Positions 1-64,000 of a stretch of DNA of 64,000 bases are shown piece by piece (position 1 is the stretch's first letter; every line of letters begins with the position of its first letter). Made by a program: the position numbers and the translations under genes. The notes beneath the pieces were generated by a model. The model did no database searches and was not told where the DNA came from. It worked only from the letters and a program-made list of their open reading frames with translations. This DNA is from Kiloniella laminariae DSM 19542 (GTDB taxonomy: Bacteria; Pseudomonadota; Alphaproteobacteria; Kiloniellales; Kiloniellaceae), in the NCBI RefSeq assembly GCF_000374005.1, contig NZ_KB893135.1:346625-410624 (forward strand). The letters run 5' to 3'.

Positions 1-97
1 GATTGTTTTATCTGTCATTTGGTTTCCCTTGCAGCTTCCGGAAACCGGAAGCTGCCTGTACTATTCTGTTTAAACTGGAAATTCCGGGATCGCGTGC

Positions 98-697
98 TCA
101 GGAACCGATCTTGAAATCGCCCATCATGCCACTGTCGTAATGGCCGGGCACATTACAGGCAAATTCCAGCTCGGCTGCTTCGGGAAACTTCCAGATGATC
201 TCGGCTGTTTCGCCCGGCTCCAGCAACACCGAATTCGGGGCCTTGTGCTCCATGGTCTGGCCATTGCCCATATCCATGGTCATCATTTCGCGATTGATCT
301 TGTCGAGCTGCAGGATACCGTGATCAACCATCATCATCATTTCCTTTTGATGCGATGCATGCATGGCAGCGGTGCCGATGTTGAACTCATGAACAAATTC
401 ACCGTTGTTGCGGATGACAAACCGCACGGTTTCATTCGCCTTCACATCGATATACTCAGGCTCGAAGAAATTATCCCCAAGGGATATTTCCAGTGTTTTC
501 GTAACTTCGGATGCCTGCCCCGGCAAGCCAATCGCGATCTCGACTGGTTTTCCATGCCCGGCACCAGCGAACCCCGGCGATGCCAGACCAAATGAAAGAG
601 CAAGGCCGAGGCCAAGAAAAAGCACCAGAGAAAGAACGGTTGTAAGACCAGCAGCGGATGAAAGCAGGACGTTACGACGACGATTAACGTTAGACAT
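98..697 (-). CDS. Exported cupredoxin (type-1 copper protein)
   Basis: A 199-residue periplasmic blue-copper-like protein, probably for electron transfer or copper handling. The N-terminus has RRR followed by a long hydrophobic stretch (about residues 10-45), a signal peptide or membrane anchor ending near AGAGHG. The cupredoxin fold follows (about 68-199). The type-1 copper ligands are all visible: His103 in EFVHEF, then Cys181, His186 and Met191 in the C-terminal loop ACNVPGHYDSGM. A Met/His-rich insert (about 112-152, with MMMM and several His) is unusual and may bind extra copper. The start has GGAG nine bases upstream. It lies beside two genes with CueR-type promoters and near acr3, which fits a metal-stress role, but no CueR-like site is seen in its own upstream region. 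The fold is confident; the exact partner is unknown. Confidence 0.9.
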   Translation of the reverse strand: MSNVNRRRNVLLSSAAGLTTVLSLVLFLGLGLALSFGLASPGFAGAGHGKPVEIAIGLPGQASEVTKTLEISLGDNFFEPEYIDVKANETVRFVIRNNGEFVHEFNIGTAAMHASHQKEMMMMVDHGILQLDKINREMMTMDMGNGQTMEHKAPNSVLLEPGETAEIIWKFPEAAELEFACNVPGHYDSGMMGDFKIGS

Positions 698-950
698 GAT
701 AGCTCCAGATAAGCATATAACTGTTCATTTTCAAATAATTGACGAGAATGATCGCTACACACGGTCCCTGTATCATGAAAATTTTCACGATCGGCACCAA
801 ACGCAAAGGTGAAACTCCCCCTTGTCGTTTTGCCTTCTGAATTTTTCTTGCTGGTGGGTCACCCAAAGAGATTATCTCGGGAAATTACCCAGAGAGATCA
901 TCCAGAAAATCAACCATCAATCAAAGGCAAGCTCGTGTGTAACGACAGGA

Positions 951-1361
951 TCAGCTATATCGCGGAGGAGGTACGTCGACTGGCCGGGTCAGGGAAAGAA
1001 ATTCATCACTGCGGGCCAGAAACCAGTTTGTCGGCTGGTAAAACACAACCGGGTCAGGGTTCGAAAAAACAAACGCCAGCGAGTTGGTAAAGCTGCAGCT
1101 GAAAACGCCCAGACAATGCGTCTGGATTTTGTTTTCCTGCATAAAATCAGGTGCAACGATTTCTCTATGATCATGAGAAATGACCTGTTCAGCTGCCTGA
1201 ACACTTTCTACTGCCATTTCAGCCATTGCCTTGTTTTTATTGCTGACTGAGGACACCTGTGCATGATGCAAAGGACCGTCATGGGTGTCCGGCTCGGCCC
1301 CAAGCAGGATGGCAGAGAGAACAAAAACCAGCAAAACAAGACTGTGCAGAATGTGTTTCAT
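951..1361 (-). CDS. Small exported His/Cys-containing protein, copper-responsive promoter
   Basis: Function not recognised. The product is about 136 residues: a signal peptide (MKHILHS then a hydrophobic core to about residue 22), a His-containing segment (DTHDGPLHHAQ), two Cys in HCLGVFSC, a hydrophobic patch and a Pro-rich end (RPVDVPPPRYS). Small exported proteins ending in a PPPR-like tail occur in metal-resistance operons, so a copper-related periplasmic or membrane role is likely but inferred. Two in-frame ATG codons exist, at 1367 and 1361. The CueR-type -10 element ends at 1368, so transcription should begin at or next to 1361. The ATG at 1361 is therefore chosen and the mRNA would be leaderless. 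No Shine-Dalgarno sequence is visible. Divergent in role but close in space to the cupredoxin and PepSY genes. Confidence 0.65.
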   Translation of the reverse strand: MKHILHSLVLLVFVLSAILLGAEPDTHDGPLHHAQVSSVSNKNKAMAEMAVESVQAAEQVISHDHREIVAPDFMQENKIQTHCLGVFSCSFTNSLAFVFSNPDPVVFYQPTNWFLARSDEFLSLTRPVDVPPPRYS

Positions 1362-1367
1362 GATCAT

Positions 1368-1398
1368 CAGATAATGTTTCCCCTAGGGGGAAGGTCAA
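1368..1398 (-). promoter_or_regulatory. CueR/MerR-type copper promoter
   Basis: On the minus strand a -35 TTGACC (1398-1393) is separated by exactly 19 bp from a -10 TATCTG (1373-1368). The spacer carries the dyad CTTCCCCCTAGGGGAA. The over-long 19-bp spacer with a CCTTCC..GGAA dyad is the hallmark of promoters activated by MerR-family metal regulators, and this sequence resembles the CueR-controlled copA promoters of enterobacteria. It points straight at the small exported protein that starts at 1361. No cueR gene is in the window. Confidence 0.75.
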
Positions 1399-1484
1399 GA
1401 GCTTTCACAGAAGTTTTTGCACGTGGGATATTTTTTACAACAGCCTTATTTTCAAGGATCATTCAACAGGATCGTTTAATCGAA

Positions 1485-2705
1485 TTATGACAGTCTCATT
1501 TTTGCTGTCGTCCGTTCTGTTTTCTTTTTGGAACTGTTTTTGCGTCGAAACCAGAAAACAGTCCCCGTGACCATGAAAAACAGGGGCAAAATCCCGGCAA
1601 GGGCATAAAGCAACCGCCCCGCACCGCCCCAGTAGCTGCCGTTATGCAGGGCCACGATCTGTTCAATCAGGGTCTGGCTCAAACTGAGCTCCAGACCATT
1701 CTGCTGCCCGACCACCCGGCCACACTCCCTTTCCAGAAGAACGCTGCTCAGACCCAGCGGCGAGGGAACCTCTCCCGGCTGGCGCAGGGTCACGCTAACC
1801 GGCAGTTCCGCTGTACGCGGGAAGCGAACAAAGGTTGCGTTCCCTGTTGGGAAAACCAGTTCGGCCTGATAAAGATAGTCTTCTAGGCCAACTGGAATGC
1901 CAACTGACCCTCTGCAATCTTTTGCCTTTGCAGTGTCTGTCGTGCCCTGAATATGTCCGGAGTGATCTCGGGAATGTTCGCCAGCAGCCATTCCTGTCAT
2001 GTCGGGCTGGTGCAGATCATGCCGTTCTGTCTCGAAAGGGGCCAGGAGCTCTGCGCGGAAGACCAGCAGAACCCCGCTGGCGACCAGCAACAACAGCAGC
2101 GGCGCAAAATAAAACCCGAAAACCCGGTGCAGCAGCGAGAGCCGGGCCTTGCCTCTGGCTCGGCCAGATATCATCAACCACGCTTTGGCCTGTTCCGGAC
2201 CAGCAGCGACCAGCCCTTGTCCCCAGATTCCCAAACCCACTAGCAACAAAACCAGCAACCCTATCCCGATCCCCCCAACCAGAAAGGTTCCCGGCGTCGC
2301 CAAAAAAAGACTGGAATGTAATTGATACATCCATGCTTCTGTTTCCGAGACAAAATCTTCCTGCCGCTCGACTTTGCCCCCCAGAGAATCAACCAACAGT
2401 TTTTCCAGCCGGTTTTTTCCCTGGTCCTGATAACTTATGGTCATCAGGTAAGGGTCCATAAGACGCTGTGGCAATAATACTGATCGCAGCCGTGCATCGG
2501 GAAAGCGCTTCTTCACACTGGCAAAAAGCTGGTCCGGTCCCGGCAAAAGCTGGGCATCATTTTCAACCTCCAGCCCTGCCAGTTCTGGCTGGGGCAAGGC
2601 CGCCTGCTGTAATTCTGCACGGAACACCAGCACCGTGCCAGAAAGACCGAGAATCACAAAAAACAGGCCCAGAGACAGGGCAAGAAACAGATGAAATTTG
2701 CACAT
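1485..2705 (-). CDS. PepSY-associated TM (iron/copper-regulated) membrane protein
   Basis: An inner-membrane protein of about 406 residues in the PepSY-associated TM family, whose members often accompany metal uptake or reductive metal handling. A first TM helix carries the family signature (HLFLALSLGLFF then GLSGTVLVF). A periplasmic PepSY-like region with LHSSLFL follows, then a second TM (GGIGIGLLVLLL), a third preceded by LLHRVFGFYFAPLLLLL, and a C-terminal TM (FFMVTGTVFWFRRK). A His-rich periplasmic loop (EHSRDHSGH) is a plausible metal-binding segment. The reading frame is open further upstream to 2888, but a CueR-type promoter sits at 2782-2812 inside that stretch. The ATG at 2705 is therefore preferred. 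A TTG at 2771 is the alternative, adding 22 residues. Confidence 0.85.
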   Translation of the reverse strand: MCKFHLFLALSLGLFFVILGLSGTVLVFRAELQQAALPQPELAGLEVENDAQLLPGPDQLFASVKKRFPDARLRSVLLPQRLMDPYLMTISYQDQGKNRLEKLLVDSLGGKVERQEDFVSETEAWMYQLHSSLFLATPGTFLVGGIGIGLLVLLLVGLGIWGQGLVAAGPEQAKAWLMISGRARGKARLSLLHRVFGFYFAPLLLLLVASGVLLVFRAELLAPFETERHDLHQPDMTGMAAGEHSRDHSGHIQGTTDTAKAKDCRGSVGIPVGLEDYLYQAELVFPTGNATFVRFPRTAELPVSVTLRQPGEVPSPLGLSSVLLERECGRVVGQQNGLELSLSQTLIEQIVALHNGSYWGGAGRLLYALAGILPLFFMVTGTVFWFRRKNSSKKKTERTTAKMRLS

Positions 2706-2781
2706 TTCTTTTTTCCAAGCGGGAAAGATCCCCCGGCATGCAGAGTAAGGCCATGCCTCTTCCCCATCCAATGAACTGCGG

Positions 2782-2812
2782 TTTTTAAAAGTTCCAGCAG
2801 GGGGAAGGTCAA
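2782..2812 (-). promoter_or_regulatory. CueR/MerR-type copper promoter of the PepSY gene
   Basis: On the minus strand a -35 TTGACC (2812-2807), a 19-bp spacer containing TTCCCCCTGCTGGAA, and a -10 TAAAAA (2787-2782). The dyad and spacing closely follow the enterobacterial copA promoter bound by CueR. Predicted transcription starts near 2775, about 70 nt before the chosen ATG at 2705. It shares the TTGACCTTCCCCCT core with the site at 1368-1398, so the two genes probably form one copper regulon. Confidence 0.75.
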
Positions 2813-2953
2813 GGCAGCATCTGTGACCTTGCCATTTTTGACAGCAGCAAAGCCCTTTCGTGACTTTCACGCAATCATGCCTTATCAAGTCACCTGAATG
2901 ACACTTTTTCTAGAGCAGATCCGCCCCCAAACAGCAAAAACAAGAACACCAGC

Positions 2954-4063
2954 ATGACCAACAGCCCGCTTCAGAAACCTCTTCAGAATGAAACGGTAAC
3001 AGCGGATACACCGCCCCCCGGCGGTATCGGCTTTTTTGAAAAGTGGCTTTCGCTCTGGGTCGCGCTTTGCATTACGGCGGGGATCGTTCTCGGCATTGCT
3101 TTTCCCGCTGTCTTTCAGTTTCTGGCCGCGGTTGAATACGCAAATGTCAATCTGGTTGTTGCTCTGCTGATCTGGGCCATGGTCTATCCCATGATGGTCA
3201 ATGTGGACTTTGCCAGCCTGCGCCATATCGGCGACAAGCCCAAGGGGCTGGTGGTCACATTGGTGGTCAATTGGCTGATCAAACCCTTTTCCATGGCTTT
3301 TCTTGCGGTGCTGTTTTTCGAAGGCATCTTTGCCGACATGATCGCTCCGGCTGATGCGCAACAGTATATCGCCGGGTTGATCCTGTTGGGTGCCGCCCCC
3401 TGTACAGCCATGGTTTTTGTCTGGAGCCAGCTGGTACGTGGGGATGCCACCTATACTCTGGTCCAGGTTTCGGTCAACGACGTGATCATGATCTTTGCCT
3501 TTGCCCCGATCGTCGCCCTACTGCTCGGTGTGACAGATTTTTCTGTTCCCTGGGAAACCCTGCTGCTGTCGGTCCTGCTTTATGTGGTGATCCCGCTGGC
3601 TGCAGGTGCCCTGACCAGACAGGCTCTCACCCGCGACAAAAAACAGCCGGAAAAAGCAGCCGAAACCCTGAACCGCTTCACCCTGCGTGTAAAACCCTTC
3701 TCGGTTCTCGGGTTGCTGGCGACCGTCGTGTTGCTCTTTGCCTTTCAGGGACAGGTCATTCTCGACAATCCGCTGCTGATCGCCCTGATTGCTGTGCCGC
3801 TGGTGATCCAGTCCTACGGCATCTTTTTCATCGCCTATCTCGGGGCCTGGTTCTGGCGCATTCCCTTTAATGTCGCCGCCCCCTGCGCCCTGATCGGCAC
3901 CTCGAACTTTTTTGAACTCTCCGTTGCTGTCGCCATCAGCCTCTTTGGCCTGCATTCCGGGGCCGCGCTGGCAACGGTGGTCGGCGTTCTGGTCGAGGTT
4001 CCGGTCATGCTGTCGCTGGTCAGCCTCTCCACCGCCACCCGTCATCTCTTTCCTGAAAAGTAA
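2954..4063 (+). CDS. acr3: Acr3-family arsenite efflux permease
   Basis: A 369-residue inner-membrane permease that exports arsenite (possibly also antimonite) using the membrane potential. About ten TM helices are visible from residue 32 onward. Family motifs include the first-helix pair WLSLWVAL and GIAFP, NVDFASL (about 83-89), and [15 protein letters not shown] with the conserved Cys150, the residue known to be needed for arsenite transport in Acr3 proteins. The C-terminal [13 protein letters not shown] is also typical. The N-terminus carries a 25-residue Pro/Thr-rich extension. No arsR, arsC or arsH gene is adjacent, so control may lie elsewhere. The ribosome site is weak. Divergent from the copper-regulated PepSY gene, with 66 bp between the older frame and this start. 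Confidence 0.93.
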
Positions 4064-4175
4064 CGCGCAGAATGCAGGGGGATACAGGGGGATACAGGCG
4101 TTCTTGACTTATATCATGGCAAGCGACCATAAAAGAGGACATCCTGATCTGGTGATCAAAGGGCAAGGGCTCTCC

Positions 4176-4472
4176 ATGCAGGCATCAAAGAAAACCGGTT
4201 TTGTCACTTTTCTCGTCACGATGATTTTTCTTGTGGCAAGCCTTGGCCTTGTGCCGGGAAAATCTGCAGCCAGTAATCCCGGATTATCCAGTGAGCCTGC
4301 GATATCATCCGCAACATTAATGGAGAGTATCCCCGGCAGTGGGCCGCACGATATGAACCGAAGCCCCCTCTCCGGCAAGACGGCAGACTGTGCGACCCTG
4401 ACTGATCCGGGTTGCCAGCATTCCGCGCGTCTACTCACAAGATCCCCCCGGTTCCGTCCTCCGATTGCCTGA
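4176..4472 (+). CDS. Small exported protein, unknown
   Basis: Function not recognised. A 98-residue product with a clear signal peptide (MQASKKTGF, then a hydrophobic run to about residue 31, GKSAAS) and a low-complexity mature part with two Cys (ADCATLTDPGC) and a basic Pro-rich end (RSPRFRPPIA). The start at 4176 has AAGGGC upstream. An earlier in-frame ATG at 4116 lacks a ribosome site and would push the signal peptide inside the protein. It sits between acr3 and a cytochrome c gene and resembles, in layout only, the small exported protein at 951-1361. A role in metal or redox stress is a guess from context. Confidence 0.5.
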   Translation: MQASKKTGFVTFLVTMIFLVASLGLVPGKSAASNPGLSSEPAISSATLMESIPGSGPHDMNRSPLSGKTADCATLTDPGCQHSARLLTRSPRFRPPIA

Positions 4473-4543
4473 AGCCTCAAACCACTGGCAAGAGCGATCC
4501 CTTGTCTCTTGTCCCTGATTTTTCTATTGAGGACAGCTTCAGC

Positions 4544-4978
4544 ATGAAGATTAAAGAACAGTTGCCAAAAATACTGGTTACAGCCGTCGTCCTGGGCGGA
4601 ATTGCCCTTGTTGCCTCCCGTTTTTTCCCCCAAGAACCAACCAGCAGCAAGGCCGGGCTGGTACTTCCGGACTTCTCCCCCCTCGCAGAGCAAGGAGAGG
4701 TCGCCTTTACCAAAAACTGCGCCCAGTGCCACGGGACCAACGCCCTTGGTACCCCACAGGGACCGACCTTTATTCACCCGGTCTACAACCCCGGCCATCA
4801 CGCGGATGAAGCCTTTGTCCGGGCTGTACTGAATGGTGTGAAACAACACCACTGGCCCTTCGGCGACATGCCCGCCCAGCCCCAGGTCAGCAAAGAAGAA
4901 CTTCAGGCGATCATCCGCTATGTGCGTGAACTGCAAACGGCAAACGGGATCAGCTATGAACCCCATCAGATGAACTAG
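4544..4978 (+). CDS. Membrane-anchored class I cytochrome c
   Basis: A 144-residue c-type cytochrome. Residues 8-26 form an N-terminal TM anchor or signal (LPKILVTAVVLGGIALVAS). The heme-binding CXXCH is CAQCH at about 59-63 (KNCAQCHGTNALGT). A distal Met ligand is available in FGDMPAQP, followed by the family's C-terminal helix (KEELQAIIRYVRELQ). GAGG lies upstream of the chosen ATG. The order of features matches short periplasmic cytochromes that pass electrons between membrane complexes or to metal-oxidising or reducing enzymes. The last 20 or so codons are duplicated at 6446-6507 by the insertion described separately; this copy is the complete gene. Confidence 0.88.
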   Translation: MKIKEQLPKILVTAVVLGGIALVASRFFPQEPTSSKAGLVLPDFSPLAEQGEVAFTKNCAQCHGTNALGTPQGPTFIHPVYNPGHHADEAFVRAVLNGVKQHHWPFGDMPAQPQVSKEELQAIIRYVRELQTANGISYEPHQMN

Positions 4979-5159
4979 CTATCAGGGGGATGTCTCATCC
5001 CCCTCTCGCTCGGGCCTCTTAACCGTTACGCCGCAACCAGGCGCGGAAGGCGGACAGGCCTTCGTCGATGTTGGCGCGGCCAAAGCCGACCCGGAAACGG
5101 TCTGAGGGTGTGGGCAGCAGTTCGGAGTGATAGATGTGCGGCGGCAGCAACAGCACGCC
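4917..5159. repeat. 243-bp direct repeat, left copy
   Basis: This block recurs at 6446-6688 with a single difference (G at 4924 versus C at 6453). It covers the 3' end of the cytochrome c gene and the 3' end of the aminotransferase gene that converges on it. Here the aminotransferase part is cut at 5159 and runs into AT-rich DNA. The near identity indicates a very recent event. Confidence 0.95.
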
Positions 5160-5282
5160 TGCAATAAAACTGAAAATGGCTACGTAAATTTTACGGAACA
5201 ATCCCATTTAAATTGGGAGGATTACCAGAGCGTTAGCAATATCTTCACCCTTCTTGGACTCAGTTAGATTTGAATCAGTCAT
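5019..5282 (-). pseudogene. Chimeric remnant: foreign N-terminus fused to aminotransferase C-terminus
   Basis: Read on the minus strand from ATG 5282, an AT-rich reading frame (MTDSNLTESKKGEDI...) meets an in-frame TAA at 5210-5208, resumes at once with ATG (MGLFRKIYVAIFSFIAG), and at the repeat edge joins the last 46 or so codons of the aminotransferase (from VLLLPPHIYH), ending at 5019. The aminotransferase piece lacks the PLP lysine and all substrate-binding residues, so it cannot be an enzyme. The hydrophobic MGLFRKIYVAIFSFIAG segment looks like the start of a membrane protein whose remainder was lost. It is a product of the insertion, not a working gene. Confidence 0.75.
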
Positions 5283-5460
5283 TAGTCCCTATCTAAAATT
5301 ATACTTTTCATAAAACCCAACAATGGAACATCAACTCAAGGCTGAATAATCAAGAGAATAATTGAATTAAATCTTATTCTTTTGTCACAAAATAAATAAT
5401 GCTATCAAATACATAAGAACTCAACCCATCAGAATTAACCACCTGAATCAATTTGTAATT

Positions 5461-6147
5461 ATGAAATTCATTATTAGTATTTATATTTTTTTGATCTGTT
5501 CTTTTGAGGCAACCGCCGAAACTTATACAGTTAATAACAAAAAAATAACCATAGAGACCATTGATGATTATTGCTTTATATTACCGACTGATGAACCCGA
5601 AAAAAATATATTTGACTTTTATAGTAAGGGTGACAAGAAACCCAGAAAACTTGTTTCCCTATTATTCCCTTGCGATATTTTGAATGCATACAAAATTGAA
5701 ATGGATTCGTTCTGGAAGCGATACATTACACCTCCCCCATTTTCACAAAACTTCATAGAGTCAATTGTAGATTTAAATTTATTAAAGGATGATTATCACG
5801 GACATGAATATTTAGTAAAAGATATAATATGCCCTAAATGGGCTCAAGAACCTCATCCTCTGAGCAAAAATGACTTGAAAAAAAAAGACAAACTCGAATT
5901 ATTAGACCAACAAGAAATGGGCCTTATCTCAATTGGATTTCTTGATTCAGATTCTGAAACTTGTTATTTCGGGATACTTAATAAATTTGTGAATAGTGAT
6001 AAATCTGAGCAGCTACTATTAAAAGTTTACGCTCCAAAAATTCAGGACGGGGTAGTTATTTATCACTACTACAATAGCCCGTATAAGAATTTTCAGTCCC
6101 TAGAAGAATCCGTGAGTACTTTAAAGAAGTTTATAGCTGCACAATAA
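5461..6147 (+). CDS. Exported protein of unknown function on an AT-rich insert
   Basis: No family recognised. A 228-residue product with a signal peptide (MKFIISIYIFLICSF, cleavage near EATAE) and a soluble mature part with several Cys and aromatic residues (YCFILPTDEPE, CYFGILNKF, VIYHYYNSPY). A lysine-rich patch (NDLKKKDKLELL) lies near the middle. Base composition is far lower in GC than the flanking genes and codons favour A/T at third positions, so this gene was acquired. No clear ribosome site precedes the ATG. The frame is long, unbroken and has a convincing export signal, so it is called a gene, probably the cargo of the insertion bounded by the 243-bp repeats. Confidence 0.65.
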   Translation: MKFIISIYIFLICSFEATAETYTVNNKKITIETIDDYCFILPTDEPEKNIFDFYSKGDKKPRKLVSLLFPCDILNAYKIEMDSFWKRYITPPPFSQNFIESIVDLNLLKDDYHGHEYLVKDIICPKWAQEPHPLSKNDLKKKDKLELLDQQEMGLISIGFLDSDSETCYFGILNKFVNSDKSEQLLLKVYAPKIQDGVVIYHYYNSPYKNFQSLEESVSTLKKFIAAQ

Positions 6148-6402
6148 TATTTGAACATTCTTGTAAATATCGATTAACTGTACAGAGATGGTAATGGGCT
6201 GACAGTTGCCGTTTCTGTCTTGCTGTAGTTTAGGCAATTTTTCTGATTTTGCCTCCTTTGTTTTTTCTTGTTTTGCTAATCCCTCAATTAAGGCCTGTTC
6301 CGGCCTTGATGGGGTCGCCGTACTTCTGGTGGTATGGTGCACGATTTGTCCAGTTGCAGAAACAGTTCATAAGGTTGCCTGTCGGGCCTGCCGCAGAGCT
6401 CC

Positions 6403-6435
6403 CGCCCATCATCTCTTTCCCGAAAATAACGTGTG
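6403..6435 (+). repeat. Short diverged copy of the acr3 3' end
   Basis: The stretch TCATCTCTTTCC, one mismatch, then GAAAA and TAACG matches the last codons and stop of acr3 (about 4041-4065), encoding HLFPE in both. It lies about 10 bp left of the right-hand 243-bp repeat. The length makes chance unlikely, so the right edge of the insert seems to derive from a related acr3/cytochrome region. The wording is cautious because only about 25 bp match well. Confidence 0.4.
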
Positions 6436-6445
6436 TGGCACGGTA

Positions 6446-6688
6446 GCTATGTCCGTGAACTGCAAACGGCAAACGGGATCAGCTATGAACCCCATCAGAT
6501 GAACTAGCTATCAGGGGGATGTCTCATCCCCCTCTCGCTCGGGCCTCTTAACCGTTACGCCGCAACCAGGCGCGGAAGGCGGACAGGCCTTCGTCGATGT
6601 TGGCGCGGCCAAAGCCGACCCGGAAACGGTCTGAGGGTGTGGGCAGCAGTTCGGAGTGATAGATGTGCGGCGGCAGCAACAGCACGCC
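6446..6688. repeat. 243-bp direct repeat, right copy
   Basis: Second copy of the block at 4917-5159, offset by 1529 bp. It holds the last 20 or so codons and stop of the cytochrome c gene (out of context here) and the true 3' end of the aminotransferase gene. Together the two copies bracket about 1.29 kb of AT-rich DNA. Confidence 0.95.
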
Positions 6689-7672
6689 GCTTTCGCGCAC
6701 CAGTTTCTCGCAGAATTCATCGGTTGAGCCCGGCCCCTTGTAACACGGATAGCCGACACAGCCGCCTTCGGGCTGACGCCAGTCAAACAGATCAGGGAAC
6801 TCGGCAAAGAAACTGCCGAGCTTGACCGCGTTTTCCGCCAGCAGTGCCCGGTTGCGCGTCAAAATCTGGTCGCGGGCCTTGAGCGCGATCAGCGACAAGC
6901 GCTCACTCGGCGCGGAATTGCAGATCGAGAGATAATGTTTATAGCGCTCCATCCTGCTACGGATTTCCCGGTCACGGGTCATGATCCAGCCGATGCGCAG
7001 GCCCGGCAGGCCATAGGCCTTGGACATGACATTGAGTGACAGACCGCGCTCATAAACATCCCCGGCCTGGGGCAGACGCAGACTTTCCTCGCGCTCGACC
7101 CCGCGGTAAACCTCGTCACTGAACAGCCAGATGCCCTGTTCCCGGCAGAGTTCAACCAGCGCATCAAATCGGCTGCGCTCCAGCACGGCGCCGGTCGGGT
7201 TGTTGGGGAAGTTGATCGAGATCAGCTTGGTATTGGGCCGGATCGCCGCACGGACAGCATCGATATCCAGCGACCAGTTGTCTTCCGCATTCAGGGCCAC
7301 CCCGCTGACCGCACAGATCGACAGCGGCAGGGTTTCGGCGGCCTGATAGTTCGGCACCACGACGATGGCGTGGTCAGATGGCTCCAACAGTACCTTCATG
7401 GCGATGTAGATGCCTTCTTCCGCCCCGGCAAAACAGAGGATGTCATCCGGTTCTGCCCTTTCATAGGTCCGGGCGATCTCGGCGCGCAGATCCGGTGCGC
7501 CCCAGGTTTCGGTATAGCCCAGATGCAGCTTGTCAAAGGCCGTGCGGTCTTCGTCCGAAGCCAGTGCCAGCAGCTCGCTCACACTCATGCTCTGCATATC
7601 TGACGCGGTCATGTGATAACGGGCGGCAAATTCCCATTTGGAAAAGAAAGTCTCGAGAGTGAAGTCACGCAT
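6548..7672 (-). CDS. PLP-dependent class I/II aminotransferase
   Basis: A 374-residue fold-type I aminotransferase, cytosolic. Visible landmarks are GAEEGIY (about 83-89, phosphate side), PNYQAAE, the Asn of PNNPTG (about 156-161), SDEVYRG with Asp186 and Tyr189, the PLP Schiff-base lysine Lys218 in MSKAYGLPGLRIGW, and Arg in RFRVGFGR near the C-terminus for the substrate carboxylate. Length is typical. The neighbouring divergent-looking but co-oriented DauR-like regulator suggests a substrate among amino acids, perhaps a basic or D-amino acid, but this is inference. The gene is complete; only its last 46 codons were duplicated at 5019-5159. Capreomycidine-synthase-like and general aspartate-aminotransferase-like enzymes share these motifs, so the substrate is open. 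Confidence 0.9.
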   Translation of the reverse strand: MRDFTLETFFSKWEFAARYHMTASDMQSMSVSELLALASDEDRTAFDKLHLGYTETWGAPDLRAEIARTYERAEPDDILCFAGAEEGIYIAMKVLLEPSDHAIVVVPNYQAAETLPLSICAVSGVALNAEDNWSLDIDAVRAAIRPNTKLISINFPNNPTGAVLERSRFDALVELCREQGIWLFSDEVYRGVEREESLRLPQAGDVYERGLSLNVMSKAYGLPGLRIGWIMTRDREIRSRMERYKHYLSICNSAPSERLSLIALKARDQILTRNRALLAENAVKLGSFFAEFPDLFDWRQPEGGCVGYPCYKGPGSTDEFCEKLVRESGVLLLPPHIYHSELLPTPSDRFRVGFGRANIDEGLSAFRAWLRRNG

Positions 7673-7718
7673 GGGATTTGTCTCTGCCTGTTAAAAGTCA
7701 AAAGGAACGGCGACGCAA

Positions 7719-8417
7719 TCAACCGCCTTGCTGCTTGCGCCATTTGTAAAGTGTCGCCCGCGATATCCCCAGCACATCACAAAGATAAGGCACCGCATTG
7801 CGAATTTCGAGAAAGCCGAAGTCGGCCAAAACGCTGACCAGCTCCTGCCGCTCTATCCGGTTCAGCGCCGCGAGGGTCAGACCCCGCGCCCGCAGGAAGC
7901 CATCAATCTGTTCGTTGATCTGCTCGCGCCAGTCATTGGCAAAAAGCACCGCCGCCTTGTCATCCTGCCCCTGCTGCGCGCCTGAGCTCCCCAACTCCTG
8001 CACCGGGGTCACCAGCTTTTGCAGTTGTTCGACCAGTGCTGAGGCCAGACTGAGATCGTGGTTGATGCAGAGCAGACCAATCGGTTGCCCGGTTGAATCA
8101 CGCAGAACCGAGGTAATGGATTTGAGCGCCCGCCCGTCGTAATTGACCTTGGCATAGGGGCCGATCACGTCGTGATCAAGCGATGGTAACTCATCGATTT
8201 CGGTCAGGGAATCATCCCCGACCCGCCGCCGGGAAAAACAGTTGGCAATATGAATAATACGCTGGTGCGCCAGATCGTGCAGCACCACTTCAGCCTGGGG
8301 CGCAAGCAAGCTGGCAATCGCCTCACAGACCGGAATATAGCACCTCAGGGCATCCAGATGCGGATGTTCGCAGAGATGCTGATCTTGCTGTATTTTTTGC
8401 GTGCTGTTGTCTGTCAT
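7719..8417 (-). CDS. DauR/YheO-type PAS-HTH transcriptional regulator
   Basis: A 232-residue cytosolic regulator. The N-terminal half is a YheO-like PAS domain (about 25-140) with the family's marks: EVVLHDL, IHIANCFSRR, and IGLLCINHDLS. The C-terminal part is an HTH_22 domain (about 170-230) with ALNRIERQELVSVLADFGFLEIRNAVPYLCDVLGIS cut by the turn and RATLYKWRKQ as recognition helix. The best-known member is DauR, a repressor of D-arginine use. It lies 46 bp upstream of the aminotransferase on the same strand, so it probably controls that gene and they may be co-transcribed. The ligand is not known. Confidence 0.88.
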   Translation of the reverse strand: MTDNSTQKIQQDQHLCEHPHLDALRCYIPVCEAIASLLAPQAEVVLHDLAHQRIIHIANCFSRRRVGDDSLTEIDELPSLDHDVIGPYAKVNYDGRALKSITSVLRDSTGQPIGLLCINHDLSLASALVEQLQKLVTPVQELGSSGAQQGQDDKAAVLFANDWREQINEQIDGFLRARGLTLAALNRIERQELVSVLADFGFLEIRNAVPYLCDVLGISRATLYKWRKQQGG

Positions 8418-8482
8418 GATTCCCTGCCCTTTGACAGAGAATGACCAAACAAATACATTTTGTCAACTTAAGATATTTTGTA

Positions 8483-8953
8483 TTATTTATGGCTGCCCCT
8501 AAGACGAAACCGCATAAAAAGTTCCCCGTCAACGGACTGCTGTCCGTCTTCAACAAACCCCAAGCGTGTTACGGCTTTTGAGTTCGGTCTGCCGGGGGGT
8601 AAAAGGATTGTTATGGACTCAAGGCCCATTTCATTAAAGGCCTGATCCCTGACCTTGTTAAAGATCTGTCGTCCCCAGCCCCAGAATCTGGGGTGGAGGA
8701 CCAGGGCAAAATCCGCGTCCCCCTGTTCCGGTTGCAAACCGCCCCATCCGGCAAACTCCCCCCCGATCAGAAAAGCCCAGGGGCCATAGCCATGGGCGTG
8801 CCAAAGTTGTTCTTTGGCTTTCAAAAAAGCGCGACAGCTCTCGCCCGAGAAACCTCCGGCAAGCAAGGGCATCTGCCTGCCGACCAGTTCATTATTCATC
8901 AGCGCGATAATCTGTTCTTCTTTGATCTCCGAGAGACGAACAAACTTGATCAT
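8483..8953 (-). CDS. GNAT-family N-acetyltransferase
   Basis: An acetyl-CoA-dependent acetyltransferase of the RimJ/GNAT type, about 156 residues from the chosen start. It has WAFLIGGEFAGWGGLQPE (strands 2-4 around the substrate), FALVLHPRFWGWGRQIFNKV, where the Q/R-x-x-G/A acetyl-CoA loop is expected but reads GWGRQI, and the late PNSKAVTRLGFV that is standard for the C-terminal half. The protein ends FMRFRLRG. The frame is open to a TTG at 9013, but the family normally begins just before IKFVRL, so ATG 8953 is preferred; ATG 8983 remains possible. Substrate unknown. It is downstream of nothing obvious and starts back to back with the redoxin gene region. Confidence 0.8.
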   Translation of the reverse strand: MIKFVRLSEIKEEQIIALMNNELVGRQMPLLAGGFSGESCRAFLKAKEQLWHAHGYGPWAFLIGGEFAGWGGLQPEQGDADFALVLHPRFWGWGRQIFNKVRDQAFNEMGLESITILLPPGRPNSKAVTRLGFVEDGQQSVDGELFMRFRLRGSHK

Positions 8954-9094
8954 ATCCATAAGGCCATCCGGGAAACAGTCCATGCCAGAGACTAGTCTTA
9001 TCGGGATTGTCAAATAAAGCTCTATCTCTCCCTTGAGTTCTCACATCTGTGTGAAGGCATCTGATCAGTATTTTTGTTGGTTATGAAAAGCGGA

Positions 9095-9676
9095 TCAGAT
9101 CGCGCAACCCTTTTCGTCACATCCCGGCGGGACAGATGCGGGATCAATTTTCATCGTGCCTTCTTCTCCCTCCAGAGGGTTTTCCCGGATCAGCGACATG
9201 ATCTCTGCCCCCAACTGCATATCGTCGATCGCCCCAAACTTGACCCGGCGCAGATACCCTTGTCGATCAATCAGGATCAGGCTGGGGGTTCCCTGAAGCT
9301 GATATCGCTGCATGGTTTGTGGAATGTGGGTTTGTGGAATGTGGGTTTGTGGAATTGTTCCCTTGAGGGCGGGCAGGTCAACCGCAACCGGAAAGGGAAT
9401 ACGGTATTCCTGCAAGAAGGCCTGGAGTGATACCGGGGTCATGGCCGCGTGGTGCTCGAATACGGAATGCAGCCCCAGCACAACCAGATCCTTGGGCGAA
9501 AAAAGCTGTGCTGCCCGTTTGGCCTGCGGCAAGCCCAACTCAACACAGCCGGGACAAAGCATCTGGAATACCTCAATCAGCACCACCCGCCCGCGCAGGC
9601 TTTCCAGGGTAATATCCTCCTTGCTGTTAAACCACTGCTCGACCTGCAAGGCTGGGGCTTTTTGTAACTTTCTCAT
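9095..9676 (-). CDS. Thioredoxin-like redoxin (AhpC/TSA-TlpA type)
   Basis: A 193-residue thioredoxin-fold protein with an active-site CPGC (FQMLCPGCVELGLPQAK, about 40-43) and the cis-Pro region GTPSLILIDRQG. This is the layout of redoxin/TlpA-like thiol oxidoreductases, but no signal peptide is seen, so it is probably cytosolic. The C-terminus has an extra CXXXXC (GCDEKGC). Between strands, the peptide IPQTH is repeated (positions about 107-117) because of a 15-bp DNA tandem repeat at 9314-9356. Copy-number change there would keep frame and only alter loop length. Likely role: thiol-disulfide exchange or peroxide reduction. Confidence 0.85.
   Translation of the reverse strand: MRKLQKAPALQVEQWFNSKEDITLESLRGRVVLIEVFQMLCPGCVELGLPQAKRAAQLFSPKDLVVLGLHSVFEHHAAMTPVSLQAFLQEYRIPFPVAVDLPALKGTIPQTHIPQTHIPQTMQRYQLQGTPSLILIDRQGYLRRVKFGAIDDMQLGAEIMSLIRENPLEGEEGTMKIDPASVPPGCDEKGCAI
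9314..9356. repeat. 15-bp in-frame tandem repeat in the redoxin gene
   Basis: Nearly three copies of GGGTTTGTGGAATGT (plus strand). The unit is a multiple of three, so it adds five residues (IPQTH) per copy on the minus strand. Confidence 0.9.
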
Positions 9677-9764
9677 GGTTTCACTTCCTGAATGTCGCAG
9701 TTGTGGGGGGCAGGCCTTTAACGGCTCAAAACCTGCCCCAATTTTTTATCGACCAGTTTCCTGC

Positions 9765-10577
9765 TTATTTTTTCATGATGATACCGGGGAACGACAGATC
9801 GCCCGAGGCCACATCCTGAGCCTCCGTCACACAGAGCAAAGGCCCCGGTGATCCCTCTTGAGAAATCATCAATTTTGCCGTCATGGCATCAAAAGCTGCG
9901 GCTTCGGCGCCCTTGACCGGCAGGGTAATGTGCAGGCTGTTATCGTTCAGCAAGGGACTTTGCCCCGGCGCATCCAGAGCAATCGGCAGATCGGGCATGC
10001 TGGCGGGCACCAGATCCTGCCCCGGCGAGATTTCCTTGACCTTGAAGCCAGCGCCACAGGCGGCATCTTCTGCCAGTACCGCCCAGTGCGCATGCCAGTT
10101 TTTGCCGTCGTTGGCCGGATCACCATCGCCATTTTCATCATGCAATGGCGTATCATCAAAATCGGGATGCGCCGTAATCGCCAACGCCAGAATGCCTGAA
10201 CCTTCGGCAAAGCCAACACCGGAAGGATCTATCTTGGTCGGCCAGACATAGGCATAGACTTCTGCTCCGCGAAAAGCACCGCTGGCTTCCGGGATAATAC
10301 TACCGCTTTTCCCAGCCAGCTCCATCATAAAGCTGGCCCAGCGTCCGTCGGTAGAGGCGGAGGCCTTAATAATATCAAAGGGCGGATCAACCGCCGGATT
10401 AACCGGACTGAGGATGTCATGCGCCATAAGGTTTGCCGAACTCCCCAGTAAACCACACAAGATCGCCGCCCCGATCGTCATCCCCTTCGCCCTCCTCTTC
10501 GTCCCCGTGGCCAAAAGTCCCCTTTTCAATCCTGTAACCCCGTTTGAAGTCTGTTCCAGCCTGTTTCTCTTTTTCAT
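9765..10577 (-). CDS. Exported protein, unknown, MarR-linked
   Basis: Family not recognised. About 270 residues with a basic N-terminus (KKRNR... KRRAKG) and a hydrophobic export segment (TIGAAILCGLLGSSANLMAHD). The mature part begins HDILSPVNP. An acidic loop (HDENGDGDPANDGKNW) resembles a calcium-binding loop, followed by HAHWAVLAEDAACGAG. Two Cys could form a disulfide. The start at 10577 has GGGAG at the right distance; the frame is open upstream but without an export signal in place. It is transcribed divergently from the MarR gene, with a perfect palindrome between them, so it is probably the MarR target. A secreted or periplasmic solute-binding role is possible but unproven. Confidence 0.7.
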   Translation of the reverse strand: MKKRNRLEQTSNGVTGLKRGLLATGTKRRAKGMTIGAAILCGLLGSSANLMAHDILSPVNPAVDPPFDIIKASASTDGRWASFMMELAGKSGSIIPEASGAFRGAEVYAYVWPTKIDPSGVGFAEGSGILALAITAHPDFDDTPLHDENGDGDPANDGKNWHAHWAVLAEDAACGAGFKVKEISPGQDLVPASMPDLPIALDAPGQSPLLNDNSLHITLPVKGAEAAAFDAMTAKLMISQEGSPGPLLCVTEAQDVASGDLSFPGIIMKK

Positions 10578-10600
10578 AATTAGCTCCCGCGTCACAGTTA

Positions 10601-10615
10601 GTATCGACTCGATAC
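10601..10615. promoter_or_regulatory. Palindromic operator between exported-protein gene and marR
   Basis: GTATCGA C TCGATAC is a perfect 7-bp dyad with a one-base centre, 24 bp upstream of the exported-protein start. A further half-site, GTCGATAC, lies at 10664-10671, 27 bp upstream of the MarR start. The size and placement fit a MarR dimer binding site controlling both divergent genes. Confidence 0.65.
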
Positions 10616-10697
10616 ATTTAAACAGATAACAAGGATTATTGCGGCTTGCAAGATTCGTTTTTAGTCGATACCATTTTGCATAACCAGAGAATGACTG

Positions 10698-11291
10698 ATG
10701 CCAAACCAGAGCCAAAACCAAAACACACCGGACCATTTTATCAGCCTGCTGGCGCGCCTTTCGCGGCTGGTCAATCACGACGGCCATGCCGGAGGGTTAA
10801 AGCCGGCCCAGTGGGATGCCTTGCGGTTTCTGGCCCGGGCCAACCGTTTCTCTCGCACGCCCGGCGGCCTGACCGCCTATCTTGGTGCGACCAAAGGCAC
10901 AATTTCACAAACCCTGATGTCCCTGGAAAAAAAGGGTCTGCTTGAGAAAACCCCCGATCCTCTGGATCGCCGCTCGGTCGCTCTCAGGCTGACTGCTGCC
11001 GGGGAAGAACTGGCCAGCAGCGATGCGCTCACCAGCTTTGGCACCCTCTTTGAAGGCCTGCCCCCGGCAGATCGGCAAAAGCTGGAGGCCGCGCTGGAAC
11101 AGCTGCTCCGGGCCAAACTACAGCGCGAAGGCAACCGTCCCTTTGGCATCTGCAACAGCTGCCGCCATTTCCGCAAAAACAGTGCTCAGGGAAATATAAG
11201 TGAAGGCAAGCCACATTTCTGTAGCCTGCTCAACGAACCCTTGAGCGAAAGCGGCAGCCATAAAATCTGCATCGAACAGGAAGCCGCCTGA
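10698..11291 (+). CDS. MarR-family regulator with Cys-rich C-terminus
   Basis: A 197-residue regulator. Residues 10-145 form the MarR winged-helix domain: LKPAQWDALRFLARA, LGATKGTISQTLMSLEKKGLL (recognition helix) and the wing DPLDRRSVALRLTAAGEE. Unlike ordinary MarR proteins it has a C-terminal extension (about 148-195) with FGICNSCRHF, HFCSLLNEPL and HKICIE, that is four Cys plus His, which looks like a metal or Fe-S site. This may make it a redox or metal sensor. It is divergent from the exported-protein gene with a perfect palindrome between them. Confidence 0.88.
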   Translation: MPNQSQNQNTPDHFISLLARLSRLVNHDGHAGGLKPAQWDALRFLARANRFSRTPGGLTAYLGATKGTISQTLMSLEKKGLLEKTPDPLDRRSVALRLTAAGEELASSDALTSFGTLFEGLPPADRQKLEAALEQLLRAKLQREGNRPFGICNSCRHFRKNSAQGNISEGKPHFCSLLNEPLSESGSHKICIEQEAA

Positions 11292-11440
11292 CCCTCGACA
11301 AAACACTGAGAAAGTCCATCATTGACTCGCCTCGGTCACGATTTTGCTTATAGCGTCCTATTACTCAGCAGGCCATGTCGATTTTGTCGCGTAACTTTCA
11401 CGCTCCAAGGTTCCTTCCGTATCCTCACCCTGCCCATCCA

Positions 11441-12532
11441 CTACTTGGCCCATATGGGGTCGAAAGAGATATTTAGTTCAGACGCAAGTATTCTGGCTCT
11501 TTCTTTTAGATTAGACGAATCATTTGTACCTTGCTGACTTAAGCGATCATACTCTAATAGATCATATGATGAATCAGCATAATTCTCTTCTGCATCCTGC
11601 CTATTTTTTCGAAGCTTTTCACGGAAATCTAAAAGCTTCCGCCTAGAAATTTTATCCAATTCATCAGAAATCATTGCTGATTTAAAAATCAAGTAATAAA
11701 TTGTTAAATTTCCTTGTGCATTTAAAAGTTCATCATTATCAGAAAAAACTTCACACATACAATCGCAGATTTCTAAGCATTTCTGCAAAATACAATTTAC
11801 GTGCTCCGCACCTTCTTCTCTATATTTTTTAGCCATTGCATCTAAATAAACTTTTTTAGTATCTATTAACTTACCATTAACAGAAATACTATCTTCAATA
11901 ACTAAAAATCTAGCAGCGACTTCTTTATGCTGATATCTAGAGTTAGAAAAACGAACCTTATTAATAAAAAGCCTTCCCCCTGACAGCTCTGAGATCGCTC
12001 GGACCATAAATCCTCCAAATGCATTTCGTTTTTCTGCAGCATTTAATGGAGAGGCTTCATTTAGCCGGGCAAACATATCTTCAATTAAATCTAAATCGTT
12101 TCCCAATGTAGACACAGTCACAATCGGTAAAACAAATGAGTCAAATTTCACTCTAATTTTTGGGTATTGCTTTGCAATATCGTTATAGCTCAATCCAGCT
12201 AGCTTGATTGTATCATCACGCTGATATTCAAAATCATTTGATAGATTGAACTCACCCTCAATGAAGCCTCGAATAGTCTCTAAGCGCTGCCTCCCATCAA
12301 TTACAGCGTATTTAATACCCGTTTCTAGAAATTTTTTTGTGTCATACAGGTGAAAGTAAATTTTTGGCAAATCGTAATCATTAAGAATTGAGTCTATTAA
12401 TAATTGCTTCTTATCAATAGTCCAAACGCCCCCCATTCGCTGATATTCAGGATCAAATTTGATTTCATCAATTTCTGAATACAGAAGCATAATTGTGCTA
12501 TTTTTCAACACAGATGTTTCAATGTAACTCAC
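11441..12532 (-). CDS. DUF262 (ParB/GmrSD-N-like) protein, second gene of FRG operon
   Basis: A 363-residue protein with the DUF262 fold at its N-terminus: PEYQRMGGVW (about 28-37), the QLLIDSILNDYDLPKIYF helix region, and the signature IDGRQRLETI (about 78-87) that in this ParB-like family forms a nucleotide-binding or hydrolysing site. NAAEKRNAFGG follows, also typical. The C-terminal half is helical with many Cys (CILQKCLEICDCMCEVF) and charged residues. GmrSD-type restriction enzymes use this domain, but no DUF1524 HNH nuclease is present here. GTG start with GGGGG upstream, overlapping the FRG stop by four bases (GTGA), so translation is coupled. AT-rich codon use marks it as acquired. 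Role in phage defence is inferred. Confidence 0.85.
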   Translation of the reverse strand: MSYIETSVLKNSTIMLLYSEIDEIKFDPEYQRMGGVWTIDKKQLLIDSILNDYDLPKIYFHLYDTKKFLETGIKYAVIDGRQRLETIRGFIEGEFNLSNDFEYQRDDTIKLAGLSYNDIAKQYPKIRVKFDSFVLPIVTVSTLGNDLDLIEDMFARLNEASPLNAAEKRNAFGGFMVRAISELSGGRLFINKVRFSNSRYQHKEVAARFLVIEDSISVNGKLIDTKKVYLDAMAKKYREEGAEHVNCILQKCLEICDCMCEVFSDNDELLNAQGNLTIYYLIFKSAMISDELDKISRRKLLDFREKLRKNRQDAEENYADSSYDLLEYDRLSQQGTNDSSNLKERARILASELNISFDPIWAK

Positions 12533-13281
12533 AACAGCCCCCTTTTAATCGTTTCACCTACACTTGAAAGCTCTGGAAACATTTGAAACTTCCCTAACCC
12601 AAGAGATTGAATTTCTTCCCTTAATTTGGCTCTATTTTCTGCAGGTATAATAAATTTCATCAAATAGGACCCATCAGAAACTTTCTCTATTGGTATTCTA
12701 TAATCATGATGAACGGTAAAAACCCCCATTTGCGCTTGAATTCTTGGATTATTTCTTGTTGCTATTGTAGCTACTGGTAGCGACTGTGTTTTTATCTTTC
12801 CATTTAAACTTTCAGGGGAATAAGTGCTTACTATTAAATCATCTTCAAAGGAGGGGATATATCCCGCCTCATTTGGATCTATAATTCTCGATACAGCATT
12901 TAATTCTGCAGGTCTTAACCTCCACAAGCACGCATCAGTATTTGAGTGAGCTTCCATATCCTCTAACGCAAAATAAAGCCCCACTAATGGGCTTTCGCTC
13001 CAATCTAATAATCTTGTCGGCACCCCATAATGCTGCATTAGGAATAACCAATCGAATGATTCCTTTGGCTGTCGATCAATCAACATCGACGCATTTTGCT
13101 TAAACTTATTAATAAGGGTTGTTTCAGATGGAGGGGTGGATAACCTATAATAACCAGGAATTAAACTCCATTCTACATTAGCATGGCCACGATACCAAAC
13201 AGCCTCAGTGTAGCTCTCTCTATCTTGTTTTTGAATATTAAGAAAATCTTGAATAGAAGATATTGGCTTTTCTTCAATCAC
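12529..13281 (-). CDS. FRG-domain protein, first gene of FRG-DUF262 operon
   Basis: A 250-residue protein with the FRG domain, named for its conserved Phe-Arg-Gly-type motif: VWYRGHANVEW (about 28-38), then LMQHYGVPTRLLDWSESPLVGLYFA (about 81-105 in two parts), the most conserved FRG element. Molecular function of FRG domains is not established, although they occur in defence-associated loci. The GTG start at 13281 directly follows an in-frame TAA, so no earlier start exists; no Shine-Dalgarno sequence is seen. The stop overlaps the DUF262 start. Base composition is well below the neighbours. It probably acts with the DUF262 protein. Confidence 0.85.
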   Translation of the reverse strand: MIEEKPISSIQDFLNIQKQDRESYTEAVWYRGHANVEWSLIPGYYRLSTPPSETTLINKFKQNASMLIDRQPKESFDWLFLMQHYGVPTRLLDWSESPLVGLYFALEDMEAHSNTDACLWRLRPAELNAVSRIIDPNEAGYIPSFEDDLIVSTYSPESLNGKIKTQSLPVATIATRNNPRIQAQMGVFTVHHDYRIPIEKVSDGSYLMKFIIPAENRAKLREEIQSLGLGKFQMFPELSSVGETIKRGLL

Positions 13282-13629
13282 TTAAAAAATCCAATCCAGT
13301 TACATTCAATAGCCAGACGCTATAAAATAGTAGCATCACAATATCTGCAATCCATGATTTTAATCCAGTTAAAAACATCCAGCAGGTCACTTTTTCGCCA
13401 AAGCTTTATTTCTTTGTCACAAATCCTTGCCAGCCACTTGCGCCGTAGATGGAAGAGGTGCAAGCTGGACGCTCTGTACATCTTTTCATCCGCTCCCCGC
13501 CTCTGGCCTTCACGGCTTCCTGGCCTGGGTCTGATCCCGGTACAGCTTCGCTTTTCCTGACGGCCCCCTTACGGCCCCGGTTTTCTGCTTTCTGTTTTCT
13601 TTTTTGTCTCTTGTATCTGTGAATATTAC
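13282..13629. other. Intergenic edge of the FRG-DUF262 island
   Basis: About 350 bp without a supportable gene. The left 130 bp are AT-rich like the FRG gene and probably hold its promoter. Composition rises to the genome norm near 13420, marking the likely right edge of the acquired segment. No tRNA, integrase, inverted terminal repeat or direct repeat was seen at this edge. Confidence 0.5.
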
Positions 13630-14679
13630 ATGCCCCTTCAACTGATTCCGGTCCGCCTCCAGAGCTATTACAGCCACACCCTGCACAGCCGCTGGCACCC
13701 TTATTGGGGGGCAATTCCGGGCAATGTACGCGGGTCGTTGTTGGTATTGCTGGCAGCCCTGTCCGGGGCCTGTATGGGCGGGCTGATCAAGATGATCGGC
13801 CAGCGCATCCCGGTGTTCGAGATCCTTTTTATCCGCCAGCTCTTTGCCGTCAGCATTATTGCCCCGGTGGTGATCCGCAACTGGCGCACCACCTTTCGCA
13901 CCACGCTGTTTCGCTTTCACCTGCTGCGCGGGGTTTGCTCTGGTATTGCCATGAGTGCCGGGTTTACCGCTGTGGTCCACCTGCCGCTGGCCCAGGTCAC
14001 AGCGATCAGCTTTGTCCGCACGCTCTTTACCACCCTGCTGGCGATCATCTTTCTGCGCGAAGTCGTGGGTATCCGCCGCTGGTCAGTCACCATTGTCGGT
14101 TTTATCGGCGTGCTGATTATTATCCAGCCTGACCTTTCTTCCGGCTCGGAAGCGGTCGGGGAAACCCTGCTGACACTTGAAGCCTTTCTGGCGGCAACAA
14201 CGACCTTTGTCCAGGAGCATCTCTATGCCCTGCTCGCCCTGACCGGGGCCTTCTTTGTCGCTGCGGTCATGATTATCCTGCGCAAGCTCTCGCAGGTCGA
14301 CAAACCCTCGACCATTATGGCCTATCAGTACAGCTTCATCACCCTCTATATGATCGGCCCGGCGATCTGGTTCTGGGTGCCGCCGTCACTGACAGATGTG
14401 CTGATTATCGGGGTGATCGCCGCGCTGATGTCGCTGATGCACTGGCTGTATATCCAGGCCTTTCGCGTGGCCGAAACGGTCGCAGTCGCGCCGATGGAAT
14501 ATTCCCGGCTGCTCTTTGCTACCGGCATCGGCATTGTCTTTTTTGGCGAAATCCCAACGGTCTATACCCTGAGCGGGGCGGCGATCATCATCGCCTCAAC
14601 CCTCTACACTATCCACCGAAACGCCCTGCGCAAACGCCAGGACCAGGGGGAAGTTACAGCGACATTTCCTGAAAAATAA
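13630..14679 (+). CDS. EamA-family (DMT) transporter
   Basis: A 349-residue inner-membrane transporter with ten predicted TM helices in two EamA repeats. The first repeat runs about 33-170 (LLVLLAALSGACMGGLIKMIG, FIRQLFAVSIIAPVV, HLLRGVCSGIAMSAGF, ITAISFVRTLFTTLLAIIFL region with the usual Arg/Glu after helix 4, LREVVG). The second runs about 195-335 and includes MEYSRLLFATGIGIVFFGE, the repeat-2 equivalent. Members export amino acids and related metabolites by proton exchange. A 25-residue Arg/His-rich N-terminus precedes the first helix. No operon partner. Substrate unknown. Confidence 0.9.
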   Translation: MPLQLIPVRLQSYYSHTLHSRWHPYWGAIPGNVRGSLLVLLAALSGACMGGLIKMIGQRIPVFEILFIRQLFAVSIIAPVVIRNWRTTFRTTLFRFHLLRGVCSGIAMSAGFTAVVHLPLAQVTAISFVRTLFTTLLAIIFLREVVGIRRWSVTIVGFIGVLIIIQPDLSSGSEAVGETLLTLEAFLAATTTFVQEHLYALLALTGAFFVAAVMIILRKLSQVDKPSTIMAYQYSFITLYMIGPAIWFWVPPSLTDVLIIGVIAALMSLMHWLYIQAFRVAETVAVAPMEYSRLLFATGIGIVFFGEIPTVYTLSGAAIIIASTLYTIHRNALRKRQDQGEVTATFPEK

Positions 14680-14726
14680 CCCTGTGCAAAACAAGTTTTC
14701 CCGCATTATTTGCAGTGGTACCTGCT

Positions 14727-14858
14727 TCATAACAGCCAGGGATCAGGCGGGCCTTCCGGGGTGGGATGGTTTGGTTCCTCCGGGCTCTGGCCGGGGCCGG
14801 GACGCGGACCGCGCCGCAACTCCACTTCGGACAAACAAGGGGTAAAGTCGGATTTCAT
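14727..14858 (-). CDS. Small Pro/Glu-rich protein, 43 residues
   Basis: Not a known family. The reading frame MKSDFTPCLSEVEL... PPDPWLL has an ideal ribosome site, AAGGAG, eight bases before its ATG, stronger than most genes here. The product is hydrophilic, with one Cys and Pro at about a quarter of positions (RGPRPGPGQSPEEPNHP, then TPEGPPDPWLL). It sits 82 bp downstream of the SLATT-like gene on the same strand and could be its operon partner. The ribosome site is the main reason for the call; codon bias is consistent with the genome. Confidence 0.6.
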   Translation of the reverse strand: MKSDFTPCLSEVELRRGPRPGPGQSPEEPNHPTPEGPPDPWLL

Positions 14859-14940
14859 GATGTTATCTCCTTCACACAGACAAACTGGCTGGTCTCCAAG
14901 CCCTGTACTCTCCCTTTTGTACAGCTGCTCAGACCAGGCA

Positions 14941-15465
14941 CTATTGTTCCTGCCAGCCCCACCAGTTCCTGTATTGCAACCGGTCCTTGATCCGGTTCTG
15001 GATCTGGCGCTGGATCTCTACTGACAGGCCATTGCCCGAATTCACGGGGACCAGCGCCAGTTCATCACGCAGTTTGGTATAGCGGGCCTCGAAGTCCCCG
15101 CTCCAGGCTTGTGAGGCTTTGATATCTTCAATCAGATTGGCCAGACCGTGTTTGACCGGGGTGTGGAATTCAACCTGTTCGATGGATTTTTTCAAACGCC
15201 CGCTCCAGTCATAAATCCCCTTGGCCACCGCCCCGATGGTCGAGATGGTGGTCAGGATGGCACAGAGCCAGGCAAAGTCCGGCGAGGCAAGAATACCCAG
15301 CCCGGTTCCCCCGCTGGAGGCGGCCCCGAGCGCGATCAGAAAGTCGATATGCTGCGAGCGACTGGCCAGCCGGTCGTGGCATTCGTGATGATAGTCTATT
15401 TCATAGAGCGAGTTGAGATAGGCACGATAAACCTGATTGATACGCGCCACTTCCTGCGGTGACAT
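14941..15465 (-). CDS. SLATT-like two-TM protein
   Basis: A 174-residue protein whose layout matches SLATT (SMODS and SLOG-associating 2TM effector) proteins: an N-terminal helix with YEIDYHHECHDRLASRSQH leading into two close TM helices (HIDFLIALGAASSGGTGLGIL and FAWLCAILTTISTIGAVAKGIY), then a long charged helical tail (about 95-170) ending WWGWQEQ. SLATT proteins are thought to be membrane-disrupting effectors of nucleotide-signalling defence systems. No SMODS, SLOG or TIR partner is adjacent, so that role is only possible. GGGAG precedes the ATG. It could instead be a general two-helix membrane protein. Confidence 0.6.
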   Translation of the reverse strand: MSPQEVARINQVYRAYLNSLYEIDYHHECHDRLASRSQHIDFLIALGAASSGGTGLGILASPDFAWLCAILTTISTIGAVAKGIYDWSGRLKKSIEQVEFHTPVKHGLANLIEDIKASQAWSGDFEARYTKLRDELALVPVNSGNGLSVEIQRQIQNRIKDRLQYRNWWGWQEQ

Positions 15466-15721
15466 GGCGTACTCCCACGTGTTGTTTTACAGGGGGGGGC
15501 GATGCTCAAATTTCAGGATATGACACACCACGGCAAAAAAATCGCAAAGCACCAGACCTGCAAAGTACCGGAACCGGAAAGAGCAGAGATCACCCCTTGA
15601 ACTCGAATAATTATATAACACGGATCTTCATCAGAACGAAGATCAAAACAATTCATGATTGTATCTGGAGAATTTCTCAATATTCCACCCAAAATAGCCT
15701 TGCCCAATGTTTCAGGTTTAC
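15466..15721. other. Intergenic region upstream of GFA gene
   Basis: No gene seen. AT-rich from about 15600, with the promoter region of the SLATT-like gene at its left end (including a run of eight G at 15492-15499) and that of the GFA gene at its right. Confidence 0.4.
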
Positions 15722-15744
15722 GAAATATTTTCCGGAAATATTTC
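15722..15744. promoter_or_regulatory. Inverted-repeat operator candidate before GFA gene
   Basis: GAAATATTT TCCGG AAATATTTC is a perfect 9-bp inverted repeat with a 5-bp centre, 44 bp upstream of the GFA start. A -10-like TATGCT follows at about 15750. The placement fits a repressor site overlapping the promoter. Confidence 0.5.
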
Positions 15745-15788
15745 AGACTATGCTACGCTGTATCCCTGTCCTGAGAGAGGAAAAGATC

Positions 15789-16268
15789 ATGTCGCTTGCT
15801 GAAGGTGGATGTCTTTGCGGAGAGGTCAGATATGCTGTCCAGGCCGCGCCGGTCCGGGTGACCTTCTGCCACTGCAAATTTTGCCAGAAGGCCACCGGCA
15901 GTGCCTATCTGGTTGAGCCGATTTTTGAAGCCGCCTGCTTCGCGACCATCCGGGGCAGCGCCAAGGTCTATAAACACAAATCCGAAGGCAGCGGCAAAAA
16001 GGTCTATATCCATTTTTGCGCCACCTGTGGCACCAAGCTCTATCTGACGTTCGAGCGCTTTGCCGATGCTGTCGGGGTCTACGGCGGCACCTTTGACGAT
16101 CCCGACTGGTTTGACCGCACAGGCGAAACCGCCAAACACATTTTTCTGGAAACTGCCCAGCGCGGCACCATCATCCCGCCAGGCATCAACTGTTATCTTG
16201 CTCACGCAACCACCAACGACGGTACAGCGGTCAATCCGCAGGTCTACGACAAACCCAGGATGTTCTGA
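15789..16268 (+). CDS. GFA-fold (glutathione-dependent formaldehyde-activating-like) zinc protein
   Basis: A 159-residue GFA-family protein. The two zinc sites are visible: GGCLCGEVRY (about 6-10) with FCHCKFCQKATG (about 30-38), and FCATCGTKLY (about 77-82). Known GFA proteins bind zinc through these Cys and some promote S-hydroxymethylglutathione formation; most are uncharacterised. GAGAGGAAAAG precedes the ATG. A 9-bp inverted repeat lies in the promoter. A second, different GFA gene lies at 20171-20608. Confidence 0.9.
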   Translation: MSLAEGGCLCGEVRYAVQAAPVRVTFCHCKFCQKATGSAYLVEPIFEAACFATIRGSAKVYKHKSEGSGKKVYIHFCATCGTKLYLTFERFADAVGVYGGTFDDPDWFDRTGETAKHIFLETAQRGTIIPPGINCYLAHATTNDGTAVNPQVYDKPRMF

Positions 16269-16296
16269 AGAGAGGCTCTTTAAACTCGATAGTGTT

Positions 16297-16315
16297 TTAA
16301 AAGGGTGAAGCACCC
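16297..16315 (-). terminator. Weak intrinsic terminator of the ECHDC3-like gene
   Basis: On the minus strand GGGTG CTT CACCC is followed by TTTT, just after the stop at 16318. Confidence 0.5.
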
Positions 16316-16317
16316 CC

Positions 16318-17157
16318 CTACTTGTCGCGCCACACCGCCGGGCGTTTTTCGACGAAGGCATTGATCCCTTCTTCCGCATCTGCCTTGAGCATGTTTTCCA
16401 CCATTACCCGCCCCGCAAGCCCATAAGCTTCCTCAAGCGGCAATTCACGCTGTTCATAAAAAGCCCGCTTGCCGATTGCCAGGGTCAGGGCCGATTTTCT
16501 CGCAATAGCTTGCGCAAGCTCCAGGGTCGCAGCGCCCAGCGCATCAGTTCTCACAACACGGTTGACCAGCCCGATGGCTTCGGCCCGTGTTGCCGGGATC
16601 AGGTCGCCTGTAAGCAACATTTCCATGGCGTGTTTGCTGGACAGGTTGCGCGATAGAGCCACCATCGGTGTAGAGCAGAACAGGCCAATATGCACCCCCG
16701 GCGTGGCAAAGCGGGCCGTATCGGCGGCAACAGCCAGATCACAACTCGCCACCAGTTGACAGCCCGCCGCCGTCGCGATCCCGGCGACTTCGGCAATCAC
16801 CGGGCAGCGGTGGCGGACAATCGCCTGCATTACCGCCGAACAGCGCGTGAAGATACGGCTGAAGATTTCCGCACCGCCATCGGCTTCTGCCCGGGCGGCG
16901 CGCAGTTCCTTCAGGTCGTGCCCGGCACAAAAGGCCGGACCGCTGGCTGCCAGTACGATAACCCGTACCGAAGGATCGGCCTCCGCCCGCTGCAGGGCAG
17001 CCTCCAGCAGTCCCAACATCTTTTCCGACAGGGCATTGCGCCGGGCGGCATCGTTCAGGGTCAGACGCAACACTCCGCTGTCATCCAGTTGCCAAAGCAA
17101 AATCTGCTCACCTGTCTCAACCTTGTCTGCCTGTTTAGAAAGTGCCTGATCTGTCAT
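16318..17157 (-). CDS. ECHDC3-like enoyl-CoA hydratase/isomerase family protein
   Basis: A 279-residue crotonase-fold protein. ASGPAFCAGHDLKEL (about 79-93) gives the oxyanion-hole region, and GIATAAGCQLVASCD the second. The stretch FATPGVHIGLFCSTPMVALSR lacks the catalytic Glu of true enoyl-CoA hydratases (Gly in place of Glu), and the other Glu is also missing. This pattern, and the C-terminal EGINAFVEKRPAVW, match the ECHDC3 group, whose reaction is unclear. It may bind acyl-CoA rather than hydrate it. ATG 17157 has AAGGAAAAG upstream; longer readings lack support. A CoA-binding-fold gene lies 70 bp upstream on the same strand. Confidence 0.88.
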   Translation of the reverse strand: MTDQALSKQADKVETGEQILLWQLDDSGVLRLTLNDAARRNALSEKMLGLLEAALQRAEADPSVRVIVLAASGPAFCAGHDLKELRAARAEADGGAEIFSRIFTRCSAVMQAIVRHRCPVIAEVAGIATAAGCQLVASCDLAVAADTARFATPGVHIGLFCSTPMVALSRNLSSKHAMEMLLTGDLIPATRAEAIGLVNRVVRTDALGAATLELAQAIARKSALTLAIGKRAFYEQRELPLEEAYGLAGRVMVENMLKADAEEGINAFVEKRPAVWRDK

Positions 17158-17227
17158 CGTCTTTTCCTTTTTCCAACCACCTGCCCCTGTACGCGTACAG
17201 CTTTTGAGCCGTTGCACAGGCTGGCTG

Positions 17228-17764
17228 TTACAGCAGGCCAAGCCCTGCAAGCCGGGGGATCTCGATCGCCGGGCAGCGGTTCATCACCACCCTGATCCCG
17301 GCGGCTTCGGCCAGTTCGGCCGCTTCATAACTGACCACCTCCAGCTGCATCCAGATCACTTTGACACCGATGGCAATCGCCTCTTTTGTCATCTCCAGTG
17401 CCGCATCAGACGCGCGGAAGACATCGACCATATCAATGGCGTGACCCTGTGCCTTCAGGTCAGCAAGCGACGCAAAACAGGGGCGGCCCCAGATCTTCTG
17501 CCCTGCCTCAGCTCCGCTGCCGGAACGCACCCCTCCAGCCGCCAGTGCCGGGTTGACCGGAAACATTTCATAGCCCTGCTGCTGCAGAAAACCAAACACC
17601 CCGTTGCTGGCGCGATGCGGCTTGTCGCTTGCCCCGACCAGCGCAATGGTTCTGACCTCTTTCAGAATATCAACAAGATAGGCATCGCTGTAGAAATCGG
17701 CTTGATGATCGTGAGTTTTGGGAGCCGGGGTTTTGGGAGCCGGGTTTTTGGGATCGGGAGACAT
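17228..17764 (-). CDS. CoA-binding domain protein (YccU type)
   Basis: A 178-residue Rossmann-type CoA-binding protein. TIALVGASDKPHRASNGVFGFLQQQGYEMFPVNP (in two stretches, about 38-72) carries the GAS-x-(K/N)-P-x-(R/K) nucleotide loop. VDVFRASDAALEM and KVIWMQLEVVSYEAAELAEAAG are standard, and NRCPAIE is the family's C-terminal motif. The N-terminus contains a Pro-rich repeat (PKNPAPKTPAPKT) made by a roughly 15-bp DNA repeat at 17716-17757. A GTG at 17776 is an alternative start. Located just upstream of the crotonase-fold gene, so the two may share a transcript. Confidence 0.88.
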   Translation of the reverse strand: MSPDPKNPAPKTPAPKTHDHQADFYSDAYLVDILKEVRTIALVGASDKPHRASNGVFGFLQQQGYEMFPVNPALAAGGVRSGSGAEAGQKIWGRPCFASLADLKAQGHAIDMVDVFRASDAALEMTKEAIAIGVKVIWMQLEVVSYEAAELAEAAGIRVVMNRCPAIEIPRLAGLGLL

Positions 17765-17823
17765 GGAGGACTTCACCAGAGGTTAAAAACCCAGCAAAGC
17801 AGGTTTTCCCACAGGGCTCAAGC

Positions 17824-17883
17824 CCGAGTTATCCAGACCCTAGTTATCCAGGCCCGAGTTATCCAGGCCCAAGCTATCGAGAC
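17824..17883. repeat. Four 15-bp tandem repeats in intergenic DNA
   Basis: Four copies of CCGAGTTATCCAGGC with few changes, between the azlD stop and the CoA-binding gene start. No coding role is evident. Confidence 0.85.
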
Positions 17884-17925
17884 AGGAGTGCCCCTTCCCC
17901 AAGAGCGCCCCACTCACCCCCCTGG

Positions 17926-18237
17926 CTAGATCGGAACAAAATTGCGCAGCAGCCAGATCGCGGCAATGCCTGCGGCCATGGTCAGTGGCAGGCTGCGGGT
18001 CAGCAGGGCAACCGCCGCCGCGATTCCTCCGGCCAGCCATTCTCTGGGCCCGCCGGATAAAACCAGCAGCGACACCAGCGAGATGATCAGACAGCCCGGC
18101 AGCGCGTTCAGTCCCCGAGCCCAGCGCCCGCTCTGCGGCAGACGCTGGCCCAGCAGCACCCCGCCCAGACGAATGGAAAAGGTCGCCAGCGCCAGAGCAA
18201 AGATCACCGGATAGATATCTGTGACGGTTTCATTCAT
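17926..18237 (-). CDS. azlD: AzlD-family branched-chain amino acid exporter subunit
   Basis: A 103-residue protein with about four TM helices, the small subunit of the AzlCD exporter of branched-chain and related amino acids. IRLGGVLLGQRLPQSGRWARGLNALPGCLIISLVS (in parts, about 22-58) is the family signature, followed by hydrophobic helices. Its ATG overlaps the azlC stop by four bases (ATGA), so the subunits are translationally coupled. Confidence 0.9.
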   Translation of the reverse strand: MNETVTDIYPVIFALALATFSIRLGGVLLGQRLPQSGRWARGLNALPGCLIISLVSLLVLSGGPREWLAGGIAAAVALLTRSLPLTMAAGIAAIWLLRNFVPI

Positions 18238-19145
18238 GTTGCTTTTTCCCCAGTTTCTGGGCCAGTTTCTGGGCCGTCCTCTTGCCCGCGTTCTTGCTTC
18301 CCTTCTTGCCTGTTCCAGCTGGCCACAACCGCCCCCAGCACCCCGCCGAGCACCAGCGCGTGCGAGGGATCAAGCAGCCCGCCCAACACCGCTAGCGCCA
18401 CCACGGCAAAGGAGGTCAGCCAGGGCCAGAGATCCCCGCGCCCGCGCCAGAGCGAGCGGGCAATGGCGATAAAGGCGGCGGTAAAGGCAAAGTCCATGCC
18501 CAGCGCTTTGGGCTCGGGAATAGCGGCGGCAAAAATCACCCCGCAAACGGTCGAGGCCAACCAGGTCACCAGCAGACAGGCCCCGCCGCCGACCAGATAC
18601 CAGTAGCCCACCTTCACCCCCCGGGCGCGGGTCGCCAGCATCAGGGCCCAGTTCTCGTCAGTGGTCATATGTGCGCCCAGCAAGCGCTGCCACAGTGGCC
18701 GCCCGGCAAAAACATCGCGGATCGAAGCCGTCACCAGCAACAGGCGCAGGTTGAGCGCAAGTCCCGCCACCAGTGCCGACAGCGCCCCGGCCCCGGCGAC
18801 CAGACGCTCAACCACGACAATCTGTGATGATCCGGCAAAAACCAGCGCCCCCATTACACCGATGTCCAGCGCGTCCATTGTTGCTTGCGCCGCCAGCAAA
18901 CCAAAGGCCAGCCCATAGATCGCCACGCCCAGCGCCAGCGGCGTGATATCCCGCACCGCCAGCCAGAACTCCGCCCGGGGAGCCATCCCCCCGTCGCGGA
19001 AAACATCGGCTGAAATTCTCCCCCCTGCCCGCGCCGGGGTTTTGCCTGAATTTTTGCCAAAATTTTGGGGTGGATTGTCGCCTGATTTTTGGGACAATTT
19101 CCGGGGCACTTCATCCTGCGGTCTGGTCGGGTCCATAGTCTGCAT
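18234..19145 (-). CDS. azlC: AzlC-family branched-chain amino acid exporter subunit
   Basis: A 303-residue large subunit with a long charged N-terminus (about 1-58) before the first TM. The AzlC signature is ITPLALGVAIYGLAFGLLAAQA (about 68-89), then FAGSSQIVVVERL, GLALNLRLLLVTAS, and GAHMTTDENWAL. The C-terminus is a low-complexity tail (GKQERGQEDGPETGPETGE), again from a short DNA repeat. With AzlD it makes an exporter of branched-chain or similar amino acids. The divergent XRE-cupin gene is probably its repressor, and the intergenic region carries GTTCG dyads. Confidence 0.9.
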   Translation of the reverse strand: MQTMDPTRPQDEVPRKLSQKSGDNPPQNFGKNSGKTPARAGGRISADVFRDGGMAPRAEFWLAVRDITPLALGVAIYGLAFGLLAAQATMDALDIGVMGALVFAGSSQIVVVERLVAGAGALSALVAGLALNLRLLLVTASIRDVFAGRPLWQRLLGAHMTTDENWALMLATRARGVKVGYWYLVGGGACLLVTWLASTVCGVIFAAAIPEPKALGMDFAFTAAFIAIARSLWRGRGDLWPWLTSFAVVALAVLGGLLDPSHALVLGGVLGAVVASWNRQEGKQERGQEDGPETGPETGEKAT

Positions 19146-19160
19146 CTTTTCATTTCATAA

Positions 19161-19174
19161 CGAACGATTGTTCG
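19161..19174. promoter_or_regulatory. Operator candidate between azlC and its regulator
   Basis: CGAAC GATT GTTCG is a perfect 5-bp inverted repeat 16 bp upstream of azlC. Further half-sites follow at about 19197 (GTTCG), 19217 (GTTC) and 19228 (CCGAACGATT). The cluster suggests cooperative binding by the divergent XRE-cupin protein. Confidence 0.5.
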
Positions 19175-19261
19175 ATATAGTGACAAAGATACTATTGTTC
19201 GTCAAGATGAACTACTGTTCTTTTTACCGAACGATTTTTACATGACATTCAAGACAAAAGA

Positions 19262-19319
19262 CCCAGTAGACCCCAGTAGACCCCAGTAGACAGTGAACCC
19301 AGTAGACAGTGAACCCAGC
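19262..19319. repeat. 10/16-bp tandem repeats at the start of the XRE-cupin gene
   Basis: CCCAGTAGAC occurs four times, the last two followed by AGTGAA, then a decayed CCCAGCCGA. The repeat lies between an in-frame ATG at 19242 and the ATG used at 19323, with an in-frame TAG inside the repeat. Confidence 0.85.
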
Positions 19320-19322
19320 CGA

Positions 19323-19868
19323 ATGAAACCAATTGACCTGATTGCCGCCACCCTGCCCCGCGAACGCCAACGAGCCGGACTGTCCCTGTCGCAACTGGCG
19401 AAACAGGCGGGGGTCGCCAAATCCACCCTGTCACAGCTGGAATCAGGGGCAGGCAATCCCGCGCTGGAAACCCTCTGGGCCCTGGCTACGGCGCTGAACA
19501 TTCCGGTCAGCCGCCTGATCGATGCGCCGCAGCCCGACACCCGACTGATCCGTGCGGGCGACGGTCCCAAGGCCCTGTCATCAGAAGCCAACTATATCGC
19601 CACCCTGCTGTCCAGCTGTCCGCCCTCGGCCCGGCGCGATATCTTCCGCGTTTGCGTCCAGCCCGGCCAGGCCCGCAACTCCGATCCCCATCCCGCGGGT
19701 ACCATGGAACATGTCATTCTCTGCTCCGGCCGCGCCCTGGTCGGCCCCAGCGACGCCCCGGTCGAACTGGCCCCCGGCGACTACTTCACCTACCCCGGCG
19801 ACCGCCCCCACACCTTCAAAGCCCTCGCCCCGGATACATCAGCCGTGCTGATGATGGAAAGTATTTAA
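19323..19868 (+). CDS. XRE-family regulator with C-terminal cupin
   Basis: A 181-residue regulator. Residues 5-60 form the HTH_3 domain (LPRERQRAGLSLSQLAKQAGVAKSTLSQLESG, the turn at SQLAKQAG, recognition at KSTLSQLE). Residues about 105-178 form a cupin domain (PHPAGTMEHVILCSGRALV, then APGDYFTYPGDRPHTFKAL). This domain pair is the usual regulator found beside azlCD, and it is divergent from that operon. The ATG at 19323 has no clear ribosome site; a tandem repeat with an in-frame stop lies just before it, so GTG 19293 or translation after repeat change are alternatives. Confidence 0.87.
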   Translation: MKPIDLIAATLPRERQRAGLSLSQLAKQAGVAKSTLSQLESGAGNPALETLWALATALNIPVSRLIDAPQPDTRLIRAGDGPKALSSEANYIATLLSSCPPSARRDIFRVCVQPGQARNSDPHPAGTMEHVILCSGRALVGPSDAPVELAPGDYFTYPGDRPHTFKALAPDTSAVLMMESI

Positions 19869-19880
19869 GAGCCAACCCCC

Positions 19881-20041
19881 GCTTCCCTTTATGCACCGCT
19901 ATGCTATGACGGATCCGGCGATCAATGCGGGGGCTTATTGTCATAGCTTCCCTTTATGCACCGCTATACTATGACAGCAGCATAGGAAGCATAAGCAGCA
20001 GCGGCGTCATAGCTTCCCTTTATGCACCGCTATGCTATGAC
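19881..20041 (+). CRISPR. Three-repeat CRISPR-like array, type II-like repeat
   Basis: Repeat 2 (19940-19975) and repeat 3 (20006-20041) are 36 bp and differ at one base. Repeat 1 (19881-19910) matches the last 30 bp and lacks the first six, as expected of a decayed terminal repeat. Intervening sequences are unlike one another and 29 and 30 bp long (19911-19939, 19976-20005). The repeat starts GTCATAGC and ends GCTATGAC, an 8-bp dyad at its ends. The CTTCCCTTT after the first arm resembles type II-C repeats such as the neisserial GTTGTAGCTCCCTTT. Its 3' end reads TGCTATGAC, close to an extended -10, as in type II-C arrays with internal promoters. No cas gene is in the window. A short direct-repeat element of another kind cannot be excluded. 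Confidence 0.65.
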
Positions 20042-20076
20042 AGAGGTCGAATAACAGGCTGAAATACAAGACAAAA

Positions 20077-20142
20077 GGCCCGATTCATCAAAATAAAAAC
20101 GGCTGGTTTACAGCGTTTTTGATGAACCGGGTCCATTTTTTT
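20077..20142 (+). terminator. Strong bidirectional terminator
   Basis: A long hairpin: GGCCCGATTCATCAAAA (20077-20093) pairs with TTTTGATGAACCGGGTCC (20117-20134) with two mismatches and a bulge, and the inner AAAACG/CGTTTT extends it. It is followed by seven T on the plus strand, and AAAA lies on the other side. It separates the convergent XRE-cupin and GFA genes, just after the CRISPR-like repeats. Confidence 0.8.
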
Positions 20143-20170
20143 CGTCATTTTTGAACGGATCAGGGGCTGG

Positions 20171-20608
20171 TTATTCGCCCATGCCGATGGATTTGAGGAA
20201 CTCGGCTTCGGTCAGACGCGGGTGGTCTCCGGCGAAGTCGTAACTCTTGGGTTTTCTGTCGATATAGATCTCGGCGGCGAGGGTGAAGGCCTCCTGCTGG
20301 TCAAAGGCCCCGACCCAGACCACGTTCATGCCGCCTTCCTTGAGACGATAGAACAGATGGGTGCCGCAGGTTTTGCAAAAGCCGCGCTCGGCCCAGTCTG
20401 ACGAACCGTAGACCGAGATATTGTCCTGGCCTTCGAACTGGATGCTGCCGACATCGGTGGCCAGCGCCGGGCCGCCGCCCCATTTGCGGCAGGTGCTGCA
20501 ATGGCAAGCACCGTGACCTGTGGTGACCTCGCTTGCGGTGAACTTGACCGCACCGCAAAGGCACTTTCCGGTCATCTTCGCCACTTTTGGTTTTTCCTGC
20601 TGTGTCAT
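20171..20608 (-). CDS. GFA-fold zinc protein
   Basis: A 145-residue GFA-family protein. Zinc sites are MTGKCLCGAVKF (Cys15 and Cys17 region), GACHCSTCRKW and GFCKTCGTHLFY. It differs from the GFA protein at 15789 in length and sequence, so it is a distant paralogue. GAGGGAG precedes the ATG. Ends next to the bidirectional terminator at 20077. Its substrate is unknown; the family name reflects only a few studied members. Confidence 0.9.
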   Translation of the reverse strand: MTQQEKPKVAKMTGKCLCGAVKFTASEVTTGHGACHCSTCRKWGGGPALATDVGSIQFEGQDNISVYGSSDWAERGFCKTCGTHLFYRLKEGGMNVVWVGAFDQQEAFTLAAEIYIDRKPKSYDFAGDHPRLTEAEFLKSIGMGE

Positions 20609-20817
20609 GTTTCTACTCCCTCGGACATTTCACTGGTTCTTCTCAAAAATGATGCTGGTTTTGTGGTCAGCAACAGGGCCTGCCCGGTTGCCGAACGGCA
20701 CAAATCCCCAAGCAATTCTCCCCACCCCGAAGATATCACGACAGGGTCCGGGCAAAACAGATGTTGGAACAGCAAGATTAACCAGAACATCATGACAGTT
20801 TATGTCAGGAGGCATTT

Positions 20818-21894
20818 TCAGCTGTTATTTTTTGGCTGTTGTTTCTCTCCAGCCTTATCTTGTGTCGCAGTTCTCCAACCCAGCTCGCGGTCCAGTTCGG
20901 CCAGCTGCAGCCCTATTCCACGCAGCTCGCTTTCGATCGCATCGGCAATCCGGATCAGCCCTTCACCAGTCAGTTTGGCGGCTTCGCGTTCGGCCTCCTG
21001 ACTGGTGTCGCGTTCGGGGTGGCCTGACTTCCCCTTTGTCCTGTAACGCTTGCCATAGACAATCGTGGCGAGATCATTGGGGATAAGGTGCTCTACTCCG
21101 TCGAGGTCAAAATAGTCCTTCGCAATTACCGGTGGCGGACAGTCTTCAGACTTGCAGAGAAGATCCAGCTCCTGCCGCAATTTGTCCTTGGCATCTTTTT
21201 GCATGAGAGAACAGCAGAACAGACCAAGCAGGCAGAGCAAAAATCCGCCCGTCACGACAAATAACAGATACTGGTATCGGCTTTCCCCAAGGGACAAAAT
21301 GGACAACAGCAGGATAAAAGCCCCGAACCCCAGTCCGATACGCAACCTTGTCACCCCGCCGTCAAACCAGAAGCGGCCTGCACGCATGCGATCACGCAGG
21401 AAAATCAGGGGGTAGAGCTGTTCCAGGTCACGGCGATGCTGTTGCAGTTCACTTTTGTGGCGCACCACATCGCGCATCAGCTGACCACAGCGCTGGCAGG
21501 TTGCTTCCCACTGTTCCGCGACCCGCTGCCGGGTTTTGACCAGATATTCCTTGTCGGAAAGGTCCGGAAAGTCACTTTGTTCCAACTCCCCGACATAATG
21601 CCGGAATTCGCGCAGCTGCTCCATCTCGCCACTGGGGGAAAGTCTCTCCCCCGAGGCAAAAGAAGAAGAAGCCGGAACTTTTTCCCGGTTATCCAGCACT
21701 TCATTGATATGAAACAACGACGCGCGATGTTCTTCCAACAGAAGCAAAGCCTGCCGGTCACGCTCGGCCCCAATTTCCCTCTTGCGCGTCTCGCTGTTGA
21801 GCTTGCGCCGGTCTCTCGCGGTTGTCTGAACAGACGTTGCGTTACGGATTGCCGTCTGTTTCGCAATCAGGCAGAAGAGATCCGGTTTTGCCAC
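20818..21894 (-). CDS. Coiled-coil two-TM protein, unknown
   Basis: No family recognised. About 358 residues from the chosen GTG start at 21894, which has AAAGGG eight bases upstream. A charged coiled-coil-rich N-terminal part (about 20-165, including RDRRKLNSETRKREIGAERD and HRRDLEQLYPLIF) leads to two TM helices (LRIGLGFGAFILLLSILSL and YQYLLFVVTGGFLLCLLGLF). A cytosolic tail (about 235-358) follows with KGKSGHPERDTSQEAEREAAK and another coiled coil. Two Cys pairs (CQRC, FCC) may bind metal. The frame is open to 22137, so the start is uncertain. Likely an inner-membrane scaffold. Confidence 0.55.
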   Translation of the reverse strand: MAKPDLFCLIAKQTAIRNATSVQTTARDRRKLNSETRKREIGAERDRQALLLLEEHRASLFHINEVLDNREKVPASSSFASGERLSPSGEMEQLREFRHYVGELEQSDFPDLSDKEYLVKTRQRVAEQWEATCQRCGQLMRDVVRHKSELQQHRRDLEQLYPLIFLRDRMRAGRFWFDGGVTRLRIGLGFGAFILLLSILSLGESRYQYLLFVVTGGFLLCLLGLFCCSLMQKDAKDKLRQELDLLCKSEDCPPPVIAKDYFDLDGVEHLIPNDLATIVYGKRYRTKGKSGHPERDTSQEAEREAAKLTGEGLIRIADAIESELRGIGLQLAELDRELGWRTATQDKAGEKQQPKNNS

Positions 21895-22104
21895 AAAAAG
21901 AACCCTTTCGCTTTGGCCGCGCTGTGCTATGACGCCCGCGCCCGTAAATTCAATTCTAACATATTGCGTTAAAACAATTAATACGACAACTCCCCTTTTA
22001 AAAAAACAACCCTTGCGAAAGGGATCTGCCCCCCGGTCAGCCCTTCGCCCTTCAGCCCTGTATTTTTCCACCCGAGCATCGTCTCCAAGTCTCTTCGGCT
22101 TTTC

Positions 22105-23199
22105 ATGTCCCGCCTTAAATCCCACCTCAAATCCCACCTCAAATCCCTCCGGCCAAGATCCCGTAAATCCAGATCCCGCAACGCGCTCACCCGTCGCTTT
22201 CTCCCCCCTCTTGCCGCTCTTCTCTGCATTGTTCTGGTGGTGCTTTTCAAACAGATCTGGCAGAAAAGCCCTGCCGACTTTATCAGGCAGATCGACGCTA
22301 TTTCTTTTGCAACACCAGAGATCACTCCACCAGATAGCGGATCAAGAGAACCAGGAATCTCTGTCGAAAAATCCGACAGAAACTCCCCCGTGATCGCAGG
22401 TTTTCCCCTGCCCTCCACACCCCCCGGAAAAACGCTGTCCGAACAGATCCCGCTGTGGCAACCGGAAAGCTGGCGCGAGGCCAAAAATGCGGCCGATGAT
22501 GTGATCTTTCAGGATCGTCCGCGCAGTTTTTACTGTGGTTGCAGCTACAGCAGCGACGGCGACAGCGACGGTTCGGGCAAGATTGACGGGCCCTCCTGCG
22601 GGTATAAAGCCCAGGACAAGCATAAAAACCGCGCGGCCCGGGTCGAGTGGGAGCATGTGGTTCCCGCTTCCTTAATGCCAGCGCGCAACTTTGACTGCTG
22701 GACCAAAACAGCCGACGGCAAACGTGGCTCGCGCAGTCGCTGCGAGCAAGAGTCACCAGAGGCCCAGGCCATGATCTTTGACCTGCACAACCTTGTGCCT
22801 TCTATCGGGCAGGTTAACGCCTTGCGTGGCAACGACCGTTACGCAGAACTGCCTGCCAGCACATCTGATTTTGGCCGCTGCGAGATCGAGGATACCAACA
22901 GCAGCTTTGCCCCCCCGCCTTGCAAACGCGGAGATGTCGCGCGGATCTGGCTCTATATGTCTGCCCGTCACGGGGTGGAGCTGATTGCGGGAGAAGAGGA
23001 CCGGTTCGAACGCTGGAGCAAGGCCGATCCCGTCAGTCCCTGGGAACGGGGCCGCCATGACCGTGTCGCCCATCTGACCGGGATCGAAAACCCTTTCGTC
23101 GCCCGCATCCCGCCAAATCCTGCCGGGGCTTGCTGGTGGGAAAATCCGGCACTTCCGCTAGAATCAGCCCGGAACAGCACAGGATCTTCTCCGCAATAA
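22105..23199 (+). CDS. EndA-type extracellular endonuclease I family nuclease
   Basis: A 364-residue secreted or membrane-tethered nuclease of the endonuclease I (beta-beta-alpha-metal) family. The basic start contains the in-frame repeat KSHLKSHLKS from a 12-bp DNA repeat, followed by a TM or signal anchor (LPPLAALLCIVLVVLFKQIW, about 33-52). The catalytic region is RVEWEHVVPAS with the general-base His, and DLHNLVPSIGQVNALRGNDRY with the metal-binding Asn (about 220-245). An acidic DGDSDGSGKID loop and several Cys (CGCS, CGYK) are typical. Degrades DNA outside the cytoplasm, for nutrient or for breaking matrix DNA. Confidence 0.9.
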   Translation: MSRLKSHLKSHLKSLRPRSRKSRSRNALTRRFLPPLAALLCIVLVVLFKQIWQKSPADFIRQIDAISFATPEITPPDSGSREPGISVEKSDRNSPVIAGFPLPSTPPGKTLSEQIPLWQPESWREAKNAADDVIFQDRPRSFYCGCSYSSDGDSDGSGKIDGPSCGYKAQDKHKNRAARVEWEHVVPASLMPARNFDCWTKTADGKRGSRSRCEQESPEAQAMIFDLHNLVPSIGQVNALRGNDRYAELPASTSDFGRCEIEDTNSSFAPPPCKRGDVARIWLYMSARHGVELIAGEEDRFERWSKADPVSPWERGRHDRVAHLTGIENPFVARIPPNPAGACWWENPALPLESARNSTGSSPQ

Positions 23200-23301
23200 T
23201 CGTCTTCACCCTGATAAAAATCTTCCAAAGGTTGTGATCTCCCGCTAGAGTTTCCGGAAACAAACCCTGTCTGCCCCACGGCTTCCTTTCCGGGACTCCC
23301 C

Positions 23302-25095
23302 ATGATACCTCGCCTGTTGTTACCCCTGTTGTCCCCCGTGTCGTTACCGCTGTTATTATCGGCGTTCTGGCGGCTTTGCGCCCCGATTTTCCTGTCCGGG
23401 TCTCTGCTTCTGCTGCCCGTCGCACCTGCCCAAGCCGTCACCCAGCAAGAAGCCATGCAGGCCATGACCGAGGGGGACTTTGCCACCGCCTATGTTTTTT
23501 TTCTTGAACATGCCGAAGCAGGCAATCCGGCGGCCCAGTATCTCGTCGGTTACATGATGGAACGCGGTGCCGGGACTGAACAAAACCTTGAACAGGCCAT
23601 CGTCTGGTATCGCAAGGCTGCCAAACAGGGCAATCCCGATGCCCAACAGCAGCTGGCAAGACTGGGGGTCGCAGAACAGCCTGCATCCCCAGGCCTTACC
23701 CCTGAACAGGCCCTGTTTGAAAGAACCCTGGAACTGGCCCGCGCAGGTGATATGAAAGCCCAGACTGCCGTGGGTTACATGTACCAAAGCGGATCGGCAA
23801 CAGCCCAGGACAATGCCGCCGCCCTGATCTGGTTTCACAAGGCCGCGGCGCAGGGAGACAGACTGGCCATGGTTGGCCTCGCTGTTCTCTACTACGATAC
23901 GGACAACGCTTTTTCCGATACAACCAAAGCTTTTGAATGGTACAAAAAAGCCGCTGATCTGGACTATGAACCCGCCTTTATCCAAGTTGGCCTGCTGTAC
24001 ATGATCGGCGACGGCACAAAACAGGATCATGGCAAAGCCCGGATCTGGCTGGAGAAGGCCGCCGAACTTGGCGACAAAAACGCCCAGTTTTATCTGGGCG
24101 ATCTCTTTCTGCAGAGTCAGGGGGGGCTTGCCGATTTTTTCAAGGCCCGCCGCTGGTACCAGGCCGCAGCAGAACAGGGGCAGGCCGATGCCCAGTTACG
24201 CCTGGCCATAATCTATCACGACGGCCTTGGCACAGAGCGTGATGATAAAACAGCGCTGGAGTGGATGAAACGTTCGGCAGAACAACAATATCACCCCGCG
24301 CTTTTTATGTTGGCGCAGTTTTATGAAGAAGGGCAAGTTGTCTCGCTCGACAGGCAGGAAGCTCTCAGGCTTTACCGTCAGGCCGAAGCGCTTGGCAACC
24401 TCAAGGCAACAGAGGCTATTGACCGGCTTGAAAGCCGGATCGCGCAAGAATTCGGGGGCAAAGCCGGGAGCAAAGCCCCAAGCAAAGCAGGGGAAACGCC
24501 AGATACTGCCGATGCTCCTGATGCCCCGGATACTCCTGATCCCGGCGCTGAAACAGCAGAAAAAAATCTCGGTTTTTTTGATGCCCTGAAACAGGCGGTA
24601 GCGGCGCAGAAACGGGGCAATTCACAAGATCAGAACGCACTTCAGAAGCTGTTTGGCTCAACAGAAGAGAGCCCAGAGGAAGAGCAAAACCCTGCCCCCC
24701 ATGATGCCAGATCTTTTGCCAAAATCAAACAGGTCGCAGAAGAAGGCGATCTGGAAAGTCAGTACGAAGTCTCGCTCATCTATTTCCAGGGGGCCGGGCC
24801 GCAAGTTCCTCCTGACAGCAGCGAAGGCATGAACTGGCTACAGCTTGCCGCCCAGCGCGGTCATCCCGCGGCCCAGCTTGCCCTGGCCAAAGAATATCTC
24901 GCCCAGGCCAGTAAGGAGGCTGATCCCGACGAAAGCAGTGCCCTGAACAGAGACGCCTACATCTGGGCCCGTCTAGCTGGCAACAACGGCCTTGCCGAAG
25001 GCGAAGAGATCAGCAAAGCTGCCGCCGCCCTCTTGTCGTCCCGGGATCTTCAGCGAGCCGAACGCGCCGTCGCCAACTGGGAGATGCCCTCGTGA
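23302..25095 (+). CDS. Exported Sel1-repeat protein 1
   Basis: A 597-residue exported protein with a signal peptide (about 1-48, ending APAQAVTQ) and about ten Sel1-like repeats, each near 36 residues and following A-x-x-W(Y/F)-x-KAA-x-(Q/L)G. Two sets are split by a linker (about 395-440) rich in Lys/Ala/Pro (SKAPSKAGETPDTAD) that comes from short DNA repeats. Sel1 repeats form alpha-solenoids for protein binding, often in envelope stress or secretion pathways. Its stop overlaps the next Sel1 gene by four bases (GTGA). Clients are unknown. Confidence 0.88.
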   Translation: MIPRLLLPLLSPVSLPLLLSAFWRLCAPIFLSGSLLLLPVAPAQAVTQQEAMQAMTEGDFATAYVFFLEHAEAGNPAAQYLVGYMMERGAGTEQNLEQAIVWYRKAAKQGNPDAQQQLARLGVAEQPASPGLTPEQALFERTLELARAGDMKAQTAVGYMYQSGSATAQDNAAALIWFHKAAAQGDRLAMVGLAVLYYDTDNAFSDTTKAFEWYKKAADLDYEPAFIQVGLLYMIGDGTKQDHGKARIWLEKAAELGDKNAQFYLGDLFLQSQGGLADFFKARRWYQAAAEQGQADAQLRLAIIYHDGLGTERDDKTALEWMKRSAEQQYHPALFMLAQFYEEGQVVSLDRQEALRLYRQAEALGNLKATEAIDRLESRIAQEFGGKAGSKAPSKAGETPDTADAPDAPDTPDPGAETAEKNLGFFDALKQAVAAQKRGNSQDQNALQKLFGSTEESPEEEQNPAPHDARSFAKIKQVAEEGDLESQYEVSLIYFQGAGPQVPPDSSEGMNWLQLAAQRGHPAAQLALAKEYLAQASKEADPDESSALNRDAYIWARLAGNNGLAEGEEISKAAAALLSSRDLQRAERAVANWEMPS

Positions 25096-26915
25096 CCTGC
25101 AGCCGTACCAACAAAGCGACAAATCGAACAGCTGTCCTGGCCCCAACAGGGATCAAACCTCTTTTCGCCCGGCTTTTGTTCATCCTTCCCCTTGTTGCAA
25201 CGCTCGCTCTGGGGGCTGCCCCGGTTCAGGCCGGACCAACCGAAACCTTTGAAGAGGGTTTTTCCGCCTTTGCCCGGCAGGATATGGAAAAGTCTTTCCG
25301 GCTGTTCAAGCAAGCCGCCGAGGCCGGGAATACCTCGGCCCAGATCTATCTCGGGGCGTTTTACCGCCAGGGGATCGGCACGGAAAAGAACCCGCGCGAA
25401 GCCCTGCGCTGGATCAGCATTCTCGCCCGCAAAGGCGAAAAGGAAGCACAGTTTACGCTTGGGGAAATGCACGAGAAGGGCGAAGGCACACCCAAAGATC
25501 GCGACGAAGCCCTGCGCTGGTATCGCAAGGCGGCCCAACAGGGGCTGGCAGAAGCCATTGCCCGACTGGAACAACCGGGCTCTGCAGCAGAGCAGACGGC
25601 TTCGAAAACGCCAGAAACCAATACCGCCGCGTCTCCGACCCCGGCGCAGCAACAGGTCTTGGACAAATCAAAGGTCCCCTTCCCCAAACGCAAGCCCGAG
25701 ATCACCCTCACCCCGCGCCAGCGCCTGCACCGCACTGCCGAAGCCGGGGATGCCGAGGCTCAACTCACGCTCTGGAGCATCCACGAAACCGAAGGAAACC
25801 TGCAAGAAGCGCTGAAGTGGATCAAAGAGGCGGCAAAAAACGGGCAGCCGGAAGCCCAATACACTTTAGCAGATCTCTATTATTACGGCGAAGATCTCCC
25901 CCAGGATTACATCCAGGCCCGGAACTGGTACCACAAGGCCGCTGAACAGGGGCACGCTGAATCCATGACAGCCATGGGCTTGTTTTACATCTATGGCGAA
26001 GGGGTCCCCAAGGATACAGAAACAGCGCTCTATTGGTTCAGGCTTGCCGCGAAGAATGGCAATGCGATGGGGCAGTATGTCCTTGCAGATCACTATCTGC
26101 GGGGAATGGGCGTTGAACAGGATCGGGCCAAAGCTCGCTACTGGTTTAAACTGGCCGCTGACCAGGATTTTGAGTATGCCGTAACAGCACTCGCTAAACT
26201 GGAACAAACACCCGGTTCACCCCCAAAGGAACCCGCGAAAAAACCAGCTTCGAAGCCAGGCTCAAAGCCCGGCAACCAAGCGAAATCTTCTGGCGCATCG
26301 TCCGGCATCAGGATGCCTGAAACCCCGGAAGATTTTCTGACTGTTGCGCGTGAGTTCTATCATGAGGGGGATCTCGAAAATACCTTCGTCATGGCCAAGA
26401 TTGCGGCTCAGGGTGGCCATGAAGACGCGCAATACATGATCAGCGAAATGTATCGAAAGGGAAAAGGCACCCCAGCGGACCAGAGAGAGGCCTTTTTCTG
26501 GATCAAAAAAGCAGCCGAACAGGGAAACCCGGATTACCAGTACATGCTCGCCTTGGATTATGAAGATGGCAACGGGACGATAAAAGACATGAGCCAGGCT
26601 CTGAAGTGGTACAGGAAATCAGCCGAACAGAGCCTACCGGAAGCCCAGTACATCCTCGGGATTTATTATAATCTCAAGAGCAGCCCGCCAGATTATAAGG
26701 AGGGTTTCCACTGGGTATCCCGTGCTGCAAACCAGAACCTGCCCGAAGCAGAGTACCAAATGGGCGAGATTTATCTCAAGGGGCTGGGCCGCCCCGAAGA
26801 CATCGTCGAAGCAATGCGCTGGTACGACAAAGCCGCCAGGCAAGGTTTTGAACCCGCGCAGAAGCGGCGTGAACAAATCCTTGCCCTTCTTGAATCCCGC
26901 AAGAAAACAAACTAG
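25092..26915 (+). CDS. Exported Sel1-repeat protein 2
   Basis: A 607-residue exported protein: signal peptide (about 20-48, LLFILPLVATLALGAAPVQAG), then about twelve Sel1 repeats in three groups separated by low-complexity linkers (SKTPETNTAASPTPAQQQ and KKPASKPGSKPGNQAK). The KPGSKPG stretch is a DNA-level tandem repeat. It starts with GTG inside the stop of the preceding Sel1 gene, so the pair is translationally coupled and probably arose by duplication. An alpha-solenoid adaptor role is likely. Confidence 0.88.
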   Translation: MTCSRTNKATNRTAVLAPTGIKPLFARLLFILPLVATLALGAAPVQAGPTETFEEGFSAFARQDMEKSFRLFKQAAEAGNTSAQIYLGAFYRQGIGTEKNPREALRWISILARKGEKEAQFTLGEMHEKGEGTPKDRDEALRWYRKAAQQGLAEAIARLEQPGSAAEQTASKTPETNTAASPTPAQQQVLDKSKVPFPKRKPEITLTPRQRLHRTAEAGDAEAQLTLWSIHETEGNLQEALKWIKEAAKNGQPEAQYTLADLYYYGEDLPQDYIQARNWYHKAAEQGHAESMTAMGLFYIYGEGVPKDTETALYWFRLAAKNGNAMGQYVLADHYLRGMGVEQDRAKARYWFKLAADQDFEYAVTALAKLEQTPGSPPKEPAKKPASKPGSKPGNQAKSSGASSGIRMPETPEDFLTVAREFYHEGDLENTFVMAKIAAQGGHEDAQYMISEMYRKGKGTPADQREAFFWIKKAAEQGNPDYQYMLALDYEDGNGTIKDMSQALKWYRKSAEQSLPEAQYILGIYYNLKSSPPDYKEGFHWVSRAANQNLPEAEYQMGEIYLKGLGRPEDIVEAMRWYDKAARQGFEPAQKRREQILALLESRKKTN

Positions 26916-26996
26916 GCGAAAGAACATCTATACCGTTATTCTATAAGTTTTTTAAGCCCCCCCACACACATAACCCTCGCACCTAAGGACTTGAAT

Positions 26997-27290
26997 ATGA
27001 CAGACGCAACACAGGAAACAGAAACCTCCGGCAAGACAATCCTATATATTTTTCTTTGGTGTCTTTTTCTGGAAGGTCTTATCAGTTTTTTATTCCCCTC
27101 CTACACAGGACCTTTGCACCTCTTGCTGGCAAGAACCGTCGGCTCGGCACTCACCCTGTTCGTCGTGGGCTGGATTATTGCCTTTGTTTATAAAAAAATC
27201 CGCGGCAATCAACGCTACTATCTGATATGGACAACAAGTAGTACCCTGTTCGCCCTTCTCGGATTTGTCGGGGCGATGAACCACCAATAA
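26997..27290 (+). CDS. Small three-TM membrane protein, unknown
   Basis: Not recognised. A 97-residue inner-membrane protein with TM segments at about 13-33 (TILYIFLWCLFLEGLISFLF), 44-66 and 76-94, and a basic loop KKIRGNQRYY between. AAGGAC is seven bases before the ATG at 26997. An in-frame TTG at 26991 is less likely. Downstream of the Sel1 pair by 80 bp and on the same strand, so possibly in that operon. Confidence 0.65.
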   Translation: MTDATQETETSGKTILYIFLWCLFLEGLISFLFPSYTGPLHLLLARTVGSALTLFVVGWIIAFVYKKIRGNQRYYLIWTTSSTLFALLGFVGAMNHQ

Positions 27291-27313
27291 ACCTGCCAGC
27301 TTCACCTGTGGCG

Positions 27314-29470
27314 TCACATGCAGTCCCGGACAATCGAGTGTTCAAAGCGGCGCTCAAAGATCAGCTCTTCACCATCGTAAGCGCGCAGTTCAACCGTGAT
27401 GTCATAGGTTTCGGCAGTCAGGGTCATGGCGACGACGCTTTCAAGGCGGATTGACCAGTTCCCCTCTTCCGCAACACGCGACAGCCAGCTGGTCCAGGCG
27501 GAGCGTCCGCTTGCGCCCAGCGGGTCATCCGGGCAGATCATCCAGCAGTCTTCACGCAGGTGACGGTCACACAGGCCATGCGGCTGTTCACTCTCGCCCG
27601 TGTCCTCGACCACATGATATTCGGTGCGGTTGTTGGCAAGATCACGTTTGACCCAGCGGTCCACCTTGCCCGGCTGGTTGATCTGGTATTGCGGCACCGG
27701 CACCGAAGCATCCGGTCTGGGCATGTCGGTTTCATCCGCCAGCAGCAGATCATTCACCCCGGCAGTGCGTCGGACGGGTAAGGTCACCACAGCCGCCTTT
27801 CCGGTCAGGATCGAGGCGGTCACATGATAGGGCGACGGCAGGATCATCGGCCAGTAGGCAGTCGAGATCGAAATGCGGATCCGGTGACCAGGCAGGAAAC
27901 GATAACCTGCATCATCCAGCAAGATCTCCACCTGCTCGGCCTGACCGGGGATCATGGGTTCTGGCTGTTCCTGGCTCTGGCGATGAGCAAGGTTGAGCAG
28001 ACCAAAGCTCACCCGGTGCGACACCCCGTCAGGGTGGACGTCGATCAATCGCACGGCCAGATTGCCAAGCGGCGCGTCAATCGCCACGCTCAAAGCCAAT
28101 TTGACCTGACCCAAAATCTCCAATGGGTTCGCAAGTGGTGCTGTCTCAAACACCAGTGACCCCGCATCATCGCCGCGTTGGTCACCCGGCATTTCGGAAT
28201 CAGGTTTCAAGGTAAAAATCTCGCCACAGGCCGTTCCGGTATCCTGAGGCGAACAGATCGACAGCAGGCTTTCCCTGCTGCCAGAGAGCCTCTCGGTGCC
28301 AGAGGATTCAAAAGCACAAGGCTCCAACGATCCATCCGCAGTGAGTGTCCAATCCTGCAGTTCGATATCCGGCGAGGGCCAGATCTGTTCGGCGACCCAG
28401 CGCCCCTCTTCGACCTCGCGCCAGTTCGAAGGCCGGACGTTCTGGGAAATATAGGCGCGGTAATCCGGCAGATCCTCGGCTCCGTTGTTTTCCTCTTTCA
28501 ACCAGCGGTTCCACCAGTGCAGGGCTTCCTTGTGAAAATCAGCGCGTGGGTGCGGATAGGCAAAGTGCGGATACTTGTGGATCCAGGGACCGTTAATCGC
28601 CTTGGTCACCGCGTGAAAGTGCGCTGCAGCATCCGGCGGGGCATTACGATAGGCATCAGCCCAGCCGGATATCACCAGACAGGCTGCGGTGATCGCGCTG
28701 TAATCCTGCCCGACAGAGCCATGTTTCCAGAAATCTTCAAAACGCTGATGCTCCAGCCAGCCCGTCAGGATCGGCGTAGCCCCTTCCAGCCGCTCCAGCC
28801 ACATCTCGCGCCAGCGCGGGCCAACCAGGGCCGGATCGGGCGGACGATTGGCAAAACACTGCATCACCCCGGCCCAGGACAGATTGCTGTAGAGATGACA
28901 GCCGTTCTTGTAATGGATGTCACAGTTGTAACGATCTGTGGTCGAGCCTATGGAAATCACCGCCTTGAGCGGCTCGGGCCGCAGTGCTGCGATCTGTAAC
29001 GCATTAAACCCGCCCCAGGAAATCCCCATCATACCGAGTTTGCCGCTGCACCAATGCTGCGCAGCAATCCAGTTGATCACCTCGACCCCGTCAGACAGTT
29101 CACGCGGGGAATATTCATCATCGAACACCCCGTCGCTCTCCCCGGTGCCGCAGATATCCACGCGTACTCCCGCATAGCCCGCGCGGGCAAAAACCGGATA
29201 GTTGCTTTCATCTCGTGGGGCCGTGCCATCGCGCTTGCGATAGGGCAGGTATTCCAGAATGGCCGGAACGGGGACAGATCCGCCTTCTTCCAAAGCCTCC
29301 AGCGGCATCCAGACCCGGGCCGAAAGTCTGCGTCCGTCAGCCAGTGGTATCCAGATGTTTTCCCACTCGACAAAACCGTCGTGCCGGATCACCAGCGCCC
29401 GGGGATCGTCATCTGTTTTCGTGATTACCGGGTTCCTGATTGCCTGATCATTTTTTTGGTGTGATGCCAC
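27314..29470 (-). CDS. CocE/NonD-family alpha/beta hydrolase
   Basis: A 718-residue hydrolase of the CocE/NonD family (X-prolyl dipeptidyl-peptidase S15 type). The N-terminal catalytic domain begins WENIWIPLADGRRLSARVWMP. The nucleophile elbow is MMGISWGGFNALQ. The triad His is plausibly in GPWIHKYPHFAYPHPRADF, with Asp in a preceding loop (VISGWADAYR). A C-terminal jelly-roll PepX_C domain (about 430-570) starts with FETAPLANPLEILGQVKLALSVA. The last 140 or so residues are an extra C-terminal extension. Substrate could be an ester or a peptide. GTG 29470 with AAGGA upstream is chosen over a TTG at 29488. Confidence 0.88.
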   Translation of the reverse strand: MASHQKNDQAIRNPVITKTDDDPRALVIRHDGFVEWENIWIPLADGRRLSARVWMPLEALEEGGSVPVPAILEYLPYRKRDGTAPRDESNYPVFARAGYAGVRVDICGTGESDGVFDDEYSPRELSDGVEVINWIAAQHWCSGKLGMMGISWGGFNALQIAALRPEPLKAVISIGSTTDRYNCDIHYKNGCHLYSNLSWAGVMQCFANRPPDPALVGPRWREMWLERLEGATPILTGWLEHQRFEDFWKHGSVGQDYSAITAACLVISGWADAYRNAPPDAAAHFHAVTKAINGPWIHKYPHFAYPHPRADFHKEALHWWNRWLKEENNGAEDLPDYRAYISQNVRPSNWREVEEGRWVAEQIWPSPDIELQDWTLTADGSLEPCAFESSGTERLSGSRESLLSICSPQDTGTACGEIFTLKPDSEMPGDQRGDDAGSLVFETAPLANPLEILGQVKLALSVAIDAPLGNLAVRLIDVHPDGVSHRVSFGLLNLAHRQSQEQPEPMIPGQAEQVEILLDDAGYRFLPGHRIRISISTAYWPMILPSPYHVTASILTGKAAVVTLPVRRTAGVNDLLLADETDMPRPDASVPVPQYQINQPGKVDRWVKRDLANNRTEYHVVEDTGESEQPHGLCDRHLREDCWMICPDDPLGASGRSAWTSWLSRVAEEGNWSIRLESVVAMTLTAETYDITVELRAYDGEELIFERRFEHSIVRDCM

Positions 29471-29664
29471 AGCTGTTCCTTGCCACAAGACGTTCCCGCA
29501 TGTCTGAACCAGAAAACCGGGTCAGGCAGTCAAGACAGAATAAACCACTGAAGGATCAAAAACTTATCACCAGGTTTCGTCAAGAAATATCACGTTACCA
29601 CAGCTTCGGTCACGATGCTGATGACAGTTCCGCAAGATTATTCCCAGAAAGATAAACGCTCCTC

Positions 29665-31386
29665 TTAGCTGGCAAACACAACCCGGTTTCGCCCCTGTTT
29701 TTTTGCCAGATAGAGCGCTGCATCGACTGCTGCGATAAAATCCATTTCCCCTGCACCCCGTTCGGGTATAAGCACGCCCGCCCCCAAACTGACTGTCAGT
29801 TGAGGACCAACTTGCGAATCAGGATGCGGGATTGCCAAACTTTCCAGCGATTGCTGCAGCCGCTCGACAATCAGTTCACAGGCCTCGCGGTTCGTATTGG
29901 GCAAAAGCATCACAAACTCTTCCCCGCCATAGCGGGCGACAAGATCACCACTGCGCTGGACCTGTGCTGCCAGCAAACGGGCAACTTTGAGCAGGCATTC
30001 ATCCCCGGCCTGGTGTCCCAGCGCGTCGTTGTATTGTTTAAAAAAATCGATATCAATCAAAATCAGCGACAAAAAAATTCCGTCTCGCTGGTTACGATTC
30101 CACTCCCTCGGCAAGATCTGATCAAAAGCCCGGCGATTGGCAATACCGGTTATCCCGTCTTCCAGCGCCACCTTTTCAAGATCGGCACTAAGTTCCAGCA
30201 GGTGCTCATTGGCCCGCATCAGATCTCCGGTTTTTTCCTGAATTTTCTGTTCCAGAAATTTATTGGCGTCAATCAGCTTGTCCGCCATTTTATTAAAGGC
30301 TTTGGCCAGAAGTCCCAGTTCGTCCTTACTGAGATATTCAATACGCCTGGACAGATCCCCTTGGGCAATCATCATGGCAACCGAGGTCAGGTCGATGACG
30401 GGCCGGGTAATAGAGCGCCCCAGAAACAACGCAACAATCAGAACGACAAAACCGGATGCAAAAAGGGAATAGAACAAAAATTTCTTTTGTTTGTTGAGGG
30501 ATTCCAGTGCTTCTGCAGTGTCGATTTTGAACACCAGCCCCCAGTTTAAATCCGGGAAAACATGCGTGATGACAAAGACCTCTTTCCCGCGGTAATCAAT
30601 ATGGCGGGTAATATCCGAAATATCTGCTTCTGATCGCTCAAAAGGATTGATCAACAGTTCCACCAGGCCTGTACTGGCGTATTTGGGACGTGCAAAAGGT
30701 CTGATCTTGTTTTCTGAATCCCGATAGACCAGGAAAACCTCTTCGCTTTCTCCCAGCCCTGTATGATTTCCCACCGCACTCTGAAATGAGGACAGATCCG
30801 TTTCAAGAACCAAGATACCCAAAGACCTGCCATTCAGGAGCAATTGTTGGAAGGCAACCAGTTTGTTGTTCTGCTCGCCGACAGGCACAATAAATACTTG
30901 AAAGCTATTCTCTTCATCCAAATCAGCTTCCCTGATCAGGACGGAATAATTTTTAACGCTCTCCGGATCCGTCGAAACAATGACATCGCCTTGAAAATTC
31001 ACAATATTCAAGCTGAGAACAGCAGGAATGGCCTGTTGTGCATCGACAAGAATAGATCGCATTTTCTGCTCGTGCGCAGCAGCAGGCACCAATCCCTGAT
31101 CCTGCTCATTCTGCCATTGAGCCAGTGAGTGACGGAGCTGCGTCCTGCTGACAATCAACGCCATGCGCTCGGCATTCCGGTCGATGGTCTGGGTGATCTG
31201 ATGACTTATCTGACTGGTGACAGATACCAGATGCCTGTGTACCAGCTCCGTTAATTCTGACTGACTACGATAATGATAAGACGTCCCTGTCAAAACAATG
31301 GAAATCAAAGTTGTGCTTAAAAGAACAATTGCAACTTTATGCCTAATACTAAATCCTTTTATTTTAGGATTTTTATTTCTTTTCAT
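29665..31386 (-). CDS. Membrane diguanylate cyclase (periplasmic sensor-HAMP-GGDEF)
   Basis: A 573-residue enzyme that makes the second messenger c-di-GMP. TM1 at about 16-38, a periplasmic sensor domain of dCACHE type (about 40-300), TM2 (FLFYSLFASGFVVLIVALFLG, about 303-323), HAMP (about 325-378), coiled coil, and GGDEF domain (about 405-570) with YGGEEF as the active site. A product-inhibition I-site, RSGD, lies the expected five residues before it. It also has GITGIANRRAFD at the start of the domain. It sits next to a Sel1 gene and is divergent from it. Confidence 0.93.
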   Translation of the reverse strand: MKRNKNPKIKGFSIRHKVAIVLLSTTLISIVLTGTSYHYRSQSELTELVHRHLVSVTSQISHQITQTIDRNAERMALIVSRTQLRHSLAQWQNEQDQGLVPAAAHEQKMRSILVDAQQAIPAVLSLNIVNFQGDVIVSTDPESVKNYSVLIREADLDEENSFQVFIVPVGEQNNKLVAFQQLLLNGRSLGILVLETDLSSFQSAVGNHTGLGESEEVFLVYRDSENKIRPFARPKYASTGLVELLINPFERSEADISDITRHIDYRGKEVFVITHVFPDLNWGLVFKIDTAEALESLNKQKKFLFYSLFASGFVVLIVALFLGRSITRPVIDLTSVAMMIAQGDLSRRIEYLSKDELGLLAKAFNKMADKLIDANKFLEQKIQEKTGDLMRANEHLLELSADLEKVALEDGITGIANRRAFDQILPREWNRNQRDGIFLSLILIDIDFFKQYNDALGHQAGDECLLKVARLLAAQVQRSGDLVARYGGEEFVMLLPNTNREACELIVERLQQSLESLAIPHPDSQVGPQLTVSLGAGVLIPERGAGEMDFIAAVDAALYLAKKQGRNRVVFAS

Positions 31387-31698
31387 TCAAACGTTCCATG
31401 TAAAGACTGAATTTTACACAAAAAACAGTTCAGCAACTATCATCTTTATACAGCATTTTAATTAACAGATACTCTATATAAATTCTCAAAATCCCCGATC
31501 ACCATACTTGTTCGCCACAATAAATATGAATTTATGCTCAAATAAACTTCCCATTTTCAGCACCATTGGCTAAAGTCTGATGAATATTTACAGCTGTATT
31601 TTGGTCTTCGCAGAAAAATAATCAGCCTGATGAAACAATAGTTAACCTGATTGCACTCACCCGGGTGCGGATATAACTATTCCTGATGGGGGGAATAC
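31387..31698. promoter_or_regulatory. Divergent promoter region, cyclase and Sel1 gene
   Basis: About 310 bp, AT-rich, no gene. It contains a perfect 10-bp palindrome CACCCGGGTG at 31658-31667, immediately before a -10-like TATAACT and the ribosome site of the Sel1 gene (six G at about 31687). The palindrome may be an operator of the Sel1 gene. Confidence 0.35.
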
Positions 31699-32664
31699 AT
31701 GAAGCGTTTCACGCCTGCTCTTGTCTTGTCAATTTTTGCGGCAAGTTGTTTTGTATCAGCAACTTTCAAACCCTGCCTCGCCCTCGCCGATGATTACAGT
31801 GATGCCGTCCAGGCCTATCAGCTTGGTGATTATGAAGACGCATTCGCGCTTTATACCAGCGCCGCCGAGGCCGGTTCCGCTGCGGCACAATTCAACCTTG
31901 GGCGTATGTATCGCCAGGGTCATGGCACCCGCAAGAATTCCGAACAGGCCTTTGTCTGGGTCAAGCGTGCCGCCGACCAGGGGTATGTGATTGCCCAGGA
32001 ACGTCTCGGCGACCTCTATGCCCTGGGGCAGGGACGTCCGCTTGACTATGTCGAAGCCTACAAGTGGTATGGACGGGCGGCCGAACAGGGGTTGGCCCGG
32101 GCTCAGTACAAATTCGGCTTCATGCATGCCGACGGTCAGGGAACCGAACAGGACTACGATCAGGCTTTCTTCTGGTACCTCAAGGCTGCTGAACAGGGCT
32201 TTGCCGAAGCCCAGTATGCCCTTGCTGTGGCTTATAACACCGGGCTTGGTACAGCAGAAAATGCCAAATCGGCCCTGCCCTGGTACGAAAAGGCGGCGCA
32301 AAAAGGTGTAACCGACGCCCAGTACGACCTTGCCAGTCTTTTTGATGAAGGGCGGGGCACCAGGGCAGACCCAGTGCAAGCTTTCTTCTGGTACGAAAAA
32401 GCTGCCGCGAAAAGCGACCCCCAGGCCCTGGCCGCCCTCGCCCGGCTCTATTTTGAAGGCCGTGGTGTAGAACAGGATCTGGTGCAGGCTCACAGCCATG
32501 CAACACTTGCCCTTGAATATGGGGAAGACGGGAAAAATGGCATCTACACCGAAGAGGACACCACCGCCCTGCTCGAGAAAATCTCGGGCGGGATGGACCA
32601 GAACCAGATCCTTCAGGCCAACAAGCTAGTGGTGGAATGGATTACCCGGCGCAACAACCAGTGA
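31699..32664 (+). CDS. Exported Sel1-repeat protein 3
   Basis: A 321-residue exported protein with a signal peptide (about 1-30, ending ACLALADDY region) and seven Sel1 repeats (about 34-285), each of the A-x-x-WY-x-(R/K)AA-x-QG form, for example AYKWYGRAAEQGLARAQY. A short C-terminal domain without repeats ends with VVEWITRRNNQ, a motif also seen at the ends of the other Sel1 proteins here (VANWEMPS, IADWQESS), suggesting common descent. GGGGGG upstream of the ATG is a strong ribosome site. Confidence 0.88.
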   Translation: MKRFTPALVLSIFAASCFVSATFKPCLALADDYSDAVQAYQLGDYEDAFALYTSAAEAGSAAAQFNLGRMYRQGHGTRKNSEQAFVWVKRAADQGYVIAQERLGDLYALGQGRPLDYVEAYKWYGRAAEQGLARAQYKFGFMHADGQGTEQDYDQAFFWYLKAAEQGFAEAQYALAVAYNTGLGTAENAKSALPWYEKAAQKGVTDAQYDLASLFDEGRGTRADPVQAFFWYEKAAAKSDPQALAALARLYFEGRGVEQDLVQAHSHATLALEYGEDGKNGIYTEEDTTALLEKISGGMDQNQILQANKLVVEWITRRNNQ

Positions 32665-32686
32665 GGCATTCCCGCCTAAAAAAACG

Positions 32687-32723
32687 GGTTTTGCCGCTGG
32701 CCAGAGGTTCTTTCGGCAAAACC
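32687..32723. terminator. Hairpin between Sel1 genes
   Basis: GGTTTTGCCG (32687-32696) pairs perfectly with CGGCAAAACC (32714-32723). No T-run follows on the plus strand, but a run of seven A precedes it, so it could be a minus-strand terminator or a transcript-stabilising hairpin. Confidence 0.45.
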
Positions 32724-32829
32724 ATCCCCTTCCCTCTTTACTCTTCTTTCAGAAAGCGGGCATAGAATTACCTCGATTTTGCGGATATACTAAGTAATCA
32801 CAATAACCTGACCCAGTGAAGCCGACCCC

Positions 32830-34101
32830 ATGAAACCGAAACTGGCACGTATTCTGGTCCTGTTGATTCTTCTGCTTGCTCTGATCAGCGGTTGGTTGCT
32901 GATGATGATCCCCGATGACAACGCCGAGGCAATTGCCGCCCTGGAACGCGGCGACAAGAAAGAGGCCTTTACCCTGTACAAAACCGCGGCCCAGAAAGGC
33001 GACCGCCTGGCCCAGACGGAACTGGGCATCATGTATAACCGCGGCACAGGAACCCTTAAAAACCAGAAAGAAGCCTTCAAATGGCTGAGCAAGGCAGCAG
33101 AAGGTGGCCAGGGCAGAGCCCAGTATTATCTGGCGCATATGTACAGCAACGGTTATGGAACCGGGCGCGATCCCCACAAGGCGCTCTTCTGGTATCAAAA
33201 AGCCGCGGACAAGGGTATTGAGGCCGCCTATTTGCCTCTGGGCCTGCTGCATCTGACGGGTAATGGTCCGGAGGGTGATGTTGAAATCGACAGCGCAGGC
33301 CTGAACGGCCAGGTCACGCTTGAACTCTCCGGAGAGTTGTCAAGCCAGGCTCTCCTTCCTGAGATCAATCCCCCTGAAATAAATCAGGGCGAAATCATTC
33401 AGGGCGAAACCAGCCCCATGGGGGGACAGAACACCTCCCTTTCAGTTACAGACGACAGTCCCCTTGTCCCTGTAACGACTGACCCGCAGGCCGCCTTTCC
33501 CTGGTTGAAAAAAGCAGCAGAACTCGGCAGACCAGAGGCAGAATATCTGCTTGGACAGCTGTACCAAAAAGGCGAAGGCTTGCCGAAAAAAAACACCCCT
33601 GAGGAAAATATTGAACAGGCTTTGTTATGGTATGAAAGAGCCGCCAGAAGCACACATGTCGACGCCCAACATGCCCTGGCCCAGCTTTTTGACGAACGCG
33701 GTACTGATCAGGAAAATCAGAGTAATGCCTTTCGCTGGTACCAGCAGGCTGCAAATCAGGGCCATCCCAGAGCCCAGTATCGCCTTGGTACTTTCTATCG
33801 CGACGGCAGAGGCACCCTGCCCAACGACTGGCAGGCGGCAACCTGGTTCAGCAATGCGGCTGGGCGGGGCCATCTGGAAGCACAGTTTGCTCTGGGAGAG
33901 CTTTATCAAGGTCAGAATGAACTTGGCCCGGATTATACCAAGGCTTATATGTGGTTTGGCATTGCCACGCTTAACGGCCACGAAGAAGCACTGGAACGCA
34001 AAAACGTTGTATCCCGGCACCTCCAGCCCGAAGCAAGAGCCGCCGCGGAAAAGTTGATTGCCGACTGGCAAGAGAGCAGCAAGAAGGCAGGCGGGAACTG
34101 A
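32830..34101 (+). CDS. Membrane-anchored Sel1-repeat protein 4
   Basis: A 423-residue protein anchored by one N-terminal TM (ARILVLLILLLALISGWLLMM, about 5-25) and not cleaved, unlike the other three. It has about three Sel1 repeats (35-140), then a non-repeat insert (about 145-220) with DNA-level repeats (NQGEIIQGE) and acidic residues, then about four more repeats (222-400). The C-terminal EKLIADWQES resembles the other Sel1 proteins. Probably a periplasmic, membrane-tethered scaffold. Confidence 0.87.
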   Translation: MKPKLARILVLLILLLALISGWLLMMIPDDNAEAIAALERGDKKEAFTLYKTAAQKGDRLAQTELGIMYNRGTGTLKNQKEAFKWLSKAAEGGQGRAQYYLAHMYSNGYGTGRDPHKALFWYQKAADKGIEAAYLPLGLLHLTGNGPEGDVEIDSAGLNGQVTLELSGELSSQALLPEINPPEINQGEIIQGETSPMGGQNTSLSVTDDSPLVPVTTDPQAAFPWLKKAAELGRPEAEYLLGQLYQKGEGLPKKNTPEENIEQALLWYERAARSTHVDAQHALAQLFDERGTDQENQSNAFRWYQQAANQGHPRAQYRLGTFYRDGRGTLPNDWQAATWFSNAAGRGHLEAQFALGELYQGQNELGPDYTKAYMWFGIATLNGHEEALERKNVVSRHLQPEARAAAEKLIADWQESSKKAGGN

Positions 34102-34109
34102 TCTGCCTG

Positions 34110-35183
34110 TTATTCTGCTGTTGCCCGCTTGATTTTCTGATGAGTGTCCTCGTTAACACCGATTTTCCAGTAAGCGCTGACGTAACTGTCCTCACGCGGA
34201 ATACCACGCTCCTGAAGAAGGTGCACCCGCAGTTCCTTCACCACCGAAGCTTCTCCCGCGACAAAGATACTGGGTCGACCGGGTCTCCAGCGGATCGAGC
34301 GGATAAACCGGCTTTGTTCGCGACTGGGTTTCTCCGGGCTTGGGTTCACCAGCCAGTGAATATCAATCCCCTCTGGGGCATCAATCTCCTGACGATCTTC
34401 TTCTGAAGTGATTTCAAACACGGCTGTTCCTACAGCATCCCGCGGGATTTCTTCCAGCGCGGCAGCCGCAGCGGGAATGGCCGTCATATCAGCAGCCAAC
34501 AAGAACCAGTCTGCAGTCAGAAAAGTCATCTTTTTCGGACCGGGGCCAAACAGGCCGATGAAATCACCGGGAATGGCGCGCTGGGCCCAGTTGCTGGCAG
34601 GGCCGCCACTCCCCTCAATTTTTTGGCCAACTTGCGAGTTAATTTCCGGGCCAGATTCCGGGCCAGATTCCGGGCCAGCTTTTAGACCAACCTCTTCTCC
34701 CGGTTCATGACCATGCAGGGCAAAATCGATATCAATTTCCCGCAGATCGGGCCGATGATGACGAATGGTATAGGTCCGCATCACCGGGCGTTGCCCCTGT
34801 TCAATCTGGGACAGAAAGCCAGCCGGGTCGATTTCCGGTTCTGGAATCAACAGCTTGACATGCGCACCTTCCTGACTTTCCGGGAAATTGCGCAAACCTT
34901 CTCCGCCCAGCGTCACCCGCAGCATGTGTGGACTTAGTTGATGACGACTGATCACCGAAAGAATACGGGGCAGTTTGCTCTTGGACCGTTCAGCACCAGC
35001 CCCGTCATTGGCAGCACCAGTTGGCAGCGGCCGCAGGGAAGCTTTCTCCATCAGAGTTTTCGGGGCGTTCCAGCCCTCACCGGTTCCAGTTCCTGAAACA
35101 GCCGATCCTCCATCCGTCTGCCCTGCTGATACTGCGGGCCTTCCTTCTGGTCTGGGCGATACCGCTCTGGTCTTGTCTGTCAT
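34110..35183 (-). CDS. Siderophore-interacting flavoprotein (SIP/ViuB family)
   Basis: A 357-residue NAD(P)H-flavin ferric-siderophore reductase, cytosolic. A poorly conserved N-terminus (about 1-70) precedes the FAD domain: HMLRVTLGGEGLRNFPES, AHVKLLIPEPE, the FAD motif RTYTIR at about 137-142, and DFALHG. GDFIGLFGPGPKK follows. The NAD-binding half has WFLLAADMTAIPAAAAAL and the C-terminal ISAYWKxG-like VSAYWKIGVNED. A Gly-Pro-Glu-rich insert (AGPESGPESGPEINSQ, about 167-182) is encoded by a 12-bp tandem repeat at 34643-34678 and is not family-typical. GAGGGG lies upstream of ATG 35183. A Fur-like box upstream fits iron control. Confidence 0.9.
   Translation of the reverse strand: MTDKTRAVSPRPEGRPAVSAGQTDGGSAVSGTGTGEGWNAPKTLMEKASLRPLPTGAANDGAGAERSKSKLPRILSVISRHQLSPHMLRVTLGGEGLRNFPESQEGAHVKLLIPEPEIDPAGFLSQIEQGQRPVMRTYTIRHHRPDLREIDIDFALHGHEPGEEVGLKAGPESGPESGPEINSQVGQKIEGSGGPASNWAQRAIPGDFIGLFGPGPKKMTFLTADWFLLAADMTAIPAAAAALEEIPRDAVGTAVFEITSEEDRQEIDAPEGIDIHWLVNPSPEKPSREQSRFIRSIRWRPGRPSIFVAGEASVVKELRVHLLQERGIPREDSYVSAYWKIGVNEDTHQKIKRATAE
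34643..34678. repeat. 12-bp in-frame tandem repeat in the SIP gene
   Basis: Three copies of ATTCCGGGCCAG (plus strand), adding the residues GPES per copy on the minus strand. The insert it makes is not expected in the family. Confidence 0.9.
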
Positions 35184-35285
35184 CAAGCTATCCCCCTCAA
35201 GATAGAAGCTCCGGTTATAGAGACTGGGTATAAGACGCTGTGGTTTTCTGCTCTGCCATATAGGGCGCTGTCCCCATCAATTCAA

Positions 35286-35300
35286 TGAGAATTATTCGCA
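35286..35300. promoter_or_regulatory. Candidate Fur box
   Basis: TGAGAAT T ATTCGCA matches the 7-1-7 Fur consensus TGATAAT N ATTATCA at 12 of 15 positions. It is about 103 bp upstream of the siderophore-interacting flavoprotein start and would serve it. Confidence 0.5.
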
Positions 35301-35441
35301 ATTAAAGCAACAAATCGTGATCACAAAAATCACAACACATCATAAATTTAAAATCCCTGCGTGTTATAAGGATACGCGGCAAGGTAGCAAGCAGCATTTT
35401 CGACAGGACAAAAAAGAACACAGCCTCAACGGGAGAACGCC

Positions 35442-36461
35442 ATGTCTGATCTGAAAGTCACATCCTGGAACATCGAGCACATGAAACGCCTGTTTGAAAC
35501 TGGCGGCAGCGCGACCGTGCAGCAGCGGCGATCCCGGCGACGGGCAACTGTCGCCGCGCAGGTCATGGCCCTTGATGCCGACGTCCTCTGTGTTCTCGAA
35601 GGTCCTTCTTCTGCTGCGGATATGAAAAACTTTTGCGCCCACGATCTTGCTGGCAACTGGCAGCTGATCGAGGCGGCGGATGGCCAGTACGGCACTCGCG
35701 GCAGCCAGTACATCTGGTTTCTGGTCAAAAGTGCTCTGGCTGCTGATGCCTCGCTTTTGCCTGTTGCAACCTTTCGCGAGTTCGCCGGGGAAAGCTGGAA
35801 GGTTCACTACTGGGGCGATTTCGAGGAACAGACCCACCGCCATTACCGCGCCCCGCAAACCCTGCTGCTGGACTGGCGCGGCGAACGGCTGGAATTTATC
35901 GGCCTGCACCTCAAAAGCAAGTTTGTCCAGCGGGGCTCTTCTGACTGGGCCGCAGGCGGGCAGCAACAGCAGGACTTTATCCGCGCGGCGATCAAGGCGC
36001 GGATAAAACTGACGACCGAGGCCCAGAACGTGCGCAACTATATCGACCGCAAGTTCGCCCAGTTGGCTGCTCCGAACATCTTTGTTATGGGTGATCTGAA
36101 CGACGGCCCCGGCAAAGAGTATTTCGAACGCCAGTACCTGTTTTTTGATCTGCTCTCCAACATCCAGGGCGATGTGTTTTTTGCCCGGCGTTTCCTCAAC
36201 CATGCTCTTTTTGATGCCCCCGAGGAACTGCGCTGGTCAGTGGACTTTCAGGACTTTGTTGATCCCGAACGCGATCCCCATATCCTGCTCGACCATATTC
36301 TTTTTACCCAGGCTCTGGTCGAGGGAACAAAACCCTTCGAAATCAGATCCGGAGCAGGCAGGGTTGAACATGAAATCCACGAGCAGATCAACGCACCCCT
36401 GCCCCTCTACGCCCACAGCAGCGACCACCGCCCCGTCTCGGTAATTTTATCGGGGAAATAG
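35442..36461 (+). CDS. Endonuclease/exonuclease/phosphatase (EEP) family protein
   Basis: A 339-residue EEP-fold metal phosphoesterase. The metal and catalytic motifs are TSWNIEHMK (Asn, about 10), CVLEGP (Glu, about 53), GLHLKSK (His), VMGDLNDGPG (Asp/Asn pair, about 217-226) and SSDHRPVSV (Asp-His, near residue 328). Whether it acts on nucleic acid, lipid or another phosphodiester cannot be told from sequence. No signal peptide. GGGAG precedes the ATG. The gene to its left is divergent and that to its right convergent. Confidence 0.9.
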   Translation: MSDLKVTSWNIEHMKRLFETGGSATVQQRRSRRRATVAAQVMALDADVLCVLEGPSSAADMKNFCAHDLAGNWQLIEAADGQYGTRGSQYIWFLVKSALAADASLLPVATFREFAGESWKVHYWGDFEEQTHRHYRAPQTLLLDWRGERLEFIGLHLKSKFVQRGSSDWAAGGQQQQDFIRAAIKARIKLTTEAQNVRNYIDRKFAQLAAPNIFVMGDLNDGPGKEYFERQYLFFDLLSNIQGDVFFARRFLNHALFDAPEELRWSVDFQDFVDPERDPHILLDHILFTQALVEGTKPFEIRSGAGRVEHEIHEQINAPLPLYAHSSDHRPVSVILSGK

Positions 36462-36477
36462 CCCCTGAAACAAAACT

Positions 36478-37413
36478 TTACCAGTTCAGGATTATCCGCC
36501 CACGCTTGCCGCTTTTTTTAAGGTGGGCGAGGCCAGCCTGATATCGGTCAAAGCCGTAAACCTCTTCAACAATCGGCAAGAGCGACTTGCCTTCTATCAA
36601 GGGTTCAATTGCTTTAAGCCGGGCTGTATCGCCATGCATGACCATCAAATATCCGACCTGCGGATCTTCGGAAGTTCCCCCGTTCACATCATCGGGAAGT
36701 GCCGGAATAAATTTCCCCTTTGCACTCAACAGATGGCGGCAGTCGTCCAGCTTCAGCTTTGTTGAGAAATCGACAAGGAGATCATAATTTCCCGGAAGAT
36801 CAGCAAGGTTTGTATCCCGGTAGTCGTAAACCTTGTCAGCGCCCAGTTGTTTTAAAAAATCAGTATGGTCTTTACCCGCCAGGGCCGTCACCTGGTGACC
36901 TTTGAGTTTTGCCAGCTGGGTAGCATAAACGCCGACACCGCCGGCAGCCCCGACAATCAAGATATTCATATTTGATTTCACATTTGATTTCTGTGGCGCG
37001 AGATCTTCAAGAATTGACAAGGATGTCAGAACGCCAAGAGGAAAAGACGCGGCTTCTTCAAATGAAAGAGATGGCGGAATTTCGGCAATATAGCTTTCAG
37101 GCAAGACGATATATTCTGCATGGGTCTTGCATCCCGTAATGAGATGGACATAACCGTAAACCCGCGTGCCAATATCAAATTTCTCACCCCGAGATTCAAC
37201 AACTCCAGAAAATTCCAGACCAGTTTGTACCGGGTGGTCAAATCCGTATTCCTGAAAATAACTGTCATAGCTCCCCGCTGCACTCTCCAGATCATAGGAA
37301 TTTAAGGATGCGCTATGGACTTTGATCAGGACCTCTCCTTTTGCTGGTACAGGCTTTTCCAGATTGTCCTTCAGTAGGATGACCGATTTTTCCTTGACGA
37401 CCAGGCCTTTCAT
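36478..37413 (-). CDS. NADPH:quinone reductase-like MDR oxidoreductase
   Basis: A 311-residue medium-chain dehydrogenase/reductase. N-terminal GroES-like fold with VLIKVHSASLNSYDLESAAG and TGLEFSGVVES. The catalytic zinc ligands are absent, as in the quinone-reductase branch. The NADPH site is ILIVGAAGGVGVYATQLAKLKGHQVTALAG in the middle (GAAGGVG). Likely reduces quinones or reactive aldehydes. ATG 37413 has AGGGA upstream and is preferred to ATG 37425. It is divergent from a TetR gene with a perfect 14-bp inverted repeat in between, so it is probably repressed by that TetR and induced by its substrate. Confidence 0.9.
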   Translation of the reverse strand: MKGLVVKEKSVILLKDNLEKPVPAKGEVLIKVHSASLNSYDLESAAGSYDSYFQEYGFDHPVQTGLEFSGVVESRGEKFDIGTRVYGYVHLITGCKTHAEYIVLPESYIAEIPPSLSFEEAASFPLGVLTSLSILEDLAPQKSNVKSNMNILIVGAAGGVGVYATQLAKLKGHQVTALAGKDHTDFLKQLGADKVYDYRDTNLADLPGNYDLLVDFSTKLKLDDCRHLLSAKGKFIPALPDDVNGGTSEDPQVGYLMVMHGDTARLKAIEPLIEGKSLLPIVEEVYGFDRYQAGLAHLKKSGKRGRIILNW

Positions 37414-37444
37414 GACTTCCCTCATGGTATTTGTTATATGGAAA

Positions 37445-37476
37445 TTGTAATTTAGGTCAACAGACCTAAATTACAA
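37445..37476. promoter_or_regulatory. Perfect 14-bp inverted-repeat operator
   Basis: TTGTAATTTAGGTC, a four-base centre AACA, then GACCTAAATTACAA. It lies between the divergent oxidoreductase and TetR genes. A core of GACCTAAAT/ATTTAGGTC is TetR-like, so autorepression and repression of the oxidoreductase are likely. Confidence 0.8.
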
Positions 37477-37519
37477 GATGAAGACCCAGAAAATATTGAC
37501 CCGATGTAAGGTGAGTTTA

Positions 37520-38125
37520 GTGGCCCAGACCAGAGAGCAGCAAAATAAACTCAAGAAAGAAGCCATATCCAGAGCGACGATCAAACTTCTGAAGGAGTGC
37601 GGGGGAGAAGGCCTGTCAATGCGCCGTGTTGCGGATGAAACCGGCATAAGCCTTGGCAACTTGCAGTATCACTATAAAACCAGGGAAGAACTTCTTGCGA
37701 CCATTCTTGATGATTTCCTTTCAAATTACCTGAGCGGAAACTGGGAAAAGAGCAAGAAAGATGCAGCAGAGCCCTCCCCCTCTCTGGAACAGGTTTTCTT
37801 GCAGATTTTGACACACGACAGCTTTGATGACTGCACAGTCGTCTTCAAGGAAATCTGGTCCCTCGCACAAAGGAATGCAGGAATAGACCAGCTGCTTGTT
37901 GACTTTTACCAACAGAGCCATCGCTTCCTTTGCCAGTTGCTTTCTTCAACAAGCACCTCGGCAGTTGAGCAGGAAAAAGCGGAACGGACAGCTGATATTC
38001 TTTTACCGTTTCTGGAAGGCTATTGCGTTACCCGGAAAGCATTGCGCTCGGATCCCGGGATTTTGTCAGCTGATCTGGCACACCTTACGAATGCACTCTT
38101 GAGTCAAGAGCCAATCAGGGATTAG
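37520..38125 (+). CDS. TetR-family regulator
   Basis: A 201-residue regulator. The N-terminal HTH is EAISRATIKLLKECGGEGLSMRRVADETGISLGNLQYHYKTREEL (in parts), with the recognition helix at SLGNLQYHYKTR, typical of TetR. The C-terminal ligand domain is about 60-195. The frame is open to an ATG at 37478, but that codon lies only one base beyond the operator; GTG 37520 has AAGGTGA upstream and gives the usual TetR length before the HTH. It is expected to repress the divergent oxidoreductase and itself. Confidence 0.88.
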   Translation: MAQTREQQNKLKKEAISRATIKLLKECGGEGLSMRRVADETGISLGNLQYHYKTREELLATILDDFLSNYLSGNWEKSKKDAAEPSPSLEQVFLQILTHDSFDDCTVVFKEIWSLAQRNAGIDQLLVDFYQQSHRFLCQLLSSTSTSAVEQEKAERTADILLPFLEGYCVTRKALRSDPGILSADLAHLTNALLSQEPIRD

Positions 38126-38162
38126 ACTACAAGGTACCGCGAATGAATGAGGTGGAAATAAA

Positions 38163-38936
38163 GTGATTGTTCGTCTTGTTATCGCCTGCTGCCTTTTTGC
38201 CTTTACGGTTTCGACACAGGCTGATGAACCGCGTAAAACCCAGGTTTTTGCGGGTGCTTTTTTCCCCTTCATACTAGAACAGGATAACCAAGGAACCCCG
38301 CGGGGATTATCCGTCGATATTCTTGAAAGAGTTTCCGCGATCACCGGTGATCCCATTGAGGTGAAGGTTTATCCCTGGGCCCGGGCACAGCAGTTGCTGA
38401 AGCTCGGAAGCGTCGATGGTCTTGTCGGGCCTTACCGCTCTGCCGAACGCGATGGTTACATGACCTATTCCAGCCGTCATTTTTACGAAGATCGCATGGT
38501 GCTCCTGCAGCGCAAGAGCGAACCGATCCCCTGGGACGGCAATTTCAAGTCCATGAGCAGCTATAGCATCCTGACAATCAACGGCTGGGCTTACGGACCG
38601 GAATTTGAAGCATCCCGCCCTCTTCTCAGAATTGAAAAGGTTACGACAGCAGCACAGGCCCTGCTGATGCTCCGCAATGACCAGGTTGATCTGGTGGCCC
38701 TGAACGAACGCAATGCTCTCTATGAGATAAGAAAAGAAGCCGCACTGGAGGAAATAGAGATCAAGGAGCCCGAGTTTCGCACGGTGGTTGGCTATTTCGC
38801 GTTCCCAAAAAAACAAACCGATGCTGCCTTTCAAAAGCGCTTTAACGACGCGCTCAATCAACTCGCCGTAACAGGAGAAATCAAACAGCTTTCCGCCCGC
38901 TATGGCCTTGCCTATATCGGCGAGCTGTCGAACTAA
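38163..38936 (+). CDS. Orphan periplasmic solute-binding protein (SBP_bac_3 family)
   Basis: A 257-residue periplasmic binding protein with a signal peptide (about 1-20, ending VSTQADEP). The family-3 fold is seen in GTPRGLSVDILERVS, VYPWARAQQLLKLGSVDGLVGPYRSAERDGYM and TAAQALLMLRNDQVDLVAL. Members bind amino acids or small organic acids and usually serve an ABC transporter or a sensor. No permease or ATPase gene is adjacent. It shares the PW-(A/K)-RA motif with the binding protein at 62799. GTG start with GAGGTGG upstream; it follows tetR by 37 bp and could be co-transcribed. Confidence 0.88.
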   Translation: MIVRLVIACCLFAFTVSTQADEPRKTQVFAGAFFPFILEQDNQGTPRGLSVDILERVSAITGDPIEVKVYPWARAQQLLKLGSVDGLVGPYRSAERDGYMTYSSRHFYEDRMVLLQRKSEPIPWDGNFKSMSSYSILTINGWAYGPEFEASRPLLRIEKVTTAAQALLMLRNDQVDLVALNERNALYEIRKEAALEEIEIKEPEFRTVVGYFAFPKKQTDAAFQKRFNDALNQLAVTGEIKQLSARYGLAYIGELSN

Positions 38937-38972
38937 ACGCAAAAAATTAAAGAGAAACGCCTTGGCTTTCTG

Positions 38973-39001
38973 AAAAACGCGCCTCCCGGACGAGAGGCGC
39001 G
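38973..39001 (-). terminator. Intrinsic terminator of the chemoreceptor gene
   Basis: On the minus strand a perfect 8-bp stem CGCGCCTC / GAGGCGCG with an 8-base loop is followed by TTTTT, 49 bp after the chemoreceptor stop. Confidence 0.85.
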
Positions 39002-39049
39002 CAACAGAGCCGGTCATTTTTACCTTACTGACGACAGCAAGATCCTGTC

Positions 39050-40171
39050 CTAGCTGTTCAACACCTTCAACAGGCGATCTGCCCTCCCAGCAAGATCTTC
39101 GGCAATGCCCATGACTTCACCTGCAACAGTATGGACCTGATCAACGTTCTGGGTCACACCGCTGATATTGACCGTGATATCATTCACTCCAGAAGCTGCT
39201 TCGCCGACGTTACGGGCAATTTCCTGGGTTGCGGCCCCCTGTTCTTCCATGGCTGCGGCAATTCCCGACGCCCCCTGGTTGATGTCGCCAATCGACTTGG
39301 TGATGTGAGCAATGGCCGTGACTGCATTTCCTGAAACGTCCTGGATTTCTGCAACCTGGATCTTGATGTCTTCCGTTGCCTTCGCCGTCTGAGTCGCAAG
39401 TGCCTTTACTTCGGAGGCAACAACGGCAAAGCCCTTACCTGCCTCGCCCGCCCTTGCAGCTTCAATCGTGGCGTTAAGCGCCAGCAGATTGGTCTGCCCC
39501 GCGATGTCGTTGATCAGACTGACCACGCGATCAATCTTCGCCGAGGCTTCGGATAGGCCGCGTACCAACTGATTGGCCTGTTCAGCTTCGGTAAAGGCAT
39601 TGGTTGCCATCGTGGAAGAGTGGGAAACCTGTTGGTTGATTTCCTTGATTGAGGAATTGAGCTGGTCGGCCGCAGACGCAACAGTCTGGGTATTTACTCC
39701 CGCCTCTTCCGCACCTGCCGCGACCGTAACGGTACGTTCCGCCGCTTCCGATGCTGTGCGGTTCATAGACTGGGCACTATTGTTCAGCTGGCTTGAAATC
39801 GAGGCGATCGCGTCAACCATCTCCCCAAAGGTTTTCATCTTGTTCTCGACACCATCTGCTGCAGCATTAATCTGTTGCGCAGCTTCACCAAAAGAACCGA
39901 CCATCCCATGAACAGCAATTCGGCGAAAATACTGATTTTTCGAGATAAATCCCAGACAGGCCGTTGATTCCCGAACATAGGCATCCGTGCGGTCAATCAT
40001 CTCGTTGATCCGCGTACAAAGTTTGCGTTCCACATTGTCTTCAGGGGTAATGTCCAGAATCCGGGCTTCAAAATTCCCCTGACAAATCGCCTCGCAGACC
40101 TGGAGAACCTGTTCCAGAACTTCCGGTCGGATAGCTTGACGCTGAACCATTTCTTTTTTTCGCGCAAACAT
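39050..40171 (-). CDS. Soluble methyl-accepting chemotaxis protein
   Basis: A 373-residue chemoreceptor without TM helices, so it is cytosolic. The N-terminal part (about 1-110) is helical with no recognised sensor domain. The signalling domain runs about 115-372. Its conserved hairpin tip is [41 protein letters not shown] (in parts, about 213-255). Adaptation-type Glu/Gln residues occur around it. A perfect AGGAGG is 5-10 bases before the ATG, which is two bases after the stop of the PAS gene, so the two genes form one operon. It probably reads the state of that PAS protein. Confidence 0.93.
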
Positions 40172-40173
40172 GC

Positions 40174-40695
40174 TCAATCCTCCTGGGCCAAAGCGGCAAT
40201 GAACTCATTATAGGACTGGTCTTTCTCGGACAGGATCTGGTTGAGCGCCTCGATCGACTGCTTGATGCCTTCCTTGCGGTTACTGTTGGCATCCTCAATT
40301 TTCTTGAGCTTGTCATAAAGCGGTTCGATGACTGTCTTGATTGTCTGCGGATTTGGGACACGCCGGGTCGAATGATAACCGACAATTTCTCCATTTACGG
40401 TACTGGGTGTCACATGGGCAATCACCCAGTAATGATCACCATTTTTGGAAGAGTTCACGACATAGGCGAAAATTTCCTCACCCGCGGCAAGGTTCGTCCA
40501 CAACAGCTCGAAAATTGCACGAGGCATATTGGGATTGCGGATGATGTTATGCGGTTTGCCGATCACCTCATTCTCGGAATAGCTCGCTATCTGCAGAAAA
40601 ATATCATTCGTATAGGTCAAACGTCCTTTGAGATCAGTCTTGCTGACGATCAAATCATTGCGGTCAAAGAACAATTCCTTGCCTGGATATTGCAT
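40174..40695 (-). CDS. Aer-like PAS sensor protein (partner of chemoreceptor)
   Basis: A 173-residue soluble PAS protein. The PAS core (about 12-120) matches Aer and its relatives: [46 protein letters not shown] (in parts) with the NPxMP motif next to FELLW typical of FAD-binding Aer PAS domains, and GYHSTRR near its end. A coiled-coil C-terminus (about 125-170) follows. Flavin binding and redox or oxygen sensing are known for Aer but inferred here. In this pair the sensor and the signalling parts of Aer are on separate proteins, coupled in one operon. Confidence 0.88.
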
Positions 40696-41161
40696 GTTTT
40701 CATTTCTCCTTTTCGCCGCCCTCTAACGAGCAACTATAGTATGCAAAGAAAAAATGAATCAAAATTTAAATAAATACACTTCGAATACAAATAAAAAAAC
40801 AATTACAAAAAAATAAACAAATATTTATTTAATACAGAAAGATCTAAAACTAACAACTTAAGGTTTATATTTATTGTAAATAAATAATCCAACATTAATA
40901 CTTGAAATTCATTAAAAAAGGGAACTCCCAAAGCCTATTCATAAATGATTCCAGTACAAAACAGAGATTTCCTGCAGCCCTTCAATCCGCAAAACAAAAC
41001 ATCCAACTATCCGAACCCCGTGCTTTCAGCTATACTCAGCCCGGATCAGTAAAGTGCGGACGTTATTTACTTCACCATCCGTCAAGATTTCCGGAACAGG
41101 CTTTTCTCTCGCGCCTTTTGCATGAATATCTTGACTGACAGGATCAGGAGGGCCCTTTTCA
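40696..41161. other. AT-rich intergenic region
   Basis: No gene supported. 40735-40915 is extremely AT-rich with many A- and T-tracts (possible bent DNA or promoter region for the PAS-chemoreceptor operon). An open frame at 40902-41138 begins with TTG, lacks a ribosome site and is not called. Confidence 0.4.
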
Positions 41162-43555
41162 GTGGCTATCTCCACGGGGAAATCACAACCACGACGATTA
41201 GCACTTCACCATATCCTGTTCATCGGGTTTACCATCATATCAACCCTGCCAGTCTTTTTTCTGGCGACCTGGGCCCAGAGATCGGCACAGAACAGGGAAA
41301 TGGAGATCGTCGAGGATAAACACCTGCTTTTTGCAATGAACCTTGCAAGCAGGCTGGAGGACTATGTTGCCGATGCGGAAAACCTCTTCAGAGTTCTCGC
41401 GCAAAGCCTGGTAACCGACCTGCCCCAGTCGCAAATTTCCGAACTGCTGCAAGGGATTGATTTCAACCACATCTGCCTTATCGCCCCGGACGGCACCCAG
41501 CTGAAGCACATCAGCAAAAATCCCCTGAGCCAAACCGGGCCACAGATTCCCCCTGATCAGCTCGCCCGCCTGGGTCCGGACCTGCTTCTGGCAAGATCAA
41601 AAGTGGGCGAGATCATCTTCAGTCGCACCTTGCCGGATGAAAACGGCGCCCCCAGCCTCTTTATGATCCGGGCCGAAAACACCGGCAACTACACCCTGGC
41701 GAACCTGTCCACCGAGTATCTCTCCGAAGTCGGGAAGAGCGTCACCTTTGGCAAGGGGGGACATGCTGTCATTGTTGACCAGGCCGGACAGGTCATTGCC
41801 CATCCCAACACCGCCTGGCGAAACAGGATAGAAGACCTTTCAAAAATCAAGCCTGTCGCCCTGATGATGGCTGGCGAAACTGGGATAGCCACCTTCTTCT
41901 CGCCCGCCGCACAAACCGAAATGATTGCCGCCTACACTACTGTCCCCGGGGTTTCCTGGGGCATTATGATCCCCCAACCCCTGAGCGAGCTTCAGGAAGA
42001 GACCGGACAGCTGCACCTTGCTGCCGTCTTCGTCACCCTCTTCGGGATCGCCGCCGCGGCCCTGACCAGCTGGCTTCTGGCCCGCTACCTGACCCTTCCC
42101 GTACAATCTGTGGTCAAGGCAGCAGGGGAAATCAGAGCCGGACACCATGACACCCGCGTCCCAGCCTTCTCTTCCCTGGCATCGAAGGAAGCAGAAGATC
42201 TAATCACTGCTTTCAACGGCATGATCGAAGAGATGGAGCAGGTAGAACAGCGGCTCAAACAAAGCGAACAGCGCTTTCGTGATTATGCCTCGAGTGCGTC
42301 GGACTGGTTTTGGGAGACCGACAGCCACGGACGACTGATCTGGGAAATCGACAGCAATCAGGCAGGAAACTGGGGTTTGAATTTTAATGATGTCAAAGGG
42401 CGCACACGAGAAGAGCTCGCGGGCGACCTGATGTCGGATGAAGACTGGCGTCCCTATCGTAAAGCCCTGGCAGAAGGAGGCGAGATCAAGGGATTTGAAT
42501 ACTGCTACCTCGGAAAGGACGGGGTCGTTCACCACGCAAAGGTAGATGGAAAACCGCTTTTCGATTCCGAAGGGAGATACACCGGTCATCGCGGCGCCGC
42601 CTCAGATATCACCCAGCGCAAACAGATTGAGGAAAAACTGCAGCAGGCCCTGATCGAAGCAGAAAGAACCAGCGAGGCCAAATCGGAATTTCTCGCCACC
42701 ATGAGCCATGAATTTCGCACCCCGCTAAATGCTATCCTCGGTTTTAGCGAGATGATCCACACCCGTTACTTCGGCCCCCTCGGATCAGATAAATACAGTG
42801 ACTATGCCAAACATATCCACGACAGCGGCGCACACCTGCTTGCGCTGATAAACGATATTCTCGACATCGCCTCGGTCGAAGCCGGCAAACGAACCCTGCT
42901 GCGCGAAGCCATCGATATCCCTGCGCTCTTTGGCAAGTGCCTCTCCACGATCGAGAAAAGCGCCGAAGAACGCGACATTACCCTGTCCCTTAATCTGCAG
43001 GAGCCTCTTCCCCTGCTGCAGGCAGACAGCCGTTCCCTGACCCAGATCACCCTCAACCTGCTTTCCAACGCGGTCAAATTCACCAACCGCGGCGGCAGCA
43101 TTGCCCTTTCTGCCCGCGCTGTACAAGGACAGATGCGCCTTGCCGTCCAGGACACGGGGATCGGCGTTGCCTCTGAAATGATCCCCCTTATCACCGCCCC
43201 CTTTGCCCAGGCCAACTCCAACTCCCCCCGCGCCCGACAGGGAAACGGGCTGGGGCTTTATATCGTCAAATCCCTGGTCGAGGCCCAGGGCGGCGAGATG
43301 ATAATCGAAAGCACTCTCGGCAGAGGCACCAGCATCACCATTCTCTTTCCGCTCGAGCCGCCCCCGGAACAAATGCCCCAGGACCACGCCCTGGAAATCA
43401 CCAGAGAACAACCTCGCTCTCTCGGCGCAAAGTTGACAAAAGCATCCCAAGAGAAACGCCCCAAGGCGGCAGCCAGAAAAAAGATGCCAAAGTCGCAAGA
43501 GACACCAGACGGTATAGTTCAGACAAAAAACAACAAACAGAAACCAGGGGCGTAG
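41162..43555 (+). CDS. Membrane sensor histidine kinase (dCACHE-HAMP-PAS)
   Basis: A 797-residue kinase. TM1 (LALHHILFIGFTIISTLPVFFLATW in parts, about 14-36), periplasmic dCACHE sensor (about 40-290), TM2 (LAAVFVTLFGIAAAALTSWLLA, about 283-306), HAMP (about 308-360), PAS (about 370-490), HisKA with His516 in MSHEFRTPLNAILGFSE, and HATPase with N-box LNLLSNAVKFTNRG, G1 DTGIGV and G2 GNGLGLYIVK. A basic tail (about 725-797) follows the kinase and lacks a receiver domain. The cognate regulator is not in the window. GTG start with GGAGG upstream. Confidence 0.92.
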   Translation: MAISTGKSQPRRLALHHILFIGFTIISTLPVFFLATWAQRSAQNREMEIVEDKHLLFAMNLASRLEDYVADAENLFRVLAQSLVTDLPQSQISELLQGIDFNHICLIAPDGTQLKHISKNPLSQTGPQIPPDQLARLGPDLLLARSKVGEIIFSRTLPDENGAPSLFMIRAENTGNYTLANLSTEYLSEVGKSVTFGKGGHAVIVDQAGQVIAHPNTAWRNRIEDLSKIKPVALMMAGETGIATFFSPAAQTEMIAAYTTVPGVSWGIMIPQPLSELQEETGQLHLAAVFVTLFGIAAAALTSWLLARYLTLPVQSVVKAAGEIRAGHHDTRVPAFSSLASKEAEDLITAFNGMIEEMEQVEQRLKQSEQRFRDYASSASDWFWETDSHGRLIWEIDSNQAGNWGLNFNDVKGRTREELAGDLMSDEDWRPYRKALAEGGEIKGFEYCYLGKDGVVHHAKVDGKPLFDSEGRYTGHRGAASDITQRKQIEEKLQQALIEAERTSEAKSEFLATMSHEFRTPLNAILGFSEMIHTRYFGPLGSDKYSDYAKHIHDSGAHLLALINDILDIASVEAGKRTLLREAIDIPALFGKCLSTIEKSAEERDITLSLNLQEPLPLLQADSRSLTQITLNLLSNAVKFTNRGGSIALSARAVQGQMRLAVQDTGIGVASEMIPLITAPFAQANSNSPRARQGNGLGLYIVKSLVEAQGGEMIIESTLGRGTSITILFPLEPPPEQMPQDHALEITREQPRSLGAKLTKASQEKRPKAAARKKMPKSQETPDGIVQTKNNKQKPGA

Positions 43556-43746
43556 CTGGCCTCCCCTTGCCTTTTCCAAGATCAGTTAAGCAAAAAGAAC
43601 TTCATTGGACATGCTGTTAAAAAATTCACCAAGTATAAATATATTTCAATATCTTACCGCGCAGCATTTTGCATTTCATTCCGCAACATTCCGCCCGAAA
43701 TAAACCAGGGAAAAACACCCTCCAGCTTTCCAAAATACAGGCAAGT

Positions 43747-44205
43747 TTACTCGCCCTTACCCTGCCCGATATTGTCAGTGCGCATTTTGAAAATCTTGCC
43801 GCCACGAATTACAGTGCGGTCCTGACCTTTACGGCTGGTCAGCGACAATCGCTGACGCCAGTTGGCAACCGTCTGGGGCGATGTACCGACCTGACGGGCG
43901 ATCTCGCGATCTGACCAGTCCCGTCGTTCCGGATCTTTCAGATAGGCCGTAATAGCCTCACGTTTTTCAGCATTGGTCAGACGGGGTTCATCACTGCTTT
44001 CACGCAACAGACGTTGCTCCAGCGCATCAACCCGCGCCTGCAGGGCAGCAATTTCACCATCCCGGCTTTCCAGAAGGTTCTGCGCCCAGGCTCCCCATTG
44101 CTCCATCTGAGAGACAGATTCACGCAGGCTGTCCTGAAGCTGTTTCAAGCGCCCTGCAGAAGCCTTTCCTGCCGGGCGCCCGTCTGATTTTCGACCTCCA
44201 GCCAT
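43747..44205 (-). CDS. HTH protein with N-terminal coiled coil
   Basis: A 152-residue protein: a basic N-terminus (GGRKSDGRPAGK), a coiled coil (about 18-70), and a DNA-binding HTH at about 83-118 with EKREAITAYLKDPERRDWSDREIARQVGTSPQTVANWRQRL (in parts). The recognition helix is SPQTVANWRQRL. Helix-turn-helix proteins of this build include plasmid- or phage-linked regulators, but no family is certain. Four bases separate it from the upstream frameshifted gene, so it is probably in the same operon. Confidence 0.7.
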   Translation of the reverse strand: MAGGRKSDGRPAGKASAGRLKQLQDSLRESVSQMEQWGAWAQNLLESRDGEIAALQARVDALEQRLLRESSDEPRLTNAEKREAITAYLKDPERRDWSDREIARQVGTSPQTVANWRQRLSLTSRKGQDRTVIRGGKIFKMRTDNIGQGKGE

Positions 44206-44209
44206 AAAG

Positions 44210-44437
44210 CTATGCCTCGACCTGCGCCGATTTCGTCACGGCAGGAGCTGTAATCCTGTAGCCGGGCTCTTCAAATCCGGTGTCATCGTTGCCCGGACGG
44301 CTAATCGTCGCCGTCACCGTATAGTGGCGCTGCTCCACCGGGGCCCAGCGATACTGCTGCCCGCCTTCATTGTCCCGCCCCCCGACAAGATCCAACGCAC
44401 CTTGTCCAGCAGAATGAAACAGATGAAAGCTTTTTCC
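44210..44437 (-). other. Continuing frame after apparent frameshift of the DUF2786-like gene
   Basis: In the +1 frame, from the A5 run at 44431-44435, translation reads SGKSFHLFHSAGQGALDLV, then GGRDNEGGQQYRWAPVEQ and PGYRITAP, ending at 44210. Its composition is protein-like and it ends four bases before the next gene. A one-base indel in the A-run would fuse it to the gene at 44367-45092. It could instead be a natural separate reading frame, but no start codon with a ribosome site was found. Confidence 0.5.
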
Positions 44438-45092
44438 CGACGGACAGGTTCGCCTCCGAAGAGGCTGGCTGCATCACACCCGGAATCATATCCTTTGTCT
44501 TTGGCTTTGTTGCCGTCAGCCCAACAGGGGAATAAGGCGCCATGACCTCTTCATCAAGACAGTCATTCTTTTTGAAAACAGCCTGATCCTGATCTTTTTT
44601 GCTGCTCTCCGCCGCCTTCAGCTGCTCCATTTCACGGAGCAGCTCCAGAGCTTCCGAACGCGACCGGGAGAGATCGCGAAAGAGTCTCTCTGCCTCTTCG
44701 CGCCGGTTCAGCGCCTCTTCCATCTGCACAGCAAGCGCCTTGCGCACGCCGGAAAGTTCACGTTCCAGCAAAAAACGTTTTTCCTGTTCTTGCTGGATAA
44801 CAGCCGACTTTTCCTCAACGGCATGGCGCAATGTTGCAATCTGCAACTCTTGACGGGCAAGGGACCACCGTAAAGATTCAAGCTGGTGTTCTTGCGCCTG
44901 CTCCTGAGCAGATGCAAGAACACCAGTTTCCGCACCGGAGGTCCCCACCATCAGCTCCTGAAAGCTGACTCCTGCGCTGGTGAGCAAATGTCTGGCACGT
45001 CCGAAAGCTGCCGAAGCTTCACCCTCGACATCTGAATCAAGCAATGCCACCACTTTCTCGAACCGGCGCATATCCAGTTGCGTTCTCTTCAC
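44367..45092 (-). CDS. DUF2786-like protein with coiled coil, probably frameshifted
   Basis: About 241 residues as read. The N-terminus (MRRFEKVVALLDSDVEGEASAAFGRARHLLTSAGVSFQEL in parts) resembles the DUF2786 repeat found in phage- and plasmid-associated proteins. A long coiled coil follows (about 70-180). The C-terminus (SFCWTRCVGSCRGAGQ) has unusual Cys/Trp content and looks like out-of-frame translation after a poly-A run. GTG 45092 with AGGGGG upstream is preferred to ATG 45125. Either a real frameshift, a programmed one, or a sequencing error. Confidence 0.6.
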   Translation of the reverse strand: MKRTQLDMRRFEKVVALLDSDVEGEASAAFGRARHLLTSAGVSFQELMVGTSGAETGVLASAQEQAQEHQLESLRWSLARQELQIATLRHAVEEKSAVIQQEQEKRFLLERELSGVRKALAVQMEEALNRREEAERLFRDLSRSRSEALELLREMEQLKAAESSKKDQDQAVFKKNDCLDEEVMAPYSPVGLTATKPKTKDMIPGVMQPASSEANLSVGKKLSSVSFCWTRCVGSCRGAGQ

Positions 45093-45125
45093 AGTGTCCC
45101 CCTGCAGAGCGCTTGTCGCGCCCAT

Positions 45126-45557
45126 CTATATATTTTGTTAGATGATAGTATTAATCATAATTAACTAATGCAACTATAAAATTAGATAGTTATTGAATTT
45201 AATTATATCTATCAAGGAACAAGCCCTCGTCGCCCTTATAAACTGCGGGCTAGACAGCGGGTAAAAAAAAATATCGGGACAGCCAGCGCATACAAAGGCC
45301 CTTGTATCTCTTCGGACCTTGTATTTCTTTGGACCTTGTATTTCTGTGGCCCCTGCACTTCTGCTCACCCCAGAATATCGGAATAAGCAGGCACGGGGAT
45401 CGCGAGAGCCAATGATGTTAATGAAATTTCCGGGAGTGACTGCCAACTTTGGCAGATCATTGAATGAACAAAGCCGCTATCAACCATCCTGATGACAGGA
45501 TCGGGAACAGATTAGGAGCAGATGGGCAAAGCCTGAAGAATAATCCGGGAGAAGTGA
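45126..45557. other. Intergenic region with tandem repeats
   Basis: No gene. 45126-45210 is AT-rich and likely the promoter of the DUF2786-like operon. 45301-45351 holds three 17-bp tandem repeats (CTTGTATTTCTTTGGAC). An open frame over the repeats (45174-45446) is judged accidental. Confidence 0.5.
45301..45351. repeat. Three 17-bp tandem repeats
   Basis: Three copies of CTTGTATTTCTTTGGAC with a few changes, in non-coding DNA. Confidence 0.85.
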
Positions 45558-45773
45558 TCAGGGAGAAACCGTCAGAAGCGTACGTTCTTTTTCCGGCACA
45601 GGCTGTTCATAACAATCCACATTTGCCAGAGAACGATAACAATAGGCCGCGGGTTCGGCCGCATAGATAATGGTAATTTCCTCGGGGGCAGTTCTTTGGG
45701 TACTGCAGCCAGCCAGCCCCAAAAGAACACCGCCCAGAACACCACCCAGCACAAGAGAAAGAGTTCCGGGCAT
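45558..45773 (-). CDS. Small lipoprotein
   Basis: A 71-residue lipoprotein with lipobox LLGLAGC (Cys near residue 25) after a hydrophobic segment. The mature part ITIIYAAEPAAYCYRSLANVDCYEQPVPEKERTLL (in parts) with YCYRSL and DCY is a pattern I recall in small lipoproteins of Rhodospirillales and relatives, so it is probably a conserved, uncharacterised outer-membrane-linked protein. ATG 45773 has AGGAG upstream but 14 bases away, and the frame is open earlier, so the start is uncertain. Confidence 0.7.
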   Translation of the reverse strand: MPGTLSLVLGGVLGGVLLGLAGCSTQRTAPEEITIIYAAEPAAYCYRSLANVDCYEQPVPEKERTLLTVSP

Positions 45774-46160
45774 TTTCTGCCGCAAGGCTCCTGCCCGAAA
45801 CCAGGTAACTCGAGCTCGAAATCTGATAAAAAACTCGAAAATAGCCGCCATTATTCCCAAACCATGCATCTCTTCACCTCTGGGCAAGCATAACACAAAC
45901 TGTCTTCTTTTTCCTTACAAGTTTCGGGCCAGATTCCGGTAGACACCCTCATTCCCGACGGATGAATTATTTTTCCTGGCAGACCTGACACTGAAAAAGA
46001 AACTATTTATTAACGGGTTACGCTGCAAAATGCCTCCAGCATTGTGTTTATATACCCTGGTTTCACCGTCCAGCCATTCAAAAGAGCAAGGAGAATGTCC
46101 CTGGTGCCGGTCTGACAGATCTTCTTATCAGAAGGCCGGAAAGAACAAAGGAAGTCAGAA
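45774..46160. other. Intergenic region before membrane protein gene
   Basis: About 390 bp without a supportable gene. No clear tandem repeat or terminator was seen. Confidence 0.4.
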
Positions 46161-46697
46161 ATGCCAGCCACACCACCTCCCACAGGCAAAGGCCCCCCTG
46201 GCAAAAATCCCCCGGGAAGAGATCGCGTGCGGGATGAGGATGAGGACGAGTTCGAACATATCGAAAGCGAGCTGGATGACCTGAGCCACGCCGAATTCCT
46301 GACTCTTTACAAGGAGGCCGGAGACAACCTGCTTTTTGCCAAACAGAAGCAATGGCACAGCATGGCATACCTCACACTTGCCTTTGTTGCGATTTATCTG
46401 CTCGCCCGGGGCAATGTGCATGACCTCAAGTTTGTCAATTACCTCTCTGCCTGCTCGTTTATCCTCAGCCTCTTTGCCATCGTCGCAGAAATCTTCCTCC
46501 AGTTCTGGCAGATCAACGAACAGCGCAAAATCCGGGATATTGCCGAGCACCTCTCGACCTCGGCCCAGCATGTGCGCTCGCTCAAATCAAGCGGCGAGTC
46601 AGATGTTCATCGCTACATTATGCTCTTCATGCTGATGGCCTATATCATCATGGCCCAGATTGCCCTGATCCGTGCGCTCTGGAATTTAACCGGCTGA
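46161..46697 (+). CDS. Three-TM membrane protein, unknown
   Basis: A 178-residue inner-membrane protein. A Pro-rich acidic N-terminus (PATPPPTGKGPPGK, then RDEDEDEFEHIE) precedes a cytosolic helix (AEFLTLYKEAGDNLLFAKQKQWHSMAYL). TMs are at about 70-88, 98-120 and 150-172. The FAKxKQW-type segment running into a TM is reminiscent of RipA-like octameric membrane proteins, but the match is weak. AAGGAAG precedes the ATG. Confidence 0.65.
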   Translation: MPATPPPTGKGPPGKNPPGRDRVRDEDEDEFEHIESELDDLSHAEFLTLYKEAGDNLLFAKQKQWHSMAYLTLAFVAIYLLARGNVHDLKFVNYLSACSFILSLFAIVAEIFLQFWQINEQRKIRDIAEHLSTSAQHVRSLKSSGESDVHRYIMLFMLMAYIIMAQIALIRALWNLTG

Positions 46698-46731
46698 TTG
46701 CTCCTTGCCCTCCAAAGCCAGAGCACAGGTA

Positions 46732-46758
46732 ACAAGGCCCGCCAGAAGCGGGCCTTGT
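46732..46758. terminator. Bidirectional terminator
   Basis: Perfect 11-bp stem ACAAGGCCCGC / GCGGGCCTTGT with loop CAGAA, between the convergent membrane-protein and thiolase genes. Confidence 0.8.
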
Positions 46759-46788
46759 GTTATTCCTGCCTCAATCAGAAGCTAAAAA

Positions 46789-47958
46789 TCAGCTCAAAGG
46801 CTCGAGAATAGAGACATAGCTGGCAACAGCCGCCCCGCCCATATTATAAATTCCGGCCAGCTTCGGATTTTTCACCTGCACTTCTGCCGGAGCAGTTCCC
46901 GTCAGCTGCATGGCCGACAACACATGCATGGAAACCCCTGTCGCCCCGACCGGATGACCTTTTGATTTCAGTCCGCCGGAAAGATTAACCGGCAACTTGC
47001 CGCCGGGATAGACCCAGCCCTCTTTCAGCGCCCGATATCCCTGCCCCGGTGCAGTCAGACCCATAGCCTCATATTCAATCAGCTCAGCAATGGTAAAACA
47101 GTCGTGGGTCTCGACAAACGACAGGTCATCCAGCGTTACCCCGGCTTTTTGCAAAGCCTGGTGCCAGGCCCTGGTACAGCCTTCAAAACGCACGATATCC
47201 CGCTTGCTCATGGGCAGAAAATCACTGACCTGGCTGGTTGCTCTGAAACGGACAGCACGTTCCATCTGCCGGGCTGTTTTCTCATCTGCCAGGACCAGCG
47301 CCGCTGCCCCATCCGAGACCAGCGAACAGTCCGTACGCTTCAGGTTCCCCACCACCACGGGATTTTTATCCGACAGGCTGCGGCAGAATTCATAGCCCAG
47401 ATCCTTGCGGATCTGCGCCAGCGGATTGTGCACACCATTGGCGTGGTTCTTTGCCGCAATCCGGGCCAGTGCCTCCGGCTGCGCCCCGAACTGCTGGTAA
47501 TAAAGATCGCAGATCCGGGCAAAAACCCCGGCAAAACCTCCCCTGATCTCCCCCTCTTCTTTCAGATAGGCCGCCTTCAGCAGGGTTTTGGCAATTTCTT
47601 CACCCGGCAGGGCGGTCATTTTTTCCACCCCGACCACCAGAACAATCCGTGCCGCACCGGATTCAATCGCCCTCAGTCCGTGATGAATGGCAGCAGACCC
47701 CGTCGCACAGGCATTTTCGACCCGGACTGCCGGCTTAAAGCGCAAGGCGTCATCACTTTGCAAAATCAGCGATGCCGGAAAACCCTGGGGCGAAAAACCC
47801 TCGTTAAACGTTCCCAGCACAACCTCGTCCACCTCGGCACCTTCGATCTCGGCAGAAGCCAAAGCCTGACGGCTGACCTGGGTAATCAGGCTTTCGACAT
47901 CTTCATCCGGCAATTTACCAAAGGGGGTATGAGCCCAACCAACGATACAGGCAGACAT
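46789..47958 (-). CDS. Thiolase-family acetyl-CoA acetyltransferase (SCP-x type)
   Basis: A 389-residue thiolase of the lipid-transfer/SCP-x type. Nucleophile Cys is in VENACATGSAAIHHG (about 86-90). The His-containing SKGHPVGATGVSMHV is near residue 330. CDCF-type and GGAAVASYVSILE C-terminus motifs (HDCFTIAEL, MGGAAVASYV) match. Acts in thiolytic or condensing reactions of acyl-CoA, probably fatty-acid or sterol-like degradation. GGAGG precedes the ATG. A poorly understood gene lies upstream and may be co-transcribed. Substrate unknown. Confidence 0.9.
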   Translation of the reverse strand: MSACIVGWAHTPFGKLPDEDVESLITQVSRQALASAEIEGAEVDEVVLGTFNEGFSPQGFPASLILQSDDALRFKPAVRVENACATGSAAIHHGLRAIESGAARIVLVVGVEKMTALPGEEIAKTLLKAAYLKEEGEIRGGFAGVFARICDLYYQQFGAQPEALARIAAKNHANGVHNPLAQIRKDLGYEFCRSLSDKNPVVVGNLKRTDCSLVSDGAAALVLADEKTARQMERAVRFRATSQVSDFLPMSKRDIVRFEGCTRAWHQALQKAGVTLDDLSFVETHDCFTIAELIEYEAMGLTAPGQGYRALKEGWVYPGGKLPVNLSGGLKSKGHPVGATGVSMHVLSAMQLTGTAPAEVQVKNPKLAGIYNMGGAAVASYVSILEPLS

Positions 47959-48177
47959 GCTTTTTCCTCCAGAACCGGGGCAAAGCCCACAGGGGTTGTC
48001 GCTGCAAGACCCGCAGCTTGTGCCAAACAGATCAAACGGAACGGCCAGATAATTCAATTCGGCGTCTAAACTACCACAATCCTGCCCCTCCGCCCTAGGG
48101 TAATGTTGCAGTGCGGCATGGCAATAATACAAACTTTCCTTGAAAAAGTATAAACTGTCTTCTCCTTTTTCATCCCC

Positions 48178-48747
48178 TCAATGGGTTGTAAAAGGATACT
48201 TCGGGAAATCTGAGGACTTGCCCCCGGCATCACCTTCAGAAGGTTTTCCATTGTCTTCTTCGGGAAAAACTTCCCGCAAGACCGATCCGAGATGGGTGAC
48301 GCTTTCAAGCAAATCCAGGGTGTTGTGATTATCCAGCACCAGAACAGCCGCGGTTTCCATCGACATTCGGTTTTCCCGTCTCGCCGCCTGAACCAGCCAG
48401 AGCACATTAAGTTCGGTTGTACAGATCATGCGCCGACAGTCCGGGCAGCAGGAGACGATAAACTCGAAGGGACTTTTTCGTGTCTTTCGAATGGTCCGGA
48501 TCAAACGTCCCACAGCGCTGACCAGCCAGGCACCATCATAAAGCCCCAGCTGTTGTTCCGCCTGTTCGAATACCTGCTCCCAGGCAAGTGAGCCCGGATC
48601 GGCGTAACTTCGGCAAAAATCCCTGATCAGATCAAGCACCAGCAGTTCCGAGGGCTGGAAGTCGTAATTCTGCAACGGATAGCTGCGGGTTCGTTGAGGG
48701 TGTTGTGGCCAGCCATGTGGCGACGCGTCGGGATCGTAACAGGTCAT
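48178..48747 (-). CDS. Cys-rich protein of unknown function
   Basis: A 189-residue soluble protein, family not identified. It contains SCCPDCRRMICTTE, a Cys-rich knot with CPDC, which may be a zinc site, followed by two helices and a C-terminal acidic tail (GDAGGKSSDFPKYPF). The first 30 residues of an earlier start (48837) lack support; ATG 48747 has GGAGAAAAG. No assignment of function. Confidence 0.6.
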   Translation of the reverse strand: MTCYDPDASPHGWPQHPQRTRSYPLQNYDFQPSELLVLDLIRDFCRSYADPGSLAWEQVFEQAEQQLGLYDGAWLVSAVGRLIRTIRKTRKSPFEFIVSCCPDCRRMICTTELNVLWLVQAARRENRMSMETAAVLVLDNHNTLDLLESVTHLGSVLREVFPEEDNGKPSEGDAGGKSSDFPKYPFTTH

Positions 48748-49391
48748 GCTTTTCTCCGCGAAGTCACAATTTTCCGGCGGGAAAGAGTGCAACTTCGAAA
48801 ATAACAGGGAATGCCTGACGTATAGATTTTTGAGCAATCCGTTCTCTGCGGATTTACCTTCTCTGACATGGGTCTTGAGAGGCTGAGAGACAGGACCGGA
48901 GTCTTCCCCTGCCGGTCTGTTCAGATGTCCTGCCCCACGCTTCGCGAGAAAGAAGGGAGATTATTGACAACAGGGGGCAGAGCGTCAAGACAATTTTAAA
49001 ATACTGTTTTATATTCAAGAGATTACCAAAAGAGTATCTTTTACGACGGGGTTTTTCTCCCTGTCTCATTCCTCCCAAATGCTGGACATTTTTCAGGAAA
49101 AAATTCTGCTAATCCCTTGTTAATACTTCAAGAGGATAGTGAACACAGGGTTGAAGGGATCAGATCTTGTAAACGCGGTGATCTCCCCCATCACCAAAGA
49201 ACAAACTGACCGGTTCACAAAACAGGTTTTATAAGACGGACAGGCTAAAGCAGTCGTTTGGATCAGCACCGGGAAAACGGGACTGGAAATACCAGCGATA
49301 CAAACCTCCGCAGAACCTGGAATGCGGGTCAGTCTGCTCCCTCCCCCCCTTCTTTTCTGCTTTTCCCTTGCCGGAACAAGCCGGGCGGCTT
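48748..49391. other. Long intergenic region
   Basis: About 640 bp with no gene I can support. Open frames at 48854-49078 and 49229-49534 are short, lack ribosome sites or overlap the downstream gene, and have no recognisable products. No obvious hairpin, tRNA or repeat. Confidence 0.4.
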
Positions 49392-50765
49392 TCAGGCCAC
49401 CGCCTCCTCAAGATCCACAATAACCTCTTTAAGCATGGCAAAACATTCGGGATCGATGGCGCTGTCGACCATATCCTGCATAATCGCCAGTGCCTTTTCC
49501 AGCGGCATTGCAGCACGATAGGGGCGATCTGCACTCAGGGCATCAAAGATATCAGCCACAGTAACAATCCGGGTCTCCAGTGGAATTTCATCCCCCTTGA
49601 GACCATAGGGATATCCCTTGCCGTCCAGCCGTTCATGATGCCCGACAGCGACAGGCACAAGATCTTTGAGCGCTGAAATCTGTTTCAGGATATTCTCGGA
49701 ATAGACCGGATGTAACTTGATCTGGATGAACTCCTCATCGGTCAGTTTTCCCGGCTTGTCCAGAATGGAATTACTAATCCCCAGCTTTCCAATGTCATGC
49801 AGCAATGCAGCGCGGCGTAACCAGCGGCGGCGTTCTTCAGAAAAGCCCATCCGCTGGGCAATAAGATCGGCAAAGACAGTCACTCTTTCACTGTGTCCGG
49901 CAGTAAAGGGGCTTTTTGAATCGACCACCTGGGCAAAGGCTTCGGCAATATCATCGAGATAATCATCATCGACATAACGTGCTGCCTGCCCCGGTTCATA
50001 GAGATAGATCGCCTTGTCAAGCCCCGGGTCTTCCAGCGCATTCCAGAAGTTGATATCCAGCGCCAACTCCACAAACGCCGTAACCAGCTCCGGAGAGAAC
50101 CAGCTTCCCGAACGCGCCTTGATTTCCTCCAAGGTCCGATTGACATTGCCCTGAGAGGCAAAGACATCGACCACCTGTGCCAAAAGAGCAATCTGGGAAA
50201 ACAGCGGTATGTCATGCCCCTTGCGCCGCTCTGGCAAGCCAGAGCCATCCCAATGCTCATCCAGGTTGCGGATACCCTCGGTCACACGTTCACTGAAATG
50301 CATTTTTGCTGCGATATCCGCCCCGCGATTACAGCGGGTTTCAATCAGCTCCCGGGCGAGTTCTCCCCCGTTTTGCAGGATGTGCAAGATCGCCCGAAAG
50401 CGTTCTGCCATACCAGCCTGCATACCCGTATGAGAAAGGACAAAACCCAGAACCTTGGTCAGGCTGCCATCAACTTTTTTGAAGTCGTGTTTGAAGCTGA
50501 TATCATCTGTCAGGTAATGACTACAGATCCGGGCAGCATTGCTACTGCACCCCAGATCCTTGAGCAGCAGAGTGTAGTAGAGGTCAGAGAGCTCCTCGCT
50601 TTTCAGCCCCATATGCTCCCCCAGCCGGATACCAATCCAGCAACAACGGATACAATGGCCAGCAGGTTGCCCTTCTGTCAGATCAAGAGCATGACTGAGC
50701 GCAGAAAGCAGTTCGGACAGGCGTATTTTGCTCGTACTTTTTTCTGCCACCTCCTTTAGAACCAT
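49392..50765 (-). CDS. Tandem HD-GYP domain phosphodiesterase
   Basis: A 457-residue cytosolic protein for c-di-GMP breakdown. The C-terminal HD-GYP domain (about 285-450) is complete: AALLHDIGKLG with His323-Asp324, VAVGHHERLDGKGYPYGLKGDEIPLETRIVTVADIFDALSADRPYR (in parts). The N-terminal half (about 20-250) is a second, degenerate HD-GYP: KDLGC stands where HDIGK is expected, and DEHWDGSGLPERRKG resembles the GYP loop, followed by IALLAQVVDVF. The first domain may regulate the second. GGGAGGG is at the right spacing before ATG 50765. Confidence 0.9.
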   Translation of the reverse strand: MVLKEVAEKSTSKIRLSELLSALSHALDLTEGQPAGHCIRCCWIGIRLGEHMGLKSEELSDLYYTLLLKDLGCSSNAARICSHYLTDDISFKHDFKKVDGSLTKVLGFVLSHTGMQAGMAERFRAILHILQNGGELARELIETRCNRGADIAAKMHFSERVTEGIRNLDEHWDGSGLPERRKGHDIPLFSQIALLAQVVDVFASQGNVNRTLEEIKARSGSWFSPELVTAFVELALDINFWNALEDPGLDKAIYLYEPGQAARYVDDDYLDDIAEAFAQVVDSKSPFTAGHSERVTVFADLIAQRMGFSEERRRWLRRAALLHDIGKLGISNSILDKPGKLTDEEFIQIKLHPVYSENILKQISALKDLVPVAVGHHERLDGKGYPYGLKGDEIPLETRIVTVADIFDALSADRPYRAAMPLEKALAIMQDMVDSAIDPECFAMLKEVIVDLEEAVA

Positions 50766-51032
50766 CAATTCCCTCCCGAGGGGCCATTCCCTTCACCAGA
50801 CATCAGAGTTACCCCATACAGGTTAAAAATCGCTGAAGCGCCACAAAACCATCAGGCAAAAATCGCGATAAAAAAAACCGAGCCAAGCTTAAAGGCGCTC
50901 CTATAACGCGAAGAAGTAAAATTGAGATGTAAAGCCCGTCAGGATATTCTATTCTGTAACGGGAACTTAAGCAGTCTCCGGCGAGAAAAGAGCCGGCAAC
51001 AAAAACAAACTGCAAGAACGGGGAAACAGAAT

Positions 51033-51848
51033 ATGCCAGATCAGTCATCCACAAAGCAGCCCTCCAGTGCCTCACACTGGCCAGAAGTCCGGGACATTAC
51101 CAGCCGGGATATCATCGATATTCTGCTTGCCGGTTTTGCCGACTTCCGGGCCGCAGCCCCTTACGCCCTTTTTTTTGGTGGCATCTATGCAATTGGCGGG
51201 TGGTTGCTGATTTTGTTGCTGTTTCACTTTGAGCTGCCCTATCTCGTCTATCCCCTGGCAGTCGGCTTTGCCCTGATCGCGCCCTTTATCGCTGGCGGCT
51301 TTTATTTCATCAGCCATCAACTGGAAGAAAGACAGCCTCTCAGTTGGGGACGGACTTTTGGTGTTGTGCGTTCAATGTTTCAGCGGGATCTTGGCTGGAT
51401 GGCATTGATTACCGGGTTTTCGCTGTTTATCTGGCTTGATATTGCTGCCTTTCTCACTTTCAGCTTCTTTGGCTTCAAGCTCTTCAGCATTGCTGAGCTG
51501 CTACATCAAATCATGACAACACAACGTGGCCTGGTTTTCCTTCTGGTTGGCAACGCAGCAGGAGCTTTGATTTCCTTTGCCGTGTTCTCTTTTTCCGTGG
51601 TCTCTTTCCCCATGCTCTATCATCGGGATATCGATTTTGTGACCGCCATTGTCACCAGCGTCCGATTGGTAATCCGTAACCCTCTGCCCATGGCGCTGTG
51701 GTGTATGACGATTGCTGCGCTAATTGCGGTTTCTCTCGTGACGGGACTTCTGGCGCTTTTTATTGTCCTACCGCTTCTCGGCCATGCGACCTGGCACCTA
51801 TATCGCCGGGCCGTGGGGCCGACGCACGGCGCAGAAAAAACGGCCTGA
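51033..51848 (+). CDS. DUF2189 integral membrane protein
   Basis: A 271-residue membrane protein with about six TM helices (from ALFFGGIYAIGGWLLILLLF onward) and a final YRRAVGPTHGAEKTA tail. The opening VRDITSRDIIDILLAGFADFRAAAP and GGFYFISHQLEERQPLSWG are family marks of DUF2189, which is often linked to cytochrome oxidase genes, though none is here. ATG 51033 follows a weak ACGGGGAAACAG. Role unknown. Confidence 0.85.
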   Translation: MPDQSSTKQPSSASHWPEVRDITSRDIIDILLAGFADFRAAAPYALFFGGIYAIGGWLLILLLFHFELPYLVYPLAVGFALIAPFIAGGFYFISHQLEERQPLSWGRTFGVVRSMFQRDLGWMALITGFSLFIWLDIAAFLTFSFFGFKLFSIAELLHQIMTTQRGLVFLLVGNAAGALISFAVFSFSVVSFPMLYHRDIDFVTAIVTSVRLVIRNPLPMALWCMTIAALIAVSLVTGLLALFIVLPLLGHATWHLYRRAVGPTHGAEKTA

Positions 51849-51994
51849 TAAATTATTACTGTATACAAAAAACATTTTTGTAATATTTTTACTGGTATAA
51901 TACACTGAACTCGGCAGCTTCCAGGGGAATGCATTATTTTAACGCCACGTTAATCGCTGACGTTTAAAGTACTGTTTTTAAAGAAGGCTTAACC

Positions 51995-52159
51995 ATGTCT
52001 CTGGGTAAGGCGACAGCTGTAAATGCCAAAGAAAGCAACCACAACGTGTCTCCGGTAAAACATTGTAAGAACAACCGTCACAACCGTCCTCGTCCGGCAA
52101 TGGCTCCGGTGAACCATCACGGAATTTCCTGTTTTCACCCTATGTTGATGCTGGGATAA
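51995..52159 (+). CDS. Small Asn/His-rich protein upstream of cheZ
   Basis: A 54-residue reading frame, MSLGKATAVNAKESNHNV and onward to GISCFHPMLMLG, with His/Asn-rich repeats (NNRHNRPRP), two Cys and no TM. AAGAAGG lies eight bases before the ATG. It ends nine bases before the cheZ start, so it may be a leader gene or a co-transcribed small protein. No match to a known family is recalled. Its product would be basic. Confidence 0.5.
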   Translation: MSLGKATAVNAKESNHNVSPVKHCKNNRHNRPRPAMAPVNHHGISCFHPMLMLG

Positions 52160-52167
52160 TACGAGAA

Positions 52168-52707
52168 ATGGGATCGACAGAGACCGACGGGCGCCTTCGT
52201 CAAGAACTTGAAAAGCTGGTCATGTATATGGGGCGTCTGCGCGAAGAGCTTGCAGATGCCAGCCGCAAAAAAGGTGAACGTACCGATTTTGAAAACATGT
52301 CCGTACAGCTGGATGCCCTGGTACGCAATACCGAAGTGGCCTCTGACCAGATCCTCAAATCCAGCGAAGGCATTCTGGATCTGGTCGATATGATCCGAGA
52401 CGAAAAAGACGAAGAAGCACGTCACAGTATGTGCGACACCTTGACGGCACATGCCATGGACACCCTCGAAGCCTGCAGTTTTCAAGACCTGACAGGACAA
52501 AGGGTCACAAAAATCCTGCATTCCCTGCAGTTTGTCGAAGACCGGGTCAATGCCATGATCAATATCTATGGTCAGGAAGCCGTGATCAACCGCGGTGCCG
52601 AACTCAGCGCCAATGACATTCCTGAAGAGGAAGTCGCCATGGATGGCCCTGCGGTCATTGAGGAAGAAGCCATCTCCCAGGATGATATTGACGCCCTGTT
52701 TGATTGA
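52168..52707 (+). CDS. cheZ: CheZ-type chemotaxis phosphatase
   Basis: A 179-residue protein that would dephosphorylate CheY-P and so end tumble or switching signals. The helical core (about 10-130) has RRLREELADAS-type helices and the active-site region ACSFQDLTGQRVTKIL, a CheZ signature with Gln/Asp positions. The C-terminus, EAISQDDIDALFD, matches the CheY-binding motif of FliM and of CheZ. No CheY, CheA or flagellar gene is adjacent in this window. Confidence 0.9.
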   Translation: MGSTETDGRLRQELEKLVMYMGRLREELADASRKKGERTDFENMSVQLDALVRNTEVASDQILKSSEGILDLVDMIRDEKDEEARHSMCDTLTAHAMDTLEACSFQDLTGQRVTKILHSLQFVEDRVNAMINIYGQEAVINRGAELSANDIPEEEVAMDGPAVIEEEAISQDDIDALFD

Positions 52708-52955
52708 ACGGCCCCGTTTTACTCGCGCATAGCTCAGCCCACCTCCTTACCAATTCCGTCTTGTAAAATTCACAATTCCGCCATAAATCCGCAGAAAATG
52801 TCCGCTTTATGACATGCATTTTTTGCATATCTCGGTTGTAGAAATCCCGCTCGTAAAACAAGTCGAGCCGGATTACATCCTGCATATCAGACGGACACGA
52901 AGCTTTTCGCAAAACGTCTAAACTTTATTTGACCGAATGTTTAGGAGTTCAAACA

Positions 52956-53183
52956 ATGGCTACAGTTACTTTCAGTGAAACACTTCCCCTTAACCCAACA
53001 GCCGGTTATGCACAGCGCATTGGCCTGTCTCTGGGCAGCCTCTTCATCTCCATGATCGAAGCTATGGAAGCCTACAAACTACGCCGCCAGACCCGCATCG
53101 CTCTCTATAACTGCAGCGACGCTGTCCTCGAAGACATTGGTCTGTCACGTGGTGATATCGAAGGTATCGTTTCCAAACTCTGA
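52956..53183 (+). CDS. DUF1127 small protein
   Basis: A 75-residue DUF1127 protein. The C-terminal RRQTRIALYNCSDAVLEDIGLSRGDIEG (in parts) is the family motif. These short, Arg-rich proteins are common in alphaproteobacteria and are linked to RNA turnover and phosphate or stress adaptation in some members. AGGAG is ideally placed before the ATG. Confidence 0.85.
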   Translation: MATVTFSETLPLNPTAGYAQRIGLSLGSLFISMIEAMEAYKLRRQTRIALYNCSDAVLEDIGLSRGDIEGIVSKL

Positions 53184-53364
53184 TTTACCCGAGATGCCTG
53201 CTTGCGTGAAAGCTCGCGCAATATAAAATATTGCCCCAAAAGAACCTTCTGTCTGTATGTCCGGAAGGGCAGAGTTCTGGCAAAAGATGTTTTATAAAAG
53301 GCGTATCCCGGAAGGTCAGACTGGATCAGATACGTTAACTGCGCTTGCAGCTTTCCCAATACTT

Positions 53365-53402
53365 AAAAAAGGCCCTGAAGAAAAATCTTCAGGGCCTTTT
53401 TT
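53365..53402 (+). terminator. Strong intrinsic terminator
   Basis: AAGGCCCTGAAG and CTTCAGGGCCTT form a perfect 12-bp stem with a 6-base loop, followed by TTTT. It lies about 180 bp after the DUF1127 gene and also faces the convergent PAS gene. Confidence 0.85.
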
Positions 53403-53445
53403 AACAGCAAAGCAGGAGATCATAAAATAGTTATGAAACAGTCGC

Positions 53446-53928
53446 TTATTTGTATTCCTGCACACAAAACAGCATCACCATGTTCACCAGTTCGTCATCA
53501 TTCGACAATGGCATAAACAAGACTTCATCATGTAACTGCAATCCGGAATCCCATTTTTCATCCAGCTGATCAAAGATGAAGCTCTTGCATTTACACACAT
53601 AGAGATAATTTTCCTCGGTTTCGGCCCAGAGATCTCCACGAAAGTGATCCCGCACCAGCTTTCCTGTTGGATCATTTCCCCGTTTGGTGACTTCCCCGGT
53701 TCCAACCAGTCTGTAAGTAAACTCTCCTGTTTTCTGATCAACATCGACGAGTGTAATGCCCGGCAGGAACTGCTTCATCTCAACCGGGTCAAAATCTTTG
53801 CGCTCCGGCATGGAGCGACCCTGTTTTTTGCTGCAGTAAAACTCATAGAACGCCCGAATTTTAGGATCACAGATCTTTAAGAAACTCTCGTCATAGATCT
53901 TGTTCCGTGGATAGCGCACTTGAAACAT
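53446..53928 (-). CDS. PAS_5-type protein
   Basis: A 160-residue soluble PAS protein of the PAS_5 group seen in alphaproteobacteria. Hallmarks are AFYEFYCSKKQGRSMPERKDFDPVEMKQFLPGITLVDVD (in parts) and YRLVGTGEVTKRGNDPTGKL. Likely a signal sensor that binds a small ligand, but its partner and ligand are unknown. No catalytic output domain. Confidence 0.85.
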   Translation of the reverse strand: MFQVRYPRNKIYDESFLKICDPKIRAFYEFYCSKKQGRSMPERKDFDPVEMKQFLPGITLVDVDQKTGEFTYRLVGTGEVTKRGNDPTGKLVRDHFRGDLWAETEENYLYVCKCKSFIFDQLDEKWDSGLQLHDEVLFMPLSNDDELVNMVMLFCVQEYK

Positions 53929-54070
53929 AACGGTTTCTTTCTCCAGCTTCCTAACACCCCGGAATGGCCTCTTGGCAAAAGGTCAATTGCCTGGATCGCA
54001 TACAGAAGATTATAGACTATCACGCCTCACACGAAAAGTTACTTGGAAATCAAATCTTTTCGTTTCCCTG

Positions 54071-55735
54071 CTATCTGTCCCGGGAAAGATTGTGTTTAAC
54101 TTCTGATTTGCTCCCGACAGGAAACCGCAGTCGGGCGGTTGTTCCCTGCCCCGGCCTGCTGTCTATTTTCAGCTGCCCCCCGTGCATCTCGACGAAGCTC
54201 TTGACCAGAGGAAGTCCCAGGCCGGTCCCTGATTCCGTCGTTACAGAAACATCCGCAACCTGGCGGAAGGGCTGTAAAGCCAAGGCGATATCCGCCGGGG
54301 ACATCCCGATCCCGGTATCCTCGACCCCGATTTCCCTGCTGTCCGCATCCGTCCAGTCATAGGAAAGGCGAATGCTGCCCCCCGCCGGGGTAAATTTACA
54401 GGCGTTTGAAAGCAGATTCACCACCATCTGCTTGCTCATACGGGCATCAGCGTAAAACAGCGATTTTCCCGATCCGCTCCCTCCGGAAGCAGTTTGTTCA
54501 GCAAGAGGAATATCCTTGTCTATATCAAGCATGACAGTTCCATCCGGGCCGACACTGTAGAGCTCGATCACCACATCACGGGACAGGGCAAGACCACTCA
54601 TCAGTCGGGCGCATTCTACAATCAGCGCATTCCCGTCCATCCATTGTCGATCGAGTTCCATCTTGCCTGCCTCGATTTTGGCAAGATCAAGAATATCATT
54701 GATGATCGCCAGAAGATGGCTGCCGCTATCCTTGATCATAGCGGGATATTCCTGATAACGCACATTGCCCACCGGGCCAAAAATCTCCTGCTGCATTACC
54801 GAGGAAAATCCGATGATTGCATTAAGCGGCGTTCGCAGCTCATGGCTCATCATGGCCAGGAATTCGCTCTTGGCCCGATTGGCCTGTTCTGCAGAAATTC
54901 TTGCTGAAACCGCTTCAGCATGGGCCTTTTCCATCGCCCCTGCCGCTTCTTCCAGCCGGCGATTTGCCGCGGTCATCTCATCATGCAGTTGTCTGTCCCG
55001 GGTAATGTCCCGCCGCAGACTTACAAAACCGACCCCGGGAATTCGCTGTTCATGGATCAGATGCCACCCCCCGGCAGAAGGTTGCTCAAACATCCCCGCA
55101 GTGGGGTGGTGCAATCTTTCAAGCCGTTTGGCCAGATAGGCTTCGGGGTCGGAATGGCACAGCGGGTCCATCACAACGCCCGGAACTTTCATGGTAATGC
55201 GGATAATATCGAAAAAATGCTTCCCGGCGAGTTCTTCCAGCGGCGGCATATAGGAAAAAATCTGGCGATAAGCCTGATTGAAATACAACAAGCGATCGTC
55301 CATGTCATAGACAATCATCGCATCCGGCATCTGCCCTACCGCCAAACGCAAGAGCGCATCAATCCGGGCATTCCGCTCTTTTGGGGTTTCCGGCGACAGA
55401 GTGATCACCAGACGCGATTTTGCTGCAATAACAATTTCACCAAAAGTCGATTTACAAAAAATCTTCTGCCCGTTGGCATGCCGCAATATCAGGGCATCGC
55501 CCTGGGTAAAGCAGCTTTTGGGAGATCTGTTCACCGGTTTTTCAAACAACAGCTCTGTCGGAGAAAGAGCCCGTAATTCCTGCGGATTATAGCCAAGCAT
55601 AGAAACGGCCCGTGCATTGGTCTCGACCAGGGACAAAGCATCCTTGCTCAAAATCAGCACTGCCGCCTCGTTCTTGTCGTCAAATTCCGGTGCAGGGACA
55701 AGACTGTCCACAGCACCCTTTATTTCAACTGACAT
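54071..55735 (-). CDS. Sensor histidine kinase, PAS-PAS
   Basis: A 554-residue soluble kinase with two PAS-type domains (about 15-115 and 128-245), a coiled coil, HisKA with His298 in MMSHELRTPLNAIIGFSSVM, and a HATPase domain (about 345-540) with LSNACKFTPAGGSIRLSYD, DTGIGMSPADI and GTGLGLPLVKS. The ATPase contains an insert (about 395-420, DKDIPLAEQTASGGSGSG). No TM helix, so it senses a cytosolic cue. It probably phosphorylates a response regulator encoded elsewhere. Confidence 0.92.
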   Translation of the reverse strand: MSVEIKGAVDSLVPAPEFDDKNEAAVLILSKDALSLVETNARAVSMLGYNPQELRALSPTELLFEKPVNRSPKSCFTQGDALILRHANGQKIFCKSTFGEIVIAAKSRLVITLSPETPKERNARIDALLRLAVGQMPDAMIVYDMDDRLLYFNQAYRQIFSYMPPLEELAGKHFFDIIRITMKVPGVVMDPLCHSDPEAYLAKRLERLHHPTAGMFEQPSAGGWHLIHEQRIPGVGFVSLRRDITRDRQLHDEMTAANRRLEEAAGAMEKAHAEAVSARISAEQANRAKSEFLAMMSHELRTPLNAIIGFSSVMQQEIFGPVGNVRYQEYPAMIKDSGSHLLAIINDILDLAKIEAGKMELDRQWMDGNALIVECARLMSGLALSRDVVIELYSVGPDGTVMLDIDKDIPLAEQTASGGSGSGKSLFYADARMSKQMVVNLLSNACKFTPAGGSIRLSYDWTDADSREIGVEDTGIGMSPADIALALQPFRQVADVSVTTESGTGLGLPLVKSFVEMHGGQLKIDSRPGQGTTARLRFPVGSKSEVKHNLSRDR

Positions 55736-56060
55736 TCAGGCCTCACATCCGCGAAAAGCATAGCTTTGCTCAAAACAAATGGAAAGGGCCCTTATACAGA
55801 TTCTTCCCCAGAAGCGCCCATTCCTCAATTTTCCCCTGCGACAGATATGTCCGGGTAAGTCACTTGAAGAGTTTATCTGTTTTACAATCAGAATAACCCA
55901 ACAATTTTTTAATATATTCACCCTATTCTTGGTCATCACGAGCAGGACGGCAAGACAGCTGTTCCAGCAAGACAGGCTAAGACAGGATGCCTTAAGCAGA
56001 CAGAGCCCCTCTCCGGCGGCCTCCAAAGCAAAGTCAAACGAACCAAAGTGAACGGTGGTT
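55736..56060. other. Divergent promoter region
   Basis: About 325 bp between the divergent histidine kinase and OpuAC-type gene. No supportable gene. No clear palindrome was found. Confidence 0.4.
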
Positions 56061-57104
56061 ATGCAAATCTATCAAGCTCCTCACCCAGTTTCCCGCAACG
56101 GCCAGCGGTATCTGTGCATATCCTTTGCATGGTTCAAGAGGTTACGTCCTGTACCGGGTGTTGTACTATTGGCTTTGCTCATGTTTCCCCTGCTCCAGGC
56201 ACCTCCGGTGCAGGCTTCAGTACCGGAATCTCCCGAACCGCTTCGCCTTATCCTCAATGACTGGACCAGCCAACTGGTCATGACCAGAATACTCGGCGAG
56301 GTCTATAAATCTCACGGGTATAAAGTGGAATACAAGCTTGTCTCCACCAAAGACCAGTGGGCCCGGCTTCACCGGGGGCTTGAACACGTTCAGGTCGAGG
56401 TCTGGGAAGGAACCATGGCTCATGACCTCGAAAAAATCAAAATCCATGGACAGGTGATTGAAGCAGGAGATCATTCTGCCAAAACCAGAGAGGAATGGTG
56501 GTATCCAGAGTATGCCGAAGAACTTTGCCCCGGCCTCCCGGACTGGACGGCACTGCGCGACTGTGCCTCTCTCTTTGCCAGCCGGGATACCAAACCCAAA
56601 GGACGATACATCGCCGGGCCGTGGGAAAAACCGGAGCACGCCCGGATCCGTGCTCTCAACATGGATTTTGTACTGACGCCAGCCAAAACAGCGGACGAGC
56701 TCTGGGTTGAACTGGCCAGGGCCAGCAAAATAAAACAGCCCATTGTTCTTTTCAACTGGAGCCCGAACTGGATCGAGAGCCGTTATCCCGGGAAGTTTGT
56801 CGAATTCCCTGACTATGCCCCGCAATGTGAAACCGATCCATCATGGGGAATCAACCCCGAACGTCCCTACGACTGTGGCAATCCGAAAGACGGCTGGCTG
56901 AAAAAAATCGCCTGGCATAAAATGCCAATGACCTGGCCCTGTGCCTATGCGATTTTGCAGGATATGGATTTTAACAATGCCATGATCAGTGAGGTGGCAG
57001 CCCTGGTTGACGCCGATGGCCTTACCGATAAACAAGCGGCAGAAAAGTGGCTCGGGGAAAATCGGGCTGTCTGGCAAAGCTGGGGGGAAACCAGCTGTGA
57101 ATAA
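56061..57104 (+). CDS. Orphan glycine betaine/quaternary amine-binding protein (OpuAC type)
   Basis: A 347-residue exported binding protein. A long basic N-terminus then a hydrophobic signal (VPGVVLLALLMFPLLQAPPVQAS). The OpuAC/ProX fold begins LRLILNDWTSQLVMTRILGEVYKSHGY, with VQVEVWEGTMAHDLEKI, WW and W residues (EEWWYPEY, LFNWSPNW) that form the aromatic box for quaternary ammonium in this family. No permease or ATPase gene is near; a sensor kinase follows 100 bp downstream on the same strand. It could therefore serve as a sensor subunit. Cys residues (CPGLPDWTALRDC, CETDPS) are numerous. Confidence 0.87.
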   Translation: MQIYQAPHPVSRNGQRYLCISFAWFKRLRPVPGVVLLALLMFPLLQAPPVQASVPESPEPLRLILNDWTSQLVMTRILGEVYKSHGYKVEYKLVSTKDQWARLHRGLEHVQVEVWEGTMAHDLEKIKIHGQVIEAGDHSAKTREEWWYPEYAEELCPGLPDWTALRDCASLFASRDTKPKGRYIAGPWEKPEHARIRALNMDFVLTPAKTADELWVELARASKIKQPIVLFNWSPNWIESRYPGKFVEFPDYAPQCETDPSWGINPERPYDCGNPKDGWLKKIAWHKMPMTWPCAYAILQDMDFNNAMISEVAALVDADGLTDKQAAEKWLGENRAVWQSWGETSCE

Positions 57105-57204
57105 CCAAACTGTTATCTGCCTGTCCGTTCCCGGGGTCTATTCCTGCTCTTTCTACTCGCCACCCGTTAGAAAGAACTCGAAAGAGAGAAAGCCTCAATA
57201 AAAT

Positions 57205-59328
57205 ATGTTTTTTCATCGCAGCCCCTCCCCCCAAGCGACAGATAAACAACTGGCCCACAGGCTGGCAATTCATGTGGTACTCGTCTCCCTTGCCGTTGGC
57301 CTGGCCATGAGCCTGCTGGCAAATTACCTTGATCTGCGCGCAAGCAAGCAATTCTTCCGCTCGACGATTCAGCAGGTAATCCTGACAAATGGTCAAACCG
57401 CCGCCCGTGCTGCCTACAATCTGAATGCCGAGCTTGCGGGCGAAGTCACTCAGGGATTACTCGAATACAACACGATTATCGATGTCACTATTCTTGATGA
57501 CCGATACAATGTTCTCTCCAGCCGGATCAAAGAAGTTCCCGGAAAGAGAAACTGGCTAACACAAAAGATTTTTGGGGGACTGCAGCATTTTGAAATAGAA
57601 CTGCGAACCCTTGACGATCAGGAGGTAAAGGCCGGCTATCTGCAGGTTATAGCTGACCCCGCCGAAATTGCCGGAACATTTCTGAACCGGGCTTTTGCTG
57701 AAGTGATTTTCCAGCTGATCAAGAGCCTGCTGGTCGCGGCCATCCTTTCCCTGGTTTACTATCACCTGCTGGTTCGTCCCTTGCTCGGGATCTCCACTGC
57801 CCTTGCGAAAGCTGACCCGGACAGACCGGAAGAAACACGCCTCAAGGTTCCCCTCCGGAACAAAGGTGATGAACTCTATGTCCTGGCCCAGTCAGGCAAT
57901 CGGTTGCTGGACTGTATCGCCACCCGCAGGAATGAACGGGACCGGGCAGAAGATGCCTTGCGGAAATCAGCAGAGACTTTGGAAGAGCGTATTGTCGAAC
58001 GCACGGCAGAACTTGAAGAACAGTTTCAGGCTGCCCAGGCAGCAAACCGCGCCAAACAGGAATTCCTTGCCTCAATGAGCCATGAAATCCGCACCCCCAT
58101 GACCGCAGTGATGGGGCTGGCTGATCTGCTTCTGGAAAATCACCTCGTACCGGAAAATCAGGAAAAAGTTGAAAAGATTAAAGAAGCAACACAGTCTCTG
58201 CTCGTGATTATCAACGACATTCTCGATCTTTCCAAAATCGAGGCAGGCAAGTTCGAGCTTGAACAGATCGATTTTGAACTCCGCCCGGAGATAAACAGAA
58301 CTCTCGAGATTATCGAGGCCCGGGCAGCAGAGAAAAACCTTTCCCTTGAACTGGATATCTCGCCAGATATACCCGCAGGTCTGCATGGTGACCCCACACG
58401 CCTGCGACAGATTCTGATCAATCTCCTGGGGAATGCCGTCAAGTTTACCCGTCAGGGCGGCATTGAACTTGCCATCACACTCGGACAAGCCAGAAAACAG
58501 CCTTACAAGAGGCAAAAAAAGAGAGAGCCCGATCCGATCTGGCTGGTCATTCGGGTCACAGATAGCGGGATAGGCATACCCGCGCACGTTTTACCCGAGC
58601 TGTTTAATGAATTCACCCAGGCTGACGCCTCAATCTCCCGTCAATACGAAGGAACCGGTCTCGGCCTGGCGATTTCCCGGCGTCTGGCCGAGCATATGGG
58701 AGGCTCCATTAGCGTAGAAAGCACTGTTGGCGAGGGCTCATCTTTCACTCTGCAGCTGCCTCTGTCCCCGGCAAAATTGCCTCTGGCAAAGCTACATTCG
58801 GCTCCTGCCGCCGCTTATCGAACACGCCGTCCCTTACGTATTCTGGTCGTTGATGACAACCGCCTGAATCAAAGAATTATTTCTTCCATTATGGACAAAT
58901 ATGGTCACAGTATCACTCTGGCGAGTGACGGACAGGAAGCCGTCGATCTGATCAGCAGCTTTGCCGGTCTGAACTTGGAAGAAAAAAAACAACCAGAAGC
59001 GCACTCTGGAACAACAGCACCATTTGAACTTTGCCCCGAGCTGATCCTCATGGACGTCCGGATGCCCCGTATGAGCGGCCCAGAAGCAACCCGGGCCATT
59101 CGCACACTTGACCACGAGATATCCCGTATTCCCATCGTCGCGCTGACCGCCGATGCCATGGAGGATCATGTCGTGGAATATCTCGAGGCAGGAATGAATG
59201 CCTTTGTTGCAAAACCAATCGACCATCTGCAGCTTTTACAAGTAATTAATCAGGTTATGGCAGCAGAAATCCACCAACCAGTTCCCGAACAGCCCCCCGC
59301 AAAACCAACCCTGTCGCCAGCTGATTAG
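57205..59328 (+). CDS. Hybrid sensor histidine kinase with receiver domain
   Basis: A 707-residue kinase. TM1 (HRLAIHVVLVSLAVGLAMSLLANY, about 17-37), a small periplasmic sensor (about 40-160), TM2 (about 166-186), then a HAMP-like and coiled-coil region, HisKA with His293 in MSHEIRTPMTAVMGLADLLL, HATPase (about 385-525) and a C-terminal receiver (about 548-690) with phospho-acceptor Asp617 in LILMDVRMPRMSG. Follows the OpuAC-type gene by 100 bp, so they may work together. An insert in the receiver (LNLEEKKQPEAHSGTTAP) is unusual. Confidence 0.92.
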   Translation: MFFHRSPSPQATDKQLAHRLAIHVVLVSLAVGLAMSLLANYLDLRASKQFFRSTIQQVILTNGQTAARAAYNLNAELAGEVTQGLLEYNTIIDVTILDDRYNVLSSRIKEVPGKRNWLTQKIFGGLQHFEIELRTLDDQEVKAGYLQVIADPAEIAGTFLNRAFAEVIFQLIKSLLVAAILSLVYYHLLVRPLLGISTALAKADPDRPEETRLKVPLRNKGDELYVLAQSGNRLLDCIATRRNERDRAEDALRKSAETLEERIVERTAELEEQFQAAQAANRAKQEFLASMSHEIRTPMTAVMGLADLLLENHLVPENQEKVEKIKEATQSLLVIINDILDLSKIEAGKFELEQIDFELRPEINRTLEIIEARAAEKNLSLELDISPDIPAGLHGDPTRLRQILINLLGNAVKFTRQGGIELAITLGQARKQPYKRQKKREPDPIWLVIRVTDSGIGIPAHVLPELFNEFTQADASISRQYEGTGLGLAISRRLAEHMGGSISVESTVGEGSSFTLQLPLSPAKLPLAKLHSAPAAAYRTRRPLRILVVDDNRLNQRIISSIMDKYGHSITLASDGQEAVDLISSFAGLNLEEKKQPEAHSGTTAPFELCPELILMDVRMPRMSGPEATRAIRTLDHEISRIPIVALTADAMEDHVVEYLEAGMNAFVAKPIDHLQLLQVINQVMAAEIHQPVPEQPPAKPTLSPAD

Positions 59329-59422
59329 CAACCTCAGGATGGTGTTTGAACAAGAATTTCGCATTAACGCCCCTTTAAGGGCCAGACTTTTATACTTGGC
59401 CTGAATCATTCCTGTGGAAACC

Positions 59423-62400
59423 ATGTCGATCAAAGCTCGTATACTTCTGATCTTTGCCACACTTTTCGCCCTGCTTTGCGCGATAACCTTTATTATGCTC
59501 TTGCTGGAAGACAACAGCAGCAAACAAAGCCAGCTCGAAATAAATCGCACCGAAGCAATTCTGCTGGCAGAGCACCTGCGAAAAAGCTCTGACGACCTCA
59601 CACGCATGGCCCGATCTTATGTCGTGACAGGAGAAACAAGATATGAAAGGTATTTTGAGCAAATCCTTGCGATACGCAATGGTGAAGCCCCTCGGCCGGA
59701 TAACTATCAGGATGTCTACTGGGAGTTTGTCATCCTTTCCGAGGACAACCAGCCTGAAACAGGCACTGCCGTCCCTCTGCTTGATCTGATCAGGGAAACC
59801 AGCCTCAGCGAACTCGAGCTGCAATATCTGCAGCTGGCCAAAGACAATTCTGACCAGCTTGCCGAAACAGAACGCACTGCCTTTGCCGCCATGAAGGGTC
59901 TCTTTCCAGATGGTTCGGGAAAATTTACGCGGCGAGGCCCCGCCGACCAGGAGCGTGCCCGAAGCTTGCTACATGATGATCATTACCATCTCGGTAAAAG
60001 CCGGATTGTCTGGGCAATCAACAGTTTCATCAAAGAACTGAACAGGCGAACCAGGGACGAGGTTGATACCGCAAGAAGCAAGGGAGAACGGCTACAATAC
60101 ACAGCAATTTTCCTCATTATCTTCACAATACTTTTCTCTGCACTTTCCTATCTTTACCTGCACCGCAAGCTGGTTATCCCCATCGTTCTGCTGTCGCGGA
60201 TCAGCAATCAGACACAAAAAGGCAACCTGCAGGAACGCATGCCGGTAACTTCAGCCGATGAAATCGGTGTTCTCGGCAGCTCTTTCAATGCCATGATATC
60301 CAGAATTGAAGAGGCCCTCAAAGAACTTCACGACGAAGTCAAAACCCGCCGGGAGATGGCCCAGCGACTTGATAAGAAAAATCAAAATCATCTGCGGGTC
60401 CAAAAGATTGCCCGGGTCGGACACTGGTTCCTTGACCTCGGGGAGAACACCGAGGAATGGTCCGATACGCTCTATGAAATATATGGTTTACCACCCGAGA
60501 CGGTACCAAGTTACGAAGCCTTCATAAGCTGCCTGCATCCTGATGACAAACAACGGGTGATCGAAACCCAGAACCGCAAAATTTCTGCCGGGAAATCCTT
60601 CTCCTGCTCTTATCGGGTTTTGCACAGGGATGGAACAGTCCGGCACCTTGCCAGCCATGCAGATCTATCCTGTACCGCCGATGGTTCTCCGGTCTATGTT
60701 GCCGGTTTGATTCAGGATCTCACCGAACTGAAAGAGGTAGAACAGCGTCTGGAACAGACGATGGCTCAGATTGACCAGATCAACAAGGGGCTGGAGAAAA
60801 CCGTTACCGAGCGAACCGCCGCATTACAAAAGGCCAAGGAGGAAGCCGAGGCTGCCAACTCTGCCAAAACCGACTTCCTTGCCACGATGAGCCATGAAAT
60901 CCGCACCCCCCTCAACGGGGTCATCGGTATGGCCCAGTTGCTGAGCAGCACAGATCTAGACCCGGACCAGACGGAAAAACTGAACACGCTCCTGTCCTCG
61001 AGCCAGAGCCTGCTCTCGATCATCAACGATGTGCTGGATATGAGTAAAATTGAAAGTGGATCCGTAGAGATCGAACAGCACTGCTTGGATTTCCAGGAAA
61101 TGCTTGCTTCAACCCTTGTTTCCTTCCAGGCCCTGGCAACAAGCAAGAACATATCTTTGGAACTGGTCAATGACTGTACAGAAATCTCTTACCTCAGGGG
61201 CGATCGCACCCGTCTTGTCCAGGTCCTCAACAACCTGCTGAGCAACGCCTTCAAATTCACCCGGGAAGGAAGCATTACCCTCACGGTTAAAAAACTTGCA
61301 CCGTCCCACAAAGAGCATCGAAAAGCCGGGTCGGGCCTTCCACGTTACAGTCTATCGGTCACAGATACAGGTATCGGAATAGCCCCGGAGCGTTTGCCGC
61401 TGATATTTGACGCTTTTGTCCAGGCAGATACCAGCATTGCCCGCAAGTTTGGTGGGACAGGTCTGGGGCTTTCCATCATCAAAAACCTGGTCCGGTTGAT
61501 GGGCGGACAGATCACCGCCAGCAGCAAGCCGGACCAGGGCAGCTGTTTTACGGTCGAGCTGCCCCTGATTGAAGCCTCACCCAGGGAAATTGAAGAGTTC
61601 CAGTCCCAAATCCAGAACGGTTCTTTACTATCCGTTCCTCCCCTGACCATTCTGCTTGCAGAAGATAATGAAATCAACGCCACCATCGCCCGGTCTTTTC
61701 TGGAGAAATTTGGCCACAGCGTGATTCATGCGGCCAATGGCCGTGAAGCTGTAGAGGCCGTTTCCAGTCATGAAATAGATCTGGTTCTGATGGATGTGCA
61801 CATGCCCGAAATGGATGGGTTGGAGGCAACCAAAACCATCAGAGCGTCAAAGCAGGGCAGGCACCTGCCCATCATTGGCCTCACAGCAGAAGCCTTTACC
61901 AGCCGACACGACCTGTTCCGCCTGGCAGGCATGGATGATATTATGACCAAACCCTTCACAGAAGAACATCTCAAGGCAACCATCGCAAAAAATGCACCGG
62001 TTTCCCTCCCCCGTCCTGTGACATCCTTCCACCAGCCTGATCAGACCGACAAAGAGAAGTCCAGCGGGACGCAGGTTCAGAAGACGGATGAAGAGCAGAG
62101 AGATAAGCAGCAGGATATAAAAACCGCTGAAGTTCTGAAGATGCCACTCTCCCCTCCCGCCCCTCCCGCCGAAGAAAAGCACCCCACAAAGGAACAGAGC
62201 CATATTCAGGATTGCCCGATAGGGAATGAGGAACAGTTCGCCGAATTCTCGCGTTTGTTAGGGCAAAAGGTTGTCACCGATCTCATCCACGAAACGCCGG
62301 ATGCCGTAAAAAAACATATCGAGGGGATTAACAAGGGACTGGAAAGAGGGGACAGCAAGGAAATAAAACTCGCCGCCCACAGCATCAAGGGAATTGCAGG

Positions 62401-62542
62401 CTCTTTGCTTGCCCCGCGTTTGACCCGGCAAGCCGCCCTTATGGAAGCCTGCAGCGATGACTTTGACGGTATTCGGGAACTCTTGCCCGGGCTGATAGAA
62501 ACCATTGAGGAAACTGTCAACTGGTGGAACACCAAAGCCTGA
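59423..62542 (+). CDS. Large hybrid sensor kinase with receiver and HPt domains
   Basis: A 1039-residue phosphorelay kinase. TM1 (about 5-25), a periplasmic sensor (about 28-215), TM2 (AIFLIIFTILFSALSYLYLH), HAMP (about 245-300), PAS (about 330-440), coiled coil, HisKA with His491 in MSHEIRTPLNGVIGMAQLL, HATPase (about 605-720), receiver with Asp791 in LVLMDVHMPEMDG, and a C-terminal HPt with His986 in LAAHSIKGIAGSLLA. So the phosphate would flow His-Asp-His to an unlinked regulator. ATG 59423 is preferred to GTG 59414. Ends at a tandem repeat that begins in its stop codon. Confidence 0.92.
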   Translation: MSIKARILLIFATLFALLCAITFIMLLLEDNSSKQSQLEINRTEAILLAEHLRKSSDDLTRMARSYVVTGETRYERYFEQILAIRNGEAPRPDNYQDVYWEFVILSEDNQPETGTAVPLLDLIRETSLSELELQYLQLAKDNSDQLAETERTAFAAMKGLFPDGSGKFTRRGPADQERARSLLHDDHYHLGKSRIVWAINSFIKELNRRTRDEVDTARSKGERLQYTAIFLIIFTILFSALSYLYLHRKLVIPIVLLSRISNQTQKGNLQERMPVTSADEIGVLGSSFNAMISRIEEALKELHDEVKTRREMAQRLDKKNQNHLRVQKIARVGHWFLDLGENTEEWSDTLYEIYGLPPETVPSYEAFISCLHPDDKQRVIETQNRKISAGKSFSCSYRVLHRDGTVRHLASHADLSCTADGSPVYVAGLIQDLTELKEVEQRLEQTMAQIDQINKGLEKTVTERTAALQKAKEEAEAANSAKTDFLATMSHEIRTPLNGVIGMAQLLSSTDLDPDQTEKLNTLLSSSQSLLSIINDVLDMSKIESGSVEIEQHCLDFQEMLASTLVSFQALATSKNISLELVNDCTEISYLRGDRTRLVQVLNNLLSNAFKFTREGSITLTVKKLAPSHKEHRKAGSGLPRYSLSVTDTGIGIAPERLPLIFDAFVQADTSIARKFGGTGLGLSIIKNLVRLMGGQITASSKPDQGSCFTVELPLIEASPREIEEFQSQIQNGSLLSVPPLTILLAEDNEINATIARSFLEKFGHSVIHAANGREAVEAVSSHEIDLVLMDVHMPEMDGLEATKTIRASKQGRHLPIIGLTAEAFTSRHDLFRLAGMDDIMTKPFTEEHLKATIAKNAPVSLPRPVTSFHQPDQTDKEKSSGTQVQKTDEEQRDKQQDIKTAEVLKMPLSPPAPPAEEKHPTKEQSHIQDCPIGNEEQFAEFSRLLGQKVVTDLIHETPDAVKKHIEGINKGLERGDSKEIKLAAHSIKGIAGSLLAPRLTRQAALMEACSDDFDGIRELLPGLIETIEETVNWWNTKA

Positions 62543-62605
62543 TCCCAAAGCCTGGTCCCGAAGCCTGATCCCAAAGTTTGATCCCAAAGTTTGATCCCAA
62601 AGTTT
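62541..62605. repeat. Five 13-bp tandem repeats beyond the hybrid kinase stop
   Basis: Five copies of GATCCCAAAGTTT (two early ones with GCCT variants), followed by a truncated sixth, starting within the stop codon of the kinase. Length changes would not affect the kinase but may alter transcription into the next gene. Confidence 0.85.
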
Positions 62606-62798
62606 GATCCGGGTGTCTTTCCTTTCGAACCCACAATTAGAGTTGAACAACAAAGCAATCATATTACAATGCAGCCCTGTAAAGAAAATTACCGCAGATA
62701 CAGAGAGTTATGCTTTTCCACCAGGCTTTGGAAAGCTCTGTAAAATCAAGGAAACCTGCTATCCGAAACAAAAGACCAGAGGCGGCGGAGCGAAAAAT

Positions 62799-63632
62799 AT
62801 GACATCAAGATTTTCGGTTTTTAAATCCCTGTTGTCGCATTTCTTCTCTATTGCTGTAATCACTGTTGCCCTTGCTTCTTCAGCAAAAGCTGCCGAAACT
62901 CCAACATTACATATCGTCACCGATAGCTTTGCCCCTTTGCAGTATCTCGAAAATGGAAAGCCTGCAGGTTATGTTATCGAATATGTCAACGCGACAATAT
63001 CCAAGATCAGGAGCAAGCACGCTCTTCAGGTTGATCCTGTCGAATTCCTTCCCTGGAAAAGGGCGCTACTTGTGGCCAAGGATACCCCCAATACCCTGTT
63101 CTTTTCTGTTTTGCGCACAGAGGAACGGGAACAGAGCTACCAGTGGATCGAGACTGTCTCACCCTATCAGAGATTTTTTTTCAACCTCAAGGGCAAGGCA
63201 TCAATTCACCCGCAAAACCTGTCAGAATTGCGCGACAGCTCTCTTATTGTCGGGGTACAGCGGGGCAGTGCCGACGAGGCCCTGCTCGAACAGAACGGAT
63301 TCAAAGCAGATTACGATTACACCACCTTCACCCATTTTGATCAGGGGATCAAAATGTTGTACCATGACCGCATAGACATACTTCCCCTGACCAGCTTTCT
63401 GGCGCGCACCACAGCCTGTAAAGCCGGCTTTGATGGCGATCAGCTGGAAATGCTGTTTGAAATTGAAAATTTCACAGACGTTCTCTGGGCCACAATGAGC
63501 CATGACAGCGACCCTGTTCTTGTCTCAGAACTCCATCAGGCCATGGTCGAGCTTAAACAGGATGGCTATTATGACACAATCCTGGCGCAGCACCTCAATG
63601 CCTGGGAAAACAGGCCCTGCGTAGCTGAATAG
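62799..63632 (+). CDS. Orphan periplasmic solute-binding protein 2 (SBP_bac_3 family)
   Basis: A 277-residue exported binding protein. Signal peptide (SLLSHFFSIAVITVALASSAKAAE, about 9-32). The family-3 fold is seen in FAPLQYLENGKPAGYVIEYVN, EFLPWKRALLVAK, VGVQRGSADEALLE and the C-terminal YYDTILAQHL. It shares the PWKRA motif with the protein at 38163. No transporter gene is adjacent; it is downstream of the hybrid kinase and upstream of a GAF-domain protein, so a sensing role is likely. GGCGGAG precedes the ATG. Confidence 0.87.
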   Translation: MTSRFSVFKSLLSHFFSIAVITVALASSAKAAETPTLHIVTDSFAPLQYLENGKPAGYVIEYVNATISKIRSKHALQVDPVEFLPWKRALLVAKDTPNTLFFSVLRTEEREQSYQWIETVSPYQRFFFNLKGKASIHPQNLSELRDSSLIVGVQRGSADEALLEQNGFKADYDYTTFTHFDQGIKMLYHDRIDILPLTSFLARTTACKAGFDGDQLEMLFEIENFTDVLWATMSHDSDPVLVSELHQAMVELKQDGYYDTILAQHLNAWENRPCVAE

Positions 63633-63857
63633 CCGCTGCAGTCAGGCCTTTCCTGCCCCCAATCAACAAGCCTCAAGTAAGGCAGACAAGAAGCCGGAAG
63701 GCGAAGCTTCAGATAAGATTCGCCCGATTGCCGCCAAAACACACAACTATTGGGGGCATATTATTTATTTCACCTTCAAAAAAGAAGAAAATCACGCTAC
63801 ACTGCCATCAGACCGGTACAGAACAGACCCCTCTTTCAGGAAGCAGACAGCTGGTTT

Positions 63858-64000
63858 ATGGAAAATCCTCATATAAAAAGTGCCCCCTTCCGAACAAGCT
63901 CTTCCATCCCCGCCGAGATAAAAAACAAATGGCAAGAGATGGTGGATGTCACCGCTGAAGTTCTGCAAATTCCCTTCTGCCAGATTTCCGAAGTGAGAGA
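63858..64000 (+). CDS. GAF-domain signalling protein, N-terminal part only
   Basis: The window ends after 47 codons. The product begins MENPHIKSAPFRTSSSIP and then KWQEMVDVTAEVLQIPFCQI, which is the start of a GAF domain (W-Q-x-x-V-D-x-x-A-x-x-L). The rest, probably a kinase or diguanylate cyclase, lies outside. The ribosome site is weak, so an earlier start is possible. Confidence 0.6.
   Translation, partial: MENPHIKSAPFRTSSSIPAEIKNKWQEMVDVTAEVLQIPFCQISEVR

What the first reader, a model, noticed from the sequence alone, without database searches (positions are those of the whole stretch)
11441..13281. AT-rich two-gene FRG + DUF262 operon: candidate uncharacterised defence module
Seen: two genes with a GTGA overlap, composition far below the neighbours, FRG motif QHYGVPTRLLDW and DUF262 motif IDGRQRL, inserted between ordinary chromosomal genes. 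Known: FRG and DUF262 domains each occur in defence-associated or GmrSD-like loci, and DUF262 is the ParB-like half of GmrSD restriction enzymes. Inference: a two-protein system in which FRG senses or modifies and DUF262 acts, without the DUF1524 nuclease. No mobile-element genes flank it.
Basis: partly seen in the sequence, partly recalled or inferred. Interest (0 to 1): 0.65.

Follow-up and report, generated by a model that had tools for sequence, protein, structure and literature searches.

The report
Mobile FRG–DUF262 two-gene defence candidate
Two overlapping, horizontally acquired genes form a pair that recurs in distant bacteria and in viral sequences; they most likely make an infection-triggered switch (DUF262) that unleashes an enzyme (FRG) resembling ADP-ribosylating toxins, which would be an undescribed version of a known style of bacterial immunity.

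Summary
Window 11441-13281 (minus strand) is an FRG gene overlapping a DUF262 gene by GTGA, GC 0.356 against about 0.56 around it. Neither gene was found in 8 of 8 congeners. The pair recurs, FRG first, in 25 further loci: genomes, a plasmid, viral contigs. In 24 full-length pairs the two proteins' distances track each other (Mantel r 0.94). FRG's model moderately resembles ADP-ribosyltransferases; DUF262's resembles BrxU, SspE and ParB. No DUF1524 nuclease is present. More distant DUF262 relatives adjoin other proteins: PD-T4-2 HEPN, Menshen-type ATPase, ThsA-like SIR2; the FRG-linked DUF262s form one clade beside the two clearly SIR2-linked ones. No paper found holds both 'FRG domain' and 'DUF262', but a key earlier paper was not readable. 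Function, NAD+ use and trigger are untested. Verdict: new variant of a known kind.

The parts
12529..13281 (-). FRG protein, 250 aa, first gene; predicted ADP-ribosyltransferase (ART)-like effector
   Evidence: Pfam FRG 3.4e-25; PADLOC PDC-S15 3.5e-51; AlphaFold2 pLDDT 90.8, pTM 0.88; best VIA-align match TreTu, Z 5.9, rmsd 3.2, 105 aligned; the 50 entries shown are ART-superfamily proteins (identity of several recalled from their names), Z 3.9-5.9
11441..12532 (-). DUF262 / GmrS-like protein, 363 aa, second gene; predicted NTP-binding sensor or switch; no DUF1524
   Evidence: Pfam GmrSD_N 8.5e-16; PADLOC NsnA 6.7e-29 and PD-T4-2_A 2.5e-16; VIA-align BrxU Z 8.2 (rmsd 9.4, 292 aligned), SspE Z 7.5 (rmsd 7.0, 235 aligned), ParB-N domain Z 6.2 (rmsd 3.5, 96 aligned)
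12529..12532 (-). GTGA stop-start overlap (suggests translational coupling)
   Evidence: Sequence; the same 4-base overlap in 17 of 24 full-length pairs, the other 7 between +1 and -2 bases
11292..13340 (.). Stretch that does not align to the nearest relative G002, between the conserved MarR gene and the region before EamA; the acquired segment
   Evidence: DNA alignment ends at 11291 and resumes at 13341; G002 holds two other ORFs there
10698..11291 (+). MarR-type regulator, conserved flank (not part of the module)
   Evidence: Pfam MarR_2 2.2e-14; 80% identical in G002
13630..14679 (+). EamA transporter, conserved flank (not part of the module)
   Evidence: Pfam EamA 1.1e-20; 91% identical in G002

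Best explanation
A two-gene anti-phage module. DUF262, a ParB/sulfiredoxin-fold NTP-binding protein, holds or positions FRG and senses a sign of infection, perhaps phage or modified DNA; NTP binding or hydrolysis switches it. FRG, an enzyme with an ADP-ribosyltransferase-like fold, is then released to consume NAD+ or ADP-ribosylate a target, stopping growth before the phage matures. Shown: the pairing, joint inheritance, patchy distribution including viral contigs and a plasmid, domain identity, lack of DUF1524, and different partners beside DUF262 relatives. Predicted: the two folds. Inferred: coupled translation, binding of the two proteins, sensing, switching, NAD+ use, abortive infection.
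For: FRG-then-DUF262 adjacency in every high-scoring FRG whose downstream neighbour could be seen; Mantel r 0.939 for 24 pairs, 0 of 9999 permutations as high. Reciprocal in 385 genomes of the class: the 4 FRGs of 210 bits or more and the 4 DUF262s of 353 bits or more are the same 4 loci, own included. Not found in 8 of 8 congeners. Neighbours include DNA methylases, Vsr, HsdM, AbiEii, Schlafen AlbA_2, phage CI repressor and integrase. FRG's model is nearest to ARTs; PMC9503650 assigns Frg to the ART superfamily and suggests it might be a NADase (passages). Invariant in 24 of 24: FRG W29, R31, G32, R90-W94, Q184; DUF262 YQR and DG[RK]QR. DUF262 relatives adjoin PD-T4-2_B, NsnB-like and other HEPN proteins and ThsA-like SIR2; the FRG-linked DUF262s form one clade (100/98) whose sister group holds the two clearly SIR2-linked ones.
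Against: No experiment. The ART match is moderate: best VIA Z 5.9, below the 7-8 that the tool calls a typical best for models without a clear match; best Foldseek E 0.09. The usual catalytic Glu is not pinned down: Q184 is 24 of 24, E199 is 22 of 24. No test that the two proteins bind each other. Two of four SIR2 partners are weak matches below Pfam's cut-off and lie elsewhere in the DUF262 tree. 16 of 20 FRG places in the class set have no DUF262 within the fetched flanks, and an FRG on a Vibrio plasmid has none either, so FRG proteins also occur without it. Neighbours scanned for context were picked by eye.
Confidence: 0.57

Rival explanations
1. Restriction-like reading: FRG senses or marks, and DUF262 itself is the acting nuclease or NTPase against phage DNA.
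For: DUF262 is the GmrS half of type IV restriction enzymes (PMC4619093, passages); PMC11980606 (section 26 read) calls the DUF262 protein PtuX a putative nuclease.
Against: No DUF1524 in the protein. DUF262 is the part in common while partners are HEPN, SIR2 or an ATPase. FRG's model is nearest to an enzyme family.
Confidence: 0.15
2. Toxin-antitoxin or addiction pair: FRG is a toxin kept silent by DUF262, serving maintenance of the mobile element, with any phage defence secondary.
For: Overlapping two-gene layout and joint inheritance, ART-like first protein, presence in viral contigs and a plasmid.
Against: DUF262 is larger than FRG and keeps the DGxQR pocket residues; its relatives match components of reported phage-defence systems. 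Not exclusive with the best explanation.
Confidence: 0.15
3. FRG is not an NAD+-using enzyme; the ART resemblance is only a common arrangement, and FRG is a binding or adaptor protein for DUF262.
For: VIA Z below 8 may mean only a common arrangement (note); Foldseek E-values are weak.
Against: All 50 entries shown are of one superfamily; independent assignment in PMC9503650; invariant polar residues R31, R90, D93, Q184.
Confidence: 0.12

Closest known systems
PD-T4-2 (from E. coli ECOR65; PMC9519451, one passage)
   Same: DUF262 protein without DUF1524; PADLOC PD-T4-2_A matches 18 of 18 members of A4
   Different: Its partner carries a HEPN domain (PMC10952713 table passage); where PD-T4-2_B was met here it follows the DUF262 gene (L130, L131). 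In this pair the partner is FRG and comes first
Menshen (that NsnA and NsnB are Menshen gene names is recalled; one search found no paper with both words)
   Same: DUF262 protein matches PADLOC NsnA over residues 11-351
   Different: Menshen associates DUF262 with a predicted OLD nuclease (PMC10952713, section 6 read); neither protein of this pair matches NsnB
GmrSD / BrxU / SspE
   Same: GmrS (DUF262) domain; VIA Z 7.0-8.2 to BrxU and SspE, with rmsd 5.9-9.4
   Different: No DUF1524 nuclease; DG[RK]QR in place of DGQQR
PADLOC candidate PDC-S15 (FRG)
   Same: FRG protein matches 14 PDC-S15 models, best 3.5e-51
   Different: 'S' is taken to mean a single-gene candidate (recalled); the DUF262 protein matches no PDC model at E up to 1
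ptuXYZ (PMC11980606, section 26 read)
   Same: DUF262 protein without DUF1524 in a candidate defence operon
   Different: Partners are a PtuA-like ATPase and a BECR-fold RNase; three genes

Membership tests
GmrSD type IV restriction | GmrS domain (PF03235) | tested here: met
   8.5e-16, above cut-off
GmrSD type IV restriction | GmrD domain (DUF1524), fused or adjacent | tested here: not met
   At E up to 0.1 the DUF262 protein has only PF03235 and its partner only PF08867; the flanking genes are MarR and EamA
GmrSD type IV restriction | DGQQR motif, nearly 100% conserved in GmrS (PMC4619093, passage) | tested here: not met
   DGRQR in 16 and DGKQR in 8 of 24; the D, G, Q and R of the pocket are kept
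GmrSD type IV restriction | Cleavage of modified DNA | not testable with these tools
   needs biochemistry
PD-T4-2 | DUF262 component PD-T4-2_A | tested here: met
   2.5e-16; 18 of 18 members of A4
PD-T4-2 | HEPN component PD-T4-2_B | tested here: not met
   FRG has no PD-T4-2_B match at E up to 1; flanking genes are MarR and EamA
Menshen | NsnA (DUF262) | tested here: met
   6.7e-29
Menshen | NsnB ATPase partner | tested here: not met
   Neither protein of the pair matches NsnB; flanking genes are MarR and EamA. Elsewhere NsnB does adjoin DUF262 (L119, L132)
ART superfamily (FRG) | ART fold | tested here: inconclusive
   Model pLDDT 90.8; all 50 entries shown are ART-superfamily proteins, but Z is only 3.9-5.9 (best: rmsd 3.2, 105 aligned) in a pool preselected by Foldseek. 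Leans to met; PMC9503650 assigns Frg to this superfamily
ART superfamily (FRG) | Three-part NAD+ site | tested here: inconclusive
   R31 on strand 29-33, strand 91-95 before helix 98-106, and Q184 before strand 186-190 are conserved; no coordinates to measure the site, third residue unclear
ART superfamily (FRG) | NAD+ binding or cleavage | not testable with these tools
   needs biochemistry

The most novel reading that the evidence does not exclude
FRG-DUF262 is one arm of a modular immune family in which a single NTP-driven DUF262 switch is plugged into interchangeable killers: HEPN RNase (PD-T4-2), Menshen-type ATPase/nuclease, ThsA-like SIR2 NADase, or an ART-fold FRG. The FRG and SIR2 arms would be sister branches that both act on NAD+, two unrelated folds recruited by the same switch for the same end.
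Probability: 0.45. Interest if true: 0.75.

Novelty: new variant of a known kind. Interest (0 to 1): 0.6.

Why it matters
If right, it gives a function to FRG, a widespread domain that only 8 papers of the library searched name as 'FRG domain', and turns DUF262 from 'half a restriction enzyme' into a general infection switch with swappable effectors. That can be tested directly: the same kind of phage trigger should fire FRG-, SIR2- and HEPN-linked DUF262s.

Tried and rejected
Housekeeping pair: rejected, not found in 8 of 8 congeners, one of them (G005) only 77% complete. Chance adjacency: rejected. A conserved third gene: none seen by eye among the neighbours of the 15 loci listed. Mobile-element ends: one search shows no convincing repeat at the edges; promoter-like sites (5 found, 6.6 expected) and terminator-like sites (3 found, 1.9 expected) are not clearly more than in shuffles. 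Sequence search against solved structures: no hit at E up to 1 for either protein. NCBIfam: no match for either at E up to 0.1. Foldseek for DUF262: best E 1.2e-3, to ParB. Useless calls: 26 (the term matched inside unrelated words), 110 (compared two overlapping alignments of the same family).

Literature (openly licensed papers only): 'FRG domain' + DUF262, 0 papers; Frg + ParB + NAD + effector, 0; DUF262 + ADP-ribosyl, 3, two looked at by passages and one seen in the listing only; DUF262 + SIR2, only the review PMC10952713; Menshen + NsnA, 0; PDC-S15, 1 paper, listing only. 'FRG' does not occur in the texts of PMC10952713, PMC9519451 or PMC4619093, nor Frg, ParB or DUF262 in PMC7159879. Burroughs & Aravind 2020 (PMC7685563), reference 11 of PMC9503650 and cited there for Frg as a potential effector, is not held, so it may already mention this pair.

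Dropped rows: L008 (FRG split by a frameshift) and L009 (FRG start missing) were left out of the Mantel test but kept in the DUF262 tree; L040 was left out as a near-copy of L039; L043 and L075 end at a contig edge and could not be judged; L046 has FRG and a DUF262 about 2.9 kb apart, not adjacent, and was not counted as a pair. The DUF262 tree leaves out L012, L085, L086, L122, L123 and L128, and loci that repeat a place already in it.

Full report
Observation. Two minus-strand ORFs, FRG (12529-13281, 250 aa) and DUF262 (11441-12532, 363 aa), overlap by GTGA. Pfam supports both well above curated cut-offs: FRG 3.4e-25, GmrSD_N 8.5e-16. PADLOC places FRG in the candidate family PDC-S15 (3.5e-51) and DUF262 nearest NsnA (6.7e-29) and PD-T4-2_A (2.5e-16). 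GC of the pair is 0.356; its 5-kb flanks are 0.556 and 0.565. In nine other paired loci the pair is also more AT-rich than its locus (9 of 9).

Site. G002, the nearest relative by its EamA protein, has MarR and EamA in the same order, but between them two unrelated ORFs in place of the pair. In G007 and G008 the MarR-EamA gap is about 0.3 and 0.7 kb. MarR lies beside EamA in G006 too, and a partial MarR match does in G004. So the junction was seen without the pair in 5 of 8 congeners; near EamA of G001 (about 5.5 kb each side looked at) and G003 (1.5 kb each side) there was no MarR match, and G005, 77% complete, had no EamA match. FRG was not found in any of the 8, nor DUF262. The pair is therefore an acquired accessory segment.

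Recurrence. A scan of genome contigs with FRG gave 8 loci, all with DUF262 directly downstream (8 of 8), from records named as Xanthomonas, Hoeflea, Chthoniobacteraceae, Campylobacterota, Duganella, Hydrogenophaga, Stygiobacter and Verrucomicrobia (six are MAGs, whose labels may be wrong). A Hymenobacter plasmid adds another. In viral contigs, 9 of 34 FRG loci have DUF262 directly downstream, all with FRG scores of 193 bits or more; the one other FRG above that score, L043, is cut by its contig end, and the remaining 24 score 173 bits or less. Of 9 DUF262 loci there, 8 have FRG upstream and one is cut by its contig edge; 7 of these 8 are contigs already counted and L072 is new. In 398 genomes of the phylum, 5 of 5 FRG places at E up to 1e-40 are paired, own included; of 8 DUF262 places the 5 of 287 bits or more are paired and the 3 of 132 bits or less are not. 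In 385 genomes of the class, of 20 FRG places the 4 of 210 bits or more are paired and the other 16 are not; of 23 DUF262 places the 4 of 353 bits or more are paired and none of the other 19. Unpaired here means none within the fetched flanks of about 1.5 kb. The pair is thus one FRG subfamily tied to one DUF262 subfamily.

Joint inheritance. For 24 full-length pairs the stop-start distance is a 4-base overlap in 17 and between +1 and -2 in the other 7; protein distances correlate at r 0.939 with 0 of 9999 permutations as high. This shows joint travel; it does not by itself show physical contact.

Setting. Twenty neighbours chosen by eye from 10 of the 15 loci listed were scanned. They include C5 DNA methylases (4 loci), Vsr (2), HsdM with DUF3800, Schlafen AlbA_2, AbiEii and a GHKL-type ATPase; in viral contigs phage CI repressors (L035, L038), integrases (L035, L039), and an S24 repressor with a baseplate protein (L072). 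Three of the 20 had no match. This is what defence cargo looks like, but the choice was not random and there was no control set.

FRG. The AlphaFold2 model is good (pLDDT 90.8, pTM 0.88). Foldseek's first 23 rows are ART-superfamily proteins, several recognised by recall of their names, though with weak E-values, best 0.09. In VIA-align all 50 entries shown are of that superfamily (TreTu Z 5.9, rmsd 3.2, 105 aligned; cholera A1 Z 5.7, rmsd 3.1, 118; KptA Z 5.3, rmsd 3.0, 84). A Z below 8 can mean only a common arrangement, so this supports rather than proves the fold; PMC9503650 assigns Frg to the ART superfamily and suggests it might be a NADase (passages). Of the positions counted across 24 paired FRGs, W29, R31, G32, Q83, H84, R90-W94, F104, R180, Q184 and F188 never vary. 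R31 sits on a strand (29-33), strand 91-95 precedes a helix, and Q184 precedes strand 186-190; reading these as the ART site is inference.

DUF262. The model (pLDDT 87.9, pTM 0.57) aligns best to BrxU (Z 8.2, rmsd 9.4, 292 aligned) and SspE (Z 7.5, rmsd 7.0, 235), then to ParB-family and sulfiredoxin domains (Z 4.3-6.2; ParB-N Z 6.2, rmsd 3.5, 96). Y30-R32, D79, G80, Q82, R83, F154 and R156-N158 are invariant in 24 of 24, and position 81 is R or K. No DUF1524 is present.

Other partners. Among the 19 unpaired DUF262 relatives of the class set, two have an NsnB-like ATPase directly downstream (L119, L132; 3.8e-104 and 2.5e-87), and seven a HEPN-like protein: four above Pfam's cut-off (L124, L125, L127, L129), two matching PD-T4-2_B (L130 1.4e-58, L131 6.5e-51) and one weak (L126, E 0.0036). 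The neighbours of the other ten were searched only for FRG and one kind of SIR2 and looked at by eye. Of 33 plasmids with DUF262 hits I read eight: two have a ThsA-like SIR2 directly downstream (Pfam 1.2e-26, 6.8e-25; PADLOC ThsA 1.6e-31, 5.5e-26), one a weak SIR2-like gene upstream with a small ORF between (L110, below cut-off), one FRG, one lies between a DNA methyltransferase and a helicase (L012), and three have no partner recognised. L084 also has a weak SIR2-like gene directly upstream (PADLOC 1.3e-6, Pfam below cut-off).

Tree. In a 49-row DUF262 tree all 26 FRG-linked rows form one side of a branch (100/98, 100% of 200 bootstrap trees). Their sister group (97/90; joint node 99/93) holds the two clearly SIR2-linked rows, L107 and L109, plus L116 and L117, which have no recognised partner. 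The two weakly SIR2-linked rows, L084 and L110, lie elsewhere. Seven label changes suffice for the five labels, against 21.2 on average in shuffles. Long branches make the deeper order unsure, and the label 'other' partly means 'not scanned'.

Reading. DUF262 is the part in common and several of its partners are killing enzymes, so DUF262 is best read as the sensor or switch and FRG as the effector. That the nearest DUF262 relatives with a clear partner sit beside SIR2 proteins fits an NAD+-directed role for FRG, but this is inference. [quoted passage not shown]

Novelty. Each half is known to a defence database; the pair was not found in the searches listed under Tried and rejected, which cover only openly licensed papers, and the 2020 paper cited for Frg as a potential effector could not be read. 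I file it as a new variant of a known kind.

Noticed in passing
window 14941-15465 (-): SLATT-like protein: Pfam SLATT_4 E 0.011 (below cut-off), PADLOC CBASS 2TM effector 2.9e-4; a 90% identical copy lies at the same place in G002; no partner gene recognised.
   Followed up: partly
window 5461-6147 (+): Second AT-rich island (GC about 0.3) with one 228-aa ORF that by eye starts with a signal-peptide-like stretch.
   Followed up: no
L031 7607-8383 and 8408-9031: In G002 two side-by-side ORFs, by eye similar to each other, one with a Gly/Ser/Cys-rich tail, occupy the site that holds the pair in the window; the site may be a variable spot.
   Followed up: partly
L107 1858-4855; L109 2983-4885: DUF262 directly followed by a ThsA-like SIR2 gene on plasmids, in L107 also with a PAPS-reductase-like gene upstream; a possible separate defence module.
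   Followed up: partly
L124-L127, L129: DUF262 followed by HEPN-like proteins that do not match PADLOC's PD-T4-2_B; possible divergent relatives of PD-T4-2.
   Followed up: partly
plasmid collection, e.g. hits H18-H40: Remote FRG proteins (about 28% identity in the Klebsiella rows) are common on enterobacterial plasmids: 378 plasmid records in all hold an FRG match, 260 of them predicted conjugative; partner genes of these rows not examined.
   Followed up: no
L008 5992-6724: FRG split by a frameshift while its DUF262 is intact; could be decay or an assembly error.
   Followed up: no
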